DNA from: Sphingobium sp. Ant17
GTDB taxonomy: Bacteria > Pseudomonadota > Alphaproteobacteria > Sphingomonadales > Sphingomonadaceae
Length of the DNA stretch: 64,000 nucleotides
Assembly: GCF_000588875.1 (NCBI RefSeq)
Contig: NZ_JEMV01000003.1
Location: forward strand, 1 to 64,000
Direction: 5' to 3'
Made by a program: the position numbers and the translations under genes. Of the stretch, positions 1-64,000 are shown piece by piece (the stretch's first letter is position 1; each line of letters starts with the position of its first letter). Below the pieces are notes generated by a model that was not told the origin of the DNA, did no database searches, and saw nothing but the letters and a program-made list of their open reading frames with translations.

Positions 1-159
1 CCTAAGCGTGGGCTGATCTACGTCTCAATGGCAGGCGCGCTATCGGCTATCACCGACCTAGTTCATTGGGGTACAGACACTAAATTCTCCGATTTGGATT
101 ATGCCCTTCTCGGCGTCGTCATATTGCCTTGGCTCGCAGCGGCATATGTTACGACCTGA
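1..159 (+). CDS. C-terminus of an unidentified membrane protein (partial)
   Basis: The frame is open from the first base to a TGA at 157-159 and encodes the last 52 residues of a protein whose start lies outside the window. The visible part holds a hydrophobic stretch near its end (ALLGVVILPWLAAAY), which suggests a terminal membrane helix. The next gene begins two bases after this stop, so the two were probably co-transcribed. Codon use is poorer in G+C than in genes further right. I do not recognise the family. It is a gene because the frame, the close coupling to the next ATG and the hydrophobic pattern agree, but function is unknown. Confidence 0.5.
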   Translation, partial: PKRGLIYVSMAGALSAITDLVHWGTDTKFSDLDYALLGVVILPWLAAAYVTT

Positions 160-161
160 CA

Positions 162-636
162 ATGGTTGAAAAGCGATCAACCGTGGTGGGCTTCCTCAAG
201 TTTACAGCCATTACCATTCTGACCTTCATGCCGATATTATCGATGCTTGACTGTTCTAGTTTACGCGTCTCGTGCAGGTCTGCACGATGGCTTGACCATT
301 TCGACCGTCATCGCGTTGCTTCTTATCGGCTTACTGTTTTTAGCGTTCCTGCCCGCTTGGCCGATAGCGCAGGCGATTTCGACACACTTCGTAAGTCCGA
401 TGCAAATCGTAAAGGCAACGAAGGGCTATCGCTGGTCACTGATATTAGTGTTCTTTGCGGCTAGTGGCGTGAACAAACTTGTGCCTGATATGTCGTCCGC
501 TACGAACGCCGGAGAAGCGATTGCTCTAGCCTTCTGCGGTACCGTCGTGGCCGCTGCAACGCTGGTTCTGACCGCTAGTATCGCCGTCACGGCATGGAAG
601 TTTGCGGTACGACGGGACGCCACCCTTGACCAATAG
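162..636 (+). CDS. Unidentified small membrane protein, apparently frameshifted near 246-249
   Basis: An ATG at 162 follows the previous stop by two bases and opens a frame encoding a hydrophobic N-terminus (FLKFTAITILTFMPILSML). In that frame hydrophobicity stops at about 249, while the frame one base over continues with membrane-like sequence to a TAG at 634-636, including a run around 295-355 and another around 510-600. Joining the two by skipping one base near 246-249 gives a protein of about 157 residues with three to four predicted helices. Alternatively translation starts at the TTG at 247 and the upstream frame is irrelevant. The break needs one extra base, the opposite of the missing-base breaks elsewhere in the window. 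No family recognised. Composition is lower in G+C than the rest. Confidence 0.4.
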
Positions 637-858
637 TGAGCGTCAAGTCTGAGAGCTTTACAGCACGCGGTAAACGTCAACTATTACTTCTCATCACACA
701 TCGCTGTCCTACCGGCACATGCGCGGCTATACTCTCCCCGCGTCCCGTACACGCCGCGCCCCGACTTTCCGATAGGATCAAGGCCGCGTAATTTTATGTC
801 GAAATCTGCGGGAAATGTGCGAAGCTAAGGGCGACGATATGAGGGGAGCCTGAGACGC

Positions 859-2253
859 ATGAGTTGGACACGCCGCAAGTCGATCGAAGCGATGACTCCG
901 ACGGGGGACCAGCATCGCCTGGCCCGCACCCTGTCCTGGCCGCATCTGCTGGCGCTGGGCGTCGGCGCGATCGTCGGCACCGGCATTCTGACGCTGATCG
1001 GCGTCGGCGCGGATCGTGCCGGGCCTGCCGTCCTCCTCTCCTTCGCCATAGCCGGCGCGATCTGCGCCTGCGCCGCGCTCGCCTATGCCGAACTCTCGAC
1101 CATGATGCCCGCCGCGGGCAGCGCCTATAGCTACTCCTATGTGGCACTGGGCGAAGGCATCGCCTGGATCGTGGGATGGAGCCTTATCCTGGAATATAGC
1201 CTCGTCGTCTCCACCGTCGCGGTCGGCTGGTCGGGCTATGCCGCGCCGCTGCTGACCGGGATCGGTTTTCCTGAACTGCTGACGCAAGGCCCGGAACTGG
1301 GCGGCCTCGTCAACCTGCCCGCCATCTTCATCATTGCCGTGGTCGCGGGTCTGCTGATGCTCGGCACCCATGAAAGCGCCCGCCTCAACAGCATCCTCGT
1401 CCTCATCAAGATCGCGACCCTGAGCCTCTTCGTCTGGGTCGCCCTGCCCGCTTTCGACGCGCAGAATCTTGAACCCTTCATGCCCTTCGGCTTCGCCAAG
1501 GCCATGGGACCGGACGGGGTCGAGCGCGGCGTGATGGCGGCGGCGGCGATCATCTTCTTCGCCTTCTACGGCTTCGACGCCATTTCGACGGCGGCAGAGG
1601 AAGCCAAGAATCCCGACCGTGATCTCGCTATCGGCATCGTCGGCTCGCTGATCGTCTGCACCCTGATCTATGTCCTCGTCGCCGCTGCCGCGATCGGGGC
1701 CATGCCCTTCACCCGCTTTGCCGACAGCCCCGAACCGCTTGCGCTGATCCTGCGCGAAATGGGTCGCGGAGAGGTGGCGCGGATCGTCGCCATCGCCGCC
1801 GTCATCGCCCTGCCGACCGTGCTGCTCGGGTTCCTCTACGGCCAGAGCCGCATCTTCCTGGTCATGGCGCGCGACGGTTTCCTGCCGCAAAGCCTCGCCA
1901 AAATCTCCAAGCGCGGCACCCCTGTGCGGATCACCATCGTCACCGCCGTCTTGGTGGCGATCATCGCGGGCCTCCTCCCCATCGATGAGATCGCCGCGCT
2001 GGCCAACGCCGGCACCCTGATCGCCTTCACCGCGGTCGGCGCCTGCCTCCTCGTCCTGCGCCGCCGCAGCCCCGACCTGCGCCGCCCCTTCCGCACACCC
2101 GCCGCCTGGTTCGTCGGCTTGGGCGCGATCTGCGGCTGCGCCTATCTGTTCATCAGCCTGCCGAGGGACACGATATTGGCGTGTTTCGGGTGGAATGCGC
2201 TGGGGCTGGTCGTGTATTTTCTGTATGGGCAAAAACGGGCAACGGCGGTTTGA
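859..2253 (+). CDS. APC-family amino acid permease
   Basis: A 464-residue polytopic membrane protein, the usual length for amino acid-polyamine-organocation transporters. After a short cytoplasmic N-terminus the first helix carries the glycine-rich motif GVGAIVGTGILTLIG, which in this family forms the unwound substrate-binding part of helix 1. Roughly twelve hydrophobic segments follow, with the family's conserved YGFDAISTAAEEAKNP stretch near residue 235. It should import an amino acid or related amine with a cation across the inner membrane; the substrate cannot be read from sequence. An AGGGGAG ribosome site lies about ten bases before the ATG. The gene stands alone, with a 220-base spacer upstream that shows nothing notable. 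Confidence 0.9.
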   Translation: MSWTRRKSIEAMTPTGDQHRLARTLSWPHLLALGVGAIVGTGILTLIGVGADRAGPAVLLSFAIAGAICACAALAYAELSTMMPAAGSAYSYSYVALGEGIAWIVGWSLILEYSLVVSTVAVGWSGYAAPLLTGIGFPELLTQGPELGGLVNLPAIFIIAVVAGLLMLGTHESARLNSILVLIKIATLSLFVWVALPAFDAQNLEPFMPFGFAKAMGPDGVERGVMAAAAIIFFAFYGFDAISTAAEEAKNPDRDLAIGIVGSLIVCTLIYVLVAAAAIGAMPFTRFADSPEPLALILREMGRGEVARIVAIAAVIALPTVLLGFLYGQSRIFLVMARDGFLPQSLAKISKRGTPVRITIVTAVLVAIIAGLLPIDEIAALANAGTLIAFTAVGACLLVLRRRSPDLRRPFRTPAAWFVGLGAICGCAYLFISLPRDTILACFGWNALGLVVYFLYGQKRATAV

Positions 2254-2265
2254 AGGGGAATAAAT

Positions 2266-2877
2266 ATGGCATTGGCACTTTTCCTGGCGAGTGCGCTCGC
2301 CTTTGCCACCCCTGCCAATAATCCCGGCGGTTGGCTGTCAGATCGTGACTATCCTGCCGATGCATTGCAGCGGCGCGAGGAAGGTACAGTAGGTTTTCGC
2401 CTATTGATCTCACCGACGGGACGAGTTGGCCGTTGTGACGTCACACAATCGAGCAATTCAGCCGACCTCGACGCAGCAACCTGCGCGATGATCGTCGGCC
2501 GTTCGAGGTTCAAGCCAGCTAGAGATGAAACCGGCCAACCAAGTTATAACCTCTATAGCGGTCATCTGTCGTGGACATTGCCAGGTCGCGCTCCACCCCG
2601 GACCAGGCCTCCAATTCCCTCGCCCGACATGGAATTGACCGTCCGCCAATTGCCCGATGGCTCACGCGAGAAAACGATCCGCCTCATCGCAAGATTTGAT
2701 GCCACCGGACAAATGGTGGCCTGTGAACCAAGCTCCAGCAACCTTAAGGAAGTGAGGCTTGCCCGTGTTGGCTGTGCCCAGGCTCAAGCCCTGCCGGTCG
2801 AGATCATCAAAGACAATGAAGGTAATGCCATATCCTTCATTCGCGGCGTCAACCTGCTATTCAAGGCAGAAGAGTAA
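2266..2877 (+). CDS. Secreted TonB-C-terminal-domain-like protein
   Basis: A 203-residue protein with a short signal peptide (hydrophobic residues 2-15, then ATPANN). Residues about 25-85 resemble the TonB C-terminal fold used by many sphingomonad energy-transducer-like proteins: YPADALQRREEGTVGF, a central GRVGRCDV strand, then LDAATC and RFKPARDETGQ. The protein lacks the N-terminal membrane anchor and proline-rich spacer of a true TonB, so it is probably a periplasmic protein using the fold for another purpose. The paired cysteines (RCDV and AATC) could form a disulphide, as in relatives. It lies 12 bases after the permease with an AAGGGGAA ribosome site, so may share its transcript. Role unknown. 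Confidence 0.75.
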   Translation: MALALFLASALAFATPANNPGGWLSDRDYPADALQRREEGTVGFRLLISPTGRVGRCDVTQSSNSADLDAATCAMIVGRSRFKPARDETGQPSYNLYSGHLSWTLPGRAPPRTRPPIPSPDMELTVRQLPDGSREKTIRLIARFDATGQMVACEPSSSNLKEVRLARVGCAQAQALPVEIIKDNEGNAISFIRGVNLLFKAEE

Positions 2878-2911
2878 CCGCAGACTCGCCTTTTCCCGCT
2901 TCTCCCCCTAC

Positions 2912-3724
2912 ATGTCCCCCATCATGGGACGCTTCTCCAAAATGCACGGCCTGGGCAACGACTTCGTCGTGATCGACGCGCGCGCTGACGCTATCGAAAT
3001 GACCCAGGATCTCGCCCGCGCCATTGCCGATCGTCATGCCGGAATTGGCTGCGACCAACTCATCCTGATCGGCAACGCGCCCGATGCGGACGTCTCGATG
3101 CAGATTTTCAACGCGGACGGCAGCGAGGTTGAAGCCTGCGGCAACGCCACTCGCTGCGTGCCGTTGTTCGTCGGCCGCGATGTGTCGATCCGCACCAAAG
3201 CAGGGCTGCTCGAAGCCAAAGCCGTCGATGGCGGCGTAAGCGTCGACATGGGCGCGCCGCGCTTCGCATGGGACGCGATCCCGCTCGCCTACCCCATGGA
3301 CACGCTCACCATGGGCGCAAGCTGGGAAGACCTGCCCGCCCCGGCCGCAGTCAATGTCGGCAACCCGCATGTCATCTTCTTTTTGGACGCTTGGGACGGT
3401 GTGAACTTCGAGCGGCTCGGCCCGCTGATCGAGACCGACCCACTCTTCCCCGCCCGCATCAACGTCAATTTTGCGCAAGTCTTGAGCGACGATCATATCC
3501 GCTTGATCGTGTGGGAACGCGGCGCTGGCCTCACCCGCGCCTGCGGCACAGGCGCCTGCGCCACCGCCGTCGCCGCGATCCGCCGCAAGCTGGTGCGCGG
3601 CCCCGTCACCGTCAGCCTGCCCGGCGGCGATCTGGTCATCGACTGGGCACCGGGCGGCACGATCAGCATGACCGGCCCCGCCACCCATGTCTTCGATGGC
3701 GAGGCTGACTGGTCGCGCTTCTGA
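2912..3724 (+). CDS. dapF: Diaminopimelate epimerase
   Basis: DapF interconverts LL- and meso-diaminopimelate in the cytoplasm, the last step before lysine and peptidoglycan precursor synthesis. The 270-residue product opens with the typical FSKMHGLGNDFVVID. The two catalytic cysteines are in ACGNATRC (about residue 76) and RACGTGACA (about residue 210), and the NVGNPHVIFF strand lies between them. I chose the ATG at 2912; an in-frame ATG at 2924 is equally close to the family start and neither has a clear ribosome site. Upstream extension of the frame runs through the preceding gene and is rejected. The stop overlaps the mtaB start by one base (TGATG), so the two are translationally coupled. 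Confidence 0.93.
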   Translation: MSPIMGRFSKMHGLGNDFVVIDARADAIEMTQDLARAIADRHAGIGCDQLILIGNAPDADVSMQIFNADGSEVEACGNATRCVPLFVGRDVSIRTKAGLLEAKAVDGGVSVDMGAPRFAWDAIPLAYPMDTLTMGASWEDLPAPAAVNVGNPHVIFFLDAWDGVNFERLGPLIETDPLFPARINVNFAQVLSDDHIRLIVWERGAGLTRACGTGACATAVAAIRRKLVRGPVTVSLPGGDLVIDWAPGGTISMTGPATHVFDGEADWSRF

Positions 3725-5046
3725 TGAGCGGCCCCGCCATCATCACCATGGGCTGCCGCCTCAACATTGCGGAGAGCGAGGCGATCCGCACGCTGGCGCA
3801 GGGGCAGGACGACCTGATCGTCGTCAACAGCTGTGCCGTCACTGCCGAAGCCGTGCGCCAGACCCGCCAGGCGATCCGCCGCGCCCGACGCGAACGGCCC
3901 GACGCACGGATCATGGTGACCGGCTGCGCCGCGCAGACCGAGCCGGAGACGTTCGCGGCGATGGCCGAAGTCGATGCGGTGATCGGCAACCGGGAGAAGC
4001 TGGACGCGGAAACCTATCTTCCGTCATCCCAGGGGAAGCTGGGATCCCCCTTTTCTTCAGCGTCATCCTCAGAAAGTGAGATGCCAGCCTTCGCCCCCAT
4101 GACGGAAAAGGTGAAGGTCGCCGACATCATGGCCGTGCGCGACACCGCGCCGCACATGGCGTCGGCCTTTGCCGATCATGCCCGCGCGTTCCTGGAGGTG
4201 CAAAATGGCTGCGACCATCGCTGCACCTTCTGCATCATCCCTTATGGCCGGGGCAACAGCCGCTCCGTCCCCGCAGGCGCGGTGGTGGACAAGGCCCGCG
4301 AGCTGGTGGCCGCGGGCTATCGTGAGATCGTGCTGACCGGCGTGGATGTCACCAGCTACGGCCCCGACCTGCCGGGCAGCCCCTCGCTTGGCTCACTGGT
4401 CGAACGCATCCTGACCGGCGTGCCCGACCTGCCCCGGCTGCGCCTCTCCTCGATCGACAGCGTGGAGATAGACGACCGGCTGTTCGACCTTATTGCGCAT
4501 GAGCCACGCATGATGCCGCACCTCCATCTCTCGCTTCAGGCGGGCGACGACCTGATCCTCAAGCGGATGAAGCGCCGCCACAGCCGCGCCGATGCCGTCC
4601 GCATCGTTGAACGGCTCAAGGCCGCGCGCCCCGGCATTAGCATCGGCGCGGACATCATCGCCGGTTTCCCGACCGAGGAAGATGTGATGTTCGAGCGGAG
4701 CCTCGCGCTGATCGCCGACTGCGACATCGTCCATGGCCATATCTTCCCCTATTCGCCGCGCACCGGCACGCCCGCCGCGCGGATGCCGCAGGTCGATCGC
4801 ACGGCCATCAAGGCCCGCGCTGCCCGCCTGCGCGCCGCCTGCGCCACGCAACGGGAGGCCTGGCTGCGCAGCCTGATCGGCACCACCCAGTCGGTGCTGG
4901 TCGAACGCAGCGGGCTGTCGGGTCATGCCGAAAATTTCGCCCCCGTGCGTTTTGCGACCCCGCAGTTGCCCTCGACCATCGTGGCCGCCCGCATCACGGG
5001 GCTTGAGAAGGACACGCTGATCGCGCAAGAGGCGGTTCAAGAATGA
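3724..5046 (+). CDS. mtaB: tRNA t6A37 methylthiotransferase MtaB, carrying a repeat-encoded insert
   Basis: MtaB is a radical-SAM enzyme that converts t6A37 to ms2t6A37 in tRNAs reading ANN codons. The N-terminal MTTase domain has its three cluster cysteines in MGCRLN (Cys11), NSCAVT and TGCAAQ; the radical-SAM domain has CDHRCTFCIIPYGRG (starting about residue 164); a short TRAM-like tail follows. Residues about 100-128, between the MTTase and radical-SAM domains, are encoded by a palindromic intergenic-type repeat (4021-4105) and are low complexity (SSQGKLGSPFSSASSSESE). The frame and downstream motifs are intact, so the insert appears tolerated. The gene is coupled to dapF, and ftsY follows after a second copy of the repeat. 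Confidence 0.93.
   Translation: MSGPAIITMGCRLNIAESEAIRTLAQGQDDLIVVNSCAVTAEAVRQTRQAIRRARRERPDARIMVTGCAAQTEPETFAAMAEVDAVIGNREKLDAETYLPSSQGKLGSPFSSASSSESEMPAFAPMTEKVKVADIMAVRDTAPHMASAFADHARAFLEVQNGCDHRCTFCIIPYGRGNSRSVPAGAVVDKARELVAAGYREIVLTGVDVTSYGPDLPGSPSLGSLVERILTGVPDLPRLRLSSIDSVEIDDRLFDLIAHEPRMMPHLHLSLQAGDDLILKRMKRRHSRADAVRIVERLKAARPGISIGADIIAGFPTEEDVMFERSLALIADCDIVHGHIFPYSPRTGTPAARMPQVDRTAIKARAARLRAACATQREAWLRSLIGTTQSVLVERSGLSGHAENFAPVRFATPQLPSTIVAARITGLEKDTLIAQEAVQE
4021..4105. repeat. Palindromic dispersed repeat, copy 1 (inside mtaB)
   Basis: About 85 bases with imperfect inverted arms: the left arm starts CCGTCATCCCAGGGGAAGCT and the right arm, read as its reverse complement, starts CCGTCATGGGGGCGAAGGCT. 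The same arm sequence recurs at 5058-5150 and 6106-6189. Its position between two conserved MtaB domains, without a frame break, shows insertion of a multiple of three bases or later selection for frame. The arms are less well matched than in copies 2 and 3, which fits an older or protein-constrained copy. Confidence 0.85.
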
Positions 5047-5057
5047 CGCTCTTTTTT

Positions 5058-5150
5058 CCGTCATTCCCGCGCAGGCGGGAACCCATCTCCCAACCGCCGC
5101 GCTTGATGCTGCGTCGGGAGATGGATCCCCGCCTGCGCTGGGGTGACGAT
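5058..5150. repeat. Palindromic dispersed repeat, copy 2 (mtaB-ftsY spacer)
   Basis: About 93 bases filling almost the whole gap between mtaB and ftsY. The left arm starts CGTCATTCCCGCGCAGGCGG and the reverse complement of the right arm starts CGTCACCCCAGCGCAGGCGG; both arms run on into CATCTCCC. It could fold into a long hairpin in the transcript and might act as a transcription or stability element, but no U-tract follows. It ends only six bases before the first ftsY ATG. Confidence 0.9.
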
Positions 5151-5155
5151 GGTGG

Positions 5156-6094
5156 ATGAACATGGCTGACATTTCCTGGCGCGACCGCCTCTTTGGCGGC
5201 TTGAAGCGCACCTCCGACAAGCTCGGCGACAATCTCACCGGCCTTTTCGGCAAGGCCGCGCTGGACGCGCAGACGCTCGACGAGATCGAGGAAGCGCTGA
5301 TCCTGTCCGACCTTGGCCCGGCCATGGCCGTGCGGGTGCGCGAGCGGCTGGCCGAAGGACGGTTCAACAAGGAACTGACCGAGGAGTATCTGCGCGAGAT
5401 CATCGCGGAGGAGATCGAGAAGGTGCTGGCCCCGGTCGCCCGCCCGCTGGAAATCGAGGCCTTCCCCCGGCCGCAGGTCATCCTGGTCATCGGCGTCAAC
5501 GGGTCGGGCAAGACCACCACGATCGCCAAACTCGCCCATAATTTCCTGGAGCAGGATTATGGCGTGATGCTGGCGGCGGGCGATACGTTCCGCGCCGCTG
5601 CGATCGGCCAGCTGAAGGTCTGGGCCGAGCGGTTGGGCATCCCGATCGTCGCGGGCAAGGAAGGCGGCGACGCGGCGGGCATCGTGTTCGACGCGGTCAA
5701 GCAGGCGACCGCCACCGGCATCGACGTGCTGATCGTGGACACCGCAGGGCGCCTGCAGAACAAGACCGAATTGATGGATGAGTTAGCGAAGATTCGCCGC
5801 ATCCTGGGCCGGTTGAACCCGGCTTCGCCTCATGACGTCGTGCTGGTGCTGGATGCGACCACGGGCCAGAATGCGCTGAACCAGATCGAAGTGTTCAAGG
5901 AAACCGCGCAGGTCACGGGTCTGGTCATGACCAAACTGGACGGCACCGCGCGCGGCGGCGTGCTGGTCGCGGCGGCGGAGAAATTCCGCCTGCCCATCCA
6001 CGCCATCGGCGTCGGGGAAAAGATCGAGGATCTGCGCCCGTTCGATCCCGGCGACATGGCCCGCGCTATTGCAGGAACAGCCTATGCCCGCTGA
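5156..6094 (+). CDS. ftsY: Signal recognition particle receptor FtsY
   Basis: FtsY is the SRP-receptor GTPase that docks ribosome-SRP complexes at the inner membrane for co-translational insertion. The 312-residue product has the NG domain but only a very short N-terminal region instead of a long acidic A domain, as in many alphaproteobacteria. GTPase motifs: P-loop GVNGSGKTTT (about residue 114), DTFRAAA, DTAGR, and TKLDGTARGG near the C-terminus. Two in-frame ATGs lie at 5156 and 5162; the second (MADISWRDR) has GGTGGA just upstream and is a plausible true start. Repeat copy 2 sits immediately upstream and copy 3 immediately downstream. Confidence 0.95.
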   Translation: MNMADISWRDRLFGGLKRTSDKLGDNLTGLFGKAALDAQTLDEIEEALILSDLGPAMAVRVRERLAEGRFNKELTEEYLREIIAEEIEKVLAPVARPLEIEAFPRPQVILVIGVNGSGKTTTIAKLAHNFLEQDYGVMLAAGDTFRAAAIGQLKVWAERLGIPIVAGKEGGDAAGIVFDAVKQATATGIDVLIVDTAGRLQNKTELMDELAKIRRILGRLNPASPHDVVLVLDATTGQNALNQIEVFKETAQVTGLVMTKLDGTARGGVLVAAAEKFRLPIHAIGVGEKIEDLRPFDPGDMARAIAGTAYAR

Positions 6095-6105
6095 TGCAGT
6101 CCCTT

Positions 6106-6189
6106 CGTCATGCCAGCGAAAGCTGGCATCTCCCTTCCTTCTGATCGCCGCAAAGAAAAGTGGGATCCCAGCGTTCGCTGGGATGACGG
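6106..6189. repeat. Palindromic dispersed repeat, copy 3 (ftsY-yciB spacer)
   Basis: About 84 bases with arms CGTCATGCCAGCGAAAGCTG on the left and, as reverse complement on the right, CCGTCATCCCAGCGAACGCT. It is the third copy in about 2.2 kb and ends 10 bases before the yciB ATG. Reading frames pass through it, which artificially lengthens the apparent yciB frame toward its 5' side. Confidence 0.88.
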
Positions 6190-6199
6190 AGCAATTGTG

Positions 6200-6826
6200 A
6201 TGACCCAGAGCAAATCCACGCCACAGCCCGCCCATAGCGGCACGCTCAGCCTGGCGCTCGATTTCGGGCCGCTGCTGGTGTTTTTCCTGGGCTATAAATT
6301 CGTCGGCATGATCATGGGCACGGCGGCCTTCATGGTCGCCATTGTCATCGCGGTGATCGTATCCAAATGGAAGCTGGGTCGGGTTTCGCCGATGCTCTGG
6401 CTATCGGCAGCGCTGGTGCTGTTCTTCGGCGGCCTGACCATCTATTTCCATGACCAGAGCTTCATCCAGTTGAAGCCGACCATCATCTACGCATTCTTCG
6501 CGTTGATGCTGTTTGCCGGACTCGCGCGGGGCAAGCCGCTGCTCAAATATCTGCTCCAGGCCGCCTATGATGGTCTCAGCCACGCCGGCTGGATGAAATT
6601 GTCGCGCAACTGGGCGCTCTTCTTCGTCGCCATGGCGATCGCGAACGAAGCGATGCGCCGCTCGCTGAGCTTCGACACCTGGCTTGCGGTCAAGGTTTGG
6701 GGCGTCACCATCGTCTCGGTGATCTTCGCCGCCGCCAACATCCCCATGCTGATGCGCCATGGTCTGAAGCTGGGCGACGAACCTGCCAGCGATGACATTG
6801 GCGAGACGACCCCGCCACAGGGCTGA
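6200..6826 (+). CDS. yciB: Inner-membrane-spanning protein YciB (septation protein A family)
   Basis: A 208-residue protein with about five or six membrane helices, matching the IspZ/YciB family implicated in envelope integrity and septation. Typical features are LALDFGPLLVFFLGY near the start, KPTIIYAFFALMLFAG in the middle, and the conserved WMKLSRNWALFFV followed by FDTWLAVKVWG. I start it at the ATG at 6200 (MTQSKSTPQ) because the longer open frame from 6110 is encoded by repeat copy 3. It follows ftsY in the same direction, an arrangement common in sphingomonads. The precise biochemical role of the family is unsettled. Confidence 0.9.
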   Translation: MTQSKSTPQPAHSGTLSLALDFGPLLVFFLGYKFVGMIMGTAAFMVAIVIAVIVSKWKLGRVSPMLWLSAALVLFFGGLTIYFHDQSFIQLKPTIIYAFFALMLFAGLARGKPLLKYLLQAAYDGLSHAGWMKLSRNWALFFVAMAIANEAMRRSLSFDTWLAVKVWGVTIVSVIFAAANIPMLMRHGLKLGDEPASDDIGETTPPQG

Positions 6827-7005
6827 GGCCGCGCGCTAAGCCTTATTTCTGCGATCGTTTCGCAATAGGCATATAGGCCTTTTTTTCCGCGCGCGGGTGC
6901 GCATATGGAAGAGCGCGGCGGCGTGTCACGTCCCGCCTGGACCCATAACAGATCGACCGCGCCAGTCATCGTGCGGTCGTCCCACCGAACCTTAGGAGTT
7001 CCGCC

Positions 7006-7620
7006 ATGGCTTTTGTTCTGCCCGACCTGCCTTATGCCAAGGATGCATTTGGCGACATATTGTCGGCCGAAACCTTCGACTATCACCACGGCAAGCATCA
7101 CAACGCCTATGTCGTGAAGGCCAATGAACTGGTCGCTGCCGACGCCGCCCATCAGGGCAAGTCGCTGGTCGAACTGATCAAGTCGACCAAGGGCGGCCTT
7201 TTCAACCAGGTCGGCCAGATCTGGAACCACACATTCTATTGGCAGTCGCTGTCGCCGACCAAGACCGCGCCGACCGGCGACCTGCTGGCCAAGATCGAAG
7301 AGGCTTTCGGTTCGGTCGATGCGCTGATCGAGAAGATGAAGGCGGAGGCCGTCGGCCATTTTGCCAGCGGCTGGGCTGCGCTGGTCCTCAAGGACGGCAA
7401 GCTGGAAGTCACCAGCTATCATGACGCCGATACGCCCGTCGCGCATGAAGGCCATGCCCCGCTGCTGATCGTCGATGTGTGGGAACATGCCTATTATATC
7501 GATTATCGCAACGCCCGTCCCGGCTATGCCGACCGCATCCTGAAGGACGCGATCAACTGGGACTTCGCGGCGCTGAACCTGGACGGCGAAGGCGCCAGCC
7601 GCGCTGACCAGCCGGGCTGA
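7006..7620 (+). CDS. sodB: Superoxide dismutase [Fe]
   Basis: A 204-residue Fe/Mn-type superoxide dismutase that converts superoxide to peroxide and oxygen in the cytoplasm (no signal peptide). Metal ligands are visible: the histidine in FDYHHGKHHNAYV, the histidine in WNHTFYW, and the aspartate and histidine in DVWEHAYYIDYRN. The glutamine in FNQVGQIWNHTFYW is at the position that favours iron over manganese. A strong AGGAG precedes the ATG. A hairpin with a U-tract follows the stop (7628-7657), so this is probably a single-gene transcript, preceded by about 180 bases of spacer. Confidence 0.95.
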   Translation: MAFVLPDLPYAKDAFGDILSAETFDYHHGKHHNAYVVKANELVAADAAHQGKSLVELIKSTKGGLFNQVGQIWNHTFYWQSLSPTKTAPTGDLLAKIEEAFGSVDALIEKMKAEAVGHFASGWAALVLKDGKLEVTSYHDADTPVAHEGHAPLLIVDVWEHAYYIDYRNARPGYADRILKDAINWDFAALNLDGEGASRADQPG

Positions 7621-7627
7621 CGCAAAG

Positions 7628-7657
7628 GGGCGGCCTCGTGAGAGGTCGCCCACTTTT
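7628..7657 (+). terminator. Rho-independent terminator after sodB
   Basis: GGGCGGCCTC at 7628-7637 pairs with GAGGTCGCCC at 7642-7651 around a GTGA loop, with one G-U pair, and is followed by TTTT at 7654-7657. It lies eight bases after the sodB stop. Confidence 0.85.
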
Positions 7658-7739
7658 CTGCACCATTGCGGATTCTAAACAATCTTTTCTTAATTCTCGC
7701 CGCGCATCATCGCCTATCCGTAAGGAGAGGGGGCGACAT

Positions 7740-8177
7740 ATGATGGATATGGTAGCGCTACGAGCGCAGCATGAACAAATCAGCCTGACCGCCCGACAAT
7801 TGGCGCAGGCAACGAGCAATAGCAGCATCCCGCAAAGCGTGGCGGCGCTGCGGTGGCCGCTCGCGCGACAACTGATCGCGCATCTCGCGCTGGAGGATCG
7901 CATCCTCTATCCCGCGATGCAGCAGTCGCCAGACTTGACCGCGCGCAAGACCGCCGCGCAATTACAGAGCGAAACCGGCGCGCTGGCCGACCGCTTTACC
8001 CGGTACATGGCCGATTGGAGCGATGATCGCATTGCCCGCGAATGGCCCGCCTTCTGCGCGGAAACCCGGCTGATCCTGGCCGCGCTGGCTGAGCGGGTCG
8101 ATCGCGAGAACCGGACCCTCTATCCACTGGCGGACCAGCAGCGCCGATCGCCCGCGCCCATCGCACGCGCGGGCTGA
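7740..8177 (+). CDS. Hemerythrin HHE-domain protein
   Basis: A 145-residue, mainly helical cytoplasmic protein. Metal-ligand candidates of the hemerythrin fold are the histidine in LRAQHEQ, H and E in [16 protein letters not shown], and E and N in [13 protein letters not shown] near the end; the two [LE]xR..LYP segments are characteristic. The start at 7740 is supported by AGGAGAGG seven bases upstream, so I discard the longer frame beginning at 7638. Such proteins bind oxygen, NO or iron, or sense redox state. The gene is convergent with the chemoreceptor gene at 8185-9716; only seven bases separate their stops. Confidence 0.82.
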
Positions 8178-8184
8178 CCAAGCG

Positions 8185-9716
8185 TCAGGCCGCTTCGAGC
8201 TGGGCCACGAACAAGTCTGTCGCGCGCTGCAAATCCTGCGCGGTGCGTGACAGACCGGACGCTGCGCTCGACACGCGCCCCGACAGGCTTTCGGTGCTGC
8301 GCGCCATATCCGCCACTTCCTCCATCCGGCCGGCATGATGGTGGCGTCCTGCGCCGTGTCGCGCGCGGTCGCACCAATGGCTGCCGTCGCATCCCGCTGA
8401 TCGGCGACGGCGCGTTTGATCGCATCGGCAGCGTCAGCCAGTTGCTCGACCGCGCTGGCAACATCGGACAGCGCGTTTTGGGCGACCCCTGCCCCCTGCT
8501 GTGCGGATGCCGCAAGCGACTGGATCTCACCCGTCGCATTGGCCGCCTGCCCCGCCAGTTGCTTCACCTCGCCCGCCACCACGGCGAAGCCACGCCCGAC
8601 TTCACCAGCACGCGCCGCCTCGATCGTGGCGTTGAGCGCCAGCAAGTTGGTGCGCGAGGCGATTTGCGTGATCGAATGGGCAAAGCTGGTGATCGATGCC
8701 GTGTGGCTTTCCATGTCGCGCATCGCTTCATGCCCAGCATTGGATACGCGCTGCGCCTCACCGCCCAGCGTGGCCTGCTGATGGGCGGCCGACGCAATCG
8801 CGGTGATCGACTCGGATAGCTGATCGATCCGCCTTGCCAGCATGGCAGCCCGCGTGGAGGATTGTTCGGCGGCATGCACGGTTTCCCCCGTGCCTGCGCT
8901 GGCACGACGAGCCAAATCGTTGAGCGAGCGCGCCGATTCCACCAATTCGCCAGTCGCTGCGCTGACGGCACCCGCGACTTCGGCGATCGACTGACGGAAT
9001 GCTGCGAGCAGCGCCAACGTCTCGGCCCGCCGATCCGCGGTCATCCGCTCCCGCTCCCGCTCTCTTTCTACCCGTAGCGCCGCTTCACGCGCATCGGCCT
9101 CGCGCCGGGCGGTCATCGCGGCCTCGGCGGCAGCACGGCCGGCCTGCGCCTCGTCGGCCAGTTCCGCCGATCCTGCGACATGGCGGTCCAGTGCCAGCAG
9201 CATCGCCCGCAACCGGACACTCAGATAGCACAGCACGGACGCCTGCAATGTCACCGCGACGGCGTGGATGGCGATCTGCTCCAAATTGCCCTGCCCCGGA
9301 AACACCCAGGACGGCGCCAGATAGTTAAGCACCAGATGATGCAGCGCGACCAATGTCGCCGCCAGGACGATCGGTCGCCAGTCATACAGCAGCACCAGCC
9401 CTGCAAGCGCCACGAAGAAATACATATGGCCATCCATCTGCCAGCCATGGCCCGACAACAGCACCACGCCGATAGCAGGCTGCACCGCCGCTAGCGTGCC
9501 CATGACCATGCGCGCCTCAAGATCGCGGCGTCCGCGCAGAACCATCGCAGTTGGCAGCATATTCACCAGCGCCGATACAAGCATCGTTTCTATCGTGACA
9601 TCGCCACCGAGCCGCAGGGCGACAAGACCAAGGACGACCGTCCAAAGCCAATTAGCGAGTAGTAAAATGCGCAGCCCCTGCAAACGCAGGCGGCCCAGAC
9701 TGTCGATCGCTGTCAT
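8185..9716 (-). CDS. Methyl-accepting chemotaxis protein with a polytopic membrane sensor (frameshifted near 8334)
   Basis: Starting at the ATG at 9716, the product has about six membrane helices in its first 190 residues, then a coiled-coil linker and a signalling domain with the hairpin-tip sequence [20 protein letters not shown]. It lacks the usual large periplasmic ligand domain, so it probably senses something within or close to the membrane. The frame breaks at 8334/8335: after QDATIM the conserved C-terminal tail continues two bases over ([18 protein letters not shown], ending AQLEAA). Adding one base, for example G to make ATGGCC, restores a 510-residue receptor ending at 8185. The start overlaps the stop of the small gene upstream by one base. 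The che operon lies at 14-17.5 kb. Confidence 0.85.
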
Positions 9717-10027
9717 CAGCCCACCTCCCCGCAGCCACCGGCACGCGCGGAGAGGGCAATCACGCCTGCAATCCATAGCGGGCGCGCCAGAGCGTCCCGC
9801 CGTCCTTCGACCAGCAGCGATCCTGGCCAGGGTCCGGCCGCGACGAGCCGCGCACCATGCGCCACAGCAACCCGGGCGAGCCCCGCGCGACCTTCCTGCG
9901 TCATGGGGACCAGCAGCATCCGCCCACTGGCAGGAGGCGTGGCATAAAGCGCGACAAGACCGCTCATTACCAGGCCACATTGTATGAACAGAGAGAGGCC
10001 GAGACGCGAGGGCGCAGAATATGTCAT
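9716..10027 (-). CDS. Small membrane-anchored protein coupled to the chemoreceptor
   Basis: A 103-residue protein with one clear N-terminal hydrophobic segment ([19 protein letters not shown]) and a second hydrophobic stretch near the C-terminus ([12 protein letters not shown]). Its stop TGA shares a base with the ATG of the chemoreceptor (TGATG), so the two are translationally coupled and likely function together. The region between the hydrophobic parts ([20 protein letters not shown]) could be periplasmic. I do not recognise the family. Confidence 0.6.
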
Positions 10028-10061
10028 TCAATTCGGATAGGATTGAATGGTAAGGATAATA

Positions 10062-10376
10062 TTAAGGCTGTTTCGCTGCGCCGATACCCAGCGTGTCGGC
10101 CAGTTCATCCAAATCCGCACCGGGCCGCACCAGCAACCATTCGCGGCTCGCAGCGCCGTTGACCACGGTGACCGCACCTTTGGGACAGATGCCCAGGCAG
10201 TCGACCTCAATGACCCCAGCGCCGGCCTTGCGCCCCTTGCCCAGCGTCAGATGCTTGCGTAATGCCTTGGCCAGCCGCTCATCCCCATCCGGGCCGAAAC
10301 CGCCGTCGAGCTTTTTCGCGCATTTGCGGCACACCAGCACCGCATTGCGCCAGTTGGACCGAACATGATCCTTCAT
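10062..10376 (-). CDS. Thioredoxin-like [2Fe-2S] ferredoxin family protein
   Basis: A 104-residue protein with four cysteines arranged as VCRKCAKK near residue 16 and DCLGICPKGAV near residue 67, the pattern of thioredoxin-fold [2Fe-2S] ferredoxins such as the shethna type. It probably carries electrons, but partner and pathway are unknown. I begin at the ATG at 10376 (MKDHVRSN) because upstream residues in the same frame belong to the end of the J-domain gene read out of frame. The J-domain gene upstream ends 10 bases before this start, so the two form a short operon. Confidence 0.8.
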   Translation of the reverse strand: MKDHVRSNWRNAVLVCRKCAKKLDGGFGPDGDERLAKALRKHLTLGKGRKAGAGVIEVDCLGICPKGAVTVVNGAASREWLLVRPGADLDELADTLGIGAAKQP

Positions 10377-10386
10377 CGCTGCGTCC

Positions 10387-10935
10387 TCAATCCACCGCTC
10401 CCCGGGGTTTCCAGGTCCGCCGCTCTTCAGCCGCGCGCAAAACCTCGTAAGCGGCCTGGATCGTCTGGAACTGAACCGCCGCCTTCGCATCGCCAGGCTT
10501 GACGTCGGGGTGAAATTCCTTGGCCAGCCGCCGCCAGCTCTTCTTCACCGCCTCGAAATCTGCGTCATCTTCCAATTCGAGCGCCTGGAGCGCATGCAGT
10601 TCGTCGCGCGACCGGTTGCCATCGCCCGGCCCGCCCCAGCCATGATAGGCGCTCGACTGATAGCCGCCTGCATCGCGCCGCTCATTATGTTCGCGCTTAG
10701 CCCGCTCTTCATCATCCAGGCCCTGAAAATAATCCCAATTCCGATTATATTCGCCGGCATGTTCGGGGCAGAAATACCAGCGCTCCGGGCTGTTGGGAGA
10801 TTTTGGCGCGGGGCAGTTGCCGGGCTGGTCACAACCAAAACGATCGCAGCCGCGCACAGCCTGCGCCTCACGCGATGCGCCATAGCTGCGCCAGCGGGGA
10901 AAGCCCCAGTCATTGGATCGGCCGTTACGAGACAT
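10387..10935 (-). CDS. J-domain (DnaJ-like) molecular chaperone
   Basis: A 182-residue protein with the J domain at its C-terminus: ALQALELEDDADFEAVKKSW, then the invariant HPD in AKEFHPDVKPGD, then FQTIQAAYEVL. J domains stimulate Hsp70 (DnaK) ATPase. The N-terminal half is hydrophilic, with cysteines in RGCDRFGCDQPGNC and YFCPEH that may bind zinc, and aromatic-rich WYFCPEHAGEYNRNWDYF. This N-terminal cysteine region plus C-terminal J domain is a known alphaproteobacterial arrangement of unknown client specificity. It is followed closely by the ferredoxin-like gene. Confidence 0.85.
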   Translation of the reverse strand: MSRNGRSNDWGFPRWRSYGASREAQAVRGCDRFGCDQPGNCPAPKSPNSPERWYFCPEHAGEYNRNWDYFQGLDDEERAKREHNERRDAGGYQSSAYHGWGGPGDGNRSRDELHALQALELEDDADFEAVKKSWRRLAKEFHPDVKPGDAKAAVQFQTIQAAYEVLRAAEERRTWKPRGAVD

Positions 10936-11003
10936 GGGGTACAGGTAAGGATTCCGTCAGAAAAACGCCACCCCGCCGCAGCGCAAAGGGATCGCAAAAA
11001 ATG

Positions 11004-11390
11004 TGCCAGAGGGCCTATAAGCCGGGTTTTGTCCTCTCCTTTCGGAGATGTGCGACCATTCCTCTAGGGGACGGATTACTCCGCCCCTCCAGCAACCAAC
11101 CCGGACGATCTCGGTCGAAACAGACCTAGCAGCCGAAACTGCGCGCCGTCCCTATTCGGTCTTGCTCCCGGTGGGGTTTACCGTGCCGCCTTGCGTTGCC
11201 GCAGACGCGGTGCGCTCTTACCGCACCCTTTCAATTTCGCATGGCCTAAGCCGTTGCGACCTGCTTTCTGTTGCACTGTCCCTTGGATCACTCCAGCCGG
11301 TCGTTAACCGGCACCGTCATTTCGTGGAGCCCGGACTTTCCTCGCCGTGGAAGTTACCCGCCACGCCGCGGCCGCCCAGCCCTCTGGCGG
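11004..11390 (-). ncRNA. rnpB: RNase P RNA, bacterial type A
   Basis: Read on the minus strand, the region carries the invariant blocks of RNase P RNA: GAGGAAAGTCCGGGCTCC near the 5' end (complement of 11325-11345), the GGTAAACCCCACCGGGAGCA block (around 11165-11185), and TAGGCCCTCTGGC at the 3' end after ACAAAACCCGGCTTATAG. The ends were set by pairing GCCAGAGGG at about 11390 with its complement GCCCTCTGGC at about 11004 to form helix P1. About 387 nucleotides is normal for the alphaproteobacterial form. It processes pre-tRNA 5' ends with the RnpA protein. Confidence 0.95.
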
Positions 11391-11428
11391 ATTGGTCCCT
11401 AGCGCCGTTCGGGTCCGGCGTCACCTGC

Positions 11429-12130
11429 TTATTCGTCGCCCCTCGGCTTGGGCAGCAGCAGCGCGAGCAGGATGGCGCGGCATTCGCCGTCGATCACCCC
11501 ATCAATCCGTTCCGGGCGGAAGCGACGCTGGAACGCAATCACCGCTGCTTGCGGTTCGGCGATGTCATAGCCGAAGCGTTCGAGCGCCAGCATGAAGCCG
11601 CCATCGGTCCAGTGCGGGTCCATCAGATTTTTCGTTGGCCGGGGCAGCGCCAGTCGCAGCCGCGCCAGTTGTCCCCAGGGAAACAGCTCGCCCGGATCCT
11701 GCTTGCGGGCGGGCGCGATATCACTGTGGCCGACGATATTGCCGCGTGTGATCCGGTGCCGTTGGGTGATGTCATGCACCAATGGGATTAGCGACCCCAT
11801 CTGCGTTTCGGGAAAGGGCCGATAGCCCCATTCATGCCCCGGATTGATGATCTCTATGCCAATGCTGGCCGAGTTGATGTCGTCGATACCGCGCCAGTGC
11901 GATCGTCCCGCGTGCCAGGCCCGCTTGGCCTCATCGACCATGCGGATGATCTGGCCATCCTCGGTCACGACATAATGGGCCGACACTTTCGATTCCGGGT
12001 TGGCCAGCCAGTTGATCGCGCTCGCCGCGTCGGGCATCCCGGTGTAATGGAGCACCAGCATGGTGATGGGCAGGCTGCGCTCGTCATAATTGGGCGACGG
12101 CGTCTCGATAATCGGCAGCTCGGTCATCAC
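11429..12130 (-). CDS. N-acetylmuramoyl-L-alanine amidase, AmpD/AmiD type
   Basis: A 233-residue zinc amidase that cleaves the bond between muramic acid and the stem peptide in peptidoglycan or its recycled fragments. Zinc ligands are H28 in LVLHYTGM, the histidine in NIVGHSDIAP, and the aspartate in RKQDPGELFPW. An Amidase_2 domain fills residues about 20-165; the remainder (FGYDIAEPQAAVIAFQRRF) looks like a peptidoglycan-binding repeat. No signal peptide is evident, which favours a cytoplasmic AmpD-like recycling role, although the C-terminal binding domain is commoner in AmiD. It lies between rnpB and the che operon. Confidence 0.88.
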   Translation of the reverse strand: MMTELPIIETPSPNYDERSLPITMLVLHYTGMPDAASAINWLANPESKVSAHYVVTEDGQIIRMVDEAKRAWHAGRSHWRGIDDINSASIGIEIINPGHEWGYRPFPETQMGSLIPLVHDITQRHRITRGNIVGHSDIAPARKQDPGELFPWGQLARLRLALPRPTKNLMDPHWTDGGFMLALERFGYDIAEPQAAVIAFQRRFRPERIDGVIDGECRAILLALLLPKPRGDE

Positions 12131-12241
12131 GCCCTTTCAGCCTGCCCCTTCGATCCGGCAGCTTGGGCCACGACAATGGCGCAGCGCGACGCCGCAATCA
12201 AGCATGGTTAAAAACGAGCAAGCTGCCGTGGCACAGACCTA

Positions 12242-13117
12242 TCAGCTGACCCGCCGGGTCCGCCTGATAGCCCCACCCGGCAATTGCGCCTGTCGGGCAT
12301 AAGCACCGCGAAATTCGGGATGGGCAGTGAAGTCATCGCCCTGACCGATAACCGTCTCTCCCGCGCCCAGCAGCAACACCGACCGGTCGTGGCTGTGCCG
12401 TCCCAACAGCCGCAACACCGACTGTCGCCGTTCTGGCGAGAAATAGAGCAGCACGTTGCGACATAGGAGCAAGTCATATTCGCCGCTCGGCACCTTGGCA
12501 TCGAACAGATTATCGTGCCGAAAATCGATCATGCGGCGCAGTTCCGCACTGGCGCGCCAATCCTCGCCATGGGGTTCGAACCATTTGATGAGATCGCCTA
12601 CCGCCAGCCCACGCTGAACATCCATCTGCGAAAAAATCCCCGACCGAGCTTGATCGATCGCTGCGGTCGAAATGTCGCTCGCCATGATCTCGATCCGCCA
12701 GCCACTCCAACGCGCCGCGTCGTTGCGCAGACGGATCGCCAACGAATAGGCCTCCTGCCCCGTCGAACAGCCCGCGCTCCAAATCCGCAACGTCTTGTCC
12801 GTCCGTTCCGCCTGGATCGTTGGCAGGATCTGACGATGGATCATGTCGAAAATCTGGAGATCGCGAAAGAAGCTGCTTTCATTGTTGAGCAGCGCGTTGA
12901 CCACATCTTCTTCGAGCCGGGGGTCGCTCTTGCGCGTCAATCGTCCGGCGAGTTCATCCATGTCTGCCAGCTTATGCTGACGCAATACCGGCCGGAGCGC
13001 TGTTTCCATCCGCCAGGCGCGCCCCTCGGACAAAGCCTGGCCAGTGCGCGCTTCCAGCAGCGCCGCCAGGACGCGTGCTGCGCCTTCAAATATCGCTGCA
13101 GGCTGGGCGGTCTTCAT
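12242..13117 (-). CDS. cheR: Chemotaxis protein methyltransferase CheR
   Basis: CheR transfers methyl groups from S-adenosylmethionine to glutamates of chemoreceptors. The 291-residue product has the helical N-terminal domain (about residues 10-75) and the SAM-binding domain, with RIWSAGCSTGQEAYSLAI as the SAM motif and YDLLLCRNVLLYF near residue 210. The start at 13117 (MKTAQPAAI) has GGGGAAG just upstream and overlaps the cheB stop by four bases (ATGA), so CheB and CheR synthesis are coupled. It is the last gene of the cheA-W-Y-B-R run. Confidence 0.92.
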   Translation of the reverse strand: MKTAQPAAIFEGAARVLAALLEARTGQALSEGRAWRMETALRPVLRQHKLADMDELAGRLTRKSDPRLEEDVVNALLNNESSFFRDLQIFDMIHRQILPTIQAERTDKTLRIWSAGCSTGQEAYSLAIRLRNDAARWSGWRIEIMASDISTAAIDQARSGIFSQMDVQRGLAVGDLIKWFEPHGEDWRASAELRRMIDFRHDNLFDAKVPSGEYDLLLCRNVLLYFSPERRQSVLRLLGRHSHDRSVLLLGAGETVIGQGDDFTAHPEFRGAYARQAQLPGGAIRRTRRVS

Positions 13118-14196
13118 GCGCTTCCCCTGCCGCGGCGGGTTATAAAATCCATCATCCGTTGAGGCTCCATCAGGGCGCAGGTCAGGCCCGCACTCGCCAC
13201 CGATCCCGGCATGCCCCACACCACGCTGCTGGCTTCGTCCTGCGCGACGATCCAGCCACCCGCCGCGACGATGTCGCGCGCACCGGTCGTGCCGTCCCGG
13301 CCCATGCCGGTCAGCACGACCCCGGCCGCGCCCGCGCCGTAGACCTCCGCCATGCTGGCGAACATCGGATCGACGCCGGGCAGGTTGCCCGCTGGGGTAC
13401 GTTCGGGATTGAGCTGGATCACAACACGGCCATAGAGGCCGCGTCGCACCTGAAGATTGGCGTCGCCCGGCGCGACATACACGGTGTCTGGGGCCAGAAT
13501 GTCACCGGTTTCCGCGACCTTGACATGCAGGCTGGTCATGCGCGTCAATTGCTGGGCGAAATAGACCGTGAAGCTTGCGGGGAGGTGCTGGGTCAGGAGC
13601 AGGGGTACGCCCAAAGGCGCGGTCAGTCCGTTGAATAATTGCCCCAGCGCGTGGATGCCCCCGGTCGATGCACCAATCCCAAGACAGCCCAATGGCTGAA
13701 GTGCCGGCTGCACGACAGGGGGAATGGCGGGAGCGGTCGAAAGCACGGCCATCACCCGTTGATCGAACAACCGGTTGAGCCGTTCGATCAAAGCCTGGGA
13801 AAATTGCTCGCCAAAACTGCCACTACCTGGCTTGGACACGATCTCGCTTGCGCCGAGTGCCAATGCCTCAACGGCTGCAGCACTGCCTTCCTCGCACTTG
13901 CCCGACAGAATTGCGACCTTGACCCCAGCCCGTGCTTGCAGGACCGCGGGCAGCGCAGCCAAACCGCTCTGCCCGGGCAGTTCGATGTCCAACAAGACCA
14001 AATCGACCGCATTGTCGGCCAGATAGCCGAGCGCCAGTTCCGCGCTGTTGGTTTTGTGGACCACCTTATAAGCCGGGTCAGCGTTCAGGATGCGCTCGAT
14101 CACCGTGCGCACGACGACCGAATCGTCGACGATCAGGGTGCGCACGGCACCCTGCTCTCTCCTTTGATTGGTCATGATCGGCATGCTGACGGTCAT
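13114..14196 (-). CDS. cheB: Chemotaxis response regulator / protein-glutamate methylesterase CheB
   Basis: CheB removes methyl groups from receptors when its receiver domain is phosphorylated by CheA. Receiver domain, residues about 15-140: acidic pair in TLIVDDS, phospho-aspartate in VDLVLLDIELPG, lysine in IVSKPGSG. Catalytic domain, residues about 165-350: serine in GIGASTGG, histidine in LLTQHLP, aspartate in TGMGRDGT. The ATG at 14196 follows a GTG at 14199; either could start the protein. cheY ends 70 bases upstream and cheR overlaps downstream. Confidence 0.93.
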   Translation of the reverse strand: MTVSMPIMTNQRREQGAVRTLIVDDSVVVRTVIERILNADPAYKVVHKTNSAELALGYLADNAVDLVLLDIELPGQSGLAALPAVLQARAGVKVAILSGKCEEGSAAAVEALALGASEIVSKPGSGSFGEQFSQALIERLNRLFDQRVMAVLSTAPAIPPVVQPALQPLGCLGIGASTGGIHALGQLFNGLTAPLGVPLLLTQHLPASFTVYFAQQLTRMTSLHVKVAETGDILAPDTVYVAPGDANLQVRRGLYGRVVIQLNPERTPAGNLPGVDPMFASMAEVYGAGAAGVVLTGMGRDGTTGARDIVAAGGWIVAQDEASSVVWGMPGSVASAGLTCALMEPQRMMDFITRRGRGSA

Positions 14197-14265
14197 CACG
14201 AGGCTCTCTGCACGAAGAAGGAAAGGTAGGACATTACTCCCTGGATAAGGGTGCAGACCGTCGGG

Positions 14266-14631
14266 CTAAATCACCCCGACGATCACCAATTTGCTTTCCA
14301 ACGTTTCGCGATCGAACGGCTTCATCACATATTCGTCGGCCCCCGCTTCGACTGCAGCCTTGATATGGCTGATGCCATTTTCTGTGGTGCAGAAGATGAT
14401 CTTGGGCCGTGCCGTCATCTTGGCAGTCGTCAGGGCCTGGAGAAACTCCATCCCGCTCATTACCGGCATGTTCCAGTCGAGCAGGACCACGTCGGGCGCG
14501 GAGGCTTCGCATTGGGTCAGGGCGTCCTGTCCATCCACCGCTTCGGTGACGGACAGGTCGAGCGATTCGAGGATATGGCGGGCCACCTTGCGGATGACCT
14601 TCGAATCGTCGACGACCAGGCAGTTCTTCAT
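14266..14631 (-). CDS. cheY: Chemotaxis response regulator CheY
   Basis: A stand-alone 121-residue receiver domain. Acidic pocket in CLVVDDSKVIRKVAR, phospho-aspartate in DVVLLDWNMPVMSGME, switch threonine in IIFCTTENG and lysine in EYVMKPFD are all present. Phosphorylated CheY binds the flagellar motor switch. AAGGGA lies about seven bases before the ATG. It sits between cheW and cheB in the operon. Confidence 0.93.
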   Translation of the reverse strand: MKNCLVVDDSKVIRKVARHILESLDLSVTEAVDGQDALTQCEASAPDVVLLDWNMPVMSGMEFLQALTTAKMTARPKIIFCTTENGISHIKAAVEAGADEYVMKPFDRETLESKLVIVGVI

Positions 14632-14715
14632 GACGCGTCCCTTTGGAATTTATGGCCCGAAAATCGAGACCTAACGGGCAAAAGCGAGTTTTTGGTAAAC
14701 GAGTTGGAAAAGAGG

Positions 14716-15152
14716 TCAGGCGGCCTGCGCCTGACACCCTCCGTCGATGAAGCTGGCCAGCGATACCAGCAGCCAGGGATGGCCATCCTGTTCCACGATG
14801 GCGCGGCCATAGGGTGCCCAGGCGCGGTCCAATTGGCCACGCAACGGCAATTCGCCCTCCGGTACGCGGCAAATGTCGGATACGCTGTCAACCATCAGCC
14901 ATAGCTATGCCCGGCGATATTGGCGATGATAGCAAGGCCCGCTTCACGCGTTGGCGATGCCTCCCCCTGAATCAGGGCGGCCGTGTCGATGATGGTCAGC
15001 ACCCGGCTGCGCAGCGCGGACAGACCCGCGACATGCGCGCCCATACCCGGCACCGGCGAAATCTCGGTCAGCTTGACCACCGCCTCCACCTCACCGGTTT
15101 CCACGGCGATCCGCGTGCCCGCCAAAGTGGCGAAAAGATATAGTCGGTTCAT
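14716..15152 (-). CDS. cheW: Chemotaxis coupling protein CheW (frameshifted near 14898)
   Basis: CheW links receptors to the CheA kinase. The frame from 15152 encodes the first 85 residues (MNRLYLFATLAGTRIAV through IIANIAGHSYG) and then hits a TGA. The conserved remainder continues one base over (LMVDSVSDICRVPEGELP, then WAPYGRAIVEQDGHPWLL) to a stop at 14716. Restoring one C, making GGCCTGATGG from the observed GGCTGATGG, yields a normal 145-residue CheW. Its ATG is four bases after the cheA stop, so coupling is tight. A real loss of CheW would disable the whole operon, so I favour a sequence error. Confidence 0.88.
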
Positions 15153-15156
15153 GGCC

Positions 15157-17535
15157 CTATCCCTGTCCGGCGGCGATCGCCGCCATCAGCGCATTTTGGT
15201 CGTAGCGATAGATGCTGGCATCGCGCGGCCCGGCGGCGCGGGGCGAGGCGCGCAATTGCACCACCCGGCATCCGGTCATCTCGGCCATGATCCCCGCTAC
15301 CTTCGAACCCTCGCCATCATGGCACAGCAGCACGTCCTGCGGATCGATCACGCCGTCGTCGGGTAACCCCAGCACCACGTCATGCCCAGCCTGCCGCAAT
15401 AGCGGTGCCAATATCTCGCGGGTCCAGCCGTCCTCGGCATCAGCCAGCAGGCAGCGCCCGCCCTTTCCCTCGATAATGTCATTTGCGGACAGCGAAGCGA
15501 ACAATGCAAACGGGTTTATCACCTCCAGATGCTCGCCGTCGATGACGGCGACACCGCTCAGGATTCCGTGCATCGCGACCATGTCGGGCACCAGCGGCAT
15601 CTGGACGATATCCAGCACGGCGGCGACCGGATAGCAGGCTTCGCGTGTTCCATCGCGCAGGCGCAAAGCGGACACTTTGGCCCGATCGAACCGGGACAAG
15701 CCATTGACAACCGGGACCAATCGCCCGTCGAGCCGTACATAGGCGCAGTCGCCCGACCGACCGAACAGGTCGACGTCGATATCCTCGACCCGGTCGATCA
15801 GCGCCAGTTTGAGCAGCCTTTTTTCGCCGGTGATTTCCTCGAACCGCAGCGCGGCAACCATTTCGACGCCGGTGGGGGCATCCGCCTGCTCCTCTGTCCG
15901 TCGCGCCGCTTGATCGTCGAGGATCGTAGGCAATTGCGCTACATTCGCGATGCCGGCCGCGTCCAGCAGGAGCATCGGCTTGCCATTGTCGGGCAAGGTC
16001 ATGCCGGCATAGACGCCGCTTGCCATGATCAGAGGGGAGGCCGGCCGGATCACCAGTTCCTCATGATTGTCGACCGCCGCCACACCCATCGCATAAGGCA
16101 CACCGCTACCCGACCGGACGACCATGATCGCGCGCGGTCCGGCCTGTGCGGGTCGTTCCATCCTCAGGACATCCTCCAACTCAATCATCGAGTGCCGCAC
16201 ACCACGGATAGTCGCGACCTGGGCACCGCCGATACGGCTGATCTGGAGCATGGCATTATTGTCGTGCAATATCTCGACCACCGCCGCGCGCGGAATGGCG
16301 AAATGCAGCCCCCCTGCGCGCACTACCAGCCCTGGTATGATCGTCAGCGTCAGCGGCACGCGAAGGGTGATGCAAAGCCCCTGGCCCGGATGATTGTCGA
16401 GCGCGATGACGCCGCCGATCCGCTCCACATTGGCGCGCACCACGTCCATGCCGACGCCCCGGCCGGAGATCGACGTCACCTGATCAGCGGTGGACAGCCC
16501 AGCCTGGAAGATCAGGTCGAGCTTGTCCGCTTCGGGCATCCGCGCCGCCGCTTCGGGGGTCAGGCGGCCCGCGCCGATCGCCTTGTCCACCAGCCGTGCC
16601 GTGTCGATGCCTGCACCATCGTCGCTGATGGTGATGACGATCTGGTTGCCCGACTGGCGGGCTTCCACCCGCAATGCACCGGCTTCGGGCTTGCCGACGG
16701 CGCGGCGCTGTTCGGGGGCTTCGATGCCATGATCGATGCTGTTGCGCACGATATGGGTGAGCGGGTCGACGACCATCTCCACCATTTCGCGGTCCATCTC
16801 GACGTCGCCGCCTTCCAGCGTCAGGTCGATGCGCTTGCCCAGATCCCGGCCGAGATCGCGGACCATGCGCGGGATGGCCGCGAACAGCCGCTCGACCCGC
16901 TGCATCCGCGTCTTGGAAATCACGTCGCGCATGTCCGCCACGCAGGTCGACAGCCGCTCGAACACATTATCCAGTTCAGGGTCAGCGGATCGTTCGCGCA
17001 GCTTGCGCGACAATTCGTTGCGGGCCAACACCATGTCCGACACGCCGTTCATCAGTTGGTCGATCAGGCTCAAGGGCAAGCGGATGGTGCGCGGTCCGGC
17101 CTGTCCCGCTTGCCGGGCCACCGCGACAGGGGCTGACTCCACTTGGGGCGCAGGCTGGTCCGCTGGCGCGTTCAGCGCCGCGATCAGATAATCGTCATTT
17201 TCATTGGGCAGCGCAGCGCCCATGGCGACGGCTTCGGTCAGTTCGCCGATCCGGTCCATCAGCCCCAGCACCGCGCTCACCGTGGCAGGATCGGCGCCGC
17301 GCTTGCCTGCGCGAATGTCCGCCAGCACATCTTCCGCCGCATGACTTAGCCGTTCAAACCGAGGCAGGTTCAGGAAGCCGCAACTGCCTTTGACCGTGTG
17401 GAAGAAGCGGAAGATTGCATCCAGCCGGTCACGGTCGGATGGATCGGCTTCCCACGCCACGACCTCCCCAGCCAACGCTTCGAGCGTTTCCTGGGTTTCC
17501 GATATAAATTCCTGTAGTAACTCGTCCATTCTCAT
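15157..17535 (-). CDS. cheA: Chemotaxis histidine kinase CheA with degenerate C-terminal receiver
   Basis: CheA autophosphorylates and passes phosphate to CheY and CheB. In order: Hpt domain with phospho-histidine in FFHTVKGSCGFL (about residue 48), dimerisation helices, HATPase with N box VDPLTHIVRNSIDHGIE and G boxes ISDDGAGID and SGRGVGMDVV, and a CheW-like domain. About 100 further residues (KGGRCLLADAEDGWTREI onward) resemble a receiver domain that has lost the usual lysine (VVQLRASPRA instead), so it probably does not take phosphate normally. The length of 792 residues reflects this tail. Start at 17535 has GGTGGGG upstream. First gene of the che operon. Confidence 0.93.
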   Translation of the reverse strand: MRMDELLQEFISETQETLEALAGEVVAWEADPSDRDRLDAIFRFFHTVKGSCGFLNLPRFERLSHAAEDVLADIRAGKRGADPATVSAVLGLMDRIGELTEAVAMGAALPNENDDYLIAALNAPADQPAPQVESAPVAVARQAGQAGPRTIRLPLSLIDQLMNGVSDMVLARNELSRKLRERSADPELDNVFERLSTCVADMRDVISKTRMQRVERLFAAIPRMVRDLGRDLGKRIDLTLEGGDVEMDREMVEMVVDPLTHIVRNSIDHGIEAPEQRRAVGKPEAGALRVEARQSGNQIVITISDDGAGIDTARLVDKAIGAGRLTPEAAARMPEADKLDLIFQAGLSTADQVTSISGRGVGMDVVRANVERIGGVIALDNHPGQGLCITLRVPLTLTIIPGLVVRAGGLHFAIPRAAVVEILHDNNAMLQISRIGGAQVATIRGVRHSMIELEDVLRMERPAQAGPRAIMVVRSGSGVPYAMGVAAVDNHEELVIRPASPLIMASGVYAGMTLPDNGKPMLLLDAAGIANVAQLPTILDDQAARRTEEQADAPTGVEMVAALRFEEITGEKRLLKLALIDRVEDIDVDLFGRSGDCAYVRLDGRLVPVVNGLSRFDRAKVSALRLRDGTREACYPVAAVLDIVQMPLVPDMVAMHGILSGVAVIDGEHLEVINPFALFASLSANDIIEGKGGRCLLADAEDGWTREILAPLLRQAGHDVVLGLPDDGVIDPQDVLLCHDGEGSKVAGIMAEMTGCRVVQLRASPRAAGPRDASIYRYDQNALMAAIAAGQG

Positions 17536-17612
17536 GGCCCCACCGATGCGCGCAGCGGCCACCTTTGGCCGAGCGTGGTTAAGGGGCCGTTAAAAGCCGG
17601 AGAGCGAACGGC

Positions 17613-17647
17613 AAAAGGGGCGCCGTGATCGTATCACGACGCCCCTT
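17613..17647 (-). terminator. Rho-independent terminator of the small lipoprotein gene
   Basis: AAGGGGCG plus CGTGAT (17615-17629) pairs with ATCACG plus CGCCCCTT (17633-17647), with one mismatch and a three-base loop. On the minus strand the hairpin is followed by TTTT. It lies between the lipoprotein stop (17669) and the cheA start (17535), which isolates the two transcripts. Confidence 0.85.
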
Positions 17648-17668
17648 CGCTTTAGTAGCAAATGCTAA

Positions 17669-17938
17669 TTACTGCTGGTCTTCGACCGCGTCTTCAGCCT
17701 CATCGCCCGCTTCGCGCGTGGCGTCGGCGCGATTTTCGAGCGCGTCGGCGGCATTTTCAGCGGCGGCTTCGGCATTGCCGGTCAGGTTGTCAGCCATGGC
17801 TTCCATATTGTCAGCCTGGTTGTCGAGGGCGTCCGCCTGATTTTCGTAAGCATTCTCGACCTGGTTTTCCTTAGCGGAATCGCACGCTGCGAGCGCGACA
17901 AGGCTGGCGAGGCCAAGGACTTTGACGAAGGTTTTCAC
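17669..17938 (-). CDS. Small coiled-coil lipoprotein
   Basis: An 89-residue protein with a lipoprotein signal peptide: basic MKTFVKV, hydrophobic core, and lipobox VALAAC with Cys19 as the lipidation site. The mature part is almost entirely Asn, Ala, Asp, Glu and Gln in repeating units such as ENQADALDNQADNM and AADALENRADATREAG, predicting a continuous acidic helix or coiled coil. No aromatic residue occurs in the mature chain. It resembles small helical envelope lipoproteins that tether or space the outer membrane, but I cannot assign a family. Its own terminator follows, and a possible stress-sigma promoter lies about 90 bases upstream. Confidence 0.75.
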   Translation of the reverse strand: MKTFVKVLGLASLVALAACDSAKENQVENAYENQADALDNQADNMEAMADNLTGNAEAAAENAADALENRADATREAGDEAEDAVEDQQ

Positions 17939-18026
17939 GGCGTTTTTCTCCTGTTGCGCCCCCTGGGGCTACCTACTGCGCAAGGCTTCCAGGCCGCACG
18001 TGCAGCCTTCAGCCCTGACCGCGATC

Positions 18027-18051
18027 AACCGGTCGCAACGGCGATGGTTCC
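18027..18051 (-). promoter_or_regulatory. Candidate EcfG-type (general stress response) promoter
   Basis: On the minus strand GGAAC (18051 down to 18047) is followed after 16 bases by GGTT (18030 to 18027). The alphaproteobacterial EcfG consensus is GGAAC-N16/17-CGTT, so one base differs. A start near 18020 would leave about 80 bases of leader before the lipoprotein ATG at 17938. Motif match only. Confidence 0.35.
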
Positions 18052-18081
18052 CGTCGCCGTCTCGCTTCGTCGCATAAACGA

Positions 18082-18525
18082 CTATTTTTTGAGGGAATCG
18101 CGGATTTCGCGGAGAAGCATGATGTCTTCCGGCGTCGGTGCCGGTGCGGCCGGCGCGGCTTCCGCCTCTTGCTTTGCCGTCAACCGGTTGACCAACCTGA
18201 CCAGCAGGAAGATGATGAAGGCGAGGATCAGAAAGTTAACCAAAACGGTCAGAAATTCACCCCAGCCAAACATGGCAACGCCCGCCTTCTTCAGGTCGGC
18301 ATAGCTGAGCGGGTTGCCTTGATAACCGGGGGGCAAGTCACCCAGGCGAATGAAATAACGCGAAAAGTCCGCACCACCGAAAATATAGCCGACAACCGGC
18401 ATGATCAGATCATCGGTCAACGACTTGGTGATGGTCGCGAACGCGCCGCCGATGATGACGCCGACCGCCAGATCCATCACATTGCCACGATTGATGAAAG
18501 TCTTGAATTCCGAAAGCAGCCCCAT
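18082..18525 (-). CDS. mscL: Large-conductance mechanosensitive channel MscL
   Basis: MscL opens in the inner membrane under extreme turgor to release solutes. The 147-residue product has the amphipathic start ([20 protein letters not shown]), the first helix lining the pore ([23 protein letters not shown]), a periplasmic loop, and the second helix ([19 protein letters not shown]) ending in the charged RLVNRL cluster. The C-terminal bundle ([18 protein letters not shown]) is present. The Ala/Pro-rich linker before it is a little longer than in E. coli. It is divergent from lemA. Confidence 0.95.
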
Positions 18526-18628
18526 GGTTTAAACCCTTTTACCATCTGCGATAATATCTGCATGGCCCGTTGCGCCGATCAGTTCAACGCCCTATTTCCA
18601 GCATCGAAACAATCGCCAAGGATGTCCT

Positions 18629-19231
18629 ATGACGCGCCTGCGCCGCTTCTCCGCATTTCTGTTGCCGCTCTTCGGAGCGTTTGCCCTGTCCGCTTGCGGC
18701 ATCAACAGCGTCCCGACTGCCGAAGAGGAGGCGAAGGCCAAGTGGGCCGATGTCCAGGCGCAATATCAGCGTCGTTCCAACATGGTCGGCAATCTCGTCG
18801 CGACGGTCAAGGCGGCGGGCAAGCAGGAGCAGGATACGCTGGTCCGGGTGACCGAGGCCCGTGCGAAGGCGACATCGGTACAGGTCAATGCCGAAGACCT
18901 GTCCGATCCCGCCAAGGTCGCGCAGTTCCAGGCCGCGCAAGCGCAGTTGAGCCAGGGGCTGGGCCGCCTGCTCGCCTCGGTCGAAGCCTATCCCGACCTT
19001 AAGGCGAACGAGAATTTCCTCCAGCTGCAGTCGCAGTTGGAAGGCACCGAGAACCGCATCGCCGTCGCCATCCGCGATTATAATGGCGCGGTGCAGGCCT
19101 ATAATACCCGCATCCGCACCTTCCCCGATGCGATCGGAGCCAAGATCATCCACGGTGCCAAGCCCATGACCCCGTTCCAGGCCACCACCCCCGGCGCGGA
19201 AGAAGCCCCGACGGTCGATTTCGGTAGTTGA
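18629..19231 (+). CDS. lemA: LemA family lipoprotein
   Basis: A 200-residue protein with a lipoprotein signal (FGAFALSAC, Cys at about residue 23). The mature protein is a helical bundle with the LemA family marks: WADVQAQYQRRSNMVGNLVA near the N-terminus, then KANENFLQLQSQLEGTENRI and RDYNGAVQAYNTRIRTFP. Function of the family is not established; it commonly neighbours TPM-domain genes, as here. The stop at 19231 is next to the following TPM-domain gene, so the run lemA-TPM-TPM-Nudix looks like one operon. Confidence 0.9.
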   Translation: MTRLRRFSAFLLPLFGAFALSACGINSVPTAEEEAKAKWADVQAQYQRRSNMVGNLVATVKAAGKQEQDTLVRVTEARAKATSVQVNAEDLSDPAKVAQFQAAQAQLSQGLGRLLASVEAYPDLKANENFLQLQSQLEGTENRIAVAIRDYNGAVQAYNTRIRTFPDAIGAKIIHGAKPMTPFQATTPGAEEAPTVDFGS

Positions 19232-19242
19232 GCATCGGAACC

Positions 19243-20133
19243 ATGCTCTCCTTTCCGTTCGGCCTGAGCCTGTCGAATGCCCCTTCCCTTCGTTGGAGAA
19301 GAGGCTCGACAGACCTACTCCGCACCGCAGTCTCCGGCGTATTTCTCCTACTTCTCCTCGTCCTCGCCTCGACGGCGTGGGCGCAGGATTTTCCGAAGTT
19401 CGATGACAAGGGCGTGGTCGATGCGGCCAACCTGCTCGATCCGGCGCAGGAACAGGCGCTCAGCCAGACGCTGATCGCGCAGAAGCAGGCCAGCGGGCGA
19501 TCGCTGGTGGTCGCGACCATCCCCGATCTGCAAGGCTATGACATTGCCGACTATGGCTATCGGCTCGGCCGGGCGTGGGGCATTGGCGACAAGGAAAGCA
19601 ATGGCGCGTTGCTGATCATTGCGCCCAATGATCGCAAGGTGCGGATCGAGGTCGGCTATGGCCTGGAAGGCATACTGACCGACGCGCTTTCCTCGCAGAT
19701 CATCCGTAATGCGATAACACCGCGCTTCAAGGCGGGCGACATGCCAGGTGGCATCGCGGCGGGCGTGGATCAGATTACCACGTTGCTCGCCCTGCCACCC
19801 GAAGAAGCCAAGGCCCGTGCTGCGGCCGCAGAAACCGAAGCGCGCTCAGCCGATCGTGGCGGCAGCGCGATATTGGGCTTGTGGCCGATTGCGTTCATCA
19901 TCCTCTTCATCGCCATGCGGCTTATGTCGCGCGGCAGTGGCGGTGGCGGCGGGAAGCGCTACCGCCGGGGCGGTAGCAGCATGCCGATCATCCTGTGGGG
20001 ACCGGGCGCTGGTGGGTCCGGCTGGGGATCGGGCGGCGGTTCTAGTTGGGGTGGCGGCGGCGGATTTGGCGGGGGGGGCGGCTTTTCGGGCGGCGGCAGC
20101 TTTGGCGGCGGCGGCGCGTCGGGGGGTTGGTGA
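19243..20133 (+). CDS. TPM-domain (YgcG-type) membrane protein with glycine-rich tail
   Basis: About 296 residues: a signal peptide with hydrophobic core VFLLLLLVLASTAWAQ, a TPM domain beginning FPKFDDKGVVDAANLLDPAQ and containing RIEVGYGLEGILTDALSSQI, a membrane helix (GLWPIAFIILFIAMRLM), and a tail made almost only of Gly, Ser and Phe. The first 25 residues before the hydrophobic core are partly encoded by a dispersed repeat (FPFGLSLSNA). I start at the ATG at 19243; a TTG at 19228 overlapping the lemA stop is the alternative. The family is linked to envelope or photosystem maintenance in other organisms; role here unknown. Confidence 0.85.
   Translation: MLSFPFGLSLSNAPSLRWRRGSTDLLRTAVSGVFLLLLLVLASTAWAQDFPKFDDKGVVDAANLLDPAQEQALSQTLIAQKQASGRSLVVATIPDLQGYDIADYGYRLGRAWGIGDKESNGALLIIAPNDRKVRIEVGYGLEGILTDALSSQIIRNAITPRFKAGDMPGGIAAGVDQITTLLALPPEEAKARAAAAETEARSADRGGSAILGLWPIAFIILFIAMRLMSRGSGGGGGKRYRRGGSSMPIILWGPGAGGSGWGSGGGSSWGGGGGFGGGGGFSGGGSFGGGGASGGW
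19255..19315 (+). repeat. Dispersed repeat of the FGLSLS type inside the TPM gene
   Basis: The core CCGTTCGGCCTGAGCCTGTC followed by GAA (19255-19277) matches a widespread sphingomonad intergenic repeat which, when read through, gives the peptide PFGLSLS. A degenerate inverted arm (GAGGCTCGACAGA) follows at about 19301-19313. It lies within the signal-peptide region of the TPM-domain gene. Confidence 0.7.
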
Positions 20134-20810
20134 TGCAGCTTAATCTCACACAGGCAGACCATGAACTCGTCTCGGCTGCCGTAGCGGAAGCCGAAGCGCA
20201 AACGTCGGGGGAAATCGTCACGATCGTCGCGCGCCGATCGGACGCCTATCATGATGTCGGCCTGATCTGGGCCGTGGCGGCGGTGTTCCTGACGCTGGGT
20301 TGGTTTGCGACTTTCCCCGACCATCTGCGCGATCTGTCCGCCATGCTGTTGCGCGACTGGGATCATGAGGTCGCCGACTGGAAATTGCTGACCGTGCTGT
20401 TGGGCGACCTGTTACTCAATTTCCTGGTCATCCGTTATCTGCTGGCAATCCCGGCGCTCAGGATATTGGCTACGCCGCGCGCCACCAAGGCGCGCCGGGT
20501 ACGTCGCCGCGCCATCCTGCTGTTTCGATCGGCGGTCGAGGCGCGCACCCATGGCCGCACCGGCGTTCTCCTCTATCTCTCGCTCGACGAACATCGCGCC
20601 GAATTGGTGGCGGACCGCGCCATCAACGACAAGGTCGCGCCCGAAGCCTGGGGCGAGGCGATGGCGGCGCTGATCGAGGCGATCCGCGACGGTCGCCCCG
20701 GCGAGGGGCTGGCGGCCGAAGTGCGACAGGTCGGCGCGATATTGGCGACGCATTTCCCGCGCGCGCAGGATGATATCAACGAATTGCCCGACAGGCTGAT
20801 CGAATTATGA
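20133..20810 (+). CDS. Second TPM-domain membrane protein
   Basis: A 225-residue protein whose start overlaps the previous stop by one base (TGATG). A short TPM-like N-terminus (VAEAEAQTSGEIVTIVARRS) leads into two membrane helices (LIWAVAAVFLTLGWFATF and LTVLLGDLLLNFLVIRYLLA), after which a TPM-type core continues (TGVLLYLSLDEHRAELVADR, DKVAPEAWGEAMAAL). The domain is thus split by membrane segments, a known arrangement in proteins partnering YgcG-like proteins. It probably acts with the preceding protein at the inner membrane. Confidence 0.85.
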   Translation: MQLNLTQADHELVSAAVAEAEAQTSGEIVTIVARRSDAYHDVGLIWAVAAVFLTLGWFATFPDHLRDLSAMLLRDWDHEVADWKLLTVLLGDLLLNFLVIRYLLAIPALRILATPRATKARRVRRRAILLFRSAVEARTHGRTGVLLYLSLDEHRAELVADRAINDKVAPEAWGEAMAALIEAIRDGRPGEGLAAEVRQVGAILATHFPRAQDDINELPDRLIEL

Positions 20811-21337
20811 CCGACCCGGATCGCGACGCGCCCGAAGAACTGATGTGGCAAGGCCGCTTCATCACCGCCAAAAAGCGGGGCAAATGGGAATATGTCGGCC
20901 GAGCGCGGGGCATCCAGGCCGCCGTGATCCTGGCCATCGATGACGGCCATATTCTGCTGGTCGATCAATATCGCGTGCCCTTGGGGCGGCGCTGCATCGA
21001 ACTGCCCGCAGGCCTGGTCGGCGACGAGGCGGCGGGCGAAGACCCCAGCATCGCCGCCGCGCGGGAGTTGGAGGAAGAGACGGGCTACCGCCCTGCCCGG
21101 CTCACTTCGCTCGGCCAGTTTTTCAGCTCACCCGGCATGGTGTCGGAGAGCTTCACCCTGTTTCGCGCGCATGATCTGGAGAAGACCGGCGAAGGCGGCG
21201 GCGTGGAGGGCGAAGACATCATCGTTCACCGCATTCCCCTTACCACCCTGCCCGACCAGGTCGCGGCATGGCGCGCGCAGGGCTATGCGATGGACGTCAA
21301 GCTGCTCCTGTTGCTGGGCGCGGGGATGATGGCTTAA
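20807..21337 (+). CDS. Nudix hydrolase, ADP-ribose pyrophosphatase type
   Basis: A 176-residue Nudix enzyme. The Nudix box is in AAGEDPSIAAARELEEETGY (about residues 73-92), giving the REXXEEXGY core that binds Mg. The upstream QYRVPLGRRCIELPAG is typical of the ADP-ribose/NDP-sugar pyrophosphatase group. It likely hydrolyses ADP-ribose or a related nucleoside diphosphate derivative in the cytoplasm. Its ATG overlaps the preceding stop by four bases, so it is the last gene of the lemA operon. Confidence 0.88.
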   Translation: MTDPDRDAPEELMWQGRFITAKKRGKWEYVGRARGIQAAVILAIDDGHILLVDQYRVPLGRRCIELPAGLVGDEAAGEDPSIAAARELEEETGYRPARLTSLGQFFSSPGMVSESFTLFRAHDLEKTGEGGGVEGEDIIVHRIPLTTLPDQVAAWRAQGYAMDVKLLLLLGAGMMA

Positions 21338-21792
21338 GCCACCCGATACCAGTCCGCCACGCGCTCCAGGGCGAGGGTCAGCACCAGCTTGCCGGCGCGG
21401 CTTGGCCAGCCCAGCGCTTTTTCGGCGGCGACGAGGCCTTCGCCTGCACAGACTACACGCCATAATATGTCGGCGAGGCCAGGCCCGGCGGCCGTGATCG
21501 CGCTGTCGAACCGTTCGCGCGCCGATAGCTGCGCGCCGGTCGGGTCAGGCGTTCGCGCCGGTCCACGCCGCCCGCCCTCGCGCGGGGCGGCGTCCCAGCA
21601 CATCGTTACCCGCGCGCCGAGACCCGCTTTCTCCCAGTCGCCGCGCAGCCTCTCTCCCGCTAGATATTGACGCTCGCTGACGTGCCCGCGCGCATGCAGC
21701 CAGGCGAGCGGCGATTCGCCGAGATTGACCATCACCCGCTGCGCCCGGCCATCGGGGTCTTCGATCGTCTGTTCGATATGCGTCGCGGCCAT
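21334..21792 (-). CDS. DUF6456-type protein
   Basis: A 152-residue protein starting at 21792, chosen because AGGAGG lies five bases upstream of that ATG; a longer frame to 21867 has no such site. The C-terminal half (SARERFDSAITAAGPGLADILWRVVCAGEGL, EKALGWPSRAGKLVL, ERVADWY) matches the alphaproteobacterial DUF6456 pattern, which looks like a helical DNA-binding-type domain. The N-terminal part (VMVNLGESPLAWLHARG) is also characteristic. Role unknown. It is convergent with the Nudix gene, sharing four bases at the stops. Confidence 0.75.
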   Translation of the reverse strand: MAATHIEQTIEDPDGRAQRVMVNLGESPLAWLHARGHVSERQYLAGERLRGDWEKAGLGARVTMCWDAAPREGGRRGPARTPDPTGAQLSARERFDSAITAAGPGLADILWRVVCAGEGLVAAEKALGWPSRAGKLVLTLALERVADWYRVA

Positions 21793-21890
21793 CACCACCT
21801 CCTGCTGACAAGAATCGCAAATGCAGCCCTTGCCATGGAGGATCATTTGTAGGAAAGAGAAAACCAAATAGGTTATTATAGAGGCATGGG

Positions 21891-22454
21891 ATGATCACCC
21901 GCATCCGCGAAGTCCGCAAGGCGCAGGGGCTGACGCTCGAACAGGTCGGCGCGCTGTGCGATCCGCCGACCACGGCCCAGACGATCGGGCGACTGGAAAC
22001 CGGCACGCGCACCGTATCGGTCAAATGGCTCAACCGCATCGCGCTGGCGCTGGGCGTCACCACGTCCGAACTGGTCGCGCTGCCAGGGCAAGCCGAAGTG
22101 CCGGTCGCCGCGCTGCTCGGCCCCGATGGTGTGCGCGCGCCGACCCGGCCGCTCGCCTTCCCCTCGCCCGCGCCCAGCGACGGCATGGTGGGGGTCCATG
22201 TCAGCGCCAGCATCGGCGATTATCGCAGCGGCGATGCGATCTGGTGCCGCTGCATCGGACCCGAAGAATTTGCCAGCGCACTTAACCGCGACATCCTCTT
22301 CCCCCGCCCTGCCGGGCGCTTCCTGTTCGGCCGCCTGATCGGGCGGGAGGGCGACCGGCTGCAACTGCTGCCATTGGGATCAGGCGCGCGGCAATTGGTG
22401 TTGACCGATCCGCCATGGGCCGCAGTCGCGGTGCAACTCGTCCGGCGGCTCTAG
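21891..22454 (+). CDS. XRE-family transcriptional regulator
   Basis: A 187-residue protein with an N-terminal helix-turn-helix: IREVRKAQGLTLEQVGALCD, TAQTIGRLETGTRTVSVKWL and IALALGVTTSELV (residues about 4-62). The C-terminal part is not a LexA-type peptidase: there is no visible Ser/Lys pair in the usual context, and it probably serves as a sensing or oligomerisation domain. It is divergent from the DUF6456 gene with about 100 bases between them, so it may control itself and that neighbour. Target unknown. Confidence 0.82.
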   Translation: MITRIREVRKAQGLTLEQVGALCDPPTTAQTIGRLETGTRTVSVKWLNRIALALGVTTSELVALPGQAEVPVAALLGPDGVRAPTRPLAFPSPAPSDGMVGVHVSASIGDYRSGDAIWCRCIGPEEFASALNRDILFPRPAGRFLFGRLIGREGDRLQLLPLGSGARQLVLTDPPWAAVAVQLVRRL

Positions 22455-22513
22455 CCAAAGGCAAACGCGCCTCTTAACCCGATGGCAAAGGCTGATCCGC
22501 GAAAGACAAGACC

Positions 22514-23686
22514 ATGACGCTTAACGTCCTTACGCTATCGACTCTCTTTCCCGATATCAGCCGCCCCAATTTCGGTGTGTTCGTGGAACGGCAGGCGCGC
22601 GAACTGGCCAGCCGCGCGGAGGCCAATGTCACGGTGGTGGCGCCGGTCGGCCTGCCGCCATGGCCGCTCTCGCTCAGTGCCCGTTACGCCCCGCTGCGCG
22701 CGCTGCCGCGCAAGGAACGCTGGCGCGAACTGACCGTCTATCGCCCGACCTTTCCGATCATCCCCAAATTCGGGGGACGCACCAACGTCATCACCATGAC
22801 GCGCGCGATCCTGCCGCTGGTTCGCCGCCTGCATGCGCAAACCCCGTTCGATGTGATCGATGCCAGCTTCTTCTTCCCCGATGGCCCGGTGGCGCAGCGG
22901 CTGTCCAAGGCGCTCGGCATTCCCTATTCGATCAAGGCGCGCGGTGCCGACATCCATTATTGGGGGACGCAGCGCAGCACGCGCAAGATGGTGCGCGAGG
23001 CGGGCGACCATGCCGCCGGCCTGCTCGCCGTATCCGACGCAATGCGCCGGTCGATGGCGCGGATGGGTATGGATGCGGACAAGATCCAGGTCCATTATAC
23101 CGGGGTCGATCTCGACACATTCGAGCTGTCCGATCGCGCGGCGGCGAAAGAAGCGCTGGATTTCAGCGGGCCGGTGGTGCTGTGCGTCGGTGCGTTGATC
23201 CCGCGCAAGGGGCAGGAACTGCTCGTCCGGGCGCTGCCTGCGCTGCCCGACGTCACGCTGCTGCTCGCGGGTCAGGGCCAATATCGGCGGACGCTCGAAA
23301 ACCTGGCGTTGGAATTGGGCGTCGAACGCCGCGTCGGTTTCCTGGGCTCCGTGCCGCATCACAAACTGCCGCGGATCTTCGCGGCTGCTGACGTGATGGC
23401 ACTCCCCTCCGCTTCCGAAGGCCTCGCCAACGCCTGGGTCGAGGCGCTTGCCTGCGGCACGCCGATCATCATCAGCGATGTGGGCGGCGCACGCGAATTG
23501 CTCGACCGGCCCGAAGCCGGGCAGATCGTCGATCGCGATCCGCAAGCCATAGCGGGGGCCATCCGCGCCATCCTCGATGATCCGCCTTCGCCCGAAAAGG
23601 TACGCGAAGCCGCGCTGCGCTTCACCTGGGCGGCCAATGGCGACGCGCTGCTGGCGCATCTTCAGGGGATCGCCGCCTCCGCCTGA
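22514..23686 (+). CDS. GT4-family glycosyltransferase
   Basis: A 390-residue GT-B glycosyltransferase. The N-terminal Rossmann domain starts NVLTLSTLFPDISRPNFGVF; the C-terminal domain has LLLAGQGQYRRTLENLALEL, then the donor-binding region SASEGLANAWVEALACGTPI with the conserved glutamates, then DVGGARELL. Enzymes of this shape transfer a sugar from a nucleotide donor onto polysaccharide or lipid-linked acceptors. No other polysaccharide gene is adjacent, so the acceptor is unknown. Its last 25 bases overlap the end of the converging oxidoreductase gene. Confidence 0.88.
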   Translation: MTLNVLTLSTLFPDISRPNFGVFVERQARELASRAEANVTVVAPVGLPPWPLSLSARYAPLRALPRKERWRELTVYRPTFPIIPKFGGRTNVITMTRAILPLVRRLHAQTPFDVIDASFFFPDGPVAQRLSKALGIPYSIKARGADIHYWGTQRSTRKMVREAGDHAAGLLAVSDAMRRSMARMGMDADKIQVHYTGVDLDTFELSDRAAAKEALDFSGPVVLCVGALIPRKGQELLVRALPALPDVTLLLAGQGQYRRTLENLALELGVERRVGFLGSVPHHKLPRIFAAADVMALPSASEGLANAWVEALACGTPIIISDVGGARELLDRPEAGQIVDRDPQAIAGAIRAILDDPPSPEKVREAALRFTWAANGDALLAHLQGIAASA

Positions 23687-25311
23687 CCCGCGATCGGCAA
23701 CAGCCGCGCCCGGCCATCGGACGTGGCGAAGCGCCCGCCATCGAACGGCACCTCGCCCCAGCGCCATGGCGTCAGTTCGGCATAGGCCGGGTTGGAAATC
23801 GGCGCATGGCGGCGCAGGTTGAGCAGCCGCCTGCAATCATTGCGATAGGCGGTCAGCCGCCCATGTTCACGGTAGATATCGGCGGGCTGTTCATAATGGA
23901 AGGCATCGCCCCAGCCCATCGCCTGCGCCACGCGCGTGAGCATCCACCAGTCGGGCCGCGCCTCTCCGGGCAGGTCGAACACGCGCCGCTGGCGGCTGAC
24001 CAGTCGATCGAGCCCCGTCACCGTGCCGTCCTTTTCGATCCAGGCGGCCGAGGGCAGCAATATGGTCCAGTCCTCCTCGGCTTCCTCGACGCGGTCCGTC
24101 GATCGGATCGACAGCGGCACCACCGCCCGCGCCGCGCGCAGCCAGTCGGCTGCCCCATCATCCGCGCCGATACTCCATAGCGCCCGCACATGCCCGTCGC
24201 GCATGGCATCAAGCAGCGCGTCGTCCTCCAGCCCCGGTCGTTCGGCCAATTGCCGCGCGCCCCAGAAACGCGCGACACTGGCCCGCATTGGTTCGGCGAA
24301 ATCGCCATGCGCAGCCAGTTCATCGACGTGGCAACTCACTTCGCGCGCGCCCATGCCATTTGACCCCGAAGGTAGGGCAAAGGGGCTGGCACCCGGTCGC
24401 CCGATCCGCCCCGTGAGCAGATGCACGTTGATCGCGGCCGCCGCAACATCTGCGCCCGCGGTCTCCCCGAACATAGTCACCAGTCGATCGACCGGTCCCA
24501 TCGCGTCATAGAAGTCCCGCACCTCACCCGGCTCGATTCCACAGGCCCGCGCCACCGACCATAGATCATGGCCTGGTGCCAACCGCTCCCGAAACCGATC
24601 CGGCAGGGTTACATGCGCCGCGACGAAATCTGTGTCGATCAGCCCACTGTCGATGATATGCAGCAACCACCCCGCCAGCAATCGCGCCACGCTCCCCCCG
24701 CGCACTGGCAGTTGCAAATCGGCCTCGATCCCCTCGTCCGCGCCCAGCATCACCAACCGCGTGCCCCGCGTCGCACGGGCATCGCGCACCCGTTCCAGCA
24801 ACAGCGGATGTCCCAGCAAGGACGCCGGATCGACGATCAGGATTATGTCAGCGCGGTCGATATCCTCCAGCGCGGCGGGCATGACATCTTCGCCATAGGC
24901 AGCGCGCTGCACTCCGCCGATAGCACCGCGCCACGGCGCATGGATATGGGCTGATCCGAGGAAGCCCTTCATCAGCTTGTTGGCGACATAATAATCCTCG
25001 GTCAGCAAGCCACCGCCGACATGCAGTGCGACGCTGCCTGGTCCATGACGCGCCTGCACAGCGGCCAGACGTCGCGCAACCTGCGCTATGGCCTTGTCCC
25101 AGCTCGCCTGTCTGCCTTCGATCAGTGGGTGCAGCAGCCGTCCGTCCAGCTCTGCCATCGCCGTCAATGCATCTGCGCCTTCACACAGCCGCCCGGCATT
25201 GGCAGGATGGGCCTTGTCGCCCTCAATCCGCAGGTCGCGCTGCGCCCCGGTCATTGCTCGCACACCGCATCCCATGCTGCACTGGCCGCACAGGCTTCTA
25301 ACGATCGCCAT
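23662..25311 (-). CDS. Short, eroded molybdopterin oxidoreductase (NasA/NapA-like)
   Basis: A 549-residue relative of assimilatory nitrate reductase. The N-terminal [4Fe-4S] cysteines are kept (C8, C11, C15, C43), and LLTEDYYVANKLMKGFLGSA and SNGMGAREV are family signatures. Three things differ from an active NasA. The protein stops after SDGRARLLPI, so the C-terminal molybdopterin-dinucleotide-binding domain (over 100 residues) is missing. The Mo-ligand cysteine normally in RLCMSS aligns with W127 in HAPWRGAIGG. The lysine after the fourth cluster cysteine is absent (GRLCEGAD). The frame is clean and no nitrate genes are nearby, so a changed function or a partner-supplied domain is likelier than nitrate reduction. 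Confidence 0.8.
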   Translation of the reverse strand: MAIVRSLCGQCSMGCGVRAMTGAQRDLRIEGDKAHPANAGRLCEGADALTAMAELDGRLLHPLIEGRQASWDKAIAQVARRLAAVQARHGPGSVALHVGGGLLTEDYYVANKLMKGFLGSAHIHAPWRGAIGGVQRAAYGEDVMPAALEDIDRADIILIVDPASLLGHPLLLERVRDARATRGTRLVMLGADEGIEADLQLPVRGGSVARLLAGWLLHIIDSGLIDTDFVAAHVTLPDRFRERLAPGHDLWSVARACGIEPGEVRDFYDAMGPVDRLVTMFGETAGADVAAAAINVHLLTGRIGRPGASPFALPSGSNGMGAREVSCHVDELAAHGDFAEPMRASVARFWGARQLAERPGLEDDALLDAMRDGHVRALWSIGADDGAADWLRAARAVVPLSIRSTDRVEEAEEDWTILLPSAAWIEKDGTVTGLDRLVSRQRRVFDLPGEARPDWWMLTRVAQAMGWGDAFHYEQPADIYREHGRLTAYRNDCRRLLNLRRHAPISNPAYAELTPWRWGEVPFDGGRFATSDGRARLLPIAGQAEAAIP

Positions 25312-25393
25312 ATTAGCGTGGATTTCGGTTGCGAACGCTCATGCGCGGCCTCCTAACCGATCGCGCTGCCCGACAAAAGCAGTCCCCATAAAC

Positions 25394-26254
25394 TTAGGCG
25401 ATTGCGCCCACCGTTGCTGGATCATCGACTGCTTGCCCGGTCCAGCTGTCGCCCGCCTGATGATAGGCGACATGGCTTGCGCGCTGGAAGCTCGTGCCGT
25501 CCCAGACGATCACCTGCAATTCGACTTCATTATTGCGGTGGACATGCAGCCAGTTGAAGCTTTGCGGCTCATCATTCCGAAGTCGGGTGGAAGTTGCCGT
25601 GCCAGCCTGGATCACCAGCGCGCCGCCTGACTGCTCCACCATCTTTGCCGCCGATTCGGCATAGGTCTGGTGGAAATGGCCCGCGAGCGCGATATGTACA
25701 CCCGCCTCGCACGCCGCCTGGATTGCATCCTCATGCTGGCCCACCGCCTCGCTCAGTTCGCCACCCCGGCCGATAGGCATGGCAAATAGGGGGTGATGTG
25801 TGACCAGAATGCGGGTCTTGTCTGGCGCTACCGACGCGAATTGCTGGCGCAGCATTTCCATCTGGCCGTGATTGATCCGACCGTCCTTGATCGTGAGCGA
25901 CCGCGCCGTGTTGATGCCCAGAATGGCGACCTCCGCATCTTCATAAAAGGGACAAAGATCGTGGCTGATATAGCGTTTGTAGCGATCGAGCGGTGCTATG
26001 AATCGCCGCACCACATCATAAAGCGGCACGTCATGATTGCCGGGCACCACCAGCAATTTGAGCCCCGCCGCGCGCAAACGGTTGAGCCAAGCCGACGCCG
26101 CGCGGAACTGCTGAACCCGCGCGCGCTGGGTAAAATCCCCGCTGATGATGACGAGGTCGGGCCGTCGTTCCTCCAGCCAGGCGGTGGCGGCGTCGACGAT
26201 CCTGGGATCGTTCGCGCCAAAGTGAATGTCGGAGAGATGTGCGATGCGGGCCAT
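25394..26254 (-). CDS. Metallophosphoesterase, calcineurin-like
   Basis: A 286-residue enzyme with all five motifs of the two-metal phosphoesterase fold: LSDIHFG (residues 6-12), VIISGDFTQ, VVPGNHDVP, LVTHHPL, and ALAGHFHQTY. It hydrolyses a phosphomonoester or diester; DNA, lipid and cyclic-nucleotide substrates are all known for this group. The start at 26254 (MARIAHLSDIHF) is the natural family start; the longer upstream frame is an artefact of the divergent lipid-kinase gene. The two divergent genes share a 70-base spacer. Confidence 0.88.
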   Translation of the reverse strand: MARIAHLSDIHFGANDPRIVDAATAWLEERRPDLVIISGDFTQRARVQQFRAASAWLNRLRAAGLKLLVVPGNHDVPLYDVVRRFIAPLDRYKRYISHDLCPFYEDAEVAILGINTARSLTIKDGRINHGQMEMLRQQFASVAPDKTRILVTHHPLFAMPIGRGGELSEAVGQHEDAIQAACEAGVHIALAGHFHQTYAESAAKMVEQSGGALVIQAGTATSTRLRNDEPQSFNWLHVHRNNEVELQVIVWDGTSFQRASHVAYHQAGDSWTGQAVDDPATVGAIA

Positions 26255-26324
26255 TAAAGGGTAACGAAGTGCAAGCAGATGGTTTCCACCGGACCCAAAT
26301 ACCCTCTTACCGTGTTGTTGTGCC

Positions 26325-27245
26325 ATGGAAATGACAGCGCCCGCCCGCCCCCTTCTGCGCCCCCTCCCTCGCGAGGCGGCGCTGGTCGTCAATGCGCATA
26401 GCCGCAGGGGCCAAGACCTTTTCGCAGAAGCGAAGCAAAAGCTGGAAGACGCAGGCGTTCGATTGGTCGCCGCCCACGCGGTCGAGGATCCGACCCAGAT
26501 GGATGCCACGGTCCGCCAAGCCGTTGCCGACGGCGCGCCGATGGTGATCGTAGGTGGTGGCGATGGGTCGATGTCAGGCACAGTCGACGAATTGGTGGGC
26601 AAGGATTGCGTCTTTGCCGTGCTGCCGCTCGGCACCGCGAATAGCTTTGCCCGCACGTTAGGCCTGCCGCTCGATCTGGACGGCGCAGTGCAAGTGATTG
26701 CCCATGGCCGCCGACGACGGGTCGATCTGGGCATGATCGACCGGGATTATTTCGTCAATGCGGCGTCGCTGGGTCTGTCGCCCATGATTGGCAAGACGGT
26801 TCCGCATAAACTCAAACGCTATCTTGGCCGCATCGGCTATCTGATCTGGGCCATCAAATGCTCGGTCGGCTTCCGCGCCTTTCGCCTGGTCATCGACGAT
26901 GGGAAGAAGGAGCATCGGCTCTGGTCCACCGAAGTGCGCATTCTTAATGGCCCCTTTCATGGCGGCGTCGAACTGTCCGATCATGCCGATGTCGATACCG
27001 GCGAGATCGTGATCCAGGCGGTCGTCGGCCGCAGCCATGCCCGGCTCGCCTGGGACTGGTATGCCAAATTCTTCAAACTGCGCGATCGCGATTCGCACAC
27101 GCAGGAATATCACGGCAAATCGTTCAAGATCACGACCCGTCCTAGCCAGCGTATATCGATCGATGGTGAAGTGCTGGCCCGCACGCCCTTCACGGCCCGC
27201 GTCGCGGCGGGCGCGATCGAGGTCGCGGTGCCGGCCGAGGATTGA
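26325..27245 (+). CDS. Diacylglycerol-kinase-family lipid kinase (first of two)
   Basis: A 306-residue protein with the lipid-kinase catalytic domain. The nucleotide-binding motif MVIVGGGDGSMSGTVDEL (around residue 74) and LPLGTANSFARTLGLP are diagnostic of the DagK/YegS/BmrU group. It would phosphorylate diacylglycerol or a related lipid at the membrane surface. The C-terminal beta domain contains SDHADVDTGEIVIQAV and QRISIDGEVLARTPF. The N-terminus before AALVVNAHSRRG is short. It is divergent from the phosphoesterase gene and converges with the acetyltransferase-like gene, whose stop is adjacent. Confidence 0.9.
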   Translation: MEMTAPARPLLRPLPREAALVVNAHSRRGQDLFAEAKQKLEDAGVRLVAAHAVEDPTQMDATVRQAVADGAPMVIVGGGDGSMSGTVDELVGKDCVFAVLPLGTANSFARTLGLPLDLDGAVQVIAHGRRRRVDLGMIDRDYFVNAASLGLSPMIGKTVPHKLKRYLGRIGYLIWAIKCSVGFRAFRLVIDDGKKEHRLWSTEVRILNGPFHGGVELSDHADVDTGEIVIQAVVGRSHARLAWDWYAKFFKLRDRDSHTQEYHGKSFKITTRPSQRISIDGEVLARTPFTARVAAGAIEVAVPAED

Positions 27246-28403
27246 TCAGAGCGGTTTTTCGTAAATCTGATAGACTTTGTTGACCGTGCTGTTGATCGCC
27301 TCCGCAATCGCGTTCATCCCCTGATTATCGTCCAGCACCCAGCCGATCTCGCCCCGCGTCGATCCATAATGCGCCACGGCGTCCAGCCGGATATGTTCGA
27401 TCATCATGAAAGCCAATTGGCTGGCAATGCGTGAGGCCTGCAACCGCTGCACCACGCCCATCAGCGGCACGCGCATGGTGCGGACCTTGGGCTTGCGCAG
27501 CCACCACAGCAGTCGCGCCCAGCCAAAGGGAAGGAGTGATCCGTTGAGCGGCCCCAGCGCTTCGTTGAGGTCTGGTAGTGTGATCATGAAAGCCACCGGC
27601 TCGCCATCCAGTTCAGCGATCATGATCAGATCTTCGAACACGATGGGCTTCAGCTTCTTGCCAATATGGGCGATCTCCGCATCGGTGATCGGCACGAACC
27701 CCCAATTCTTGCCCCAAGCCTCGTTCAAGATGCCAAGGATGATCGCGGCTTCGGCGTCGAATTTCGATTTATCGACCTTGCGGATACTGATGCGCGGATT
27801 TTTATGCCCCGATGCGACAATCCGCTGGATGAGCGGCGGGAATTGATGGGTGATATCCAGTTCATAGCACAGCAGCTGCTTGGCCGGGACATATCCTGTG
27901 CTTTCGATCATCGCCTGATAGGCCCGGCTGTTATGCCCCATCATGACCGTTGGGGGATGATCATGCCCCTGGATCAGCAGCCCCGGCTCCTCCCATATGG
28001 ACAGCGAAATCGGCCCCAGCACGCGGGTCATGCCCTTGCCGCGTAACCAGTCTTCCGCCGCCGCGATCAGCGCCGCGCCGACGTCGGTATCAGTCGCTTC
28101 GAACAGGCCGAAATTGCCGGTTCCCGGCCCCATGCCTTGCTCGGCCGGTTGGGCCAGCGCCAGACGATCGAAATGCGCCGAAATGCGGCCGACCACGCTG
28201 TTGCCGCGGCGCGCCAGGAAATATTGCGCCTCGGCATGGTCGAAAAAGGGATTCTCGCCCGGCGTCAGCAACGCTTTCACTTCCGCCTTGAGCGGGGGCA
28301 CCCAATGGGGATCGTCGGCATAGAGGGACCAAGGCAGGTCGATAAAAGCCTTGAGATCGGCCTTGCCGGAGACAGGAGTGATGACCAGATCGGATTGCGC
28401 CAC
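27246..28403 (-). CDS. GNAT-like acyltransferase domain protein
   Basis: About 385 residues from the GTG at 28403, chosen because AAGGCGG precedes it and because the longer frame to 28547 would run almost into the divergent desaturase gene; the start is uncertain. The protein opens with KADLKAFIDLPWSLYADDPHWVPPL, a signature of a large bacterial family annotated as N-acetyltransferase (YghO-like), and contains VVGRISAHFD, GPISLSIWEEPGLLI and MRVPLMGVVQRLQASR. An acyl-CoA-binding loop is not obvious. Substrate unknown; members often lie near lipid genes, as here between a lipid kinase and a desaturase. Confidence 0.7.
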   Translation of the reverse strand: MAQSDLVITPVSGKADLKAFIDLPWSLYADDPHWVPPLKAEVKALLTPGENPFFDHAEAQYFLARRGNSVVGRISAHFDRLALAQPAEQGMGPGTGNFGLFEATDTDVGAALIAAAEDWLRGKGMTRVLGPISLSIWEEPGLLIQGHDHPPTVMMGHNSRAYQAMIESTGYVPAKQLLCYELDITHQFPPLIQRIVASGHKNPRISIRKVDKSKFDAEAAIILGILNEAWGKNWGFVPITDAEIAHIGKKLKPIVFEDLIMIAELDGEPVAFMITLPDLNEALGPLNGSLLPFGWARLLWWLRKPKVRTMRVPLMGVVQRLQASRIASQLAFMMIEHIRLDAVAHYGSTRGEIGWVLDDNQGMNAIAEAINSTVNKVYQIYEKPL

Positions 28404-28549
28404 GGTTGCCGCCTTGATGATGAGAATGGGACGCAGTTCGCCCCTTGTTTGCGCAATGTCAATCACGGGCGCGGGATGGCGGCGTATCAGAACGGCGATG
28501 TCATGGTGCTGCCACGATATCAGCGCATTTGGAGTGTAGGACGGCAAGT

Positions 28550-29617
28550 ATGACAGTGCATGATCCCATATTGGCCGCCGCTCAGCGCGCGCGGGCAGCC
28601 ATTCCCGACGATACCGCCATGTTGCGGGCTGCAGCGGAACTGACGCGCGACTATTCGGTCGCCAATCCGCGCATTTACTGGCCCGATATGCTGGGTTCGG
28701 CGGTGATCGGCTGGGTCGCTATGGTGGGCGCAATCGTGACGGAGAATGTGGCGATTGCCGTCGCCTGTGGCGTTGTCGCGATGCTGGCGCTTTATCGAGC
28801 GGCCAGCTTCATTCATGAGCTTACCCATATCCGCAAGGGCGCGCTGCCGGGCTTTCGCTTCGGTTGGAACCTGATCGTCGGCATTCCGCTGATGATCCCG
28901 TCCTTCCTCTATGAAGGCGTGCATACCCAGCATCATGCCCGCACCCGGTACGGCACGGCGGAAGACCCCGAATATCTGCCGCTGGCGCTGATGAAACCCT
29001 GGTCGCTGCCGCTGTTCATTCTGGTTGCTTCGCTTGCGCCTGTCGGCCTGATCCTGCGTTTCGGGCTTCTGACGCCGCTCAGCCTCATCCTGCCGCCCTT
29101 GCGTCGCAAGGTCGTGGCGGAACTGTCGGCCCTATCGATCAATCCCGCCTATCGCCGCCGCGCGCCGGAGGGCGCATTTGCGCGCATGTGGGCGTGGCAG
29201 GAGGCGGGTGCCTGCCTGTTCGCGCTGGCGCTGGTGGGTAGCGTGTTCCTCTTCGGCTGGAAGCCGTTGCTCGTCTATATGGCGATCCATTCGGCGATGA
29301 CCGTGATCAACCAGTTGCGCACCTTGGTCGCGCATCTGTGGGAGAATGAAGGCGATCCGATGACGGTGACCGCTCAATATCTCGATTCGGTCAACGTGCC
29401 GCCGCCCGGTGCCTTGCCCGAGCTGTGGGCACCCGTGGGCCTGCGCTATCACGCGCTCCACCATCTGTTGCCGAGCGTCCCCTATCATGCGCTGGGTCAG
29501 GCGCATGCCCGGCTGATCGCGACGCTGGACGCAGGGTCGCCCTATCATCGCGGCAATTATCCGGGGATGGTCCCGCTGGTGGGCAAGATCGCCCGCAGCA
29601 CGATGGGCGCGCGTTAG
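28550..29617 (+). CDS. Fatty acid desaturase family protein
   Basis: A 355-residue integral membrane di-iron enzyme. The three histidine boxes are FIHELTHIRKG, EGVHTQHHART and LRYHALHHLLPS, separated by membrane helices in the usual order. It probably introduces a double bond or hydroxyl group into an acyl chain; the sequence does not fix the substrate or position. I start at the ATG at 28550 (MTVHDPILAAAQ). It is divergent from the acetyltransferase-like gene and converges on lptG, whose stop is one base away. Confidence 0.88.
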   Translation: MTVHDPILAAAQRARAAIPDDTAMLRAAAELTRDYSVANPRIYWPDMLGSAVIGWVAMVGAIVTENVAIAVACGVVAMLALYRAASFIHELTHIRKGALPGFRFGWNLIVGIPLMIPSFLYEGVHTQHHARTRYGTAEDPEYLPLALMKPWSLPLFILVASLAPVGLILRFGLLTPLSLILPPLRRKVVAELSALSINPAYRRRAPEGAFARMWAWQEAGACLFALALVGSVFLFGWKPLLVYMAIHSAMTVINQLRTLVAHLWENEGDPMTVTAQYLDSVNVPPPGALPELWAPVGLRYHALHHLLPSVPYHALGQAHARLIATLDAGSPYHRGNYPGMVPLVGKIARSTMGAR

Positions 29618-29618
29618 G

Positions 29619-30718
29619 CTATTCCTCGGTCCTGAACAGCACCGTTTCACCGAGCAGCAGGAACAGCAAGAAGGGTGCCCAGGCGGCGAGGAAGGGTGGA
29701 TAGCACCCAGGCTGCCCATCGCCAGCGAGAAATTGTCGGCGACGAAATAGGCAAAACCCAGCGCCATCCCGATGACAGCGCGCACGAATAATTGCCCCGA
29801 CCGGGCCAGGCCAAAGGCCGCCACCGAGCCGAGAATTGGCATGAGCAGGGCGGAAAGCGGCCCCGACAATTTGTGCCACAGGCTCGCCTCCAGCTCCGCC
29901 GTCGGCCGCCCGGCATCATGCAGGTCGGAAATCGCCGCCTTGAGCTGCGCAAAGGTGAGCGCATTGGGGTCGACCTTGGCCAGGGTGAACTGGTCGGGTC
30001 GGATGTCCCGGCCAAAGCGCACGGTGCCGACGTTGCGCACCGTGCCACGTGCCACATCAAACTGACGGGCGTCCTCCAGCAACCAACTGCTGCTTGCTGC
30101 GTCATAACGGCCGCGCGGAGCTTCCACGATCGTCGTCAAACTATTGTTTATGCGATTATAGATCCGGACCTGGCGCAGTTGGACCTCTGTACCGCGCCCT
30201 GCCACGATGGCTGCGTTGACAAGATTGTTGCCGTCACGAACCCAGGGATTGCTTTTGACCCCGCTGTCGGGCGGGATCGGTCCGTAATCCACCGCTTCCC
30301 AGGCACTAAGCGATGCAGTCGATCGCGCCACCACCCGTTCGTTGAAGACATAGCTGATCAGCGAGACGCCCAAGGCCGCGGCGATCAACGGCGCCAATAT
30401 CTGATGCGCGGACAGCCCCGCCGCCTTCATCGAGATGATTTCGCTATTCTGGTTGAGCGTGGCCAGCATCACCAGCGTACCCAACAACACCGAGAAGGGC
30501 AGAAAGCGCGCGATGATCTGCGGCGTTCGCAGGCCGACATAATGCCACAGTTGCGCATTGCCATTGCCGGGATAGGCCAGCACGTCGCTCGAATTGCCGA
30601 GCAGGTCTAGCGACTGGAGCACCACCACCAGAAGCGCGAGCACGGCAAGGGTCCGTGTCAGGAACAGGCGCGCCATGTACAGGGTGATCGGCGTCGACGG
30701 GAAGAAATTAAATTGCAT
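29619..30718 (-). CDS. lptG: Lipopolysaccharide export permease LptG (frameshifted near 29702)
   Basis: LptG pairs with LptF as the membrane part of the LPS-extracting ABC transporter LptB2FG. The first three helices lie at residues about 15-125 (LAVLALLVVVLQSLDLLG, ending NQNSEIISMKAAGLSAHQIL), a periplasmic jelly-roll follows, and the last three helices start at residue about 280. The frame breaks after LAMGSLGA at 29702/29703; the last helix continues one base over (YPPFLAAWAPFLLFLLLG) to a TAG at 29619. Restoring one base, for example C to make GTGCCTATCC, gives 366 residues. The gene is essential in most LPS-bearing bacteria, so a sequence error is likely. It directly follows lptF. Confidence 0.88.
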
Positions 30719-30722
30719 GGCC

Positions 30723-31940
30723 TCAGGCCGCTCCTTCCACAGTCTCGGCAGAGCGCCGCTTGCGGCCCAGCCGCAACAGTCGCGTTACCTGCTTGCCCAA
30801 TTTGGCAAAGGCGAATTCCAGCGCGCCGATCGGTTGCCCGCCGGGCCGATGGGCGACCACATGATACATCCAGAAGATGAGGCCCGACACCAGCAGGAAC
30901 GGTCCCCAAAGCGCAATGATCGGGTCGATCTTGCCGAGCGCACCGATGCCTTCGCCATATTCGTTGATCTTATGATAGGTCACGATGAAGACGATCGAAA
31001 GGAAGACGCCAAGGGCCGATGTCGATCGTTTGGGCGGAATGGCGAAAGCCAGGGCCGCGAGCGGCAGCAGCAACATCATTGCCACCTCGACCATGCGGAA
31101 ATGGAAATTGGCGCGCACTTCATCACGTAGCTTGTCGGGCGTCGCCCCGCTTCGGCCGATCACCACCAGTTCGGGGATGGTCTTTTCCCGATCCACGTCG
31201 CGGCCCCGGAAATTTTCGATCTGGGGCAGATCGATCGGCAAATCATGGCTGGAAAAGGACAGAATGCGTGGCGTCTTATATTTGGGCGCGTCATTCACCA
31301 GCACGCCGTTGCGCAAGCGGAAGATGATCACATCGGGATCGTCGGTGGCCAGGAACATGCCCTGCGCCGCCGTTACCGCCACCGATTGCCCGTCGCGACT
31401 GGTTGCCCGGACGAAAATGCCCTGGAGATTGCGCCCCTCGTCCAGGCTGCGTTCGATCCGCATCGTCATCCGCTTGCCGAGATTCGTAAACTCGCCAACC
31501 TTGATCGACGCGCCCAGCGCACCCGACCGCAATTCGAACCGCAGCGCCTCATAGGCGTGGCGCGACAGGGGCTGGACCCAGCCGACAATGCCGAAATTGA
31601 GCAGCGCGAGCGCGATCGCATACATATAGGGTACGCGCAGCAAGCGACCATAGGACAGACCGACGCCGCGCATCACGTCCAGCTCGGACGACATGGCCAG
31701 TTTGCGAAACGCCAATAATATGCCCAGCATCAGCCCGATCGGGATGCCGAGCGAGAGATATTCCGGCAGCATATTGGCGAGCATGCGCCACACGACACTG
31801 ACCGGCCCCCCTTCCGCCGCGACGAAATCGAACAGGCTGAGCATCTTGTCGAGGACAAGCAGCATCGCGGCGATCACGAGCGTACCCAGCATGGGCACCG
31901 CGATCAGGCGGGCGAGATAACGGTCGGTGGCGGTCAGCAT
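30723..31940 (-). CDS. lptF: Lipopolysaccharide export permease LptF
   Basis: A 405-residue LptF/YjgP protein. Three helices at the N-terminus (PMLGTLVIAAMLLVLDKML, then YLSLGIPIGLMLGILLAFRK, then YMYAIALALLNFGIVGW) contain SSELDVMRGVGLSYGRLL, the coupling-helix sequence contacting the ATPase. A periplasmic domain fills about residues 125-290, and three more helices follow (VEVAMMLLLPLAALAFAIPP). The C-terminal basic tail is cytoplasmic. The lptF stop is four bases before the lptG start, so they are one operon. The ATPase LptB is not in the window. Confidence 0.93.
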   Translation of the reverse strand: MLTATDRYLARLIAVPMLGTLVIAAMLLVLDKMLSLFDFVAAEGGPVSVVWRMLANMLPEYLSLGIPIGLMLGILLAFRKLAMSSELDVMRGVGLSYGRLLRVPYMYAIALALLNFGIVGWVQPLSRHAYEALRFELRSGALGASIKVGEFTNLGKRMTMRIERSLDEGRNLQGIFVRATSRDGQSVAVTAAQGMFLATDDPDVIIFRLRNGVLVNDAPKYKTPRILSFSSHDLPIDLPQIENFRGRDVDREKTIPELVVIGRSGATPDKLRDEVRANFHFRMVEVAMMLLLPLAALAFAIPPKRSTSALGVFLSIVFIVTYHKINEYGEGIGALGKIDPIIALWGPFLLVSGLIFWMYHVVAHRPGGQPIGALEFAFAKLGKQVTRLLRLGRKRRSAETVEGAA

Positions 31941-32069
31941 TCTCTAAGTCGTCGTCCCATCACCATGATTTGGCCGCAAACCCCACCCATATCGAGCGGA
32001 GTAGAGTTGCGGGGCGAACAGGGGCTCGCCGTCCGGTCCATGCCGGTGGCTATAGCTTCCAGGAGTCTG

Positions 32070-32564
32070 ATGGTCATGATAAAAGTTGCAATGGGTCTAA
32101 TGTCGGGAGCAGCGCTGGTCGTTGCGGTGCCGGCATTCGCCCATGGCCAGGAAATTGCCAATGATCTGGACCGGTGCGCGGCAAGCGCCAGCGGGCCTGC
32201 AGTGTTGGTCGACGTGCGTGGTTTTACCGCTGCGACGGGCAAGGTCCGCATCCAATCCTATCCCGGCACCAAAGCGGCCTGGCTGAACAAGGGCCAATGG
32301 CTGCACCGTATCGACACGGCGGTGCGCCCCGCCAATGGTGCGATGCGCTTCTGCCTGCCGGTGCCGCAGCCGGGCAAATATGGCATTGCCGTGCGGCACG
32401 ACCGCAACGGCAATGGCAAGACCGACATTTCCAGCGACGGCGGCGGATTTTCCAACAATCCTTCGATCAACATCTTCAACCTGGGCAAGCCAGGCGTTGA
32501 AAAGGCCGCTTTCTATGCCGGACCCGGCGTGACGAAAATCACGATCACCCTCAAATATATGTGA
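32070..32564 (+). CDS. DUF2141 secreted protein
   Basis: A 164-residue exported protein: signal peptide MSGAALVVAVPAFAHGQ, then a beta-sandwich of the DUF2141 type with VLVDVRGFTAATGKVRIQSY, the conserved RHDRNGNGKTD (resembling a calcium-binding loop) and GGFSNNPSINIF. AGGAG precedes two close ATGs at 32070 and 32076; I use the first. Function of the family is unknown, but it often neighbours lipid-metabolism genes. The lipid-kinase gene starts 10 bases after its stop, so they are co-transcribed. Confidence 0.82.
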   Translation: MVMIKVAMGLMSGAALVVAVPAFAHGQEIANDLDRCAASASGPAVLVDVRGFTAATGKVRIQSYPGTKAAWLNKGQWLHRIDTAVRPANGAMRFCLPVPQPGKYGIAVRHDRNGNGKTDISSDGGGFSNNPSINIFNLGKPGVEKAAFYAGPGVTKITITLKYM

Positions 32565-32574
32565 CCCCAAAGCC

Positions 32575-33543
32575 ATGGTTTGCGTCGCCCTCCTGTCCAA
32601 TCCGAAATCCACGGGCAACCGGCAGTCGCTTCCGCGTGTGCGCAGCTATTGCGCGAGCAACCCCGACATCTTCCACTATGAGGTGGAACATGTCGAACAG
32701 ATCGGCAGGGCGTTCCAGACGATCGCCCGCGTCGATCCGGTCGTGATCGTCATCAATGGCGGCGACGGGACGGTGCAGGCGTCGCTGACCGAACTCTATC
32801 AGGGCGCGCATTTCAAGGGCCGAGTGCCACCGATCGCGGTGCTGCCCAATGGCAAGACCAACCTCATCGCGCTGGACCTTGGCATCCATGGCGACCCGAT
32901 CAAGGCGCTGGAGCGGATCGTGGCGATCGCCAAGGCCGGGGTCACCGACCATGTCGTCGCGCGCGAACTCATCGCTTTGTCGGATGGTCATGCGGACAGT
33001 CGCCCGGTGCTGGGCATGTTCCTGGGCGGCGCGGGGCTGGCTGATTATATGCTCTATTGCCGGAACCAGATTTATCCGCTCGGCCTTTCCAATGGCCTGA
33101 GCCACTTCATCACCGCGATGGCGGTGCTGGTGTCGCTCTTGTTCGGCATCAGCGCGCGTTTTCTGCCGCCATCGAGCAAGCCGGTCAGCATCTCGCTGAT
33201 CCGCGATGGCCAGTTGGTCGGGCGCTATGCCGTGCTGATCGTGACCACGCTCGAACGGCTATTGCTGGGCGTACAACCGGGCGACAGTCGGCGCGGCAAC
33301 ATGAAACTGATGGCCGTGGACCAGAACCTGCCAGCGCTGCTGCGGCTGATGTGGGCCAGCATCTTCAAGCGCGTGGGCAAGAGCCAGATGCAGGGCATCC
33401 ACCTGGAACAGGGCGACACCATCCGCATCGAGGGCAATCATAGCAGCGTCATCCTGGACGGCGAATTGTTCGAAGCGTCCGAGGGCAAGCCGATCGTGCT
33501 GCGTTCGACCCAGCCGGTGCCGTTTTTGCGGTTGGCGGCTTAG
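32575..33543 (+). CDS. Diacylglycerol-kinase-family lipid kinase (second of two)
   Basis: A 322-residue protein with the lipid-kinase motif VVIVINGGDGTVQASLTEL (about residues 56-74) and VLPNGKTNLIALDLG. It differs from the first lipid kinase in this window by a longer insertion with a strongly hydrophobic stretch (HFITAMAVLVSLLFGISARF, about residues 178-197) that may embed in the membrane. The C-terminus carries DTIRIEGNHSSVILDGELFE, the usual beta-domain. It follows the DUF2141 gene closely. Substrate is presumably a diacylglycerol- or sphingoid-like lipid; sphingomonads contain the latter, but the sequence cannot settle it. Confidence 0.85.
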   Translation: MVCVALLSNPKSTGNRQSLPRVRSYCASNPDIFHYEVEHVEQIGRAFQTIARVDPVVIVINGGDGTVQASLTELYQGAHFKGRVPPIAVLPNGKTNLIALDLGIHGDPIKALERIVAIAKAGVTDHVVARELIALSDGHADSRPVLGMFLGGAGLADYMLYCRNQIYPLGLSNGLSHFITAMAVLVSLLFGISARFLPPSSKPVSISLIRDGQLVGRYAVLIVTTLERLLLGVQPGDSRRGNMKLMAVDQNLPALLRLMWASIFKRVGKSQMQGIHLEQGDTIRIEGNHSSVILDGELFEASEGKPIVLRSTQPVPFLRLAA

Positions 33544-33550
33544 GACTCTG

Positions 33551-33577
33551 TTCCCCCTCCCGCAAGCGGGAGGGGAA
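33551..33577. terminator. Hairpin between convergent lipid-kinase and xth genes
   Basis: CTCCCGC (33557-33563 region) pairs with GCGGGAG around an AA loop, extended by CCCC/GGGG and TT/AA with one bulge. It occupies the short space between two convergent stops and may terminate both transcripts. No U-tract follows on either strand, and the sequence also resembles a common dispersed hairpin in this group, so terminator function is inferred. Confidence 0.55.
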
Positions 33578-33599
33578 TAGGAAAACAGACCTGCGCGTT

Positions 33600-34376
33600 T
33601 CAGGCCTCGCGTAACTCCACCCAGGTTGGGGCGTGGTCGCTGGCTTTTTCCCGGCCGCGAAAGTCTCGATCTACCTGCGCGTCGATCAGGCGGTCGGCGG
33701 CGGCGGGACTGAGCAGGAGATGGTCGATGCGGAAGCCTGCGTCGCGTGGCCAGCTGTTCATCTGATAATCCCAGAAGGTCCATACGCCGCCCGCAGGGTG
33801 GCGGCTGCGCAGCGCGTCGGTCCAGCCATCGGCCAGCATGCGGCGATAGGCGGCGCGGCTTTCGGGCTGCATCAGCGCGTCGCTGGCCATCGCCTTGACG
33901 GAATAGGTGTCATCGTCGCGGGGGATGACATTGTAGTCGCCTGCGAGGATCGCGGGCACTTCTTCCGCCCAGATTTCGGCCGCGCGGGTGCGCAAGCGCT
34001 GCATCCAGCGAAGTTTATAGTCGAATTTGGGACCGGGCTGCGGATTGCCGTTGGGAAGGTAAATGCTAGCGACGCGCACACCCTTCACATCGGCTTCCAA
34101 ATAGCGGCTATGCTCATCCTCCGGCTCACCGTCGAGGCCGCGCCGGACCTCAACCGGGGTTTCGCCGCGCGCAAGGATGGCGACGCCGTTAAAGCCCTTT
34201 TGCCCGTGCCAGATCACGCCATAGCCGGCATCCTCGATATCCTTGACCGGGAAGGTCTCGTCCGAGGTCTTGATCTCCTGCAGGCAGGCGATGTCGGGCC
34301 GTGTTTCGTCCAGCCATTCCAGCAGGCGCGGCAGACGCGCCTTGATGCCGTTGATGTTGAAGGTGGCGATACGCAT
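33600..34376 (-). CDS. xth: Exodeoxyribonuclease III
   Basis: A 258-residue member of the Exo III/APE1 family that cuts at abasic sites and removes 3' blocking groups in base-excision repair. Catalytic features: FNINGIKAR at the start, CLQEIKT with the metal-binding glutamate, IYLPNGNPQPGPKFDYKL with the conserved tyrosine, AGDYNVIP, GFRIDHLLLSP and SDHAPTWVEL at the end. GAGGAG lies eight bases before the ATG. erpA is upstream in the same direction. Confidence 0.93.
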   Translation of the reverse strand: MRIATFNINGIKARLPRLLEWLDETRPDIACLQEIKTSDETFPVKDIEDAGYGVIWHGQKGFNGVAILARGETPVEVRRGLDGEPEDEHSRYLEADVKGVRVASIYLPNGNPQPGPKFDYKLRWMQRLRTRAAEIWAEEVPAILAGDYNVIPRDDDTYSVKAMASDALMQPESRAAYRRMLADGWTDALRSRHPAGGVWTFWDYQMNSWPRDAGFRIDHLLLSPAAADRLIDAQVDRDFRGREKASDHAPTWVELREA

Positions 34377-34426
34377 GGACGATTCTCCTCGTCCCCGTCC
34401 CTAATGACTGGAACGGCGCTTGGCTA

Positions 34427-34753
34427 TCAGACCGAGAAGCTGGTGCCGCAGCCGCAACCGGCGGTCGCGTTGGGATTGGTCACCTTGAAGGCCGCGCCGC
34501 CCAAGTCCGAGACGAAATCCACCGCGGATCCGCGCACTAGGTCAAGGCTGACATCGTCGACCACCAGCGTCACGCCGTCGCGCTCCACCGATACATCCTC
34601 GGCGTCGATCTGTTCGGCAAGGCCGAAGCGATATTGGAAGCCCGAACAGCCGCCCCCCTCCACGGCCAGCCGCAGGATCGCGGGCTTGCCCTGTTTGGCA
34701 GCAATCGCGGCGACGCGCGCAGCGGCAGAAGGCGTGAGATCAATGTCGGTCAT
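34427..34753 (-). CDS. erpA: Iron-sulfur cluster insertion protein ErpA
   Basis: A 108-residue A-type carrier that hands iron-sulfur clusters to apoproteins. The three ligand cysteines are C36 in EGGGCSGFQY, and C100 and C102 in TAGCGCGTSFSV. The start MTDIDLTPSAAARV fits the family. It could be IscA-like rather than ErpA; without the isc or suf operon nearby the ErpA name is the better guess. It precedes xth on the same strand with a gap of about 50 bases. Confidence 0.87.
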   Translation of the reverse strand: MTDIDLTPSAAARVAAIAAKQGKPAILRLAVEGGGCSGFQYRFGLAEQIDAEDVSVERDGVTLVVDDVSLDLVRGSAVDFVSDLGGAAFKVTNPNATAGCGCGTSFSV

Positions 34754-34774
34754 GCACTCTAGATAGGCACATGC

Positions 34775-34810
34775 AAAAGCCCCGGCAACCCATGGGGCAC
34801 CGGGGCTTTG
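34775..34810 (-). terminator. Rho-independent terminator after the M23 peptidase gene
   Basis: AAAGCCCCGG (34776-34785) and CCGGGGCTTT (34800-34809) form a perfect ten-pair stem around a 14-base loop. On the minus strand it follows the M23 stop at 34832 and is trailed by TTTTGC. Confidence 0.85.
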
Positions 34811-34831
34811 CGAAAGTCGAAAAAGGAAGGA

Positions 34832-35560
34832 TCAATCCGCTGCTTTTTCCTGCGCCTTGGTCGGGCCACCCATGGCGACCGGGGGCCGGGTGTTGGCGGC
34901 GACCAGATAGTCGGGGCCGGCGACGAAGGGGATGGGGTTGATCGCCGCGCCATCGACGCGGACTTCATAGTGAAGATGGCTGCCGGTGGAACGGCCCGTG
35001 GAGCCCATCAGGCCGATGACCTGACCACGCTTCACGTAGCTGTTGGCCGCAACGACCAGCTTCGACATATGGCCGTAGCGCGTTTCCATGCCACCACCAT
35101 GCGAGATCTGGACGAGGTTGCCGTAGCCGCTGGCCCAGCCCGAACGGCTGACGATGCCATCGGCAGTCGCATAAATGGGGGTGCCGACGGGGCCGGGAAT
35201 GTCGATGCCCTTGTGCATGCGGGCGCGGCCGTTGAACGGATCAGAGCGGGTGCCGTAGTTGGAGGTCAGCGAGAGCTTTTCGACCGGGCGGCCCGATGGG
35301 ATGTAAGCGGTCGCCTTGGGCGTGCCGTCCATGCGCTGCAGGCTGGAGAAGATGTTCGAGAAGGCGAGATCGACTGGGGCGGGCGTGGTCGCCACCGCTT
35401 CGGTCACTTCGCCATAGGGATCGTCATCTTCGGTCGCCTGAGCGGGCATCGCCGCACAGAGCGTTCCGACCATTGCGATGCTGCCAAAAATTTTCGCGGC
35501 TTTCGCTGCACTCTGGAACAAATTGGATGCACCAGCATTGATCGATTGAAGAAACAGCAT
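34832..35560 (-). CDS. M23 (LytM-type) metallopeptidase family protein
   Basis: A 242-residue exported protein starting at the ATG at 35560. A hydrophobic segment IFGSIAMVGTLCAAMPAQA serves as signal peptide. The LytM domain (about residues 100-215) carries the zinc ligands: H and D in RMHKGIDIPGPVG and the HxH in GSHLHYEVRVDG, so it may be an active peptidoglycan endopeptidase in the periplasm. The tail is Pro/Ala rich. The longer frame to 35677 is rejected because residues before this Met are charged and precede the signal sequence. Terminator follows at 34775-34810. Confidence 0.87.
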   Translation of the reverse strand: MLFLQSINAGASNLFQSAAKAAKIFGSIAMVGTLCAAMPAQATEDDDPYGEVTEAVATTPAPVDLAFSNIFSSLQRMDGTPKATAYIPSGRPVEKLSLTSNYGTRSDPFNGRARMHKGIDIPGPVGTPIYATADGIVSRSGWASGYGNLVQISHGGGMETRYGHMSKLVVAANSYVKRGQVIGLMGSTGRSTGSHLHYEVRVDGAAINPIPFVAGPDYLVAANTRPPVAMGGPTKAQEKAAD

Positions 35561-35666
35561 GCCGACCCCGACTATGTCACCGCAGGCTTGATTGCCTGTC
35601 GGCGCTTCCCGTGTTTTTCTTGGCGACCTAGATCGCCCCCGCCAGACATAGACTGCAAATTGCCGG

Positions 35667-36476
35667 TCAGGTTGCAAGCGCGGCGTAGAAATCGCGGGTC
35701 AAACCGGCCTGCCGACGCGCCGAGTCGTTGAACGGCGGCTTAACGCTACCCCGAAAATGGCGTTTCACCAGCATTTGGTAATGAATCGGTGGATTTAGGT
35801 TCCGTCGGTTCGCCTCTTCAATAAACCAGTTCGTCCCGGCGCGGACGTGGCGAATCTCATCAACGATGATGCGTCGCAGGATTTTGACGGTGGGTTCGTC
35901 GCCCGCGTCTTCAAACCGCGTGACCGTCGCGGGCGTGATGTCGAGCGCGCGCGCCTCCAACACCATGGGCACGATGGCGAGCCGAGCGAGCGCATCATCC
36001 GCCGTTTCGGTTGCCGCCTGCCACAGCCCGTCATGCGCGGGCAGCGCGCCATAATGGCTGCCCATCTGGCGCAACCGCCGGTCGAGCAAAGCGAAGTGCA
36101 TCGCTTCATCCGCGCCCACGCGCATCCATTCGTCCGTGAAGGCAGCGGGAAACTGAGCGCCAAAGCGGCCGATCAAGTCGAAAGCCAAGTCGATCGCGAC
36201 GAATTCGATATGGGCGAGCGCATGGATCATGGCGATCCGCGCGCGTTCCGAGCCGATCTTGCCGCGCCGGGGCATCTGGGCCGGGGGCAGCAATTCAGGC
36301 GTCGCCGGGCGCGCTGGCCGATCAGGCATGGGCACATCGAAATCATGGGTCAGATGCCCCAGCCGCCACGCCCGCGCGGTCGCGCGGGCGGCCATGAGCT
36401 TGGCGATGGGATCGGCGGTCAGCAGGACATGGGCACAGGCGGCACCCACGCTGGTGACACCGATTGGCAGGCTCAA
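35667..36476 (-). CDS. DUF455 ferritin-like protein
   Basis: About 269 residues from a TTG at 36476 that overlaps the restored bcp stop (TTGA); the start is not certain. A ferritin-like di-iron pattern is visible: ALAHIEFVAIDLAFDL, EWMRVGADEAMHFALLDRRL, then VPMVLEARALDITP and IIVDEIRHVRAGTNWF, giving repeated E..H pairs. DUF455 is related in fold to the tRNA hydroxylase MiaE, but this does not prove the same substrate. Its position directly after the peroxiredoxin bcp suggests a role in oxidative stress or oxygen-dependent chemistry. Confidence 0.75.
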   Translation of the reverse strand: MSLPIGVTSVGAACAHVLLTADPIAKLMAARATARAWRLGHLTHDFDVPMPDRPARPATPELLPPAQMPRRGKIGSERARIAMIHALAHIEFVAIDLAFDLIGRFGAQFPAAFTDEWMRVGADEAMHFALLDRRLRQMGSHYGALPAHDGLWQAATETADDALARLAIVPMVLEARALDITPATVTRFEDAGDEPTVKILRRIIVDEIRHVRAGTNWFIEEANRRNLNPPIHYQMLVKRHFRGSVKPPFNDSARRQAGLTRDFYAALAT

Positions 36477-36936
36477 AGCGCCTGCGCCGCCGCCAGCACC
36501 TCCTGCGCGTGCCCCTTGACCTTCACCTTGAGCCATACACGCTGCAGGCGGCCGTCCGCGTCGAACAGGAAGGTGTCGCGCTCGATGCCCATATAGGAGC
36601 GGCCATACATGGATTTTTCGACCCAGGTGCCGAAGCTTCGCACAGCTTGCCTTCTTCGTCGGAGGCCAGGATCACCGAGAGGCCATATTTGTCGGCGAAT
36701 TTGCGCAGCTTGGCGGGCTTGTCTTTCGACACGCCGATCACCGGGACGCCCGCCGCCGCAAATTCGTCGGCGAGCGCGGTGAAATCCTTCGCTTCATTGG
36801 TGCAGCCCGGCGTGTCCGCCTTGGGATAGAAATAGACGACCAGCGGCTTGCCTGCATAGCGGGCCAGCGTGAAGTCCACGCCATCGGCATCCTTGATCGT
36901 CCCCGTGGGGATGGCGTCGCCCAATTCCAGCATCAT
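36473..36936 (-). CDS. bcp: Thioredoxin-dependent thiol peroxidase Bcp (frameshifted near 36635)
   Basis: A peroxiredoxin reducing hydroperoxides in the cytoplasm. The peroxidatic cysteine is in YPKADTPGCTNEAKDF (about residue 46). In this sequence the frame is lost after LCEA at 36634/36635; the family C-terminus continues one base over (FGTWVEKSMYGRSYMGIERD, ending VLAAAQAL) to a TGA at 36473. Adding one base, for example C to make GAAGCCTTCGG, gives 154 residues, normal for Bcp. The ATG overlaps the glnE stop (ATGA). The downstream DUF455 gene starts at the bcp stop. Confidence 0.87.
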
Positions 36937-39620
36937 TTGTCCTCCGAATAGGGCGCGGCGAGCGCGGCCCAGGCCTGTCCAACGCTTTGCCGCGCATGGG
37001 CATAGCTTTCAAGCAGACTGTCCCAATGGTCAGCCCCGCAGGCGCGCGCGACGAGCGGGCGGGTCGCTTCGGCCGGTTCGGTCGATCCGGGCGCGACGAG
37101 ACGCGAGACGACGAGATAGCGGGTGATGAGGTCATGCGCGGCGATGAGATCGGCGGGCAGATGCCCGGCAGCGACAAGGTCCGCCAGCGCCTTGCCCAGA
37201 TCCGGGTCGAACGCCGCGCCATGACGGAATTGCGAGACGTGGATCAGAAATTCGAGATCGACGAGGCCGCCGGGCACCAGCTTGACGTCGAGGTCGCTGG
37301 CGGGCGGCTTGTGGGTCGCGATGTCCCGCCGCATCTGTACCGCCTGCCGCGCCAATTCCTCGAAGTCGCGGGGTCGGTGCAATGTTTCGGCGAGGATGGC
37401 GTTCAGCGCGGTGCGGGCTTCGGGCGATCCGAACACCGGCCGGGCGCGGGTGAGCGCCAGATGCTCCCAGGTCCAGGCAGCTTCGCGCTCATATTTGGCG
37501 AAGCTGTCGAAGCTGACCGCCAGCAACCCCTGCGCACCGGATGGCCGCAGCCGGGTATCGACTTCATAAAGCGGGCCGGAGGCGGTATGGACCGACAGCG
37601 CGTTGGTGACGCGCTGGGCGAGGCGATTGAAATAGAGCGTCGCGCCGAGCGGCCGGGCACCATCGGACTCGGTCTGAAAGTCGCCGGTGAAGAGATAGAT
37701 GAGATCAAGGTCGGAGGCGTGGGTCAGCAGGCCGCCGCCCATGCGGCCCAGTGCCAATATGACCAGTTCGCCGCCCGGCACCCGGCCATGGGCGGATTCG
37801 AACTCGGTGATGGTGGCATTGGCCAATGTCTCGATCGCAGCCGCGGCCACGCGACCATAGCCGCGCGCCGCTTCGAGCGGATCGCCACCACGGATGATCT
37901 GCACCCCAAGCGCAAAGCGGCGATCGCCCACCCGCTGGCGCACGCGGTCGAGCAGCGCCTGATAATCTTCGCCCGGCTCTAGCGCGCCAAGCTGGGCGGT
38001 CAGCCCTTCAATCGAGGACGGCGGATCGAAGGCGGTGGCGTCGATCAGCCCGTCGATCAGTTCGACCCGGCGGGCCAGCGCGTCTGCCAGCGTCGGCGCA
38101 TGGCTCAATATCTCGGCGAGCAGTTCCACCAGCGCGGGCCGGGCGGCGAGCAGCTTGAAGAAATTGATGGCGCTCGGCAGTCGAGCGATCATGTCGTCGA
38201 GACGGTTGAGCGCACGGGCGGTGTCGGGGGCCTTGGCGATGGCGCGCATCAGGCCGGGCAACAGGGCTTCCAGCGCTTCACGCGAAGGACCGCTGCGCAG
38301 CGCGCGGATTGTGCCGCCGCGCCAGCGGGCAATGCGGGTAAGCGGCGTGTCGGCATCGACAAAGCCCATGGCGAGCAGTTGGTCCTTCAGCCGGTCTTCA
38401 TCATGGGAGAGCGATGTATCATCGGTCTGCGGGGTCAGCCGGTCGTAATTGCGGCCGACCCATTCGACATGCGGTGTCAGCAGGGCGAGCAGCGCGGGGC
38501 CATCGGCAAGGCCGTGCAACTGTGCGACATTGTCGAGCGCGGCATCCGATTGGTGCAGTTCGTGGGTCTGGAGGTCTTCGACCATCTGCAGCCGATGTTC
38601 GATGGTGCGCAGCAGGACATAAGCGGCATCAAGCCGTGCGGCGACGTCGGGTTCGATCACGCCTGCGCCCGCCAGTGCGCGGAGCGCCTCGCGCGTATTG
38701 CCCGACCGCAGCGCGGGGTTGCGCCCGCCATGAATCAACTGATGCACCTGGGCGAAAAATTCGACCTCGCGGATGCCGCCACGTCCGCGCTTCAAGTCAT
38801 AGCCGGGGCCAAAGGCCTGCCCCTGCGCATAATGGTCGCGGATGCGGCGGCTGATGTCGACGATGGCGTCGATCGCGCCGAAGTCGAGGCTGCGCCGCCA
38901 CACGAAGGGGCGGATCTGGCGCAGGAAATAGTCGCCCAGTTCCATGTCGCCCGCCGCGGCACGCGCACGGATGAAAGCCGCCTGTTCCCAGCCGACCGCC
39001 ATCGATTCATAATAGCCGATCGCCGCCTCCACCGGCAGCGCGATCGGCGTTGCTTCAGGCGATGGGCGCAGCCGCAGATCGACGCGAAAGACATAGCCGT
39101 CGCCATCGGGCGCGCTCAGCAATTCGGTCATCCGCCGCGCGATCCGTACGGCGGCGTCGGCCACATCCTCGCGATCGCGATGCGGCAGGGTCGCCGGATC
39201 GTAGAGCAGGATCGGGTCGATATCGGAGGAATAATTGAGTTCGCGGCTGCCATGTTTGCCGAGCGCCAGCACGGCGAAGCCGCGATGGGCCATGTCGGGA
39301 TAGCGTTCCTGCATGGCGGCGGCCAGCGCCTCTTCCAAAGCCCTGTCCGCGAAGTCGGACAGGGTGCAGGTGACCCGATCCAGATCCCACGCGCCTGCCA
39401 GGTCGGCCGCTGCAACGGTCAGGGCAATGGCATTGCGCCGCCGCCGCAGCGATCGGGCCACCCCATCATCGGGGCTGCCTGCCGCGTGGGCCATGGCCAG
39501 CGCCGCGTCGAAATCGCCGGTCGCCAAACAGTCCGCCAAATCAGGCAGGCGATCCAGCACCCGCACCAAAAAGGGCGAATGTCCCCGTATCCGTGCCTGT
39601 ATCTGCGGCCAGTCCGTCAC
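36933..39620 (-). CDS. glnE: Bifunctional glutamine synthetase adenylyltransferase/deadenylase
   Basis: GlnE adds AMP to glutamine synthetase or removes it in response to nitrogen status. The 895-residue product has two nucleotidyltransferase cores: KHGSRELNYSSDIDPILLY (residues about 122-140) and GRMGGGLLTHASDLDLIYLF in the second half, each with paired aspartates, and each followed by a helical GlnD_UR_UTase-type domain. I use the GTG at 39620 (VTDWPQIQARI) because GGGAGAGAG precedes it and homology-like sequence begins there; the open frame continues 92 residues further upstream without family features. Its stop overlaps bcp. Confidence 0.92.
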   Translation of the reverse strand: MTDWPQIQARIRGHSPFLVRVLDRLPDLADCLATGDFDAALAMAHAAGSPDDGVARSLRRRRNAIALTVAAADLAGAWDLDRVTCTLSDFADRALEEALAAAMQERYPDMAHRGFAVLALGKHGSRELNYSSDIDPILLYDPATLPHRDREDVADAAVRIARRMTELLSAPDGDGYVFRVDLRLRPSPEATPIALPVEAAIGYYESMAVGWEQAAFIRARAAAGDMELGDYFLRQIRPFVWRRSLDFGAIDAIVDISRRIRDHYAQGQAFGPGYDLKRGRGGIREVEFFAQVHQLIHGGRNPALRSGNTREALRALAGAGVIEPDVAARLDAAYVLLRTIEHRLQMVEDLQTHELHQSDAALDNVAQLHGLADGPALLALLTPHVEWVGRNYDRLTPQTDDTSLSHDEDRLKDQLLAMGFVDADTPLTRIARWRGGTIRALRSGPSREALEALLPGLMRAIAKAPDTARALNRLDDMIARLPSAINFFKLLAARPALVELLAEILSHAPTLADALARRVELIDGLIDATAFDPPSSIEGLTAQLGALEPGEDYQALLDRVRQRVGDRRFALGVQIIRGGDPLEAARGYGRVAAAAIETLANATITEFESAHGRVPGGELVILALGRMGGGLLTHASDLDLIYLFTGDFQTESDGARPLGATLYFNRLAQRVTNALSVHTASGPLYEVDTRLRPSGAQGLLAVSFDSFAKYEREAAWTWEHLALTRARPVFGSPEARTALNAILAETLHRPRDFEELARQAVQMRRDIATHKPPASDLDVKLVPGGLVDLEFLIHVSQFRHGAAFDPDLGKALADLVAAGHLPADLIAAHDLITRYLVVSRLVAPGSTEPAEATRPLVARACGADHWDSLLESYAHARQSVGQAWAALAAPYSEDK

Positions 39621-39707
39621 GCACTCTCTCCCGTCTTTGCGCGGGCTATCGCGTGACCATGCGACGAATGCCAGCAACTTTTTGGCCGGACGACCGTTCA
39701 GACAGTT

Positions 39708-39899
39708 ATGGAAATGCAGCGCAAATATGCTTGCCGATCGGCAACGGGCGGAGACGGCGACAAAGGCCGGATCGTGACCGTGGCGCTGCCCGCCCCTTAT
39801 GAGGGGATCGGCAATGCCTTGCGCAAGACGTATAGCCCGCCGCGCGAGAGCCTGCCCGACGATATGATGGCGCTGCTTCAGAAGCTTGACCATCATTGA
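39708..39899 (+). CDS. NepR-like anti-sigma factor domain protein
   Basis: A 63-residue protein whose C-terminal half, APYEGIGNALRKTYSPPRES followed by LPDDMMALLQKLD, matches the two-helix NepR pattern (IG.ALR..Y then LP..M..LL..LD). NepR holds the extracytoplasmic sigma factor EcfG inactive until the response regulator PhyR removes it. No phyR, ecfG or sensor kinase gene is in this window, whereas nepR normally lies beside them, so this could be an orphan paralogue. The N-terminal 28 residues are polar. The ATG at 39708 has no clear ribosome site; an ATG at 39714 is possible. Confidence 0.6.
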   Translation: MEMQRKYACRSATGGDGDKGRIVTVALPAPYEGIGNALRKTYSPPRESLPDDMMALLQKLDHH

Positions 39900-39987
39900 A
39901 GCGGCCCGCTGACGGGTTGAGCAGCATTTTCTTTACCCCTTATCCCTAATAGCAGAAGCTATTATCGTCGGGATTCGGGACGGCTCC

Positions 39988-40314
39988 ATGCTCTATCGCA
40001 ACTTTGCCATCGCCACCGTATTGGGCGCGCCTTTGCTGGTCATGATCGTGGAAGCGGTGGTGCCCAGGCCGCAGCCTACTGCGGAGACCAGTGCCGTGGC
40101 GTCGGCGGACCCAGCGCCAGCTACGCCGATCCCGCCATCGCGTCCCATCATCATGCCCCAAGCGCCACCCGTCGCGGCGACGCCCAATTACGGCCAGCCG
40201 CTTCCGGGCGCCGGTCAGCCGTTGATCGTGCCCAGTGGAAATATGCCCACCGCACCCAGCGGGCCGATCTTTTCGGCCGGTTCCGCGCCGCCCGGATCGC
40301 CGAACGCGGAGTAA
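39988..40314 (+). CDS. Proline-rich protein with N-terminal membrane anchor
   Basis: A 108-residue protein: one N-terminal hydrophobic segment (NFAIATVLGAPLLVMIVEAVV), then a Pro/Ala/Gly-rich, probably disordered, exported region with no cysteines. Such proteins are common small envelope components but I see no family. It is followed directly by the convergent metallopeptidase gene, with three bases between the stops. Confidence 0.55.
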   Translation: MLYRNFAIATVLGAPLLVMIVEAVVPRPQPTAETSAVASADPAPATPIPPSRPIIMPQAPPVAATPNYGQPLPGAGQPLIVPSGNMPTAPSGPIFSAGSAPPGSPNAE

Positions 40315-40317
40315 GCG

Positions 40318-41190
40318 TCAGATCGCACCGGCGAACGTGTCGCACTGCGCCGGATCGCCAGTCGACAACCCCTTACGCAGCCACGCCTGGCGCTGCGCGC
40401 CGCTGCCATGGGTGAAACTTTCGGGCACGGGGCGACGCCCGGCCGCCTTTTGCAGCGTATCATCGCCGATCGCTTCGGCTGCGCGCATGCCCTCTTCCAG
40501 ATCGCCCGCTTCCATCAAATTGGTATCGCGCGCGGCCCAGACGCCGGCATAGCAGTCGGCCTGCAACTCCATCTTGACCTGTAGCGCATTGCCCTCCGCC
40601 TCGCTGGCCCGGCGTTGCGCGGTACGGACCTTGTCGGCCGTGCCGGTGATGGTCTGAATGTGATGGCCGACCTCATGCGCGATGATATAGCCGATCGGGA
40701 AGTCTCCCGGCGCGCTGAAGCGGCTCTCCATTTCGTTGAAGAAGTCGGTGTCGATATAGATGCGCTGGTCGGCTGGGCAGTAAAATGGCCCCATCGCCGA
40801 TTGCGCCGCGCCGCAGCCTGACTGGCCATTCTGGGTATAGAAGACCAAGGTCGGCGGCGGATATTGCTGCCCCTCTTCCTGGAAGATGTCGGCCCAGCGG
40901 CGTTCGGTCGATCCCAGCACCTTGAGCGAGGTGCGCTGAATGTCCGTCAATTCGGTCGTCGCGGGGCGCTCCGTCTGCACCGACTGGCCACCGCCGCCGC
41001 CGCCGATCAGGCTGAGCGGGTTCATGCCCATCACCACCATGATGACCAAAACCACGGCAATGCCGCCACAGCCAAAGCGGCTGCCAATCAACGGCAGCAG
41101 CATGCCCAGGCCACCGCCAAGGCCGCCGCCCCCGCCCCGGCCGTCCTGCACTTCGAAATTGCCGCTTTCCTGTTCGTCGTCGAGCCGCAT
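40318..41190 (-). CDS. Neutral zinc metallopeptidase family (YpfJ-like) membrane protein
   Basis: A 290-residue protein. A glycine-rich cytoplasmic start is followed by a membrane helix (GGIAVVLVIMVVMGMNPL, about residues 42-59) and a periplasmic domain with the zinc motif AHEVGHH (residues 171-177). The family features CGAAQSAMGPFYCPADQRIY and MELQADCYAGVWA (with the third-ligand glutamate or aspartate region) are present. This zincin-like family is annotated as putative neutral zinc metallopeptidase; activity on a defined substrate has not been established as far as I know. It is transcribed away from the patatin gene. Confidence 0.88.
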   Translation of the reverse strand: MRLDDEQESGNFEVQDGRGGGGGLGGGLGMLLPLIGSRFGCGGIAVVLVIMVVMGMNPLSLIGGGGGGQSVQTERPATTELTDIQRTSLKVLGSTERRWADIFQEEGQQYPPPTLVFYTQNGQSGCGAAQSAMGPFYCPADQRIYIDTDFFNEMESRFSAPGDFPIGYIIAHEVGHHIQTITGTADKVRTAQRRASEAEGNALQVKMELQADCYAGVWAARDTNLMEAGDLEEGMRAAEAIGDDTLQKAAGRRPVPESFTHGSGAQRQAWLRKGLSTGDPAQCDTFAGAI

Positions 41191-41336
41191 GATGCCCTCC
41201 CTCTATTCATCGCGGCCTACGCGATTCCCTGACGGCTGGAAACCATCGCAAGGGTCATGCGGTTGCAAGGCAGAGAATAATTTAGCGGCCACTATGCGTT
41301 GGATTGCGAACGCCAAACCCTATATTGCAGTGCGAC

Positions 41337-42527
41337 ATGGCTGACAGTGATCCCCCCATCCACCCCAAGCCGCTGCGCCGTGCGCGCACGCCGCTGCCCC
41401 TTCCCCGCGAAGTCGCGCTCTTGCTGCAGGGCGGCGGTGCGCTGGGTTCCTTCCAGTCCGGCGTCTATGAGCGACTCGACGAACTGGGTGTCGACGTCAC
41501 CTGGGTCGCGGGGATTTCGATCGGCGCGATCAACGCGGCCATCATCGCGGGCAACGAGCCACATCGGCGGATCAGCCGCCTCAAGAAATTCTGGTACACA
41601 GTGTCGGGCGGCATGCCGAACATCATCCTGCCCGAGATCGACCAGATCCGCGAAGCCATGCATTTAATGGCCGCGAGCACCGTTGCCAGTTTCGGTGTGC
41701 CGGGCATGTTCCGCCCCCGCCTATGGCCCGCGACGATGATGCCCGAAGGCACGACAGGGGCGATCAGCTTCTATGACAGCGCGCCGCTTAAGGACACGCT
41801 GGACGCCTGCGTCAATTGGGATCTGCTCAATGACGGTCCGGTGCGGCTGTCGGTCGGCGCGGTCGATGTCGAGACCGGCAATTTTGCCTATTGGGATACG
41901 CGCGGCCCCGGCGGCAATACGCGAATCGATGCGCGGCACATCATGGCGTCGGGGGCGCTGCCGCCCGGCCTGCCGCCGATCGAAATCGACGGGCGCTGGT
42001 ATTGGGACGGGGGCATCGTGTCGAACACGCCGCTTGCCCATGTGCTCAACCACCAGACCGACGACATGCTGGTGTTCCAGGTCGATCTCTTCCCGGCCGA
42101 AGGGCCGATGCCGCGCCAGATGACCGATGTCTATTCGCGGGCCAAGGACATTCAATTTTCCAGCCGTACCCGCCAGGTCACCGATCAATATCTGCGGCTG
42201 CGGCGCGAGCATGGCGCGATCAAGGCGTTGCTCGACAAGCTGCCGCCCGAACTTCAGGACAAGCCGGAAGCGCAGACGCTGCGCGACATCCTCGATGTCG
42301 GGTCGGTCAACATCGTCCACCTCATCTACCGCACCCGCGACTGGGAAAGCGGGGCGAAAGACTTTGAATTTTCCCGCTCCACCATGCTCGACCATTGGGC
42401 GCAGGGTCGCGATGCCGTGGAAGAAGTGATGCACAAGGGCGACCTGATCGCGCGCAACATCCTGAACGGCAAGAGTTCGACCTTCGATCTCGACGCCCCC
42501 GATCATCTCAAGGAGAAAAAGGCATGA
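41337..42527 (+). CDS. Patatin-like phospholipase with DUF3734 C-terminus
   Basis: A 396-residue patatin-family hydrolase. Oxyanion loop LLLQGGGALGSFQSGV (about residue 28), nucleophile serine in WVAGISIGAINAA (G-I-S-I-G, about residue 60) and catalytic aspartate in YWDGGIVSNTPL (about residue 224) are all there. The C-terminal part (DIQFSSRTRQVTDQYLRLR, LIYRTRDWESGAKDFEFS) matches DUF3734. It likely cleaves acyl esters of a membrane lipid or a storage polymer. The 3-hydroxybutyrate dehydrogenase gene overlaps its stop by four bases, a pairing that points to polyhydroxybutyrate or short hydroxy-acid metabolism. Confidence 0.9.
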   Translation: MADSDPPIHPKPLRRARTPLPLPREVALLLQGGGALGSFQSGVYERLDELGVDVTWVAGISIGAINAAIIAGNEPHRRISRLKKFWYTVSGGMPNIILPEIDQIREAMHLMAASTVASFGVPGMFRPRLWPATMMPEGTTGAISFYDSAPLKDTLDACVNWDLLNDGPVRLSVGAVDVETGNFAYWDTRGPGGNTRIDARHIMASGALPPGLPPIEIDGRWYWDGGIVSNTPLAHVLNHQTDDMLVFQVDLFPAEGPMPRQMTDVYSRAKDIQFSSRTRQVTDQYLRLRREHGAIKALLDKLPPELQDKPEAQTLRDILDVGSVNIVHLIYRTRDWESGAKDFEFSRSTMLDHWAQGRDAVEEVMHKGDLIARNILNGKSSTFDLDAPDHLKEKKA

Positions 42528-43315
42528 GCAAGTCGCTGTCAGGCAAGACCGCCCTTATTACCGGTTCCACGTCGGGCATTGGCCTGGCCTATGCCAAGGT
42601 ACTGGCGGGCGAAGGCGCGAATGTCGTGATCAACGGCTTTGGCGATGCCGATGCGATCGAGAAAGAGCGGCTGGGGCTGGAAGCGCTGAGCGGTGCCAAG
42701 GCGCAATATAGCGGTCATGACCTGACCAAGCCCGACGAGATCGAGGCGATGATGGCGCAGGCGGCTGAGGCCTTTGGCGGGGTCGATATCCTGATCAACA
42801 ATGCGGGCACCCAGCATGTCGCGCCGGTCGAGGATTTTCCGGTCGACAAGTGGAACCTGATCATCGCGCTCAACCTGACCAGCGCCTTCCACACGACGCG
42901 GCTGGCCGTGCCCTATATGAAGTCGAAGAAATGGGGGCGCATCATCCAGACGGCGTCGGCCCATTCGCTGGCCGCTTCGCCGTTCAAGAGCGCTTATGTC
43001 ACCGCCAAGCATGGTTTGGCTGGCTTCACCAAAACGGTGGCGCTGGAAGTCGCGACATTCGGTATCACCGCCAACTGCATTTCGCCGGGCTATGTCTGGA
43101 CGCCGCTGGTGGAAAACCAGATCCCCGACACGATGAAGGCGCGGGGCTTGACGCGCGAGCAGGTCATCAACGACGTGCTGCTGGCGGGCCAACCGACCAA
43201 GGAATTCGTGACCGTGGATCAGGTCGCGGCCATGGCGCTGTTCCTGTGCAGCGACGCCGCAGCCAGCATCACCGGCGCCAATATGAGCATCGATGGCGGG
43301 TGGACGGCGCAATAA
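42524..43315 (+). CDS. 3-hydroxybutyrate dehydrogenase
   Basis: A 263-residue short-chain dehydrogenase. The NAD-binding glycine motif TGSTSGIGLAYAKVL, NNAGTQHVAPVEDFPVDKW, and the catalytic Ser/Tyr/Lys in TASAHSLAASPFKSAYVTAK are clear, and HGLAGFTKTVALE plus the sequence AGTQHV are characteristic of D-3-hydroxybutyrate dehydrogenases. It oxidises 3-hydroxybutyrate to acetoacetate with NAD. AAGGAG precedes the ATG, which overlaps the patatin stop (ATGA), so the two enzymes are made together. Confidence 0.9.
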   Translation: MSKSLSGKTALITGSTSGIGLAYAKVLAGEGANVVINGFGDADAIEKERLGLEALSGAKAQYSGHDLTKPDEIEAMMAQAAEAFGGVDILINNAGTQHVAPVEDFPVDKWNLIIALNLTSAFHTTRLAVPYMKSKKWGRIIQTASAHSLAASPFKSAYVTAKHGLAGFTKTVALEVATFGITANCISPGYVWTPLVENQIPDTMKARGLTREQVINDVLLAGQPTKEFVTVDQVAAMALFLCSDAAASITGANMSIDGGWTAQ

Positions 43316-43333
43316 AGCGCCGTCGCCAGTCCA

Positions 43334-43615
43334 TCAGGCCGCTGTGGGTTCCAGCAGGCGCAGCACCGATTGCAGGCCATCTTCGCTGGCAGTTGCCAGG
43401 GGGAGTGGCCGGTCGGACAGACCGTCATGCTCGCTGTTGAGGAACAGGATCGCGGCAGAAGCGCCTAGCGCTTCGATCGCGAGGCGGGTGACGCGGCCCT
43501 GGCGTTCCGCCGCATCGGGCGCGAGGCGCACGGCGTTGCGGGGGGTGAAGCGCCGTCCCGGCGCGGTGCGGGCGGGCGTTGGCGATGCGGCCTGCGCAGG
43601 CAGTTCGGTCGTCAC
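43334..43615 (-). CDS. DUF2384 (Xre/MbcA/ParS-type antitoxin domain)-like small protein
   Basis: A 93-residue protein from a GTG at 43615. Its C-terminal half (RVTRLAIEALGASAAILFLN, then PLATASEDGLQSVLRLLE) has the spacing of the DUF2384 toxin-binding domain: a helix, a short loop with LN, P-L, then A.S..G...V..LL. No RES-type toxin gene is next to it, so the antitoxin role is doubtful and it may serve as a stand-alone domain. It follows the small basic protein gene by two bases. Function uncertain. Confidence 0.5.
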   Translation of the reverse strand: MTTELPAQAASPTPARTAPGRRFTPRNAVRLAPDAAERQGRVTRLAIEALGASAAILFLNSEHDGLSDRPLPLATASEDGLQSVLRLLEPTAA

Positions 43616-43617
43616 GA

Positions 43618-43746
43618 TCAGTTCTTCAACGTCACGATGCCGACTGGCCCCGCCTTTGTGGACGGATTGGACGCGTTGCCCTTGGGCGGCTTTTCCGCCT
43701 TGGGCTTGCGCACTTCCTTGTTCGATTTCTTCTGGCTCTTGGCCAT
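43618..43746 (-). CDS. Very small lysine-rich protein
   Basis: A 42-residue protein, MAKSQKKSNKEVRKPKAEKP followed by a short Ser/Thr/Gly tail ending TLKN. About a third of the residues in the first half are lysine or arginine. The same type of short basic protein beginning MAKSQKKSN occurs in many alphaproteobacteria, which supports a real gene. It ends two bases before the start of the DUF2384-like gene, so the two are coupled. It may bind nucleic acid, but this is only inferred from charge. Confidence 0.6.
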   Translation of the reverse strand: MAKSQKKSNKEVRKPKAEKPPKGNASNPSTKAGPVGIVTLKN

Positions 43747-43774
43747 CGTCCATTCCTTCGATTAGGGGAAAAGG

Positions 43775-44017
43775 TCAGCCGGCCGCGCGGGCGGCGGCTT
43801 CATCTTCGGCCTGAAATTCTGCGACGATCGCTTCGTCTTCGCTCGCGACCGTGCGGGTCGCGCGGCGACGTTCTGCATTGGCGGCGAGCGTGGCTTCCTT
43901 GCCCCAGGCGTCAGCGGCGGCAAGCGCGATCCGGCGGGTGTTGGGCAGGGTTTCGGACTGCGAACGGGCGATGTGGAGCGACTGCTGGGTGAGGCAGAAT
44001 GCCGATGTCTGGGCCAT
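43775..44017 (-). CDS. Unidentified small helical protein
   Basis: An 80-residue, mainly helical, soluble protein (ALAAADAWGKEATLAANAER, ending in an acidic Ala-rich tail). No motif or signal peptide. It precedes the lysine-rich and DUF2384-like genes on the same strand with a gap of 28 bases, so the three probably form an operon. A perfect 14-base palindrome lies about 120 bases upstream. I do not recognise the family. Confidence 0.5.
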   Translation of the reverse strand: MAQTSAFCLTQQSLHIARSQSETLPNTRRIALAAADAWGKEATLAANAERRRATRTVASEDEAIVAEFQAEDEAAARAAG

Positions 44018-44139
44018 GGATCAGGCTCCTAATGCGAGGAATGGGACGTCGGAGGCGGCAGGGCCAAAAATCTGGGCCAAAAAGGGGCAGTGCCGCAGGG
44101 AGGACGATCATCGGGCCGCGTCTTGCGACGTATCGTTCC

Positions 44140-44153
44140 TTTCACATGTGAAA
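44140..44153. promoter_or_regulatory. Perfect 14-base palindrome, candidate operator
   Basis: TTTCACATGTGAAA is an exact dyad located in the 240-base divergent spacer between the small minus-strand genes (start 44017) and the M20 hydrolase (start 44258). Its length and symmetry suit a dimeric regulator. The remainder of the spacer shows no gene. No regulator gene is adjacent. Confidence 0.4.
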
Positions 44154-44257
44154 TAGTCTCTTATGGGCAAGGTTACAAGGGCGGCGTTGGAAACAGCCCC
44201 TTTTTAACCGGCGCGAAATAGGCTTATGCTCCCCCGATCCAAGGGAGACATATCAGT

Positions 44258-45613
44258 ATGCGCCACGCGCTTATGGCCATCATGGCCGCCGTCAGTTTTT
44301 CGTCCATCGCCACGGCCCAAACGGCGGATGCCCCCGCCGCCGCGGCGGCACCTGCGCAAAGCGAGATCGGCGCGGCGATCGCCAAGGATATGGATGGGCT
44401 GATGGCGCTGTATCGCGACCTGCATGCCAACCCCGAACTGTCGGAGAAGGAAGTCAACACCGCCGCCAAGCTCGCCAAGCGGTTGAAGGCGATGAAATAT
44501 GACGTGACCGAGAAGGTCGGCGGCACGGGCGTCGTGGCGGTGATGAAGAACGGGTCGGGGCCAGTGCTGCTGATCCGTGCCGATATGGACGGCCTGCCGG
44601 TGGTGGAGCAGACGGGGCTGGAGTTTGCGTCCAAGGTTCGCACCAAGACGCCGGAAGGCGTGGAAACGGGCGTGATGCACGCCTGCGGCCATGACACGCA
44701 TATGACCGCCTTCATCCAGACCGCCAAGCTGCTGGCCGCGCGCAAGGATGAGTGGAAGGGGACGCTGGTCATGATCCTGCAGCCCGCCGAGGAAGTCGGG
44801 CGCGGGGCGCGGCTGATGCTGGAGGACGGGCTTTATACCCGCTTCCCCCGGCCGACCCATGCCATCGCCTTCCATGACGCCGCCAATTTGGAGGCGGGCA
44901 AGATCGGCTATACGCCGGGCTTTGCGCTGGCCAATGTCGACAGCGTGGACATCCTTGTAAAGGGCGTCGGCGGCCATGGTGCTTATCCGCAGACGACGAA
45001 AGATCCGATCGTGCTGGGATCGCGGATCGTGGGATCGCTCCAGACTTTGGTGAGCCGCGAGCAGGAGCCGCAGGATCCCGCCGTAGTGACGGTGGGCAGT
45101 TTCCAGGCCGGGGCCAAGCATAATATCATCCCCGACGAAGCCAAGCTGCTGCTGACCATCCGCAGCTATTCGGACGAGACGCGCGAAAAGCTGATCAAGG
45201 GCATCGAACGGATCGCGCGGGGCGAGGCGATCGCGGCGGGCATCCCGGACAACCGGATGCCGGTGGTGAGCGTGAAGGATGAGTTCACCCCGTCGACGTT
45301 CAACCCGCCCGAATTTGCCGAGCAGATGGCGGGCGTGCTGAAAGCCCATTTTGCCGACGATCGGGTGGTCAAGACTCCGGCGGTGATGGGGGGCGAGGAT
45401 TTCGGTCGCTTCTATCGCGCGGACAAGAGCATCAACAGCTTCATCTTCTGGGTGGGCGGCGTGCCCGCCGACAAGATGGCGGCGGCCGCCGCAGGACAGG
45501 CCACGCTGCCGTCGCTGCACAGTCCCTTCTGGGCACCACAGGCCGACAAGGTGATCGCGTCGGCGAGCGAGGCGATGACGGTGCTGGCGCTGGATATATT
45601 AAAGGAGAAATAG
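44258..45613 (+). CDS. M20-family amidohydrolase, exported
   Basis: A 451-residue M20D-type metallohydrolase with a signal peptide (LMAIMAAVSFSSIATAQ). Metal ligands: D in RADMDGLPV, C/H in MHACGHDTHM, E in LQPAEEVGRGA, and H in HSPFWAP near the end. The lid domain occupies about residues 215-330 (VKGVGGHGAYPQTTKDPIVL). Enzymes of this group hydrolyse N-acyl amino acids, hippurate or indole-amino-acid conjugates. Here export suggests degradation of acyl amino acids in the periplasm. Stand-alone gene preceded by a long spacer. Confidence 0.9.
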   Translation: MRHALMAIMAAVSFSSIATAQTADAPAAAAAPAQSEIGAAIAKDMDGLMALYRDLHANPELSEKEVNTAAKLAKRLKAMKYDVTEKVGGTGVVAVMKNGSGPVLLIRADMDGLPVVEQTGLEFASKVRTKTPEGVETGVMHACGHDTHMTAFIQTAKLLAARKDEWKGTLVMILQPAEEVGRGARLMLEDGLYTRFPRPTHAIAFHDAANLEAGKIGYTPGFALANVDSVDILVKGVGGHGAYPQTTKDPIVLGSRIVGSLQTLVSREQEPQDPAVVTVGSFQAGAKHNIIPDEAKLLLTIRSYSDETREKLIKGIERIARGEAIAAGIPDNRMPVVSVKDEFTPSTFNPPEFAEQMAGVLKAHFADDRVVKTPAVMGGEDFGRFYRADKSINSFIFWVGGVPADKMAAAAAGQATLPSLHSPFWAPQADKVIASASEAMTVLALDILKEK

Positions 45614-45673
45614 GGAAGCGGCGGCTTAACTTCGCACATTTCCCGCTGAATCGCTTATTTCCTAACAATGGTT

Positions 45674-45688
45674 CGTAATAATATTACG
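45674..45688. promoter_or_regulatory. AT-rich perfect dyad between convergent genes
   Basis: CGTAATA and TATTACG flank a single A, forming a 15-base palindrome within an unusually AT-rich 160-base spacer downstream of both the M20 gene and the nucleotidyltransferase gene. A second small stem (GGACAG 45738-45743 with CTGTCC 45754-45759) follows. Position after two stops favours a terminator or stability element over an operator, but there is no U-tract. Confidence 0.3.
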
Positions 45689-45773
45689 TCGCAGACTGTT
45701 CCGAATGGGCATCCTTGTAGCAGGAAACAAGCCTGTAGGACAGCCGCCGGTGCCTGTCCCGCGTTACTGTATC

Positions 45774-46763
45774 TTAGCCGGGCCGGTGGCCCTTGCGCCA
45801 TTTGGTCCAGAGGTGGCGGGCGAGCATCAGGGGCGGCATGCGGAGCCAGTGGGAGCGCAGGAAGAAGGCGAAGACAAGTAGCTTGCGGGTCTCGCTACCC
45901 CAGCCGTCGCGGGCGAGCAGGCGGGCGCGGACGAGGCGGTCCCACAGGGTCAGACGTGCGCCGTCGCCATAGAGGGCGAGCGCCAGCCGCCGTGCCTGCT
46001 GCACATGGGCGCGCAGGCCGTGCCGGGCGGCGCGCTGGTCCAACAGGGTCGGATCGCATTCAGCGAGCAGGCCATATATGTCCCACAGGTTGCGCAACCC
46101 GCCCTGCAGATCGCCATCGGCCAGCATATGCGCGGCGGCGTGACAGACGCGGTCTTCCGCCGAGAGCATATATAACCCATCGGCTATCGGTTCAGCGTCA
46201 GCGATCAGCGCCGCAGCATCGGGCCTGGGACGGGCGGTGAGCGGCAGGATGGTGTGATGCACATCGATCATCCGGTCGCGGGTGCGGTGGATCATCGGGG
46301 GGAGTTCGTGCATCCACTGGCGGTAATAGGCGTCGTCATAGGCGTCTTCCTTCACCCATTCCCAGCCCGCCGCGATCAGCGCTTGCTCGACCGCCGCGAG
46401 CCGGTCGCGCGGCACGAGGATGTCGAGGTCACCGATGAAGCGCCCCTGCCCTGCGCGCAGCCGCGCTGCCGCATAAGCGGTGCCCTTGAGCAGGATGACC
46501 CGCACATCGAGGGGACGCAGCGCCTGGACCGCGCGGTCGGCTTCCCACAAGGCCTGGCGCGCTTCGCGAGCGGCGTCGGTGCGCGCGTCGGCGAGGATCG
46601 GCTGCACCGCTGGCGGCACCACGACGTCGGCGAGGCGGAAGGCCAATGTGCCGATCAGCCGTTCCGCGCGCGCTGCGGCGATCAGGCCGTTCCAGCCTGT
46701 CGCATCGAGTGTCGCGACGGACGCGGGATCGCGCAGCGCGCGTACCAACAGCGCGGCGCTCAT
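45774..46763 (-). CDS. Uncharacterised nucleotidyltransferase family protein (HPr-rel-A cassette)
   Basis: A 329-residue protein of the uncharacterised nucleotidyltransferase family (NTP_transf_5-like). The active-site pattern is VILLKGTAYA (residues 89-98) followed by GRFIGDLDILVPRDRL (about 107-122), with paired aspartates D112 and D114 as predicted metal ligands; RMIDVHHTILP supplies the third strand. Such domains occur in natural-product and peptide-modification clusters, where they may nucleotidylate or help transfer groups to a product. The start at 46763 overlaps the kinase stop by four bases (ATGA). It is the last gene of the cassette. Confidence 0.82.
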   Translation of the reverse strand: MSAALLVRALRDPASVATLDATGWNGLIAAARAERLIGTLAFRLADVVVPPAVQPILADARTDAAREARQALWEADRAVQALRPLDVRVILLKGTAYAAARLRAGQGRFIGDLDILVPRDRLAAVEQALIAAGWEWVKEDAYDDAYYRQWMHELPPMIHRTRDRMIDVHHTILPLTARPRPDAAALIADAEPIADGLYMLSAEDRVCHAAAHMLADGDLQGGLRNLWDIYGLLAECDPTLLDQRAARHGLRAHVQQARRLALALYGDGARLTLWDRLVRARLLARDGWGSETRKLLVFAFFLRSHWLRMPPLMLARHLWTKWRKGHRPG

Positions 46764-47623
46764 ACCCGTTCCTCCCACAACGTTTCGACCATGGCGATGG
46801 CATCTGCGCCGGTGGGGAAGTCGATGGCGCGAGCGGGCACATCGCGCACGAAGCGGGTCAGGGCGGCGAAGGCGGGTTCGCCGAGCGCAACATAGTTGGT
46901 CGAGGCTTGAGTGAGGCGCATGAAGATTTCGCCCTGCCCGACCGGCCGGATATCGGGCGCATGGCCGAAGCGGGGGAAGAGCAGCAGGGCGGGCATCGCC
47001 CCCTCCCCCATGCGCGCGACGGCATCGGCGCGAGGGACCATGTGGCGGATGTCGCCCTTGGCGGTGGCGGCGAGCAGCGGTCCCATGCGGGCCTCGCCCA
47101 CCGTATCGGCGACGACCTCGATCGCGCGGTTCTTGAGGCTGACGAGGCGAGGGAAAGGCAGGATCGCACCGCTGTCGAGATCAAGCAGGGCAAATTCATC
47201 GCCCATGAAGCGCCAGCCGCGCTCGCCCAGCAGTGCCGCGAGGGTGGATTTGCCCGACCCGGATTCGCCGGTCATCACCAGTACGCGGCCGTCCTTTTCG
47301 ACGCTCGATGCGTGGAGCAGCAAGTGCCGCCGCCAGCCGAGCGCCATCTGAAGGTTCATGCCCATCTCCGCCGCCAGCAGACCGTGGGACAGACTCATCG
47401 GCGCGGCATCGGCCAGGCCATGGTCGCCAGTGATGAAGATGGAGGGGCGAACCCAGCGACGCAGCATACTGGTCGGCTGGAGCCGGACGGTGAAGTCGGC
47501 GATTTGTCCCGTCACATCGGGATAGGCGGCGTAGAGGCGTTGCAACTGCGCGATCGGCTGCGGCCAGGCCGCGCCGATGCGGAAGGTGGCGGGGCCGATG
47601 CGCAGGGTCAGCGCATGCTTCAT
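46760..47623 (-). CDS. HprK-related kinase A
   Basis: A 287-residue protein related to the C-terminal kinase domain of HPr kinase/phosphorylase. Features: histidine in LLLHASSVEK (about residue 104), P-loop VMTGESGSGKST (117-127), and GWRFMGDEFALLDLDSG with the acidic residues expected for metal and base (about 137-152). It lacks a real HPr partner in this window, so it most likely phosphorylates a serine of another protein or peptide. It matches the kinase named HprK-related kinase A, found with a PqqD-like protein. Starts overlap: four bases with the PqqD-like gene upstream and four with the nucleotidyltransferase downstream. Confidence 0.87.
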   Translation of the reverse strand: MKHALTLRIGPATFRIGAAWPQPIAQLQRLYAAYPDVTGQIADFTVRLQPTSMLRRWVRPSIFITGDHGLADAAPMSLSHGLLAAEMGMNLQMALGWRRHLLLHASSVEKDGRVLVMTGESGSGKSTLAALLGERGWRFMGDEFALLDLDSGAILPFPRLVSLKNRAIEVVADTVGEARMGPLLAATAKGDIRHMVPRADAVARMGEGAMPALLLFPRFGHAPDIRPVGQGEIFMRLTQASTNYVALGEPAFAALTRFVRDVPARAIDFPTGADAIAMVETLWEERV

Positions 47624-47907
47624 GCCGGACGCACCAGACCGAGCGCGGCCAGCGCGTCGAGATGGGCGGCGATTTCGGCGAGCGCTTCGTCGGGTGAGCC
47701 GAGGTCGAATTCCTGCGCCAGCCGGTCATGCAACGCCTGCGCGGTGACGGGCGTGCCATCGGCCATGCGGTCAAGCAGTTCGGGGACCGGGCTGATGACC
47801 ATATGGGTCTGGCCCGACCGGCGATGATAGAGCAGGGTCAGGTCTTCGAGCGCGCAACTGAGCAGCGCGTCGGCCGTATCGCGTCGATAGGATAGGCTGT
47901 TGTCCAT
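47620..47907 (-). CDS. PqqD-family protein of the HPr-rel-A system
   Basis: A 95-residue PqqD-like winged-helix domain (LLSCALEDLTLLYHRRSGQT, VISPVPELLDRMADGTPV, LAQEFDLG, then HLDALAALGLV). PqqD-type domains bind the leader of a substrate peptide and present it to modifying enzymes; here the protein is a stand-alone chaperone. Its strict coupling with the HprK-related kinase (four-base overlap) implies that it delivers the kinase substrate. The glycosyltransferase gene ends about 60 bases upstream. Confidence 0.83.
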   Translation of the reverse strand: MDNSLSYRRDTADALLSCALEDLTLLYHRRSGQTHMVISPVPELLDRMADGTPVTAQALHDRLAQEFDLGSPDEALAEIAAHLDALAALGLVRPA

Positions 47908-47969
47908 AGTCCGGTACCCTGCTGCTTTGGCTCCCCCTAGCGCGGAAGCGTAGCCAAGTGCCTAACGCA

Positions 47970-49129
47970 TCAAGGCAAGGCTGGCGATGGCAGGGCGTGG
48001 GTTTCGGGCCGGTCGGCCAGCGCCGCGAAGGCGCGCCAATAGCCGTCGAGGGCGCGATCGACGCGATGATCACGCACAGCGGCGGCGAGCGTTGCGGGGT
48101 CGGCGGGATGACGCAGCGCGCATTCGATGGCGCGGGCGAAGGCGGCGGCGTCGCCAGTGGGCACCGGGGGATGCTGTCCGGCGGCGGCGAGGACCGGATG
48201 GATATTGGGCGTGCTGTCGGTTGCGACCACGCCTGCGCCGCAGGCCAGCGCTTCGATCAGGGTGGCGCAGAGACCTTCCCAGCGGGAGGGCTGGAGCAGC
48301 AGGTCGGCCTGCCCCATCAGCGAGGCGAGTTGCTGCGGGTCGCTGACGAAGCCTGCGAAACGGACGCGATCAGCGATATCGAGCGTGGCGCATCGGTGCT
48401 GGAGGTCGGCCAGCAGCGGACCCTGGCCTGCGATCGTCAACTGCCAGTCGAGATGGGGGAGCCTGGCCAGCGCTTCGAGGGCCGTTGCCTGATCCTTTTG
48501 CGCGGCCAGCGTCCGACCATCAGCAGGCGCACCGGCGCGGCGGGGTCGCGGGGCAAGCGGGCGGCGCGGGCCTGGTCCATGATGGGGGTCACGGTCGGGC
48601 GCGGCAGCAGGCGCACGGGGCCGCTATCGGCCAGCAGGGCGCGATCATGTTCGCCCATCACGATGGTCAGGGCGCTCAGCCGGGCGATAGCACGGAAGCG
48701 GAGAAGCCTTGCCCGGGCAGCGAGGCCGTCACTGCCGGGGCGTTGGATCGGGTTGGAAATGCGCGCGACCGCCTGCGTCATGGTGCCCAGCGCCGCGAGC
48801 GCGACCAGCATATTGCTCTGGTTGCCCGCTGAATAGAGGATGTCGGGGCGATGCCGCCGGACAAGCCGCACGAGCGCGGGCCATTGCGCGATCATTGCCA
48901 GCCGCCGGTTGCCGCCGGGCGCGGGGATGCGGCGGACGGTCAGCGCCGGATCGATCAGATGCGCCGTCGGCCCATCGGTGCGGGCCATCCACAATTCGAC
49001 GCGCACGCCCCGATGCAGAAGATGGTTGGCGAGCAGAATGGCGACCCGATCAAGGCCGCCGTCGCCGGGTTCGTACAGATAGACCGCCACGGACAGAGCA
49101 TGCGCCGGGGATCGGCGGACGTGGAACAT
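47970..49129 (-). CDS. GT4-type glycosyltransferase of the cassette (frameshifted near 48510)
   Basis: The N-terminal half (VAVYLYEPGDGGLDRVAILL through PVRLLMVGR) and C-terminal half (LTIAGQGPLLADLQHRCATL, QPSRWEGLCATLIEALACGA, GVVATDSTPN) of a GT-B enzyme are in two frames. They join if one base is added at about 48510, for example C to change CGCTGG to CGCCTGG, giving VGRLAAQKDQATALEALARL across the joint and 386 residues. The donor-binding EGLCATLIEAL motif is intact. It lies between the secreted-protein gene and the PqqD-like gene on the same strand, so it probably glycosylates the cassette product or its carrier. Confidence 0.83.
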
Positions 49130-49149
49130 GCAGCTACCCTTGCGTTGGA

Positions 49150-49183
49150 TCGAACCTTTGCAGGTTCGACGTCCTCAACGTCG
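49150..49183 (-). promoter_or_regulatory. Tandem hairpins between the secreted-protein and glycosyltransferase genes
   Basis: TCGAACC (49150-49156) pairs with GGTTCGA (49163-49169), and CGACGT (49167-49172) pairs with ACGTCG (49178-49183). The stems overlap by three bases, so they are alternatives or stack. They sit in the 110-base gap after the short secreted-protein gene and could attenuate readthrough to the downstream genes. No strong U-tract follows. Confidence 0.4.
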
Positions 49184-49239
49184 GGAAGCCGTATTCGGTC
49201 TGATCCTTATGGGTAGTGCCGTCGCGAAAAAGCGGCGCT

Positions 49240-49664
49240 TTAGCGCGGCATTTGCAGCGAGGCGTAGCAGGTGAAGCCGCTCTGCCCCGATTGGAGGCGG
49301 CGGATATAATTGAGATAGGCCTGGTTCTGCTGATAGCTGGTGCCGGGCAGCGGGCGGCCTCGCAAGGCTTGCTTCACCTGTTCGCCGGTGAAGCTGCGCC
49401 CGGTGCCGGGAAAGGCGCCGGGGGTGCCCGCAGGGACGACATGCCCATTGGGCGCGATGAAATTGCCCGCCCGACCATTGTCGGGCACGGGGATGGTGCA
49501 ATTGAGCACCGAGCGGCGGTGTTAGCCAGCGCGGGGCGGATCGACACGATGGCGGATGCCGCCATTGCCCCGCCCATCAACAATTGGCGACGCGAGGCGA
49601 CGGCCGGTTCAGCGGCGGTTTCGTCCGTCTGGGGACCGTCCTGATCGGGCATCTGCTCGCTCAT
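49240..49664 (-). CDS. Short Tat-type secreted protein, possible cassette substrate (frameshifted near 49511)
   Basis: The N-terminal part from 49664 (MSEQMPDQ...) contains a Tat-like signal, ASRRQLLMGGAMAASAIVSI followed by RPALA. The rest is in the frame one base over: LNCTIPVPDNGRAGNFIAPN, then GTGRSFTGEQVKQALRGRPL, ending SGFTCYASLQMPR at 49240. One added base at about 49511 joins them into 141 residues, about 90 of them mature, with two cysteines (NCT and FTCYA). It is rich in Gly, Pro, Ser and Thr and resembles no enzyme. As the first gene of the cassette it is the best candidate for the modified product, but this is inference. A start upstream at GTG 49688 is possible. Confidence 0.62.
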
Positions 49665-49765
49665 ATCGTCCTGTTCCGCATCTCGCACTTGCCAAAGCGT
49701 AATGATTGCACGCTATTGGGCTTAGGTCTTCGCAGTGTTTGCGCGACAAATCCAGTGCGGTAACC

Positions 49766-51052
49766 ATGAATCGACTCAGCATTTCCCAGATTACCGCGTC
49801 GCTTGCCGTGCTTATGCTGGGCACCGGCGGCGCCTTGTTGCTCGGCGCTTCACCTGTTAGCATCGCCCTGCCGATCCTGGCCGGGCTGATCGTGCTGCTG
49901 ATCGCGGCGCATGGCCACGACCCGGAGCCCGACCTGCCCGCCCCCCCGATCGAACAGCCCGACCTGATCGACCATCCCGATTTCCCGACCTTGCTGGAGG
50001 GGATTTCCGATCCGCTGATGCTGGTGGAAAAGGGGCGGATCGTGCGCGCCAATCGTGCGGCGCAGCGCCTGCTGGGCGCGCATATCGAGGGGGATGATGC
50101 GCGCATCGCCATCCGCCATCCCGCCGCCGCGGAACGACTGGCGAGCCTCGCACCGCTAGCCGATCCGTTCATGATCGAACTGGTGGGCCTTGGCACCCGC
50201 GAACAGCGTTGGCAGATGCGCGTCGCCCCCGTCGGCGCGGTGACGTCGATGCGGCGGCTGGTGCATCTGGTCGACCATAGCGGCACCCATGCGGCCGAGC
50301 GGATGCGCGTCGATTTCGTCGCCAATGCCAGCCACGAGCTGCGCACACCGCTGGCGGGGATATTGGGCTTCATCGAGACGCTGGCCGACCCGGAATTGGG
50401 CAAGGACCATGAGACGCGGCAACGCTTCCTCAAGATCATGGACGGCGAAGCGCGGCGGATGCAGCGATTGATCGACGATCTCATCTCGCTCTCGCGGATC
50501 GAGGCGGAGAAATATCGGGCGCCCGACAGTGCGGTGGACCTGTCCGAACTGGTCGCCGAAGTCGTCGGTGTGTTCCGGTCCAGCCATGGCGTGCGCGGGC
50601 GGGACGTCGAGATGGACATCGCCCACTCGCTGCCGCTGGTGCTGGGCGACCGGGCGCAATTATCGCAACTGGTGCATAATCTGATTGGCAATTCGATCAA
50701 ATATGGTCGCCCCGAAACGCCGATCCGCGTCACCTTGACCGAGGGACCAAGCGGCATGACGCGGCTGGCGGTCGCAGACGAGGGCGAAGGCATTGGCCCC
50801 GATCATCTGCCGCGCCTGACCGAACGCTTCTATCGCGTCGATTCGGGACGGAGCCGGGCGATGGGCGGAACGGGGCTTGGCCTCGCCATCGTCAAACATA
50901 TCGTCGAACGGCATCGTGGGCGGCTGGATATTGCCAGCACCCTGGGCAAGGGCACGACCATCACCATATTGTTGCCGCCCGCAACGGATGATGGGGTGAC
51001 GAAGGCCGATGAGCGGCGGCGGCCATCCGCGCTTTCCGGTACAGTGTCATGA
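49766..51052 (+). CDS. phoR: Phosphate-regulon sensor histidine kinase PhoR
   Basis: A 428-residue membrane kinase: two N-terminal helices (ITASLAVLMLGTGGALLLGA and SIALPILAGLIVLLIAAHG), a PAS-like domain (FPTLLEGISDPLMLVEKGRI), the dimerisation helix with phospho-histidine in ANASHELRTPLAGILGF, and the ATPase with NLIGNSIKYGRPE, VADEGEGIG and GGTGLGLAIVKH. It phosphorylates PhoB under phosphate limitation. I use the ATG at 49766 (MNRLSISQI). It is the first gene of the phoR-pstSCAB-phoU-phoB run; a Pho-box-like element overlaps its stop. Confidence 0.92.
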   Translation: MNRLSISQITASLAVLMLGTGGALLLGASPVSIALPILAGLIVLLIAAHGHDPEPDLPAPPIEQPDLIDHPDFPTLLEGISDPLMLVEKGRIVRANRAAQRLLGAHIEGDDARIAIRHPAAAERLASLAPLADPFMIELVGLGTREQRWQMRVAPVGAVTSMRRLVHLVDHSGTHAAERMRVDFVANASHELRTPLAGILGFIETLADPELGKDHETRQRFLKIMDGEARRMQRLIDDLISLSRIEAEKYRAPDSAVDLSELVAEVVGVFRSSHGVRGRDVEMDIAHSLPLVLGDRAQLSQLVHNLIGNSIKYGRPETPIRVTLTEGPSGMTRLAVADEGEGIGPDHLPRLTERFYRVDSGRSRAMGGTGLGLAIVKHIVERHRGRLDIASTLGKGTTITILLPPATDDGVTKADERRRPSALSGTVS

Positions 51053-51072
51053 AATTGAAACCCGACCGTCAC
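51044..51072 (+). promoter_or_regulatory. Candidate Pho box upstream of pstS
   Basis: Three seven-base units spaced exactly 11 bases apart resemble the PhoB repeat CTGTCAT/C: GTGTCAT at 51044-51050, TTGAAAC at 51055-51061 and CCGTCAC at 51066-51072. The first overlaps the phoR stop, and pstS starts 84 bases after the last. PhoB normally binds two or more such units in this phase. Confidence 0.6.
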
Positions 51073-51156
51073 AAAGCCGCGATGGTCCGCAGCTAGACGC
51101 GTCGCCATGGGGGGCGGCGAAGAGCGAATCGCGGCCATAGTTGATGGAGGTTTCCC

Positions 51157-52205
51157 GTGATGAGATTCGCGTTGCTCGCTGCTACGGCGCTGAGCGTCCT
51201 TAGCCTGGCCGCTTGCGGCGATCAGGGCGGCGCGGGCGCGACCCGTGACCAGATTCGCGCGGTTGGCTCCTCCACCGTCTATCCCTTCGCCACCGCAGCA
51301 TCCGAACTGTTCGTGCAAACCAATGCGGGCATGAAGTCGCCGATCATCGAATCGACCGGCACCGGCGGCGGCATGAAGTTGTTTTGCAGCGGCGTTGGCG
51401 CGCAATATCCCGATATGGCCAATGCATCGCGCCGGATGAAGAAGACCGAGTTCGATATGTGCCAGACCAATGGCGTCAAGGACATCATCGAGGTGCAGAT
51501 CGGTGTCGATGGCCTTGCCTTTGCAGAGGCCAAGAACGGCCCTGGCTACAAACTGACCCCCAAGATCGTCTATGAAGCGCTGGCTGCCAATCCCTATGGC
51601 AAGGGGCCGAACAAGGCCCAGACCTGGAAGGATGTCGACCCCAGCCTGCCCGCCATTGCCATTTCGGTGTTCGGCCCGCCGTCCACCAGCGGCACACGCG
51701 ATTCGCTGGCCGAGTTGATCCTGGAAAAGGGCTGTGAGAGCGATCCGGCGATGACGGCGCTCAAGGAAAAGAGCGAGGACGAGTTCAAAGCGACCTGCAC
51801 CCGCGTTCGCGAGGACGGCAAATATGTCGATTCGGGCGAAAACGACAATCTGATCGTGCAGAAGCTGGGCGCCAACCCCAACGCGGTCGGCGTGTTCGGC
51901 TTCAGCTTCCTGGAAGAAAATCGCGCGACATTGAAGGATATTCCCATCGATGGATCGAAGCATCCTATGAGACCGTATCCTCGGGCCAATATCCCGGTGC
52001 GCGGCCGCTCTACATTTATGTGAAGAAAGCGCACATGGCCGCCATTCCTGGCCTTCAGGGATTTCTTGACGCCTTCGCCAATAATTGGGCACCGGGCGGT
52101 GCGCTGACCAAGCGCGGCATGGTCGCTGCCCCCGAAGACGTCCGCAAAGCGAATGCGCAAACCGTCAAGGCACTGACCGTGCTTGACGGCGCGCAGCTGA
52201 AATAA
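51157..52205 (+). CDS. pstS: Phosphate ABC transporter substrate-binding protein PstS (frameshifted near 51953)
   Basis: A periplasmic phosphate-binding lipoprotein-like protein: signal LLAATALSVLSLAAC, then RAVGSSTVYPFATAASELF, STGTGGGMKLFCSG and SGTRDSLAELILEKGCESD, all part of the phosphate pocket. After LKDIPIDG the frame is lost; the usual C-terminus continues one base over (IEASYETVSSGQYPGARPLY, then KAHMAAIPGLQGFLDAFANN) to a stop at 52205. Adding one base at about 51953 gives 349 residues. The other pst genes follow immediately, so an unbroken gene is expected in the living strain. Confidence 0.9.
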
Positions 52206-52214
52206 GCGAAGCCC

Positions 52215-53608
52215 ATGACCGGACCTGCAATTCTTCTGCTGCTCGTTGGCCTGGGCGCGATCGCCTGGGTTAGCGCCCGTGCCCGCGCCATGCGCTTGCA
52301 AGCGGTGGCACGGACCACCGGACGGCGCGACGCCGTTCACAGCCTGCCAGGCTATCATGCTGGTATGTGGCGCTATGGACGCTGTTGCCCGCCGCCATTT
52401 TCCTGATCATATGGGCCAATGTGTCGCCAAGCCTGGTGACGCAGGCGGTTTTGACCGATCCGGCGGCGCAGACCTTGCCAGCCAATGATTTCACCCGCTC
52501 GGCCATATTGGGCGAAGCGCGCGCGATCGCATCGGGACGACAGGCCGGGGCCTTCAATCCGGCCTCGGAGGCGCTGGTCGAACCTTATGCGCGCGCGCTC
52601 GACAAGTTCGGTTTGGCGGGCGCGATCCTGGCACTGGTGCTGGCCTTTGCCGGGGGTGCCTATGCCTTCACCCGCATCCGCCCCGATTTCCGCGCCCGCA
52701 CCCGGGTCGAGCGGTTGGTGATGGCCTTGCTACTGGTGGCGTCGCTGCTGGCGATCGTAACGACCGTCGGCATCGTCGCCTCGCTATTGTGGGAAAGTTT
52801 TCGCTTCTTTTCGATGGTCAATCCGATCGACTTTTTGTTCGGGACCAAATGGAGCCCGCAATCGGCCGCAATGGGCTATGGCAATGAGGATGCGTTCGGT
52901 GCGATCCCGCTCTTCTGGGGCACGATCTTCATCGGCGCGATCATCGCCATGATCGTCGCGATCCCACTGGGCCTGATGAGCGCGGTCTATCTGACCCAAT
53001 ATGCCAGCCCGACGGTCCGCCGTTGGATGAAGCCAACGCTGGAGATGCTCGCGGGCGTGCCAACGGTGGTCTATGGCTATTTCGCGGCGCTCACCATTGC
53101 GCCGGCGTTGCGCGATTTTGCGGTGATGATCGGCATTTCCGGCGCATCGTCGGAAAGCGCGTTGGCCGCCGGCCTGGTCATGGGCGTGATGATCATTCCC
53201 TTTGTCTCCTCCATGGCCGATGACAGCATCGCCGCGGTGCCGCAGTCGATGCGCGACGGCAGCCTGGCGATGGGTGCTACCACCAGCGAGACGATCAAAC
53301 GCGTCCTCATCCCCGCCGCCCTGCCCGGCGTCGTCGGCGGCGTGTTGCTCGCCGTCAGCCGTGCCATCGGCGAGACGATGATCGTCGTCATGGCCGCAGG
53401 GCTTGCCGCCAACCTGACGCTCAACCCCTTCTCCAGCGTGACCACGGTGACGACGCAGATCGTCCAGTTGCTGACCGGCGATCAGGAGTTCGACAGCGCC
53501 AAGACGCTGGCCGCCTTCGCTCTGGGGCTGGTCCTGTTCATCATCACCTTGTTGCTCAACATCGTGGCCCTGCGGGTCGTGAAGAAATATCGCGAGGCTT
53601 ACGAATGA
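52215..53608 (+). CDS. pstC: Phosphate ABC transporter permease PstC (frameshifted near 52360)
   Basis: Inner-membrane channel subunit. The first frame gives MTGPAILLLLVGLGAIAWVS and HSLPGYHA; then the sequence shifts one base, continuing WYVALWTLLPAAIFLIIW. One added base at about 52360 (C, making GCCTGG) yields 464 residues. The main permease domain includes GTIFIGAIIAMIVAIPLGLM and the ATPase-contacting loop MRDGSLAMGATTSETIKRVL. This PstC has the long N-terminal extension seen in sphingomonads. Its stop overlaps the pstA start by four bases. Confidence 0.9.
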
Positions 53609-54849
53609 CCGTCGAACGTCTGCCCACCGACTGGAAGTCGGAGGCGATGCGCAAGCGGATTGCGGGACGCTATGCCAAGGAACGCCGCTTTCGGCTGATC
53701 GGCTTAGGGGCCGTGACGCTGTCCGCCGCTTTCCTGGCTTTCCTGCTCTTCACCATGATGGGCAATGGCCTGCGCGGATTTACCCGGACCGAGATTGCCC
53801 TGACGGTCGATTTCCCGGCCGCGCCGCTGCTGCTCGATCCTGCCACGATCACCGATGAATCGCTCAATCAGGCGAACCTGCCGATGGTGACCAGCACCGT
53901 CGCCAAACAGGCGTTGGGGCCGGACGCGGACTCGCTGTTGTCCTCGACCGCCTGGATCACCATCCGCGATGCGATCAAGGCCGATCCGTCGATCCTGAGC
54001 CGGACCGAGACGATCGCCCTGCCTGCTTCGACCGGCATCGACCTGGCCGCCAAGAGCGAGGGTCCGCCCGAAGCCGAAGCCGCCGTCGCGCGATTGGAAA
54101 AGGCGGGCGTGCTGACGACCGGTTTCAACTGGAATTTCCTGTCGGCCAGCGACGGCACCGATCCGGCGCAGGTCGGCATCTGGGGCGCGTTCAAGGGCAC
54201 GTTGCTGACCATGCTGGTGACGCTGTTGCTGAGCTTCCCAGTGGGCGTGGCGACCGCCCTTTATCTAGAGGAATATGCGCCCAAGGCCTGGTGGACCGAC
54301 ATTATCGAAGTGTCGATCAACAATCTGGCCGCCGTCCCTTCGATCATCTTCGGCTTGCTCGGCCTATCGATCTTCCTCAACCTGCTGCATCTGCCCCGTT
54401 CGGCGGCGCTGGTCGGCGGCATGACGCTGGCGCTGATGACGATGCCGGTCATCGTCATCGCCGGACGCAATGCGATCAAGTCGGTGCCACCCAGCATCCG
54501 CGACGCAGCGCTCGGCATCGGGGCCAGCCCGGTGCAGGTGGTGTTCCAGCATGTCCTGCCGCTCGCCCTGCCCGGCATCCTGACGGGCACGATCATCGGC
54601 ATGGCGCGCGCGCTGGGCGAGACCGCGCCGCTGCTGATGATCGGCATGCGCGCCTTCATCGCCACGCCGCCCGGCGGGATCAGCGATCCGGCGACCGTCC
54701 TGCCGGTCCAGATCTTCCTATGGTCCGACGAAGTGTCGAAGGGCTTTGTCGAAAAGACATCGGCCGCGATCATCGTGCTGCTGGCCTTCCTCTTGGCGAT
54801 GAACGGCCTCGCCATCTATCTGCGCAACAAGTTTGAAACACGGTGGTAA
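53605..54849 (+). CDS. pstA: Phosphate ABC transporter permease PstA
   Basis: A 414-residue permease partner of PstC. A first helix ([20 protein letters not shown]) and a large periplasmic insertion (about residues 60-185) precede the transport domain: [40 protein letters not shown], and the ATPase-contacting [20 protein letters not shown]. It is longer than the E. coli protein because of the periplasmic insertion. The ATG overlaps pstC (ATGA). Confidence 0.93.
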
Positions 54850-54857
54850 ATACACCC

Positions 54858-55645
54858 ATGACCCAAGACCAAATCAATCTGCTATCGCCAACCCCAAAAT
54901 GTCGGCGCGCGACGTCAATGTCTTCTATGGTGAGAAGCAGGCGATCAAGCGCGTGTCGATCGATGTCGACATGGACCATGTCACCGCCTTCATCGGCCCT
55001 TCGGGCTGCGGCAAGTCAACCTTCCTGCGGACCTTGAACCGTATGAACGACACAGTCGCTTCGGCGCGGGTCGAGGGCGATATCACGCTGGATGGCGAAG
55101 ATATCTATGCCGCGTCCATGGACGTGGTGCAGTTGCGCGCGCGGGTGGGGATGGTGTTCCAGAAGCCCAACCCGTTCCCCAAGTCGATTTACGAGAATAT
55201 CGCCTATGGGCCGCGCATCCACGGCCTGGCCGCGTCGAAGGCGGATATGGACGTGGTGGTCGAAAAATCGCTGCGTCGTGCGGGCCTGTGGGAAGAGGTC
55301 AAGGATCGGCTGCACGACAGCGGCACCGCACTGTCGGGCGGCCAGCAGCAGCGGCTGTGCATTGGCCGCGCGATCGCGGTCGAGCCCGAAGTCATCCTGA
55401 TGGACGAGCCCTGTTCAGCGCTCGACCCGATCGCGACCGCCAAGATCGAGGAACTGATCCACGAACTGCGCGGCCGCTATGCGATCGTCATCGTTACCCA
55501 CAATATGCAGCAGGCCGCGCGCGTATCGCAGCGGACGGCCTTCTTCCATCTGGGTGAGCTGGTGGAATATGGGGTGACGTCGGACATCTTCACCAATCCG
55601 CGCCAGGAGCGGACCAAAGATTATATCACCGGTCGTTACGGCTGA
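54858..55645 (+). CDS. pstB: Phosphate ABC transporter ATPase PstB (frameshifted near 54882)
   Basis: The ATPase of the phosphate transporter: Walker A in [20 protein letters not shown], the Q-loop in [20 protein letters not shown], signature [14 protein letters not shown], Walker [13 protein letters not shown] and switch histidine IVTHNMQQ. The natural start MTQDQINL at 54858 is out of frame with the body; one added G at about 54882 (CTGGCT) gives [17 protein letters not shown] and 262 residues. Alternatively the ATG at 54899 (MSARDVN) already gives an intact 248-residue ATPase. It follows pstA by eight bases. Confidence 0.92.
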
Positions 55646-55667
55646 TCGGCGCGGAGAGAGACAAGAC

Positions 55668-56366
55668 ATGGCAGAACATACGATCAAGGCGTTTGACGAC
55701 GACATCGACAGGCTGCGCGGCCTGATCTCCGAAATGGGTGGTCGCGCCGAGGCCGCAATCGAAAATGCGATGTTGGCGCTGCAGCGGCAGGATCTGGCGC
55801 TGGCGGCCGAGGTGGTTCAGGGCGACAAGCGCATCGACGCGATCGAGGCGGAGGTCGAGAAGCTGGTGATCGAGGTCATCGCGCTGCGCGCGCCGATGGC
55901 CAACGACCTGCGCGACGTGATCGCCGCGCTCAAGATCGTCAGCGTGATCGAGCGGATCGGCGACTATGCCAAGAATATCGCCAAGCGTGTGCCGTTGATC
56001 GACACCAACAAGCGGTTGTTGGAGCCGATGTCGCTGCTCCCCTCCATGGGGCAGGTCGCGGCCGAGATGGTGCATGATGTGCTCAACGCTTATGCCGCGC
56101 GTGATCCCGACCTGGCCCAGGCCGTGGTCGATCGCGACGCGGTGGTCGATGATTTCTACAACAGCGTGTTTCGCACGCTGGTGACCTTCATGGTCGAAAA
56201 CCCCAAGACGATCAGCGAATGTGCGCAATTGCTGTTCGTCGCCAAGCATATCGAGCGGATCGGCGATCACGCCACCAACGTCGCCGAGATGGTCTATTAT
56301 GCCGCGACCGGCCAGACCATGCCGGAGCGGGAACGCGGCGGCACTGACGCCCAGGCGGAGATCTGA
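55668..56366 (+). CDS. phoU: Phosphate signalling complex protein PhoU
   Basis: A 232-residue protein of two similar three-helix bundles. Metal-binding acidic motifs are visible in both: RIDAIEAEVEKLVIE with IERIGDYAKNIAKR, and the second-half copy VVDDFYNSVF with HIERIGDHATNVAE. PhoU links the state of the Pst transporter to PhoR and restrains the regulon when phosphate is ample. It lies between pstB and phoB, each with a short gap. Confidence 0.94.
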   Translation: MAEHTIKAFDDDIDRLRGLISEMGGRAEAAIENAMLALQRQDLALAAEVVQGDKRIDAIEAEVEKLVIEVIALRAPMANDLRDVIAALKIVSVIERIGDYAKNIAKRVPLIDTNKRLLEPMSLLPSMGQVAAEMVHDVLNAYAARDPDLAQAVVDRDAVVDDFYNSVFRTLVTFMVENPKTISECAQLLFVAKHIERIGDHATNVAEMVYYAATGQTMPERERGGTDAQAEI

Positions 56367-56368
56367 CC

Positions 56369-57070
56369 ATGGCACGGGCCAAAATGCTGCTGGTGGAAGA
56401 TGACGCGGCGCTGGCCGAATTGCTCATCTGGCATTTCAAGCGCGAGGATTTCGACGTCGCCCATACGGTCGATGGCGAGGAAGCCTTGCTGATGGCGCAG
56501 GAGAATGTGCCAGACATCGTGTTGCTCGACTGGATGGTCGAAAGCCTGTCGGGGATCGAGGTCTGCCGTCGACTGCGGCGGATGACCGGCACCGCCAATG
56601 TGCCGATCATCATGCTGACCGCGCGCGGTGAGGAAGAGGATCGCGTCCGTGGCCTGGAAACCGGGGCGGACGATTATGTGACCAAGCCCTTTTCGCCCCG
56701 CGAACTGGTGGCGCGGGTCGGCGCGGTGCTGCGCCGGGTGCGTCCGGCGCTGGCGGGTGAGACGCTGACCTTCGCCGATGTCGAGATGGACACGGTGGGG
56801 CATAAGGTGCGGCGCGGCGGACAGGTGATCCCGCTGGGGCCGACCGAATTCCGGCTGCTCAAGCATTTCCTGGAGCATCCGGGCTGGGTCTTCTCGCGTG
56901 AGCGGCTGCTCGACAGCGTGTGGGGGCAGGATAGCGATATCGAGCTGCGCACGGTCGATGTGCATATCCGCCGCTTGCGCAAGGCGATCAATGCCGATGG
57001 CGTCTATACCGACATCATCCGCACGGTGCGGTCGGCGGGCTATGCGCTGGATACCGACGGCGTAGCATGA
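56369..57070 (+). CDS. phoB: Phosphate-regulon response regulator PhoB
   Basis: A 233-residue OmpR-family regulator. Receiver domain, residues about 5-120: LLVEDDAALAELL, phospho-aspartate in PDIVLLDWMVES, IIMLTARGEEED and DDYVTKPFSPRELV. DNA-binding winged helix, residues about 135-230: LGPTEFRLLKHFLEHPGWVF, VDVHIRRLRKAI and IRTVRSAGYALD. It starts two bases after the phoU stop. It should bind the candidate Pho box at 51044-51072, so the operon is probably self-activating. Confidence 0.94.
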   Translation: MARAKMLLVEDDAALAELLIWHFKREDFDVAHTVDGEEALLMAQENVPDIVLLDWMVESLSGIEVCRRLRRMTGTANVPIIMLTARGEEEDRVRGLETGADDYVTKPFSPRELVARVGAVLRRVRPALAGETLTFADVEMDTVGHKVRRGGQVIPLGPTEFRLLKHFLEHPGWVFSRERLLDSVWGQDSDIELRTVDVHIRRLRKAINADGVYTDIIRTVRSAGYALDTDGVA

Positions 57071-57077
57071 AACATCA

Positions 57078-57108
57078 GGACGCCCTGGCCAGCGTGGCCG
57101 GGGCGTCC
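57078..57108. terminator. Hairpin between convergent phoB and def
   Basis: GGACGCCC plus TGGCC at 57078-57090 pairs with GGCC plus GGGGCGTCC at 57096-57108, a long GC-rich stem eight bases after the phoB stop. No clear U-tract follows on either strand, so it may be a weak or bidirectional terminator. Confidence 0.6.
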
Positions 57109-57132
57109 CATTGTCTGGGATCAGGGTCTGGA

Positions 57133-57663
57133 TCAGGCCGCGCGGCGGGCCTTGGTCAGCTTCTTGAGCAGCATGTCGCGCTTCATGCGCGAAAGATGGT
57201 CGATGAAGAGCACGCCCTCCAGATGGTCCATCTCATGCTGAAGGCAGGTGGCGAGCAGCCCTTCGAGCTGTTCCTCATGGATGCGGCCATCACGATCCAT
57301 CCAGCTGGCGCGGATCGTGGCGGGACGCTCCACCTCGGCATATTGCTCGGGGACCGACAGGCAGCCCTCATTATAAACTGACAGATCCTGTGATTCGCGC
57401 AGGATTTCCGGGTTGATGAAGACCATCGGCCGTTTGACCGGCAGCGCATCCTCCGCATCCGATTCGGGTTCCTGCAGGTCCATGACCAGCACCCGCTTGG
57501 GCACACCGACCTGGATCGCGGCGAGCCCGATGCCGGGCGCATCGTACATCGTTTCGAACATATCGTCGATCAGCCGTTGCAGATCGTCATCGATCGCCTC
57601 GACTGGGGTGGAAATGGTACGCAGGCGCGGATCGGGCGCCTCAAGGATTGGAAGTATGGCCAT
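57133..57663 (-). CDS. def: Peptide deformylase
   Basis: A 176-residue metalloenzyme that removes the formyl group from nascent proteins. Its three motifs are complete: motif 1 [10 protein letters not shown] (about residue 45), motif 2 EGCLSVP (about 98-104, with the metal cysteine), motif 3 [13 protein letters not shown] (two histidines and the catalytic glutamate). fmt, which supplies the formylated initiator tRNA, is about 1.7 kb away at 59376. The gene is convergent with phoB. Confidence 0.94.
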
Positions 57664-57720
57664 GGTGACAAAATAGCGGAATGGCGCGGAATTTCAAGCC
57701 GGGCGGCGAGACGACGACGG

Positions 57721-58179
57721 CTATTCGCCCAGCCATTCATCGATCGCGGGCTTGAGCGCATTGGAGATCAGTTCGACCAGCAGCGCGCCGTCGGGCGAAG
57801 CGAGATAGGCGATGAGGCCATAGCCCTCCTCTGGCGCGGCATTGGCGGCGCGCACGGTCCAGCCCAGATCGACCAGCCGTGCGGTTTCGGCGGGCAGGTC
57901 ATCGACCCAGACGCCGATATGACGGGCCGTTTCGGCGCTGGCGGGGTCATAGAAAGGCCCCTGTCCCTGCACCAGTTCGATGTGGATCGGGCCGCCCAGC
58001 GAGTAGGTGGCGCGCACGCGGAGGTCGCGCAGGCCGTCTTCCGGCGTCCAAAAAGGCAGCGGGTCGAAATCGCGGACGGGTGCGAAGGTAAGCCCGAGCG
58101 CCGCGCCATAGTCCGCGACCGCGCGGTCGATATCGGCAACGGCAATGCCCTTATGATGGGTGCGGGTCAGGTCGATCAT
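57721..58179 (-). CDS. VOC-family (glyoxalase-like) protein
   Basis: A 152-residue protein of the vicinal-oxygen-chelate fold with two beta-alpha-beta-beta-beta modules. Possible metal ligands are the histidine in RTHHKGIAVADID, the glutamate in PIHIELVQGQGP, the histidine in TARHIGVWVDDL and the glutamate in ALLVELISN. The length and ligand order resemble methylmalonyl-CoA epimerases and lactoylglutathione-lyase-type proteins; the precise reaction is not fixed. It lies 57 bases upstream of def on the same strand and may be co-transcribed with it. Confidence 0.78.
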   Translation of the reverse strand: MIDLTRTHHKGIAVADIDRAVADYGAALGLTFAPVRDFDPLPFWTPEDGLRDLRVRATYSLGGPIHIELVQGQGPFYDPASAETARHIGVWVDDLPAETARLVDLGWTVRAANAAPEEGYGLIAYLASPDGALLVELISNALKPAIDEWLGE

Positions 58180-58287
58180 CGGGGCATCCTTCCTATGGTT
58201 CTCTGGGTCGGTCTAGCGGAAACGGTGGGCTGGGACAGCTAGCGGCTTTCGCAGGGGGGCCGAACAGGAAGGCAGACCCTCACCCAA

Positions 58288-58314
58288 CCCTCTCCCGTGA
58301 AAAACGGGAGAGGG
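58288..58314. repeat. Hairpin of a common dispersed type
   Basis: CCCTCTCCCGT (58288-58298) and ACGGGAGAGGG (58304-58314) form a perfect 11-pair stem with a five-base loop. It lies downstream of the minus-strand gene ending at 58341 and could terminate it, but no U-tract follows; the sequence is of a kind repeated often in related genomes. Confidence 0.6.
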
Positions 58315-58340
58315 CTAAGAGGGCAGAGCGCCTCACTCCT

Positions 58341-58661
58341 TTAATTACCTTCCGCGTCGACGGTGAACACCATGGGTTTGCCGCGGGAGGTGGGTTCCCA
58401 GCCGGCTTCCAGCGCGGCGCGGATGCCGCGGGCGATGATGGCGTCGTTGATCTGGAGACGGCCACGTTGCAGGCCTTTCAGCAGGCGCTTGGGCGGCGGA
58501 AATTCGAGGAGCGCGCCGCGTTGCGTGTCTTTCTGCTGCAAGGCGATGGCCATGCCTTTCCACCCGTCAATGTCGCTCCATTGGGGTTCGCGGCGGAGTT
58601 CCCATTCATAGGTTTCGCCATCGACGTCGATGATACCGGCAAGGTTGTGCATATTTTGCAT
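58341..58661 (-). CDS. Unidentified small conserved-looking protein
   Basis: A 106-residue soluble protein from the ATG at 58661 ([20 protein letters not shown]). It has a beta-rich start with [20 protein letters not shown], followed by [20 protein letters not shown] and a helix [20 protein letters not shown]. No signal peptide, no cysteines. I do not recognise a family, but the codon pattern and clean start support a gene. It follows recR on the same strand with about 65 bases between. Confidence 0.65.
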
Positions 58662-58726
58662 GGCCTGCGCATAGCAGGACTGGCGGGATAGGCCAGCTAT
58701 TGCGGTGAGACTTGCGCGGTTGCCCC

Positions 58727-59322
58727 CTACCCCACCGGCCTTCTGGCGCGGAGTGCCTGGCGAGCGTGCCTTCGTCGAGATAGTCGAGTTCGCCGCCGAC
58801 GGGCACGCCATGGGCCAGTTGGGTCAGCCGAATGGGGAAGCGTTCGAGCCGTTCGGCGAGATAATGGGCGGTCGTCTGGCCTTCGAGCGTGGCGTTCATG
58901 GCGAGAACGACCTCGTCCACCCCGCCCTGTTCCAGCCGGGTGACCAGCGCGTCGATGGTCAAGTCCTCCGGCCGGATGCCTTCGAGCGCGGACAGCCGCC
59001 CGCCCAGCACATGGAAGCGGCCGGGGAAAAGCCGCGACTTATCGAGCGCCCATAGATCCGCAACATCCTCCACCACGCAGAGCGCGCGTGGATCGCGGCG
59101 CGCATCCTTGCAGATGCCGCAGGGATCGACCGTGTCGACATTGCCGCAGACATGGCAGGTGACGAGCCGCTCGTTCACCGCCTCCAGCGCGCGCAATAGC
59201 GGGGCCATCGCCACCTCGCGCTTCTTGATGAGGTGCAGCACCGCGCGGCGCGCCGAGCGCGGCCCAAGGCCGGGCAGGCGGGAGAGCGCCTGGGTCAACG
59301 CTTCGATTTCGGGAGAGGCCAT
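58727..59322 (-). CDS. recR: Recombination protein RecR (frameshifted near 58759)
   Basis: RecR forms a ring that helps RecF/RecO load RecA at gaps. From the ATG at 59322 ([20 protein letters not shown]): helix-hairpin-helix [15 protein letters not shown], zinc cysteines in [16 protein letters not shown], and a Toprim domain with [14 protein letters not shown] and [18 protein letters not shown]. After LDEGTLA the frame shifts; adding one C at about 58759 (GCCCAGG) gives the normal end [10 protein letters not shown] and 198 residues, exactly typical for RecR. As printed the frame runs into unrelated sequence. Divergent from fmt. Confidence 0.9.
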
Positions 59323-59375
59323 GCTGTGAGATAAGGGGTTGCAACCCGTCCCGACAAGAGCTTTGAGCAATTGCT

Positions 59376-60284
59376 ATGCGTATCATTTATATGGGCACTC
59401 CCGAATTCGCGGTTCCCGCACTCGACGCGCTGATGGCGGCGGGGCATCAGATCATGGCGGTCTATAGCCAGCCGCCCCGCCCCGCCGGACGCGGCAAGGC
59501 ATTGCGGCCCTCCCCCGTCCACCAACGGGCCGAAGCGCTCGGGATAGAGGTGCGGACGCCCGTGTCGCTGAAAGACCCGGAGGTGCAGGCCGCCTTTGTG
59601 GCGCTCGACGCCGATGTCGCGGTGGTGGCGGCCTATGGCTTGATCCTGCCGCGCGCGATTCTCGCTGCGCCAAGCCACGGCTGCATGAATATCCATGCGT
59701 CGCTGTTGCCGCGCTGGCGCGGGGCAGCACCGATTCAGCGGGCGGTATTGGCGGGCGACAATGTCACCGGCGTCACCATCATGGATATGGAAGCGGGTCT
59801 CGACACCGGGCCGATGCGGGCCAAATATGTGACGCCCGTGGAGGGCAAGACGGCAGGCGCACTGACCGACGAACTGGCAGTGGGGGGCGCGGCGCTGATG
59901 GTGGAGGTGCTGGACGACATCACGCTGCACCCGGCCATGGCGCAACCGGACGAAGGCGTGACCTATGCCGCCAAGATCGACAAGGCCGAAGCGCGGATCG
60001 ATTTCACGCGCTCGGCGATTCAGGTCGAGCGACAAGTTCGCGCCTTCAATCCCTTCCCCGGCGCCTTTTTCGAATATGGCGGGGAGCGGTTCCGCATATT
60101 GGCGGCGCATGTCGAGCATGAGGATGGTGCAGCGGGCGCGATGCTGGACGATGCGCTGCTGATCGGCTGCGGCCATGGCGCGATCCGCCCGACGCTGATC
60201 CAGCGCGCGGGCAAGGCGGCGATGACGCCGGACGACTTGCTGCGCGGGTTCGACATGCCGACGGGGAGCCGGGTGGATGGATGA
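59376..60284 (+). CDS. fmt: Methionyl-tRNA formyltransferase
   Basis: A 302-residue enzyme that formylates initiator Met-tRNA using formyl-tetrahydrofolate. Start [19 protein letters not shown], the folate and catalytic region [20 protein letters not shown] (with N, H and the flexible loop), and [14 protein letters not shown] are diagnostic. The C-terminal OB-like domain begins around residue 205 ([14 protein letters not shown]). The stop overlaps truA by eight bases, so the two are co-translated. Confidence 0.94.
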
Positions 60285-61059
60285 CCCGGAGACGGGCCTG
60301 ACCCGCTTCGCGTTCACGGTCGAATTTGACGGGCGGCCCTTCATGGGGTGGCAGCGGCAGAGCCATGGGCCAAGCGTGCAGCAGGCAATCGAAGATGCCA
60401 TTCATGCGATGACCGGGGAGCAGGTGGCGGTGCATGCCGCCGGACGAACCGACGCGGGCGTTCACGGGCTGGCGATGCGGGCGCATGCCGATGTGGCCAA
60501 GACGATCACCCCGTTCCGGCTGATGGAGGGGATCAACGCGCTGATGCGGCCGCATCCGGTGGCGATATTGGCGTGCGAGGTCGTGCCCAATGATTGGCAT
60601 GCGCGCTTTGCCTGCCTTGGTCGATCCTATGTCTATCGCATCGTCAATCGCCGCGCGCCGCTGACGGTCGAACGGGGGCTGGCCTGGCAAGTAGCGCAGC
60701 CGCTGGACGCCGACGCAATGCAGGCGGCGGCGCAGTTGCTGGTGGGGCTGCATGATTTCACGACGTTTCGGTCGGCCCATTGCCAGTCGGCCAGCCCGGT
60801 CAAGACGCTCGACCGGCTTCATGTGGAGCGGGACGGCGAGCGCGTCGCCATTCATGCGAGCGCGCGCTCCTTCCTGCATCATCAGGTGCGGTCGATGGTC
60901 GGGTGCCTAGCGCTGGTGGGCCTGGGACGCTGGTCTGCGGATGATCTGCGCGCGGCGCTCGATGCGAAGGACCGCGCCGCGCTGGGGCTCAACGCGCCGC
61001 CCGACGGGCTTTATTTCGTGGCGGCACACTATCCGGGCCGGGAAGATCGCCGACCCTAA
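60277..61059 (+). CDS. truA: tRNA pseudouridine(38-40) synthase TruA
   Basis: A 260-residue pseudouridine synthase. [20 protein letters not shown] opens the enzyme, the catalytic aspartate is in [17 protein letters not shown] (about residue 55), and [17 protein letters not shown] is the conserved C-terminal strand-helix. It modifies the anticodon arm of many tRNAs. It overlaps fmt at its start and, at its end, shares 71 bases with the converging diguanylate cyclase gene. Confidence 0.93.
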
Positions 61060-61978
61060 GCTGATTGCGGCCGCCGCGCTTGGCTGCAAGCATGGCCGTG
61101 TCGGCACAGTCGATCAGCGCTTCAAGGTCATGCGCCCCGCTCGCGGTCACCAGCCCGAACGAGCCGCTGATCCCGCCGCAGCGCGCAGTCAGAGCATGGC
61201 GCAATGCATCGCCCAGCGCTGCCGCTGTCGGCGCATCGCGCATGGGCAGCAGGAGCAGAAATTCGTCGCCACCCACCCGCGCGACGGCATCGATGGCACC
61301 TGTATGATCCATCAGCAGCCGCGCCACGTCGGCAAGGCAAGCGTCGCCCGCCGCATGGCCGCGGCTGTCGTTCAATTGCTTGAACCCGTCGAGATCGAGG
61401 AAGATGAGGCTGACCGGCTGACCGGTGTGCGCGGCATCAGCCAGAATGGCGTCAGCGCGGTTCGCCAGCCCCCGCCGGTTGAGCAGGCCGGTCAGCGGAT
61501 CATGCACGGCTTCGAAACTGGCACGGCGCAGGTCGGACAGATCCTCGATCACTGCGACGAACAGTTCGGGCTGCCCCGCTGCGTCGCGCACCATCGACAC
61601 GGTCAGGTTGACCCAGACGATACCGCCATCCGCGCGGATGTAGCGTTTTTCCAGGGTGTAACGCGGTATCTCGCCGGCATGGAGACGCGCCAGCAACGCT
61701 TCGTCGGTATCGAGATCGTCGGGATGGGTGATCCGCTGGAAACCGACCTGCAATAGCGTATCGGCATCATGCCCGCTGATTTCGCAGAATCGGGGGTTCA
61801 CCAGCAGAAAGTGGCCATCCAGGCCCGCATGGGCGATGCCCACCGGCGCATGGTGAAAGGTCGCCTCGAACCGGCGCTGCGCCAGCGCCAGTTCGGCGAC
61901 GAGATGGTCGTAAGAAATGGAGGCGACGCCTCCTTCGATGTTCGATTGGTCGAAATGCCGATGCGACTGCCTGCTCAT
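60989..61978 (-). CDS. PAS-GGDEF diguanylate cyclase without a product-inhibition site
   Basis: A 329-residue soluble protein. Residues about 25-150 form a PAS domain ([39 protein letters not shown]); residues about 155-315 form the GGDEF domain, with [12 protein letters not shown] and the active site [12 protein letters not shown] (GGDEF at 236-240). It should make cyclic di-GMP in response to a signal bound by PAS. The RxxD inhibitory site normally before the active site reads GAID here, so feedback inhibition is probably lost. The last 71 bases overlap the end of truA on the opposite strand. Confidence 0.88.
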
Positions 61979-62040
61979 GCCCCCTCATGCGACCGGGAGG
62001 GTAAACAGGGTCTTATCTCATGGTCGCGGGGTGAAAGAAA

Positions 62041-62760
62041 TCAGAGCCGGGTGCGGAACGGGGTGAAGTTGGTGCCTGCGTCGTAAACGTCCAGCCCTTC
62101 GCGCCGCTTGAGCGCGTTGACGACGATGTAGGTGACGGGGGTGAGCAACGCTTCCCAGCCGACCTTCATCGCCCAGTTGGTGACCATGACGGTCAGCACC
62201 TGCGCATCGGTCCAGTTTCCGTAGAAGGCGAGCGGGTAGAAGAGCAGGCTGTCCACCCCCTGCCCCACGATGGTCGAGCCGATCGTGCGCATCCACAGAT
62301 GCTTGCCCTGGGTCAGCAGCTTCATGCGGGCGAGGACGAAGCTGTTGGCGAGTTCCCCTGCCCAGAAGGCCGTGAGCGAAGCGAAGACGATGCGCCAGGT
62401 GCTGCCGAACACGGCTTCATAGGCTTCCTGCCCCGCCCAGCCTTCGGCCGGGGGCAGCACGACCACGACCCAGCTCATCAAGGCCATGAACAGCATCGCG
62501 GCAAAGCCCGCCCAGACGCAGCGGCGCGCGCGGGCATAGCCATAGACTTCGGTCAGCACGTCGCCGATCACATAGCCGAGCGGGAAGAAGAGGATACCAG
62601 CGCCAAAGGTGACGCCGCCCAGCGTCGATAATTTGGCTGCGCCGATCAGGTTGGAAAGCAGCAGGATCGCGACGAAGGCCGCCATCACGAAATCATAATA
62701 GCGTAGCGGCCGCGCACCCAGCGCGCCTGCATCGACCCTTTGAACCGCCCCGTCGCTCAT
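62041..62760 (-). CDS. Queuosine precursor transporter (YhhQ family)
   Basis: A 239-residue polytopic protein from the ATG at 62760 (MSDGAVQRVD); an ATG at 62772 is an alternative. Six or so helices carry the family motifs VMAAFVAILLLSNLIGAAKL, GILFFPLGYVIGDVLTEVYG, AFWAGELANSFVLARMK and STIVGQGVDSLLFYPLAFYG. The family imports queuine or its precursors for tRNA modification. The neighbours truA and mtaB elsewhere in the window are other tRNA-modification genes, but there is no operon link. The gene is divergent from tRNA-Arg. Confidence 0.9.
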   Translation of the reverse strand: MSDGAVQRVDAGALGARPLRYYDFVMAAFVAILLLSNLIGAAKLSTLGGVTFGAGILFFPLGYVIGDVLTEVYGYARARRCVWAGFAAMLFMALMSWVVVVLPPAEGWAGQEAYEAVFGSTWRIVFASLTAFWAGELANSFVLARMKLLTQGKHLWMRTIGSTIVGQGVDSLLFYPLAFYGNWTDAQVLTVMVTNWAMKVGWEALLTPVTYIVVNALKRREGLDVYDAGTNFTPFRTRL

Positions 62761-62828
62761 CACGCCCTGCATATCGCACAGTCGGGTGATTGCAAGCTGT
62801 CCCCAGCGTCGCTATCGAGCCTGCCCAA

Positions 62829-62905
62829 GGCCCCGTAGCTCAACTGGATAGAGCACCCGCCTTCTAAGCGGGATGTTGCGTGTTCGAGTCACGCCGGGGT
62901 CACCA
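62829..62905 (+). tRNA. tRNA-Arg (anticodon UCU)
   Basis: A 77-base cloverleaf with encoded CCA. Acceptor GGCCCCG pairs with CGGGGTC (one G-U), D arm GCTC/GAGC, anticodon stem CCCGC/GCGGG with loop CTTCTAA (anticodon TCT), T arm GCGTG/CACGC with loop TTCGAGT. It reads AGA/AGG arginine codons. Confidence 0.96.
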
Positions 62906-62924
62906 TCCACCCAACAGCGGCGCT

Positions 62925-62953
62925 GGCGGGACAGCCTGAGCCATCCCGCCTTT
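62925..62953 (+). terminator. Probable terminator after tRNA-Arg
   Basis: GGCGGGA (62925-62931) and TCCCGCC (62944-62950) form a seven-pair stem with a 12-base loop, followed by TTT. It sits between the tRNA and the stop of the converging aldolase gene and may serve both. Confidence 0.65.
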
Positions 62954-62958
62954 GCAGA

Positions 62959-63612
62959 TTACAGGATGGACTGGCCAGTCTTGGCCCAGTCCGCAGCGAA
63001 GCCTTCGAGCCCCTTGTCGGTCAGCACATGCTTGGACAGCATGCGGATGACGGCGGGCGGCGCGGTCATGACGTCGGCGCCGATCCGGGCGCTTTCCAGC
63101 ACATGGATGGGGTGGCGGACGCTGGCGACCAGAATTTCGGTGTCGAAACCATAATTGTCGTAGATCAGGCGAATGTCCTGGATCAGCGCCATGCCGTCGA
63201 AGCCATTATCGTCATGGCGGCCGACGAAGGGCGAGATGAAGGATGCGCCGGCCTTCGCCGCGAGCAAAGCCTGATTGGCGGAGAAGCAGAGCGTGACGTT
63301 GACGAGCGTACCCTCGTCGGTCAGCGCCTTGCAGGTCTTGAGGCCATCGATGGTCAGCGGCACCTTGATGCAGACATTGTCGGCGATCTTGCGCAGAACT
63401 TCGGCCTCTTTCATCATCGTCTCATGGTCGAGCGCGACGACTTCGGCGGAGACGGGGCCGTCGACCAGGCCGCAAATTTCCTCGACCACTTCGAGGAAGG
63501 CGCGGCCCGACTTGTGGATCAACGACGGGTTGGTGGTCACGCCGTCGAGCAGGCCAGTGGCGGCGAGATCGCGAATGTCGGCGGTGTCGGCGGTGTCGAC
63601 GAAGAATTTCAT
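62959..63612 (-). CDS. Transaldolase-family fructose-6-phosphate aldolase
   Basis: A 217-residue aldolase of the small transaldolase group. [34 protein letters not shown], the Schiff-base lysine in [14 protein letters not shown] (about residue 85), [19 protein letters not shown] and [11 protein letters not shown] are the family landmarks. It either cleaves or makes fructose 6-phosphate, or acts as transaldolase in the pentose phosphate pathway; members of both activities look alike. I use the ATG at 63612 because the longer frame has no homology-like sequence upstream. Confidence 0.9.
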
Positions 63613-63753
63613 GGGTCTAGCGCTCCGGGGATGAATGAGTCGGTCCCCTTTAGCCGCTGGCCGCCGGTTTCGCCATCGTCGGCGGCGCAGGGCGGCAATT
63701 GCAACAAAGCGGCAACATGCATAAGGCGCGGACACCCCGCCAAAGGATATGCC

Positions 63754-64000
63754 ATGATGCTGTGCCGACTGATCATTGCCGTGTCGGTGCTGGCCATGCC
63801 CCTGCCCGTTCATGCGGCGACAGAAGAAAGCCAGGCGTGGTTGACCGAGATGGTGACGATCAAGGCGGGGCCGGCGGACATCATCACGATCGATTCGAGC
63901 CAGCGCGCGCGGTCGGACGGCCGAAGCGGCGGCGAGCAGTTTCTCAGCCGCATCGCCATCGACCACCGTATCGCCCCGGCCGTGCAACTGGGCGGGGGCT
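63754..64000 (+). CDS. N-terminus of an exported protein, DUF2490-like (partial)
   Basis: From an ATG at 63754, with AAAGGA nearby, the frame runs off the window after 82 complete codons. A signal peptide ([21 protein letters not shown]) is followed by [20 protein letters not shown] and [20 protein letters not shown], a pattern like DUF2490 outer-membrane-type proteins (alternating strands). The assignment is tentative because only the first third or so is present. Confidence 0.6.

Follow-up and report, generated by a model that had tools for sequence, protein, structure and literature searches.

Among the closest described relatives of the locus studied here are the clusters for linear polyphosphorylated peptides (LPP) of Bacillota, which contain an RRE protein, an HprK-like kinase and an NTP transferase, and in which LppK phosphorylates Ser3 (PMC13381572). 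LPP is said to be restricted to Bacillota, and the main text of PMC13381572 mentions neither Tat, twin-arginine, Proteobacteria, Pseudomonadota, Sphingo nor Gram-negative. In the lasso pathways of the paeninodin/pseudomycoidin type, the target of the kinases is a C-terminal Ser, and a hexose is put on the phospho-Ser by PsmN (PMC9266682). Precursors of the bufferins and other MNIO-modified RiPPs have, instead of a classical leader, a signal for export (PMC12452194); the main text of that paper contains none of the words Tat, twin-arginine or HprK, and passages of PMC7533575 and PMC12710340 hold no closer case. We found the kinase/PqqD pair that is central to our locus only as database family names: no paper in PMC names HPr-rel-A or HprK-related kinase, a search there for TIGR04352, TIGR04353 and related names led to a single paper, PMC13381572, and PMC searches for HprK and PqqD with twin-arginine, or for RiPP with twin-arginine, gave nothing relevant among the matches listed.

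Gene content of the locus and its known counterparts

The analyzed DNA (the window) is a stretch of 64,000 nucleotides from Sphingobium sp. Ant17. Its cassette has a core of four genes, which encode a short Tat-signal protein (TATP), a PqqD-like protein, an HprK-related kinase A (HprK-A) and a PF14907 nucleotidyltransferase (NTase), and it adjoins the phoR-pst-phoU-phoB genes divergently (Table 1). Both NCBIfam models of the HPr-rel-A system, TIGR04352 and TIGR04353, score above cut-off, which bears out the earlier assignment of the kinase to the HprK-related A type with an adjacent PqqD-like partner. The two models cover the kinase and the PqqD-like protein, whereas the Tat protein is matched at cut-off by neither NCBIfam nor Pfam (four intact Tat proteins and the two window frames). 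The preliminary description had listed five genes, joined in part by four-base overlaps; the PqqD/HprK and HprK/NTase overlaps, ATGA in sequence, are both seen in the window, and the kinase, PqqD and NTase stand as single genes, but the glycosyltransferase and the short secreted protein each occupy two frames. These frame breaks, the Tat type of the signal and the divergent phoR-pst neighborhood had escaped the preliminary description.

Table 1. Coordinates of the cassette and of adjoining genes in the window
Feature	Coordinates	Strand	Remarks
TATP, proposed substrate	49240..49664	-	Start at 49664; two frames, 49664 to ~49500 and ~49518 to 49240 (frame change near 49500-49518)
GT4-type glycosyltransferase, accessory	47970..49129	-	Two overlapping frames, 48437-49129 and 47970-48440 (second open to ~48509), split by tblastn; PF13439/PF13579 + PF00534
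PqqD-like (RRE) protein, HPr-rel-A system	47620..47907	-	TIGR04353 72.9 bits, cut-off 35
HprK-related kinase A (HprK_rel_A)	46760..47623	-	TIGR04352 226.2 bits, cut-off 200
NTase	45774..46763	-	PF14907 E 2.5e-47; open to GTG at 46778
PhoR-like histidine kinase, context, not proven part	49706..51052	+	TIGR02966 292.7 bits, below cut-off 334.2, best match
pstS-pstC-pstA-pstB-phoU-phoB, context	51157..57070	+	Pfam; pstS and pstC frame-broken

The cassette resembles LPP in its discrete RRE, HprK-like kinase, NTP transferase and dedicated precursor, a likeness of families rather than of compared LppB, LppK and LppN sequences, and in its frequent location in polysaccharide loci. It differs in that SpI-like LppS and MsbA-like LppD are absent among the scanned flanking genes (41.3 to 57.1 kb, small ORFs at 43.3-44.2 kb excluded), which include no dedicated leader peptidase or exporter, and in that 0 of 65 sphingomonad TATPs carry the YxxP leader motif, or more broadly the [YW]xxP motif of lasso and LPP RREs; they have a Tat-type signal instead. 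With the paeninodin/pseudomycoidin-type lasso pathways (PadeK, ThcoK, SyanK, PsmN; PMC9266682) it shares an HprK-like kinase in which a His, a Lys and an acidic pair are conserved, an annotated nucleotidyltransferase and a PqqD-like B1. The residues H104, K125, D142 and E143 of HprK-A are intact in the window, and H/K/D/E is kept in 114/114 aligned kinases; the second acidic residue is thus Glu in all of them, in contrast to the His-Lys-Asp-Asp reported for lasso kinases in PMC9266682, if the positions correspond as we interpret them. Another difference from lasso clusters is that neither a B2 protease nor a macrolactam synthetase (Asn-synthetase-like) occurs among the scanned flanking genes, in agreement with the preliminary description. 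Bufferin-type RiPPs are similar in their use of an export signal, but there it is Sec rather than Tat, and the chemistry is that of MNIO (PMC12452194).

Four genes within a few kilobases, namely TATP, the glycosyltransferase, pstS and pstC, are each split over two frames. Decay of the cassette in this strain, with two of its five genes reduced to pseudogenes, would account for the broken TATP and glycosyltransferase, both of which have intact forms in relatives. However, pstS and pstC are broken nearby, the frames of HprK, PqqD, NTase and PhoR are uninterrupted, and the assembly consists of 199 contigs with 6.19% contamination; therefore indel errors are the likelier cause, and we consider decay unlikely.

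Distribution of the cassette and of the Tat-signal protein

Among the 81 loci examined (80 fetched and the window), TATP-PqqD-HprK-NTase is a recurrent gene order, beyond what chance would give. Gene calling found the NTase in 77 of them, PqqD in 74 and TATP in 56; the caller had missed TATP in 25 loci, and an HMM re-check recovered it in 21 of these, which raised its count to 77. Some of the sequences behind the first TATP HMM were antisense ORFs of excessive length, and for this reason the clean alignment A1 (40 of 65 usable TATPs, drawn from the 81 loci) was used for the genome counts; 10 loci in which a script found no start or no RR motif, the window included, were dropped from this set, and the rest of the omitted loci had no match >100 bits. 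The glycosyltransferase is present in the window and in 2 of the 80 other loci, and a gap of its size occurs in 23 of 74 named loci. Its conservation next to the kinase, which the preliminary description had expected, thus fails; this sparse distribution rules it out as a core part and makes it an accessory of some Sphingobium. Glycosylation by that enzyme is therefore not part of the core.

The kinase exceeds the TIGR04352 cut-off in 142 of 397 genomes of the same family, including 11 of 11 examined genomes of the genus. TATP is present in 142/142 kinase-bearing genomes versus 3/255 without the kinase, these three being weak (raw counts, with kinship ignored); in 134 genomes the two genes are no more than 3.5 kb apart, and in the other 8 TATP lies elsewhere in the genome. 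The earlier expectation that the short secreted protein is conserved with the kinase is thereby confirmed, the protein being kept even where the two genes are apart, and the co-occurrence lends strong genomic support to its role as the putative substrate. Across the phylum, 60 of 61 kinase-positive genomes have a Tat partner, and a profile of CWxS-type Tat proteins matches 39 of 398 sampled genomes, all 39 among these 61. In 40 loci outside the family, a Tat-type protein is encoded upstream of PqqD or the kinase in 36 by reading and in 27 by script, against a background of 56/1336 and 2/240 other genes for nearly the same Tat pattern; in the remaining four loci it is elsewhere or inverted. A PqqD HMM match beside the kinase occurs in only 29 of these 40 loci. 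TATP relatives number 339 in one genome collection, and a plasmid collection yielded one, annotated as a hypothetical protein. In several non-family loci the NTase gene is followed by a gene whose product is asparagine-synthase-like and begins with MCG; by eye, it is of the polysaccharide-locus type.

The Tat-signal protein as a candidate substrate

By motif, the window TATP frame SRRQLLMGGA...ALA comprises a twin-arginine motif, a hydrophobic stretch and an AxA site; the second Arg and the Leu of the twin-arginine motif are invariant in A1, and TatC is encoded in the genome. TATP families align only over the signal peptide and mature N-terminus (42 columns, E 2.6e-9). At a mature identity of 0.5-0.6, signal identity is 0.636 for TATP versus 0.481 for Tat-type PhoD, a control that mixes paralogues, and 0.329 for PstS. 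TATPs thus have a shared signal/leader with a divergent core. Sequence relatives of solved structure reach at best E 0.01 for TATP (one chain, signal region) and E 0.015 for the kinase (P-loop proteins), and the NTase has one match at E 0.29.

These observations are best explained, with moderate confidence, by an HPr-rel-A system that has TATP as its substrate and is a proteobacterial, Tat-exported counterpart of the LPP/paeninodin pathways. TATP would be made in the cytosol, where its Tat signal peptide would serve as a RiPP-type leader to which the PqqD-like protein binds, perhaps with the result that export is delayed. HprK-A would then phosphorylate a conserved Ser of TATP, in the first place that of the C-terminal C-[YWF]-x-S motif and, as a second choice, the Ser directly after the signal cleavage site. 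The C-terminal CxxS is absent from 12 of 36 non-family Tat partners (by reading), and therefore this site is not universal. The PF14907 NTase may attach a nucleotide or hexose to the phosphate; its K93-G94 and D112-x-D114 (numbered from the later ATG) are intact, and D-x-D is kept in 107/107 aligned proteins. This step is weak, because deleting LppN caused no visible change in the LPP pathway (PMC13381572). Tat would export the modified TATP, and an ordinary signal peptidase would cut off the leader. The proposal is based on the gene set, the co-occurrence, the conserved catalytic and substrate residues, the common signal/leader and the divergent mature parts, from which we infer the binding and chemical steps.

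A TATP-modifying pathway would give the kinase/PqqD system a likely substrate, and it predicts a phosphate on TATP that is absent in kinase mutants. If true, phosphopeptide RiPP chemistry reaches from Bacillota into Pseudomonadota and is coupled to Tat export, which would also bear on how signal-peptide RiPPs hold export until modification is complete, a problem stated in PMC12452194. More tentatively, a family of phospho- or glycophospho-proteins exported by Tat might span the whole phylum. Its Tat signal would at the same time be the RiPP leader, and PqqD would be recognition element and Tat proofreading chaperone in one, delaying export until HprK-A and the NTase have modified a conserved Ser, while the mature parts diversified into several families beyond alignment and the leader was kept.

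The product could instead be a small peptide, with TATP cut further after export and a fragment being active, as for LPP or bufferin-type RiPPs. LPP precursors of 35-200 aa are indeed cut by a signal-peptidase-like enzyme (PMC13381572), and RiPP precursors with a signal peptide exist (PMC12452194); however, conserved residues in A1, A2 and A3 reach the end of the mature part, ~90 aa or more, and no extra protease gene is found among the scanned flanking genes, so that we regard this variant as improbable.

The phoR-pst neighborhood and alternative roles

A divergent upstream histidine kinase is present in 64 of the 81 loci. As the underlying histidine-kinase cluster could include antisense ORFs, a second count of adjacency relied on the H-box of the kinase and again gave 64/81; the two sets differ in part, and 68 loci are positive by either test. 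All 8 genomes in which TATP and HprK-A lie in different places have a PhoR-like kinase divergent to TATP (8/8); in seven of them it is the sole TIGR02966 match at E <=1e-60, and in the eighth it scores better than a second match. This constancy would suit a TATP that is a periplasmic partner of PhoR rather than a substrate, the cassette reading phosphate or energy and tuning the sphingomonad phosphate response. Outside the family, however, pst genes and a histidine-kinase box accompany the cassette in L225 alone of 40 loci, in the same order, and the cassettes of L060, L090, L095 and L124 have no histidine-kinase box in the stretch examined. PHO-box scores in the TATP-phoR gap show a weak excess (11/46 versus 10% in shuffles), whereas the control upstream of pstS works (35/49 versus 7%), which weakens the case for TATP as a PhoB-regulated gene. 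A role as PhoR partner is, in our assessment, quite unlikely.

It is highly unlikely that HprK-A targets a housekeeping protein of the cytosol, for instance HPr, with the secreted protein a passenger: the kinase is weakly related in sequence to HPr kinase (PF07475 E 0.006, TIGR00679 E 0.0025, solved HPr kinase E 0.23), but the same genome encodes a separate canonical HPr kinase ~1.6 kb from HPr, which makes such a target less likely, PqqD-type proteins (RRE family) bind peptides, and TATP accompanies HprK-A in every kinase-bearing genome of the family.

Cassette composition and conservation in Sphingomonadaceae

The preliminary description proposed a five-gene set. Three of its genes, for a PqqD-like protein, an HprK-related kinase A (HprK) and a PF14907 nucleotidyltransferase (NTase), are whole in the window and are joined by the four-base overlaps described there, which read ATGA; upstream of PqqD, however, the GT4-type glycosyltransferase and the short protein, whose signal is of the twin-arginine type (SRRQLLMGGA...ALA; hereafter TATP), each span two reading frames. 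Comparison with intact Sphingobium homologs by tblastn revealed four coding breaks at about 48.4-52.4 kb, in the genes for the glycosyltransferase, TATP, pstS and pstC, whereas the HprK, PqqD, NTase and PhoR genes are whole. Since the assembly comprises 199 contigs with 6.19% contamination, indel errors are the likelier cause; four breaks within ~4 kb next to intact neighbors suggest a patch of such errors in the contig, and real decay of the broken genes is less likely.

Cassette genes of the window with their family assignments
Gene	Coordinates	Strand	Assignment
NTase	45774-46763, open to GTG at 46778	minus	PF14907
HprK-related kinase A	46760-47623	minus	TIGR04352, 226.2 bits (cut-off 200)
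PqqD-like protein	47620-47907	minus	TIGR04353, 72.9 bits (cut-off 35)

The kinase exceeds the TIGR04352 cut-off in 142 of the 397 same-family genomes examined. Its surroundings were fetched from 80 of these 142 (every positive genus being represented, going by the genus labels), and genes were called and clustered over 81 loci, including the window. Within 4.5 kb of the kinase, NTase was called at 77 loci, PqqD at 74 and TATP at 56, the last count rising to 77 upon an HMM re-check, which left TATP absent from L055, L056, L087 and L109. In a separate titled set, TATP, PqqD and the kinase occur together on the same strand at 74 of 80 loci. TATP matches are split over two frames in two relatives (L101 and L045).

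A profile of 40 TATPs (A1, out of 65 usable sequences) matches 145 of the 397 genomes, namely all 142 kinase-bearing genomes and three kinase-less ones with weak matches (E 5e-5 to 4e-4); this co-occurrence has a Fisher p of 4e-106, a statistic that ignores phylogeny. In 134 of the 142 genomes, TATP is found no more than 3.5 kb from the kinase, which bears out the short secreted protein as a kinase neighbor in relatives. The same had been expected of the glycosyltransferase, but only three of the 81 clustered loci (the window, L035 and L040) were found to have it, and it is an accessory gene; a glycosyltransferase-sized TATP-PqqD gap (>900 bases), judged by size and not by gene identity, is present at 23 of 74 titled loci, each of which bears the title Sphingobium or is a MAG that ranks with those loci.

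TATP is encoded elsewhere in the genome in the other eight cases (seven genomes of one genus, g43, possibly Sphingopyxis, and G040), and at all eight TATP loci, each of which was read, it is divergent to a PhoR-like kinase. The kinase side was read for five of them: PqqD-HprK-NTase stand apart from TATP at L056, L087, L109 and L126, and HprK-NTase stand alone at L055 (G040), where PqqD remains beside TATP. Directly upstream of PqqD at the former four loci, from which TATP has moved away, is a gene for a 148-149-aa protein (cluster 31, MarR-like by eye), starting MAAKKLNLDNFLPYRLSIASNALSERI in L056. Among loci titled Sphingopyxis, L200, L205 and L206 have TATP without a same-strand cassette gene in the stretch examined, and L183 has the cassette in place.

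Tat-type partners outside the family

The kinase cut-off was passed by 61 of 398 genomes in a phylum sample, and 40 loci from outside the family were read. By reading, a gene for a Tat-type protein precedes PqqD (or the kinase, at loci without a PqqD hit) at 36 of the 40 loci, and an automatic pattern gives 27; a near-identical pattern, applied to the first 70 residues, recovers 49 of 53 called TATPs and, among other genes, hits 56 of 1336 and 2 of 240. By HMM, PqqD is in place at 29 of the 40 loci, and a same-strand NTase no more than 6 kb away is present at 33. The C-terminal end C-(W or similar)-x-S-(F/L/I) is present in 24 of the 36 Tat proteins and absent from 12, most of which contain an SPG-W/F-W-like stretch. 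The A3 profile, built from 15 CWxS-type proteins, matches 39 of the 398 genomes, a few of them weakly (E up to 5e-4); all 39 are kinase-positive, and they include four without a Tat gene adjoining the kinase (L216, L235, L241, L243). A Tat partner was thus identified in 60 of the 61 kinase-positive genomes (39 by A3, 11 Sphingomonadaceae by A1, and 10 with other Tat types by eye); the remaining one, G580, is 57% complete, has no A3 match, and its kinase locus is outside those read. No Pfam or NCBIfam family reached its cut-off for any of the four intact Tat proteins scanned or for either TATP frame of the window.

At the non-family loci L211, L229, L233 and L238-L242, NTase starts 2.4-3.2 kb past the kinase start, which leaves space for one further gene in between, and such a gene was called in L211 and L241. 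An asparagine-synthase-like gene (~630 aa, MCG start) follows NTase at L208, L212, L214, L219, L235, L241 and L245. Another class of Tat partner occurs at L207, L209, L210, L215, L217, L220, L221, L223, L224 and L226, and many of its members have an AYLNA-like motif in addition to an SPG[WF]W-like stretch. Several are encoded near a gene for a secreted protein that contains a KPSVV.G stretch and looks trypsin-like by eye.

Candidate leader, target residue and related pathways

A1 and A3 are alignable over 42 columns only, from the signal peptide to the first mature Cys (E 2.6e-9); the alignments of a third type (A4, eight sequences) with A1 and with A3 are likewise confined to the region around the signal/mature start. 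Some alignment would also arise from a common Tat signal alone. Among sphingomonad TATPs, conservation is higher in the signal than in the mature part: where mature identity is 0.5-0.6, signal identity is 0.636 (381 pairs), vs. 0.481 (54 pairs, paralogs mixed) for PhoD, a Tat substrate, and 0.329 (415 pairs) for PstS. Judging from these sequences, a constrained common signal on divergent mature parts would fit a PqqD-type element that reads the Tat signal as a leader.

Invariant positions are R31, L34, P49, A52, S57, C61, G79, A121, G135, C138 and S141 in A1, and include C40, C62, C140, W141 and S143 in A3. Two serines are conspicuous in these profiles, one near the mature start ahead of the first Cys and the other in the C-terminal CxxS. 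Lasso kinases are described as targeting a C-terminal Ser (PMC9266682), and LppK as targeting Ser3 of its core (PMC13381572). The CxxS serine would be the preferred kinase target on TATP, because the Ser-Cys spacing is fixed in A1 and A3 alike. Kinase residues H104, K125, D142 and E143 are kept in 114 of 114 aligned sequences, and NTase residues K93, G94, D112 and D114 in 107 of 107; the set described for lasso kinases is His-Lys-Asp-Asp (PMC9266682), whereas the last position here is Glu, if the sets correspond.

The linear polyphosphorylated peptide (LPP) clusters of Bacillota, as described in PMC13381572, share with the cassette a RiPP recognition element (RRE), an HprK-like kinase and an NTP transferase. 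They further encode an exporter as well as an SpI-like peptidase, and their leader carries a YxxP motif, whereas neither a peptidase of this type nor an exporter was found among the scanned flanking genes of the window, and a YxxP or WxxP motif occurs in 0 of 65 sphingomonad TATPs. In a term search, the main text of that paper contained no Tat, twin-arginine, Proteobacteria, Pseudomonadota, Sphingo or Gram-negative. In bufferins, an export signal can stand in for the RiPP leader (PMC12452194), although it is Sec there and Tat-type in TATP. No publication on the cassette system was found in the PMC literature, where subscription papers are mostly missing. Given these likenesses, differences and the literature search, the cassette is probably a new variant of the HprK-like-kinase RiPP pathways with an LPP-like way of working; it falls outside LPP itself.

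Linkage to phosphate genes

In the window, the gene for a PhoR-like histidine kinase, whose best match is TIGR02966 (292.7 bits, under the 334.2 cut-off), is followed by pst-phoU-phoB. A divergent upstream PhoR-like kinase is present at 64 of the 81 loci by gene cluster, 64 by H-box and 68 by either; it was not found in the stretch examined at L060, L090, L095 and L124, where the cassette is present. The TATP-adjoining kinase is the sole TIGR02966 match (E 1e-60 or better) in seven of the eight genomes with a separate TATP; the eighth has two matches, of which it is the better. PHO-box scores in the TATP-phoR gap show a weak excess (11 of 46 loci vs. 10% in shuffles), compared with 35 of 49 vs. 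7% in the control upstream of pstS. The PhoR-pst adjacency is recorded here as a synteny of sphingomonads; pst genes adjoin the cassette at one of the 40 non-family loci, L225, which belongs to the same taxonomic order. The window's own genome also has a canonical HPr kinase of the short type, whose gene lies ~1.6 kb from that for HPr (G000:C12 9549-11575), both being separate from the cassette.
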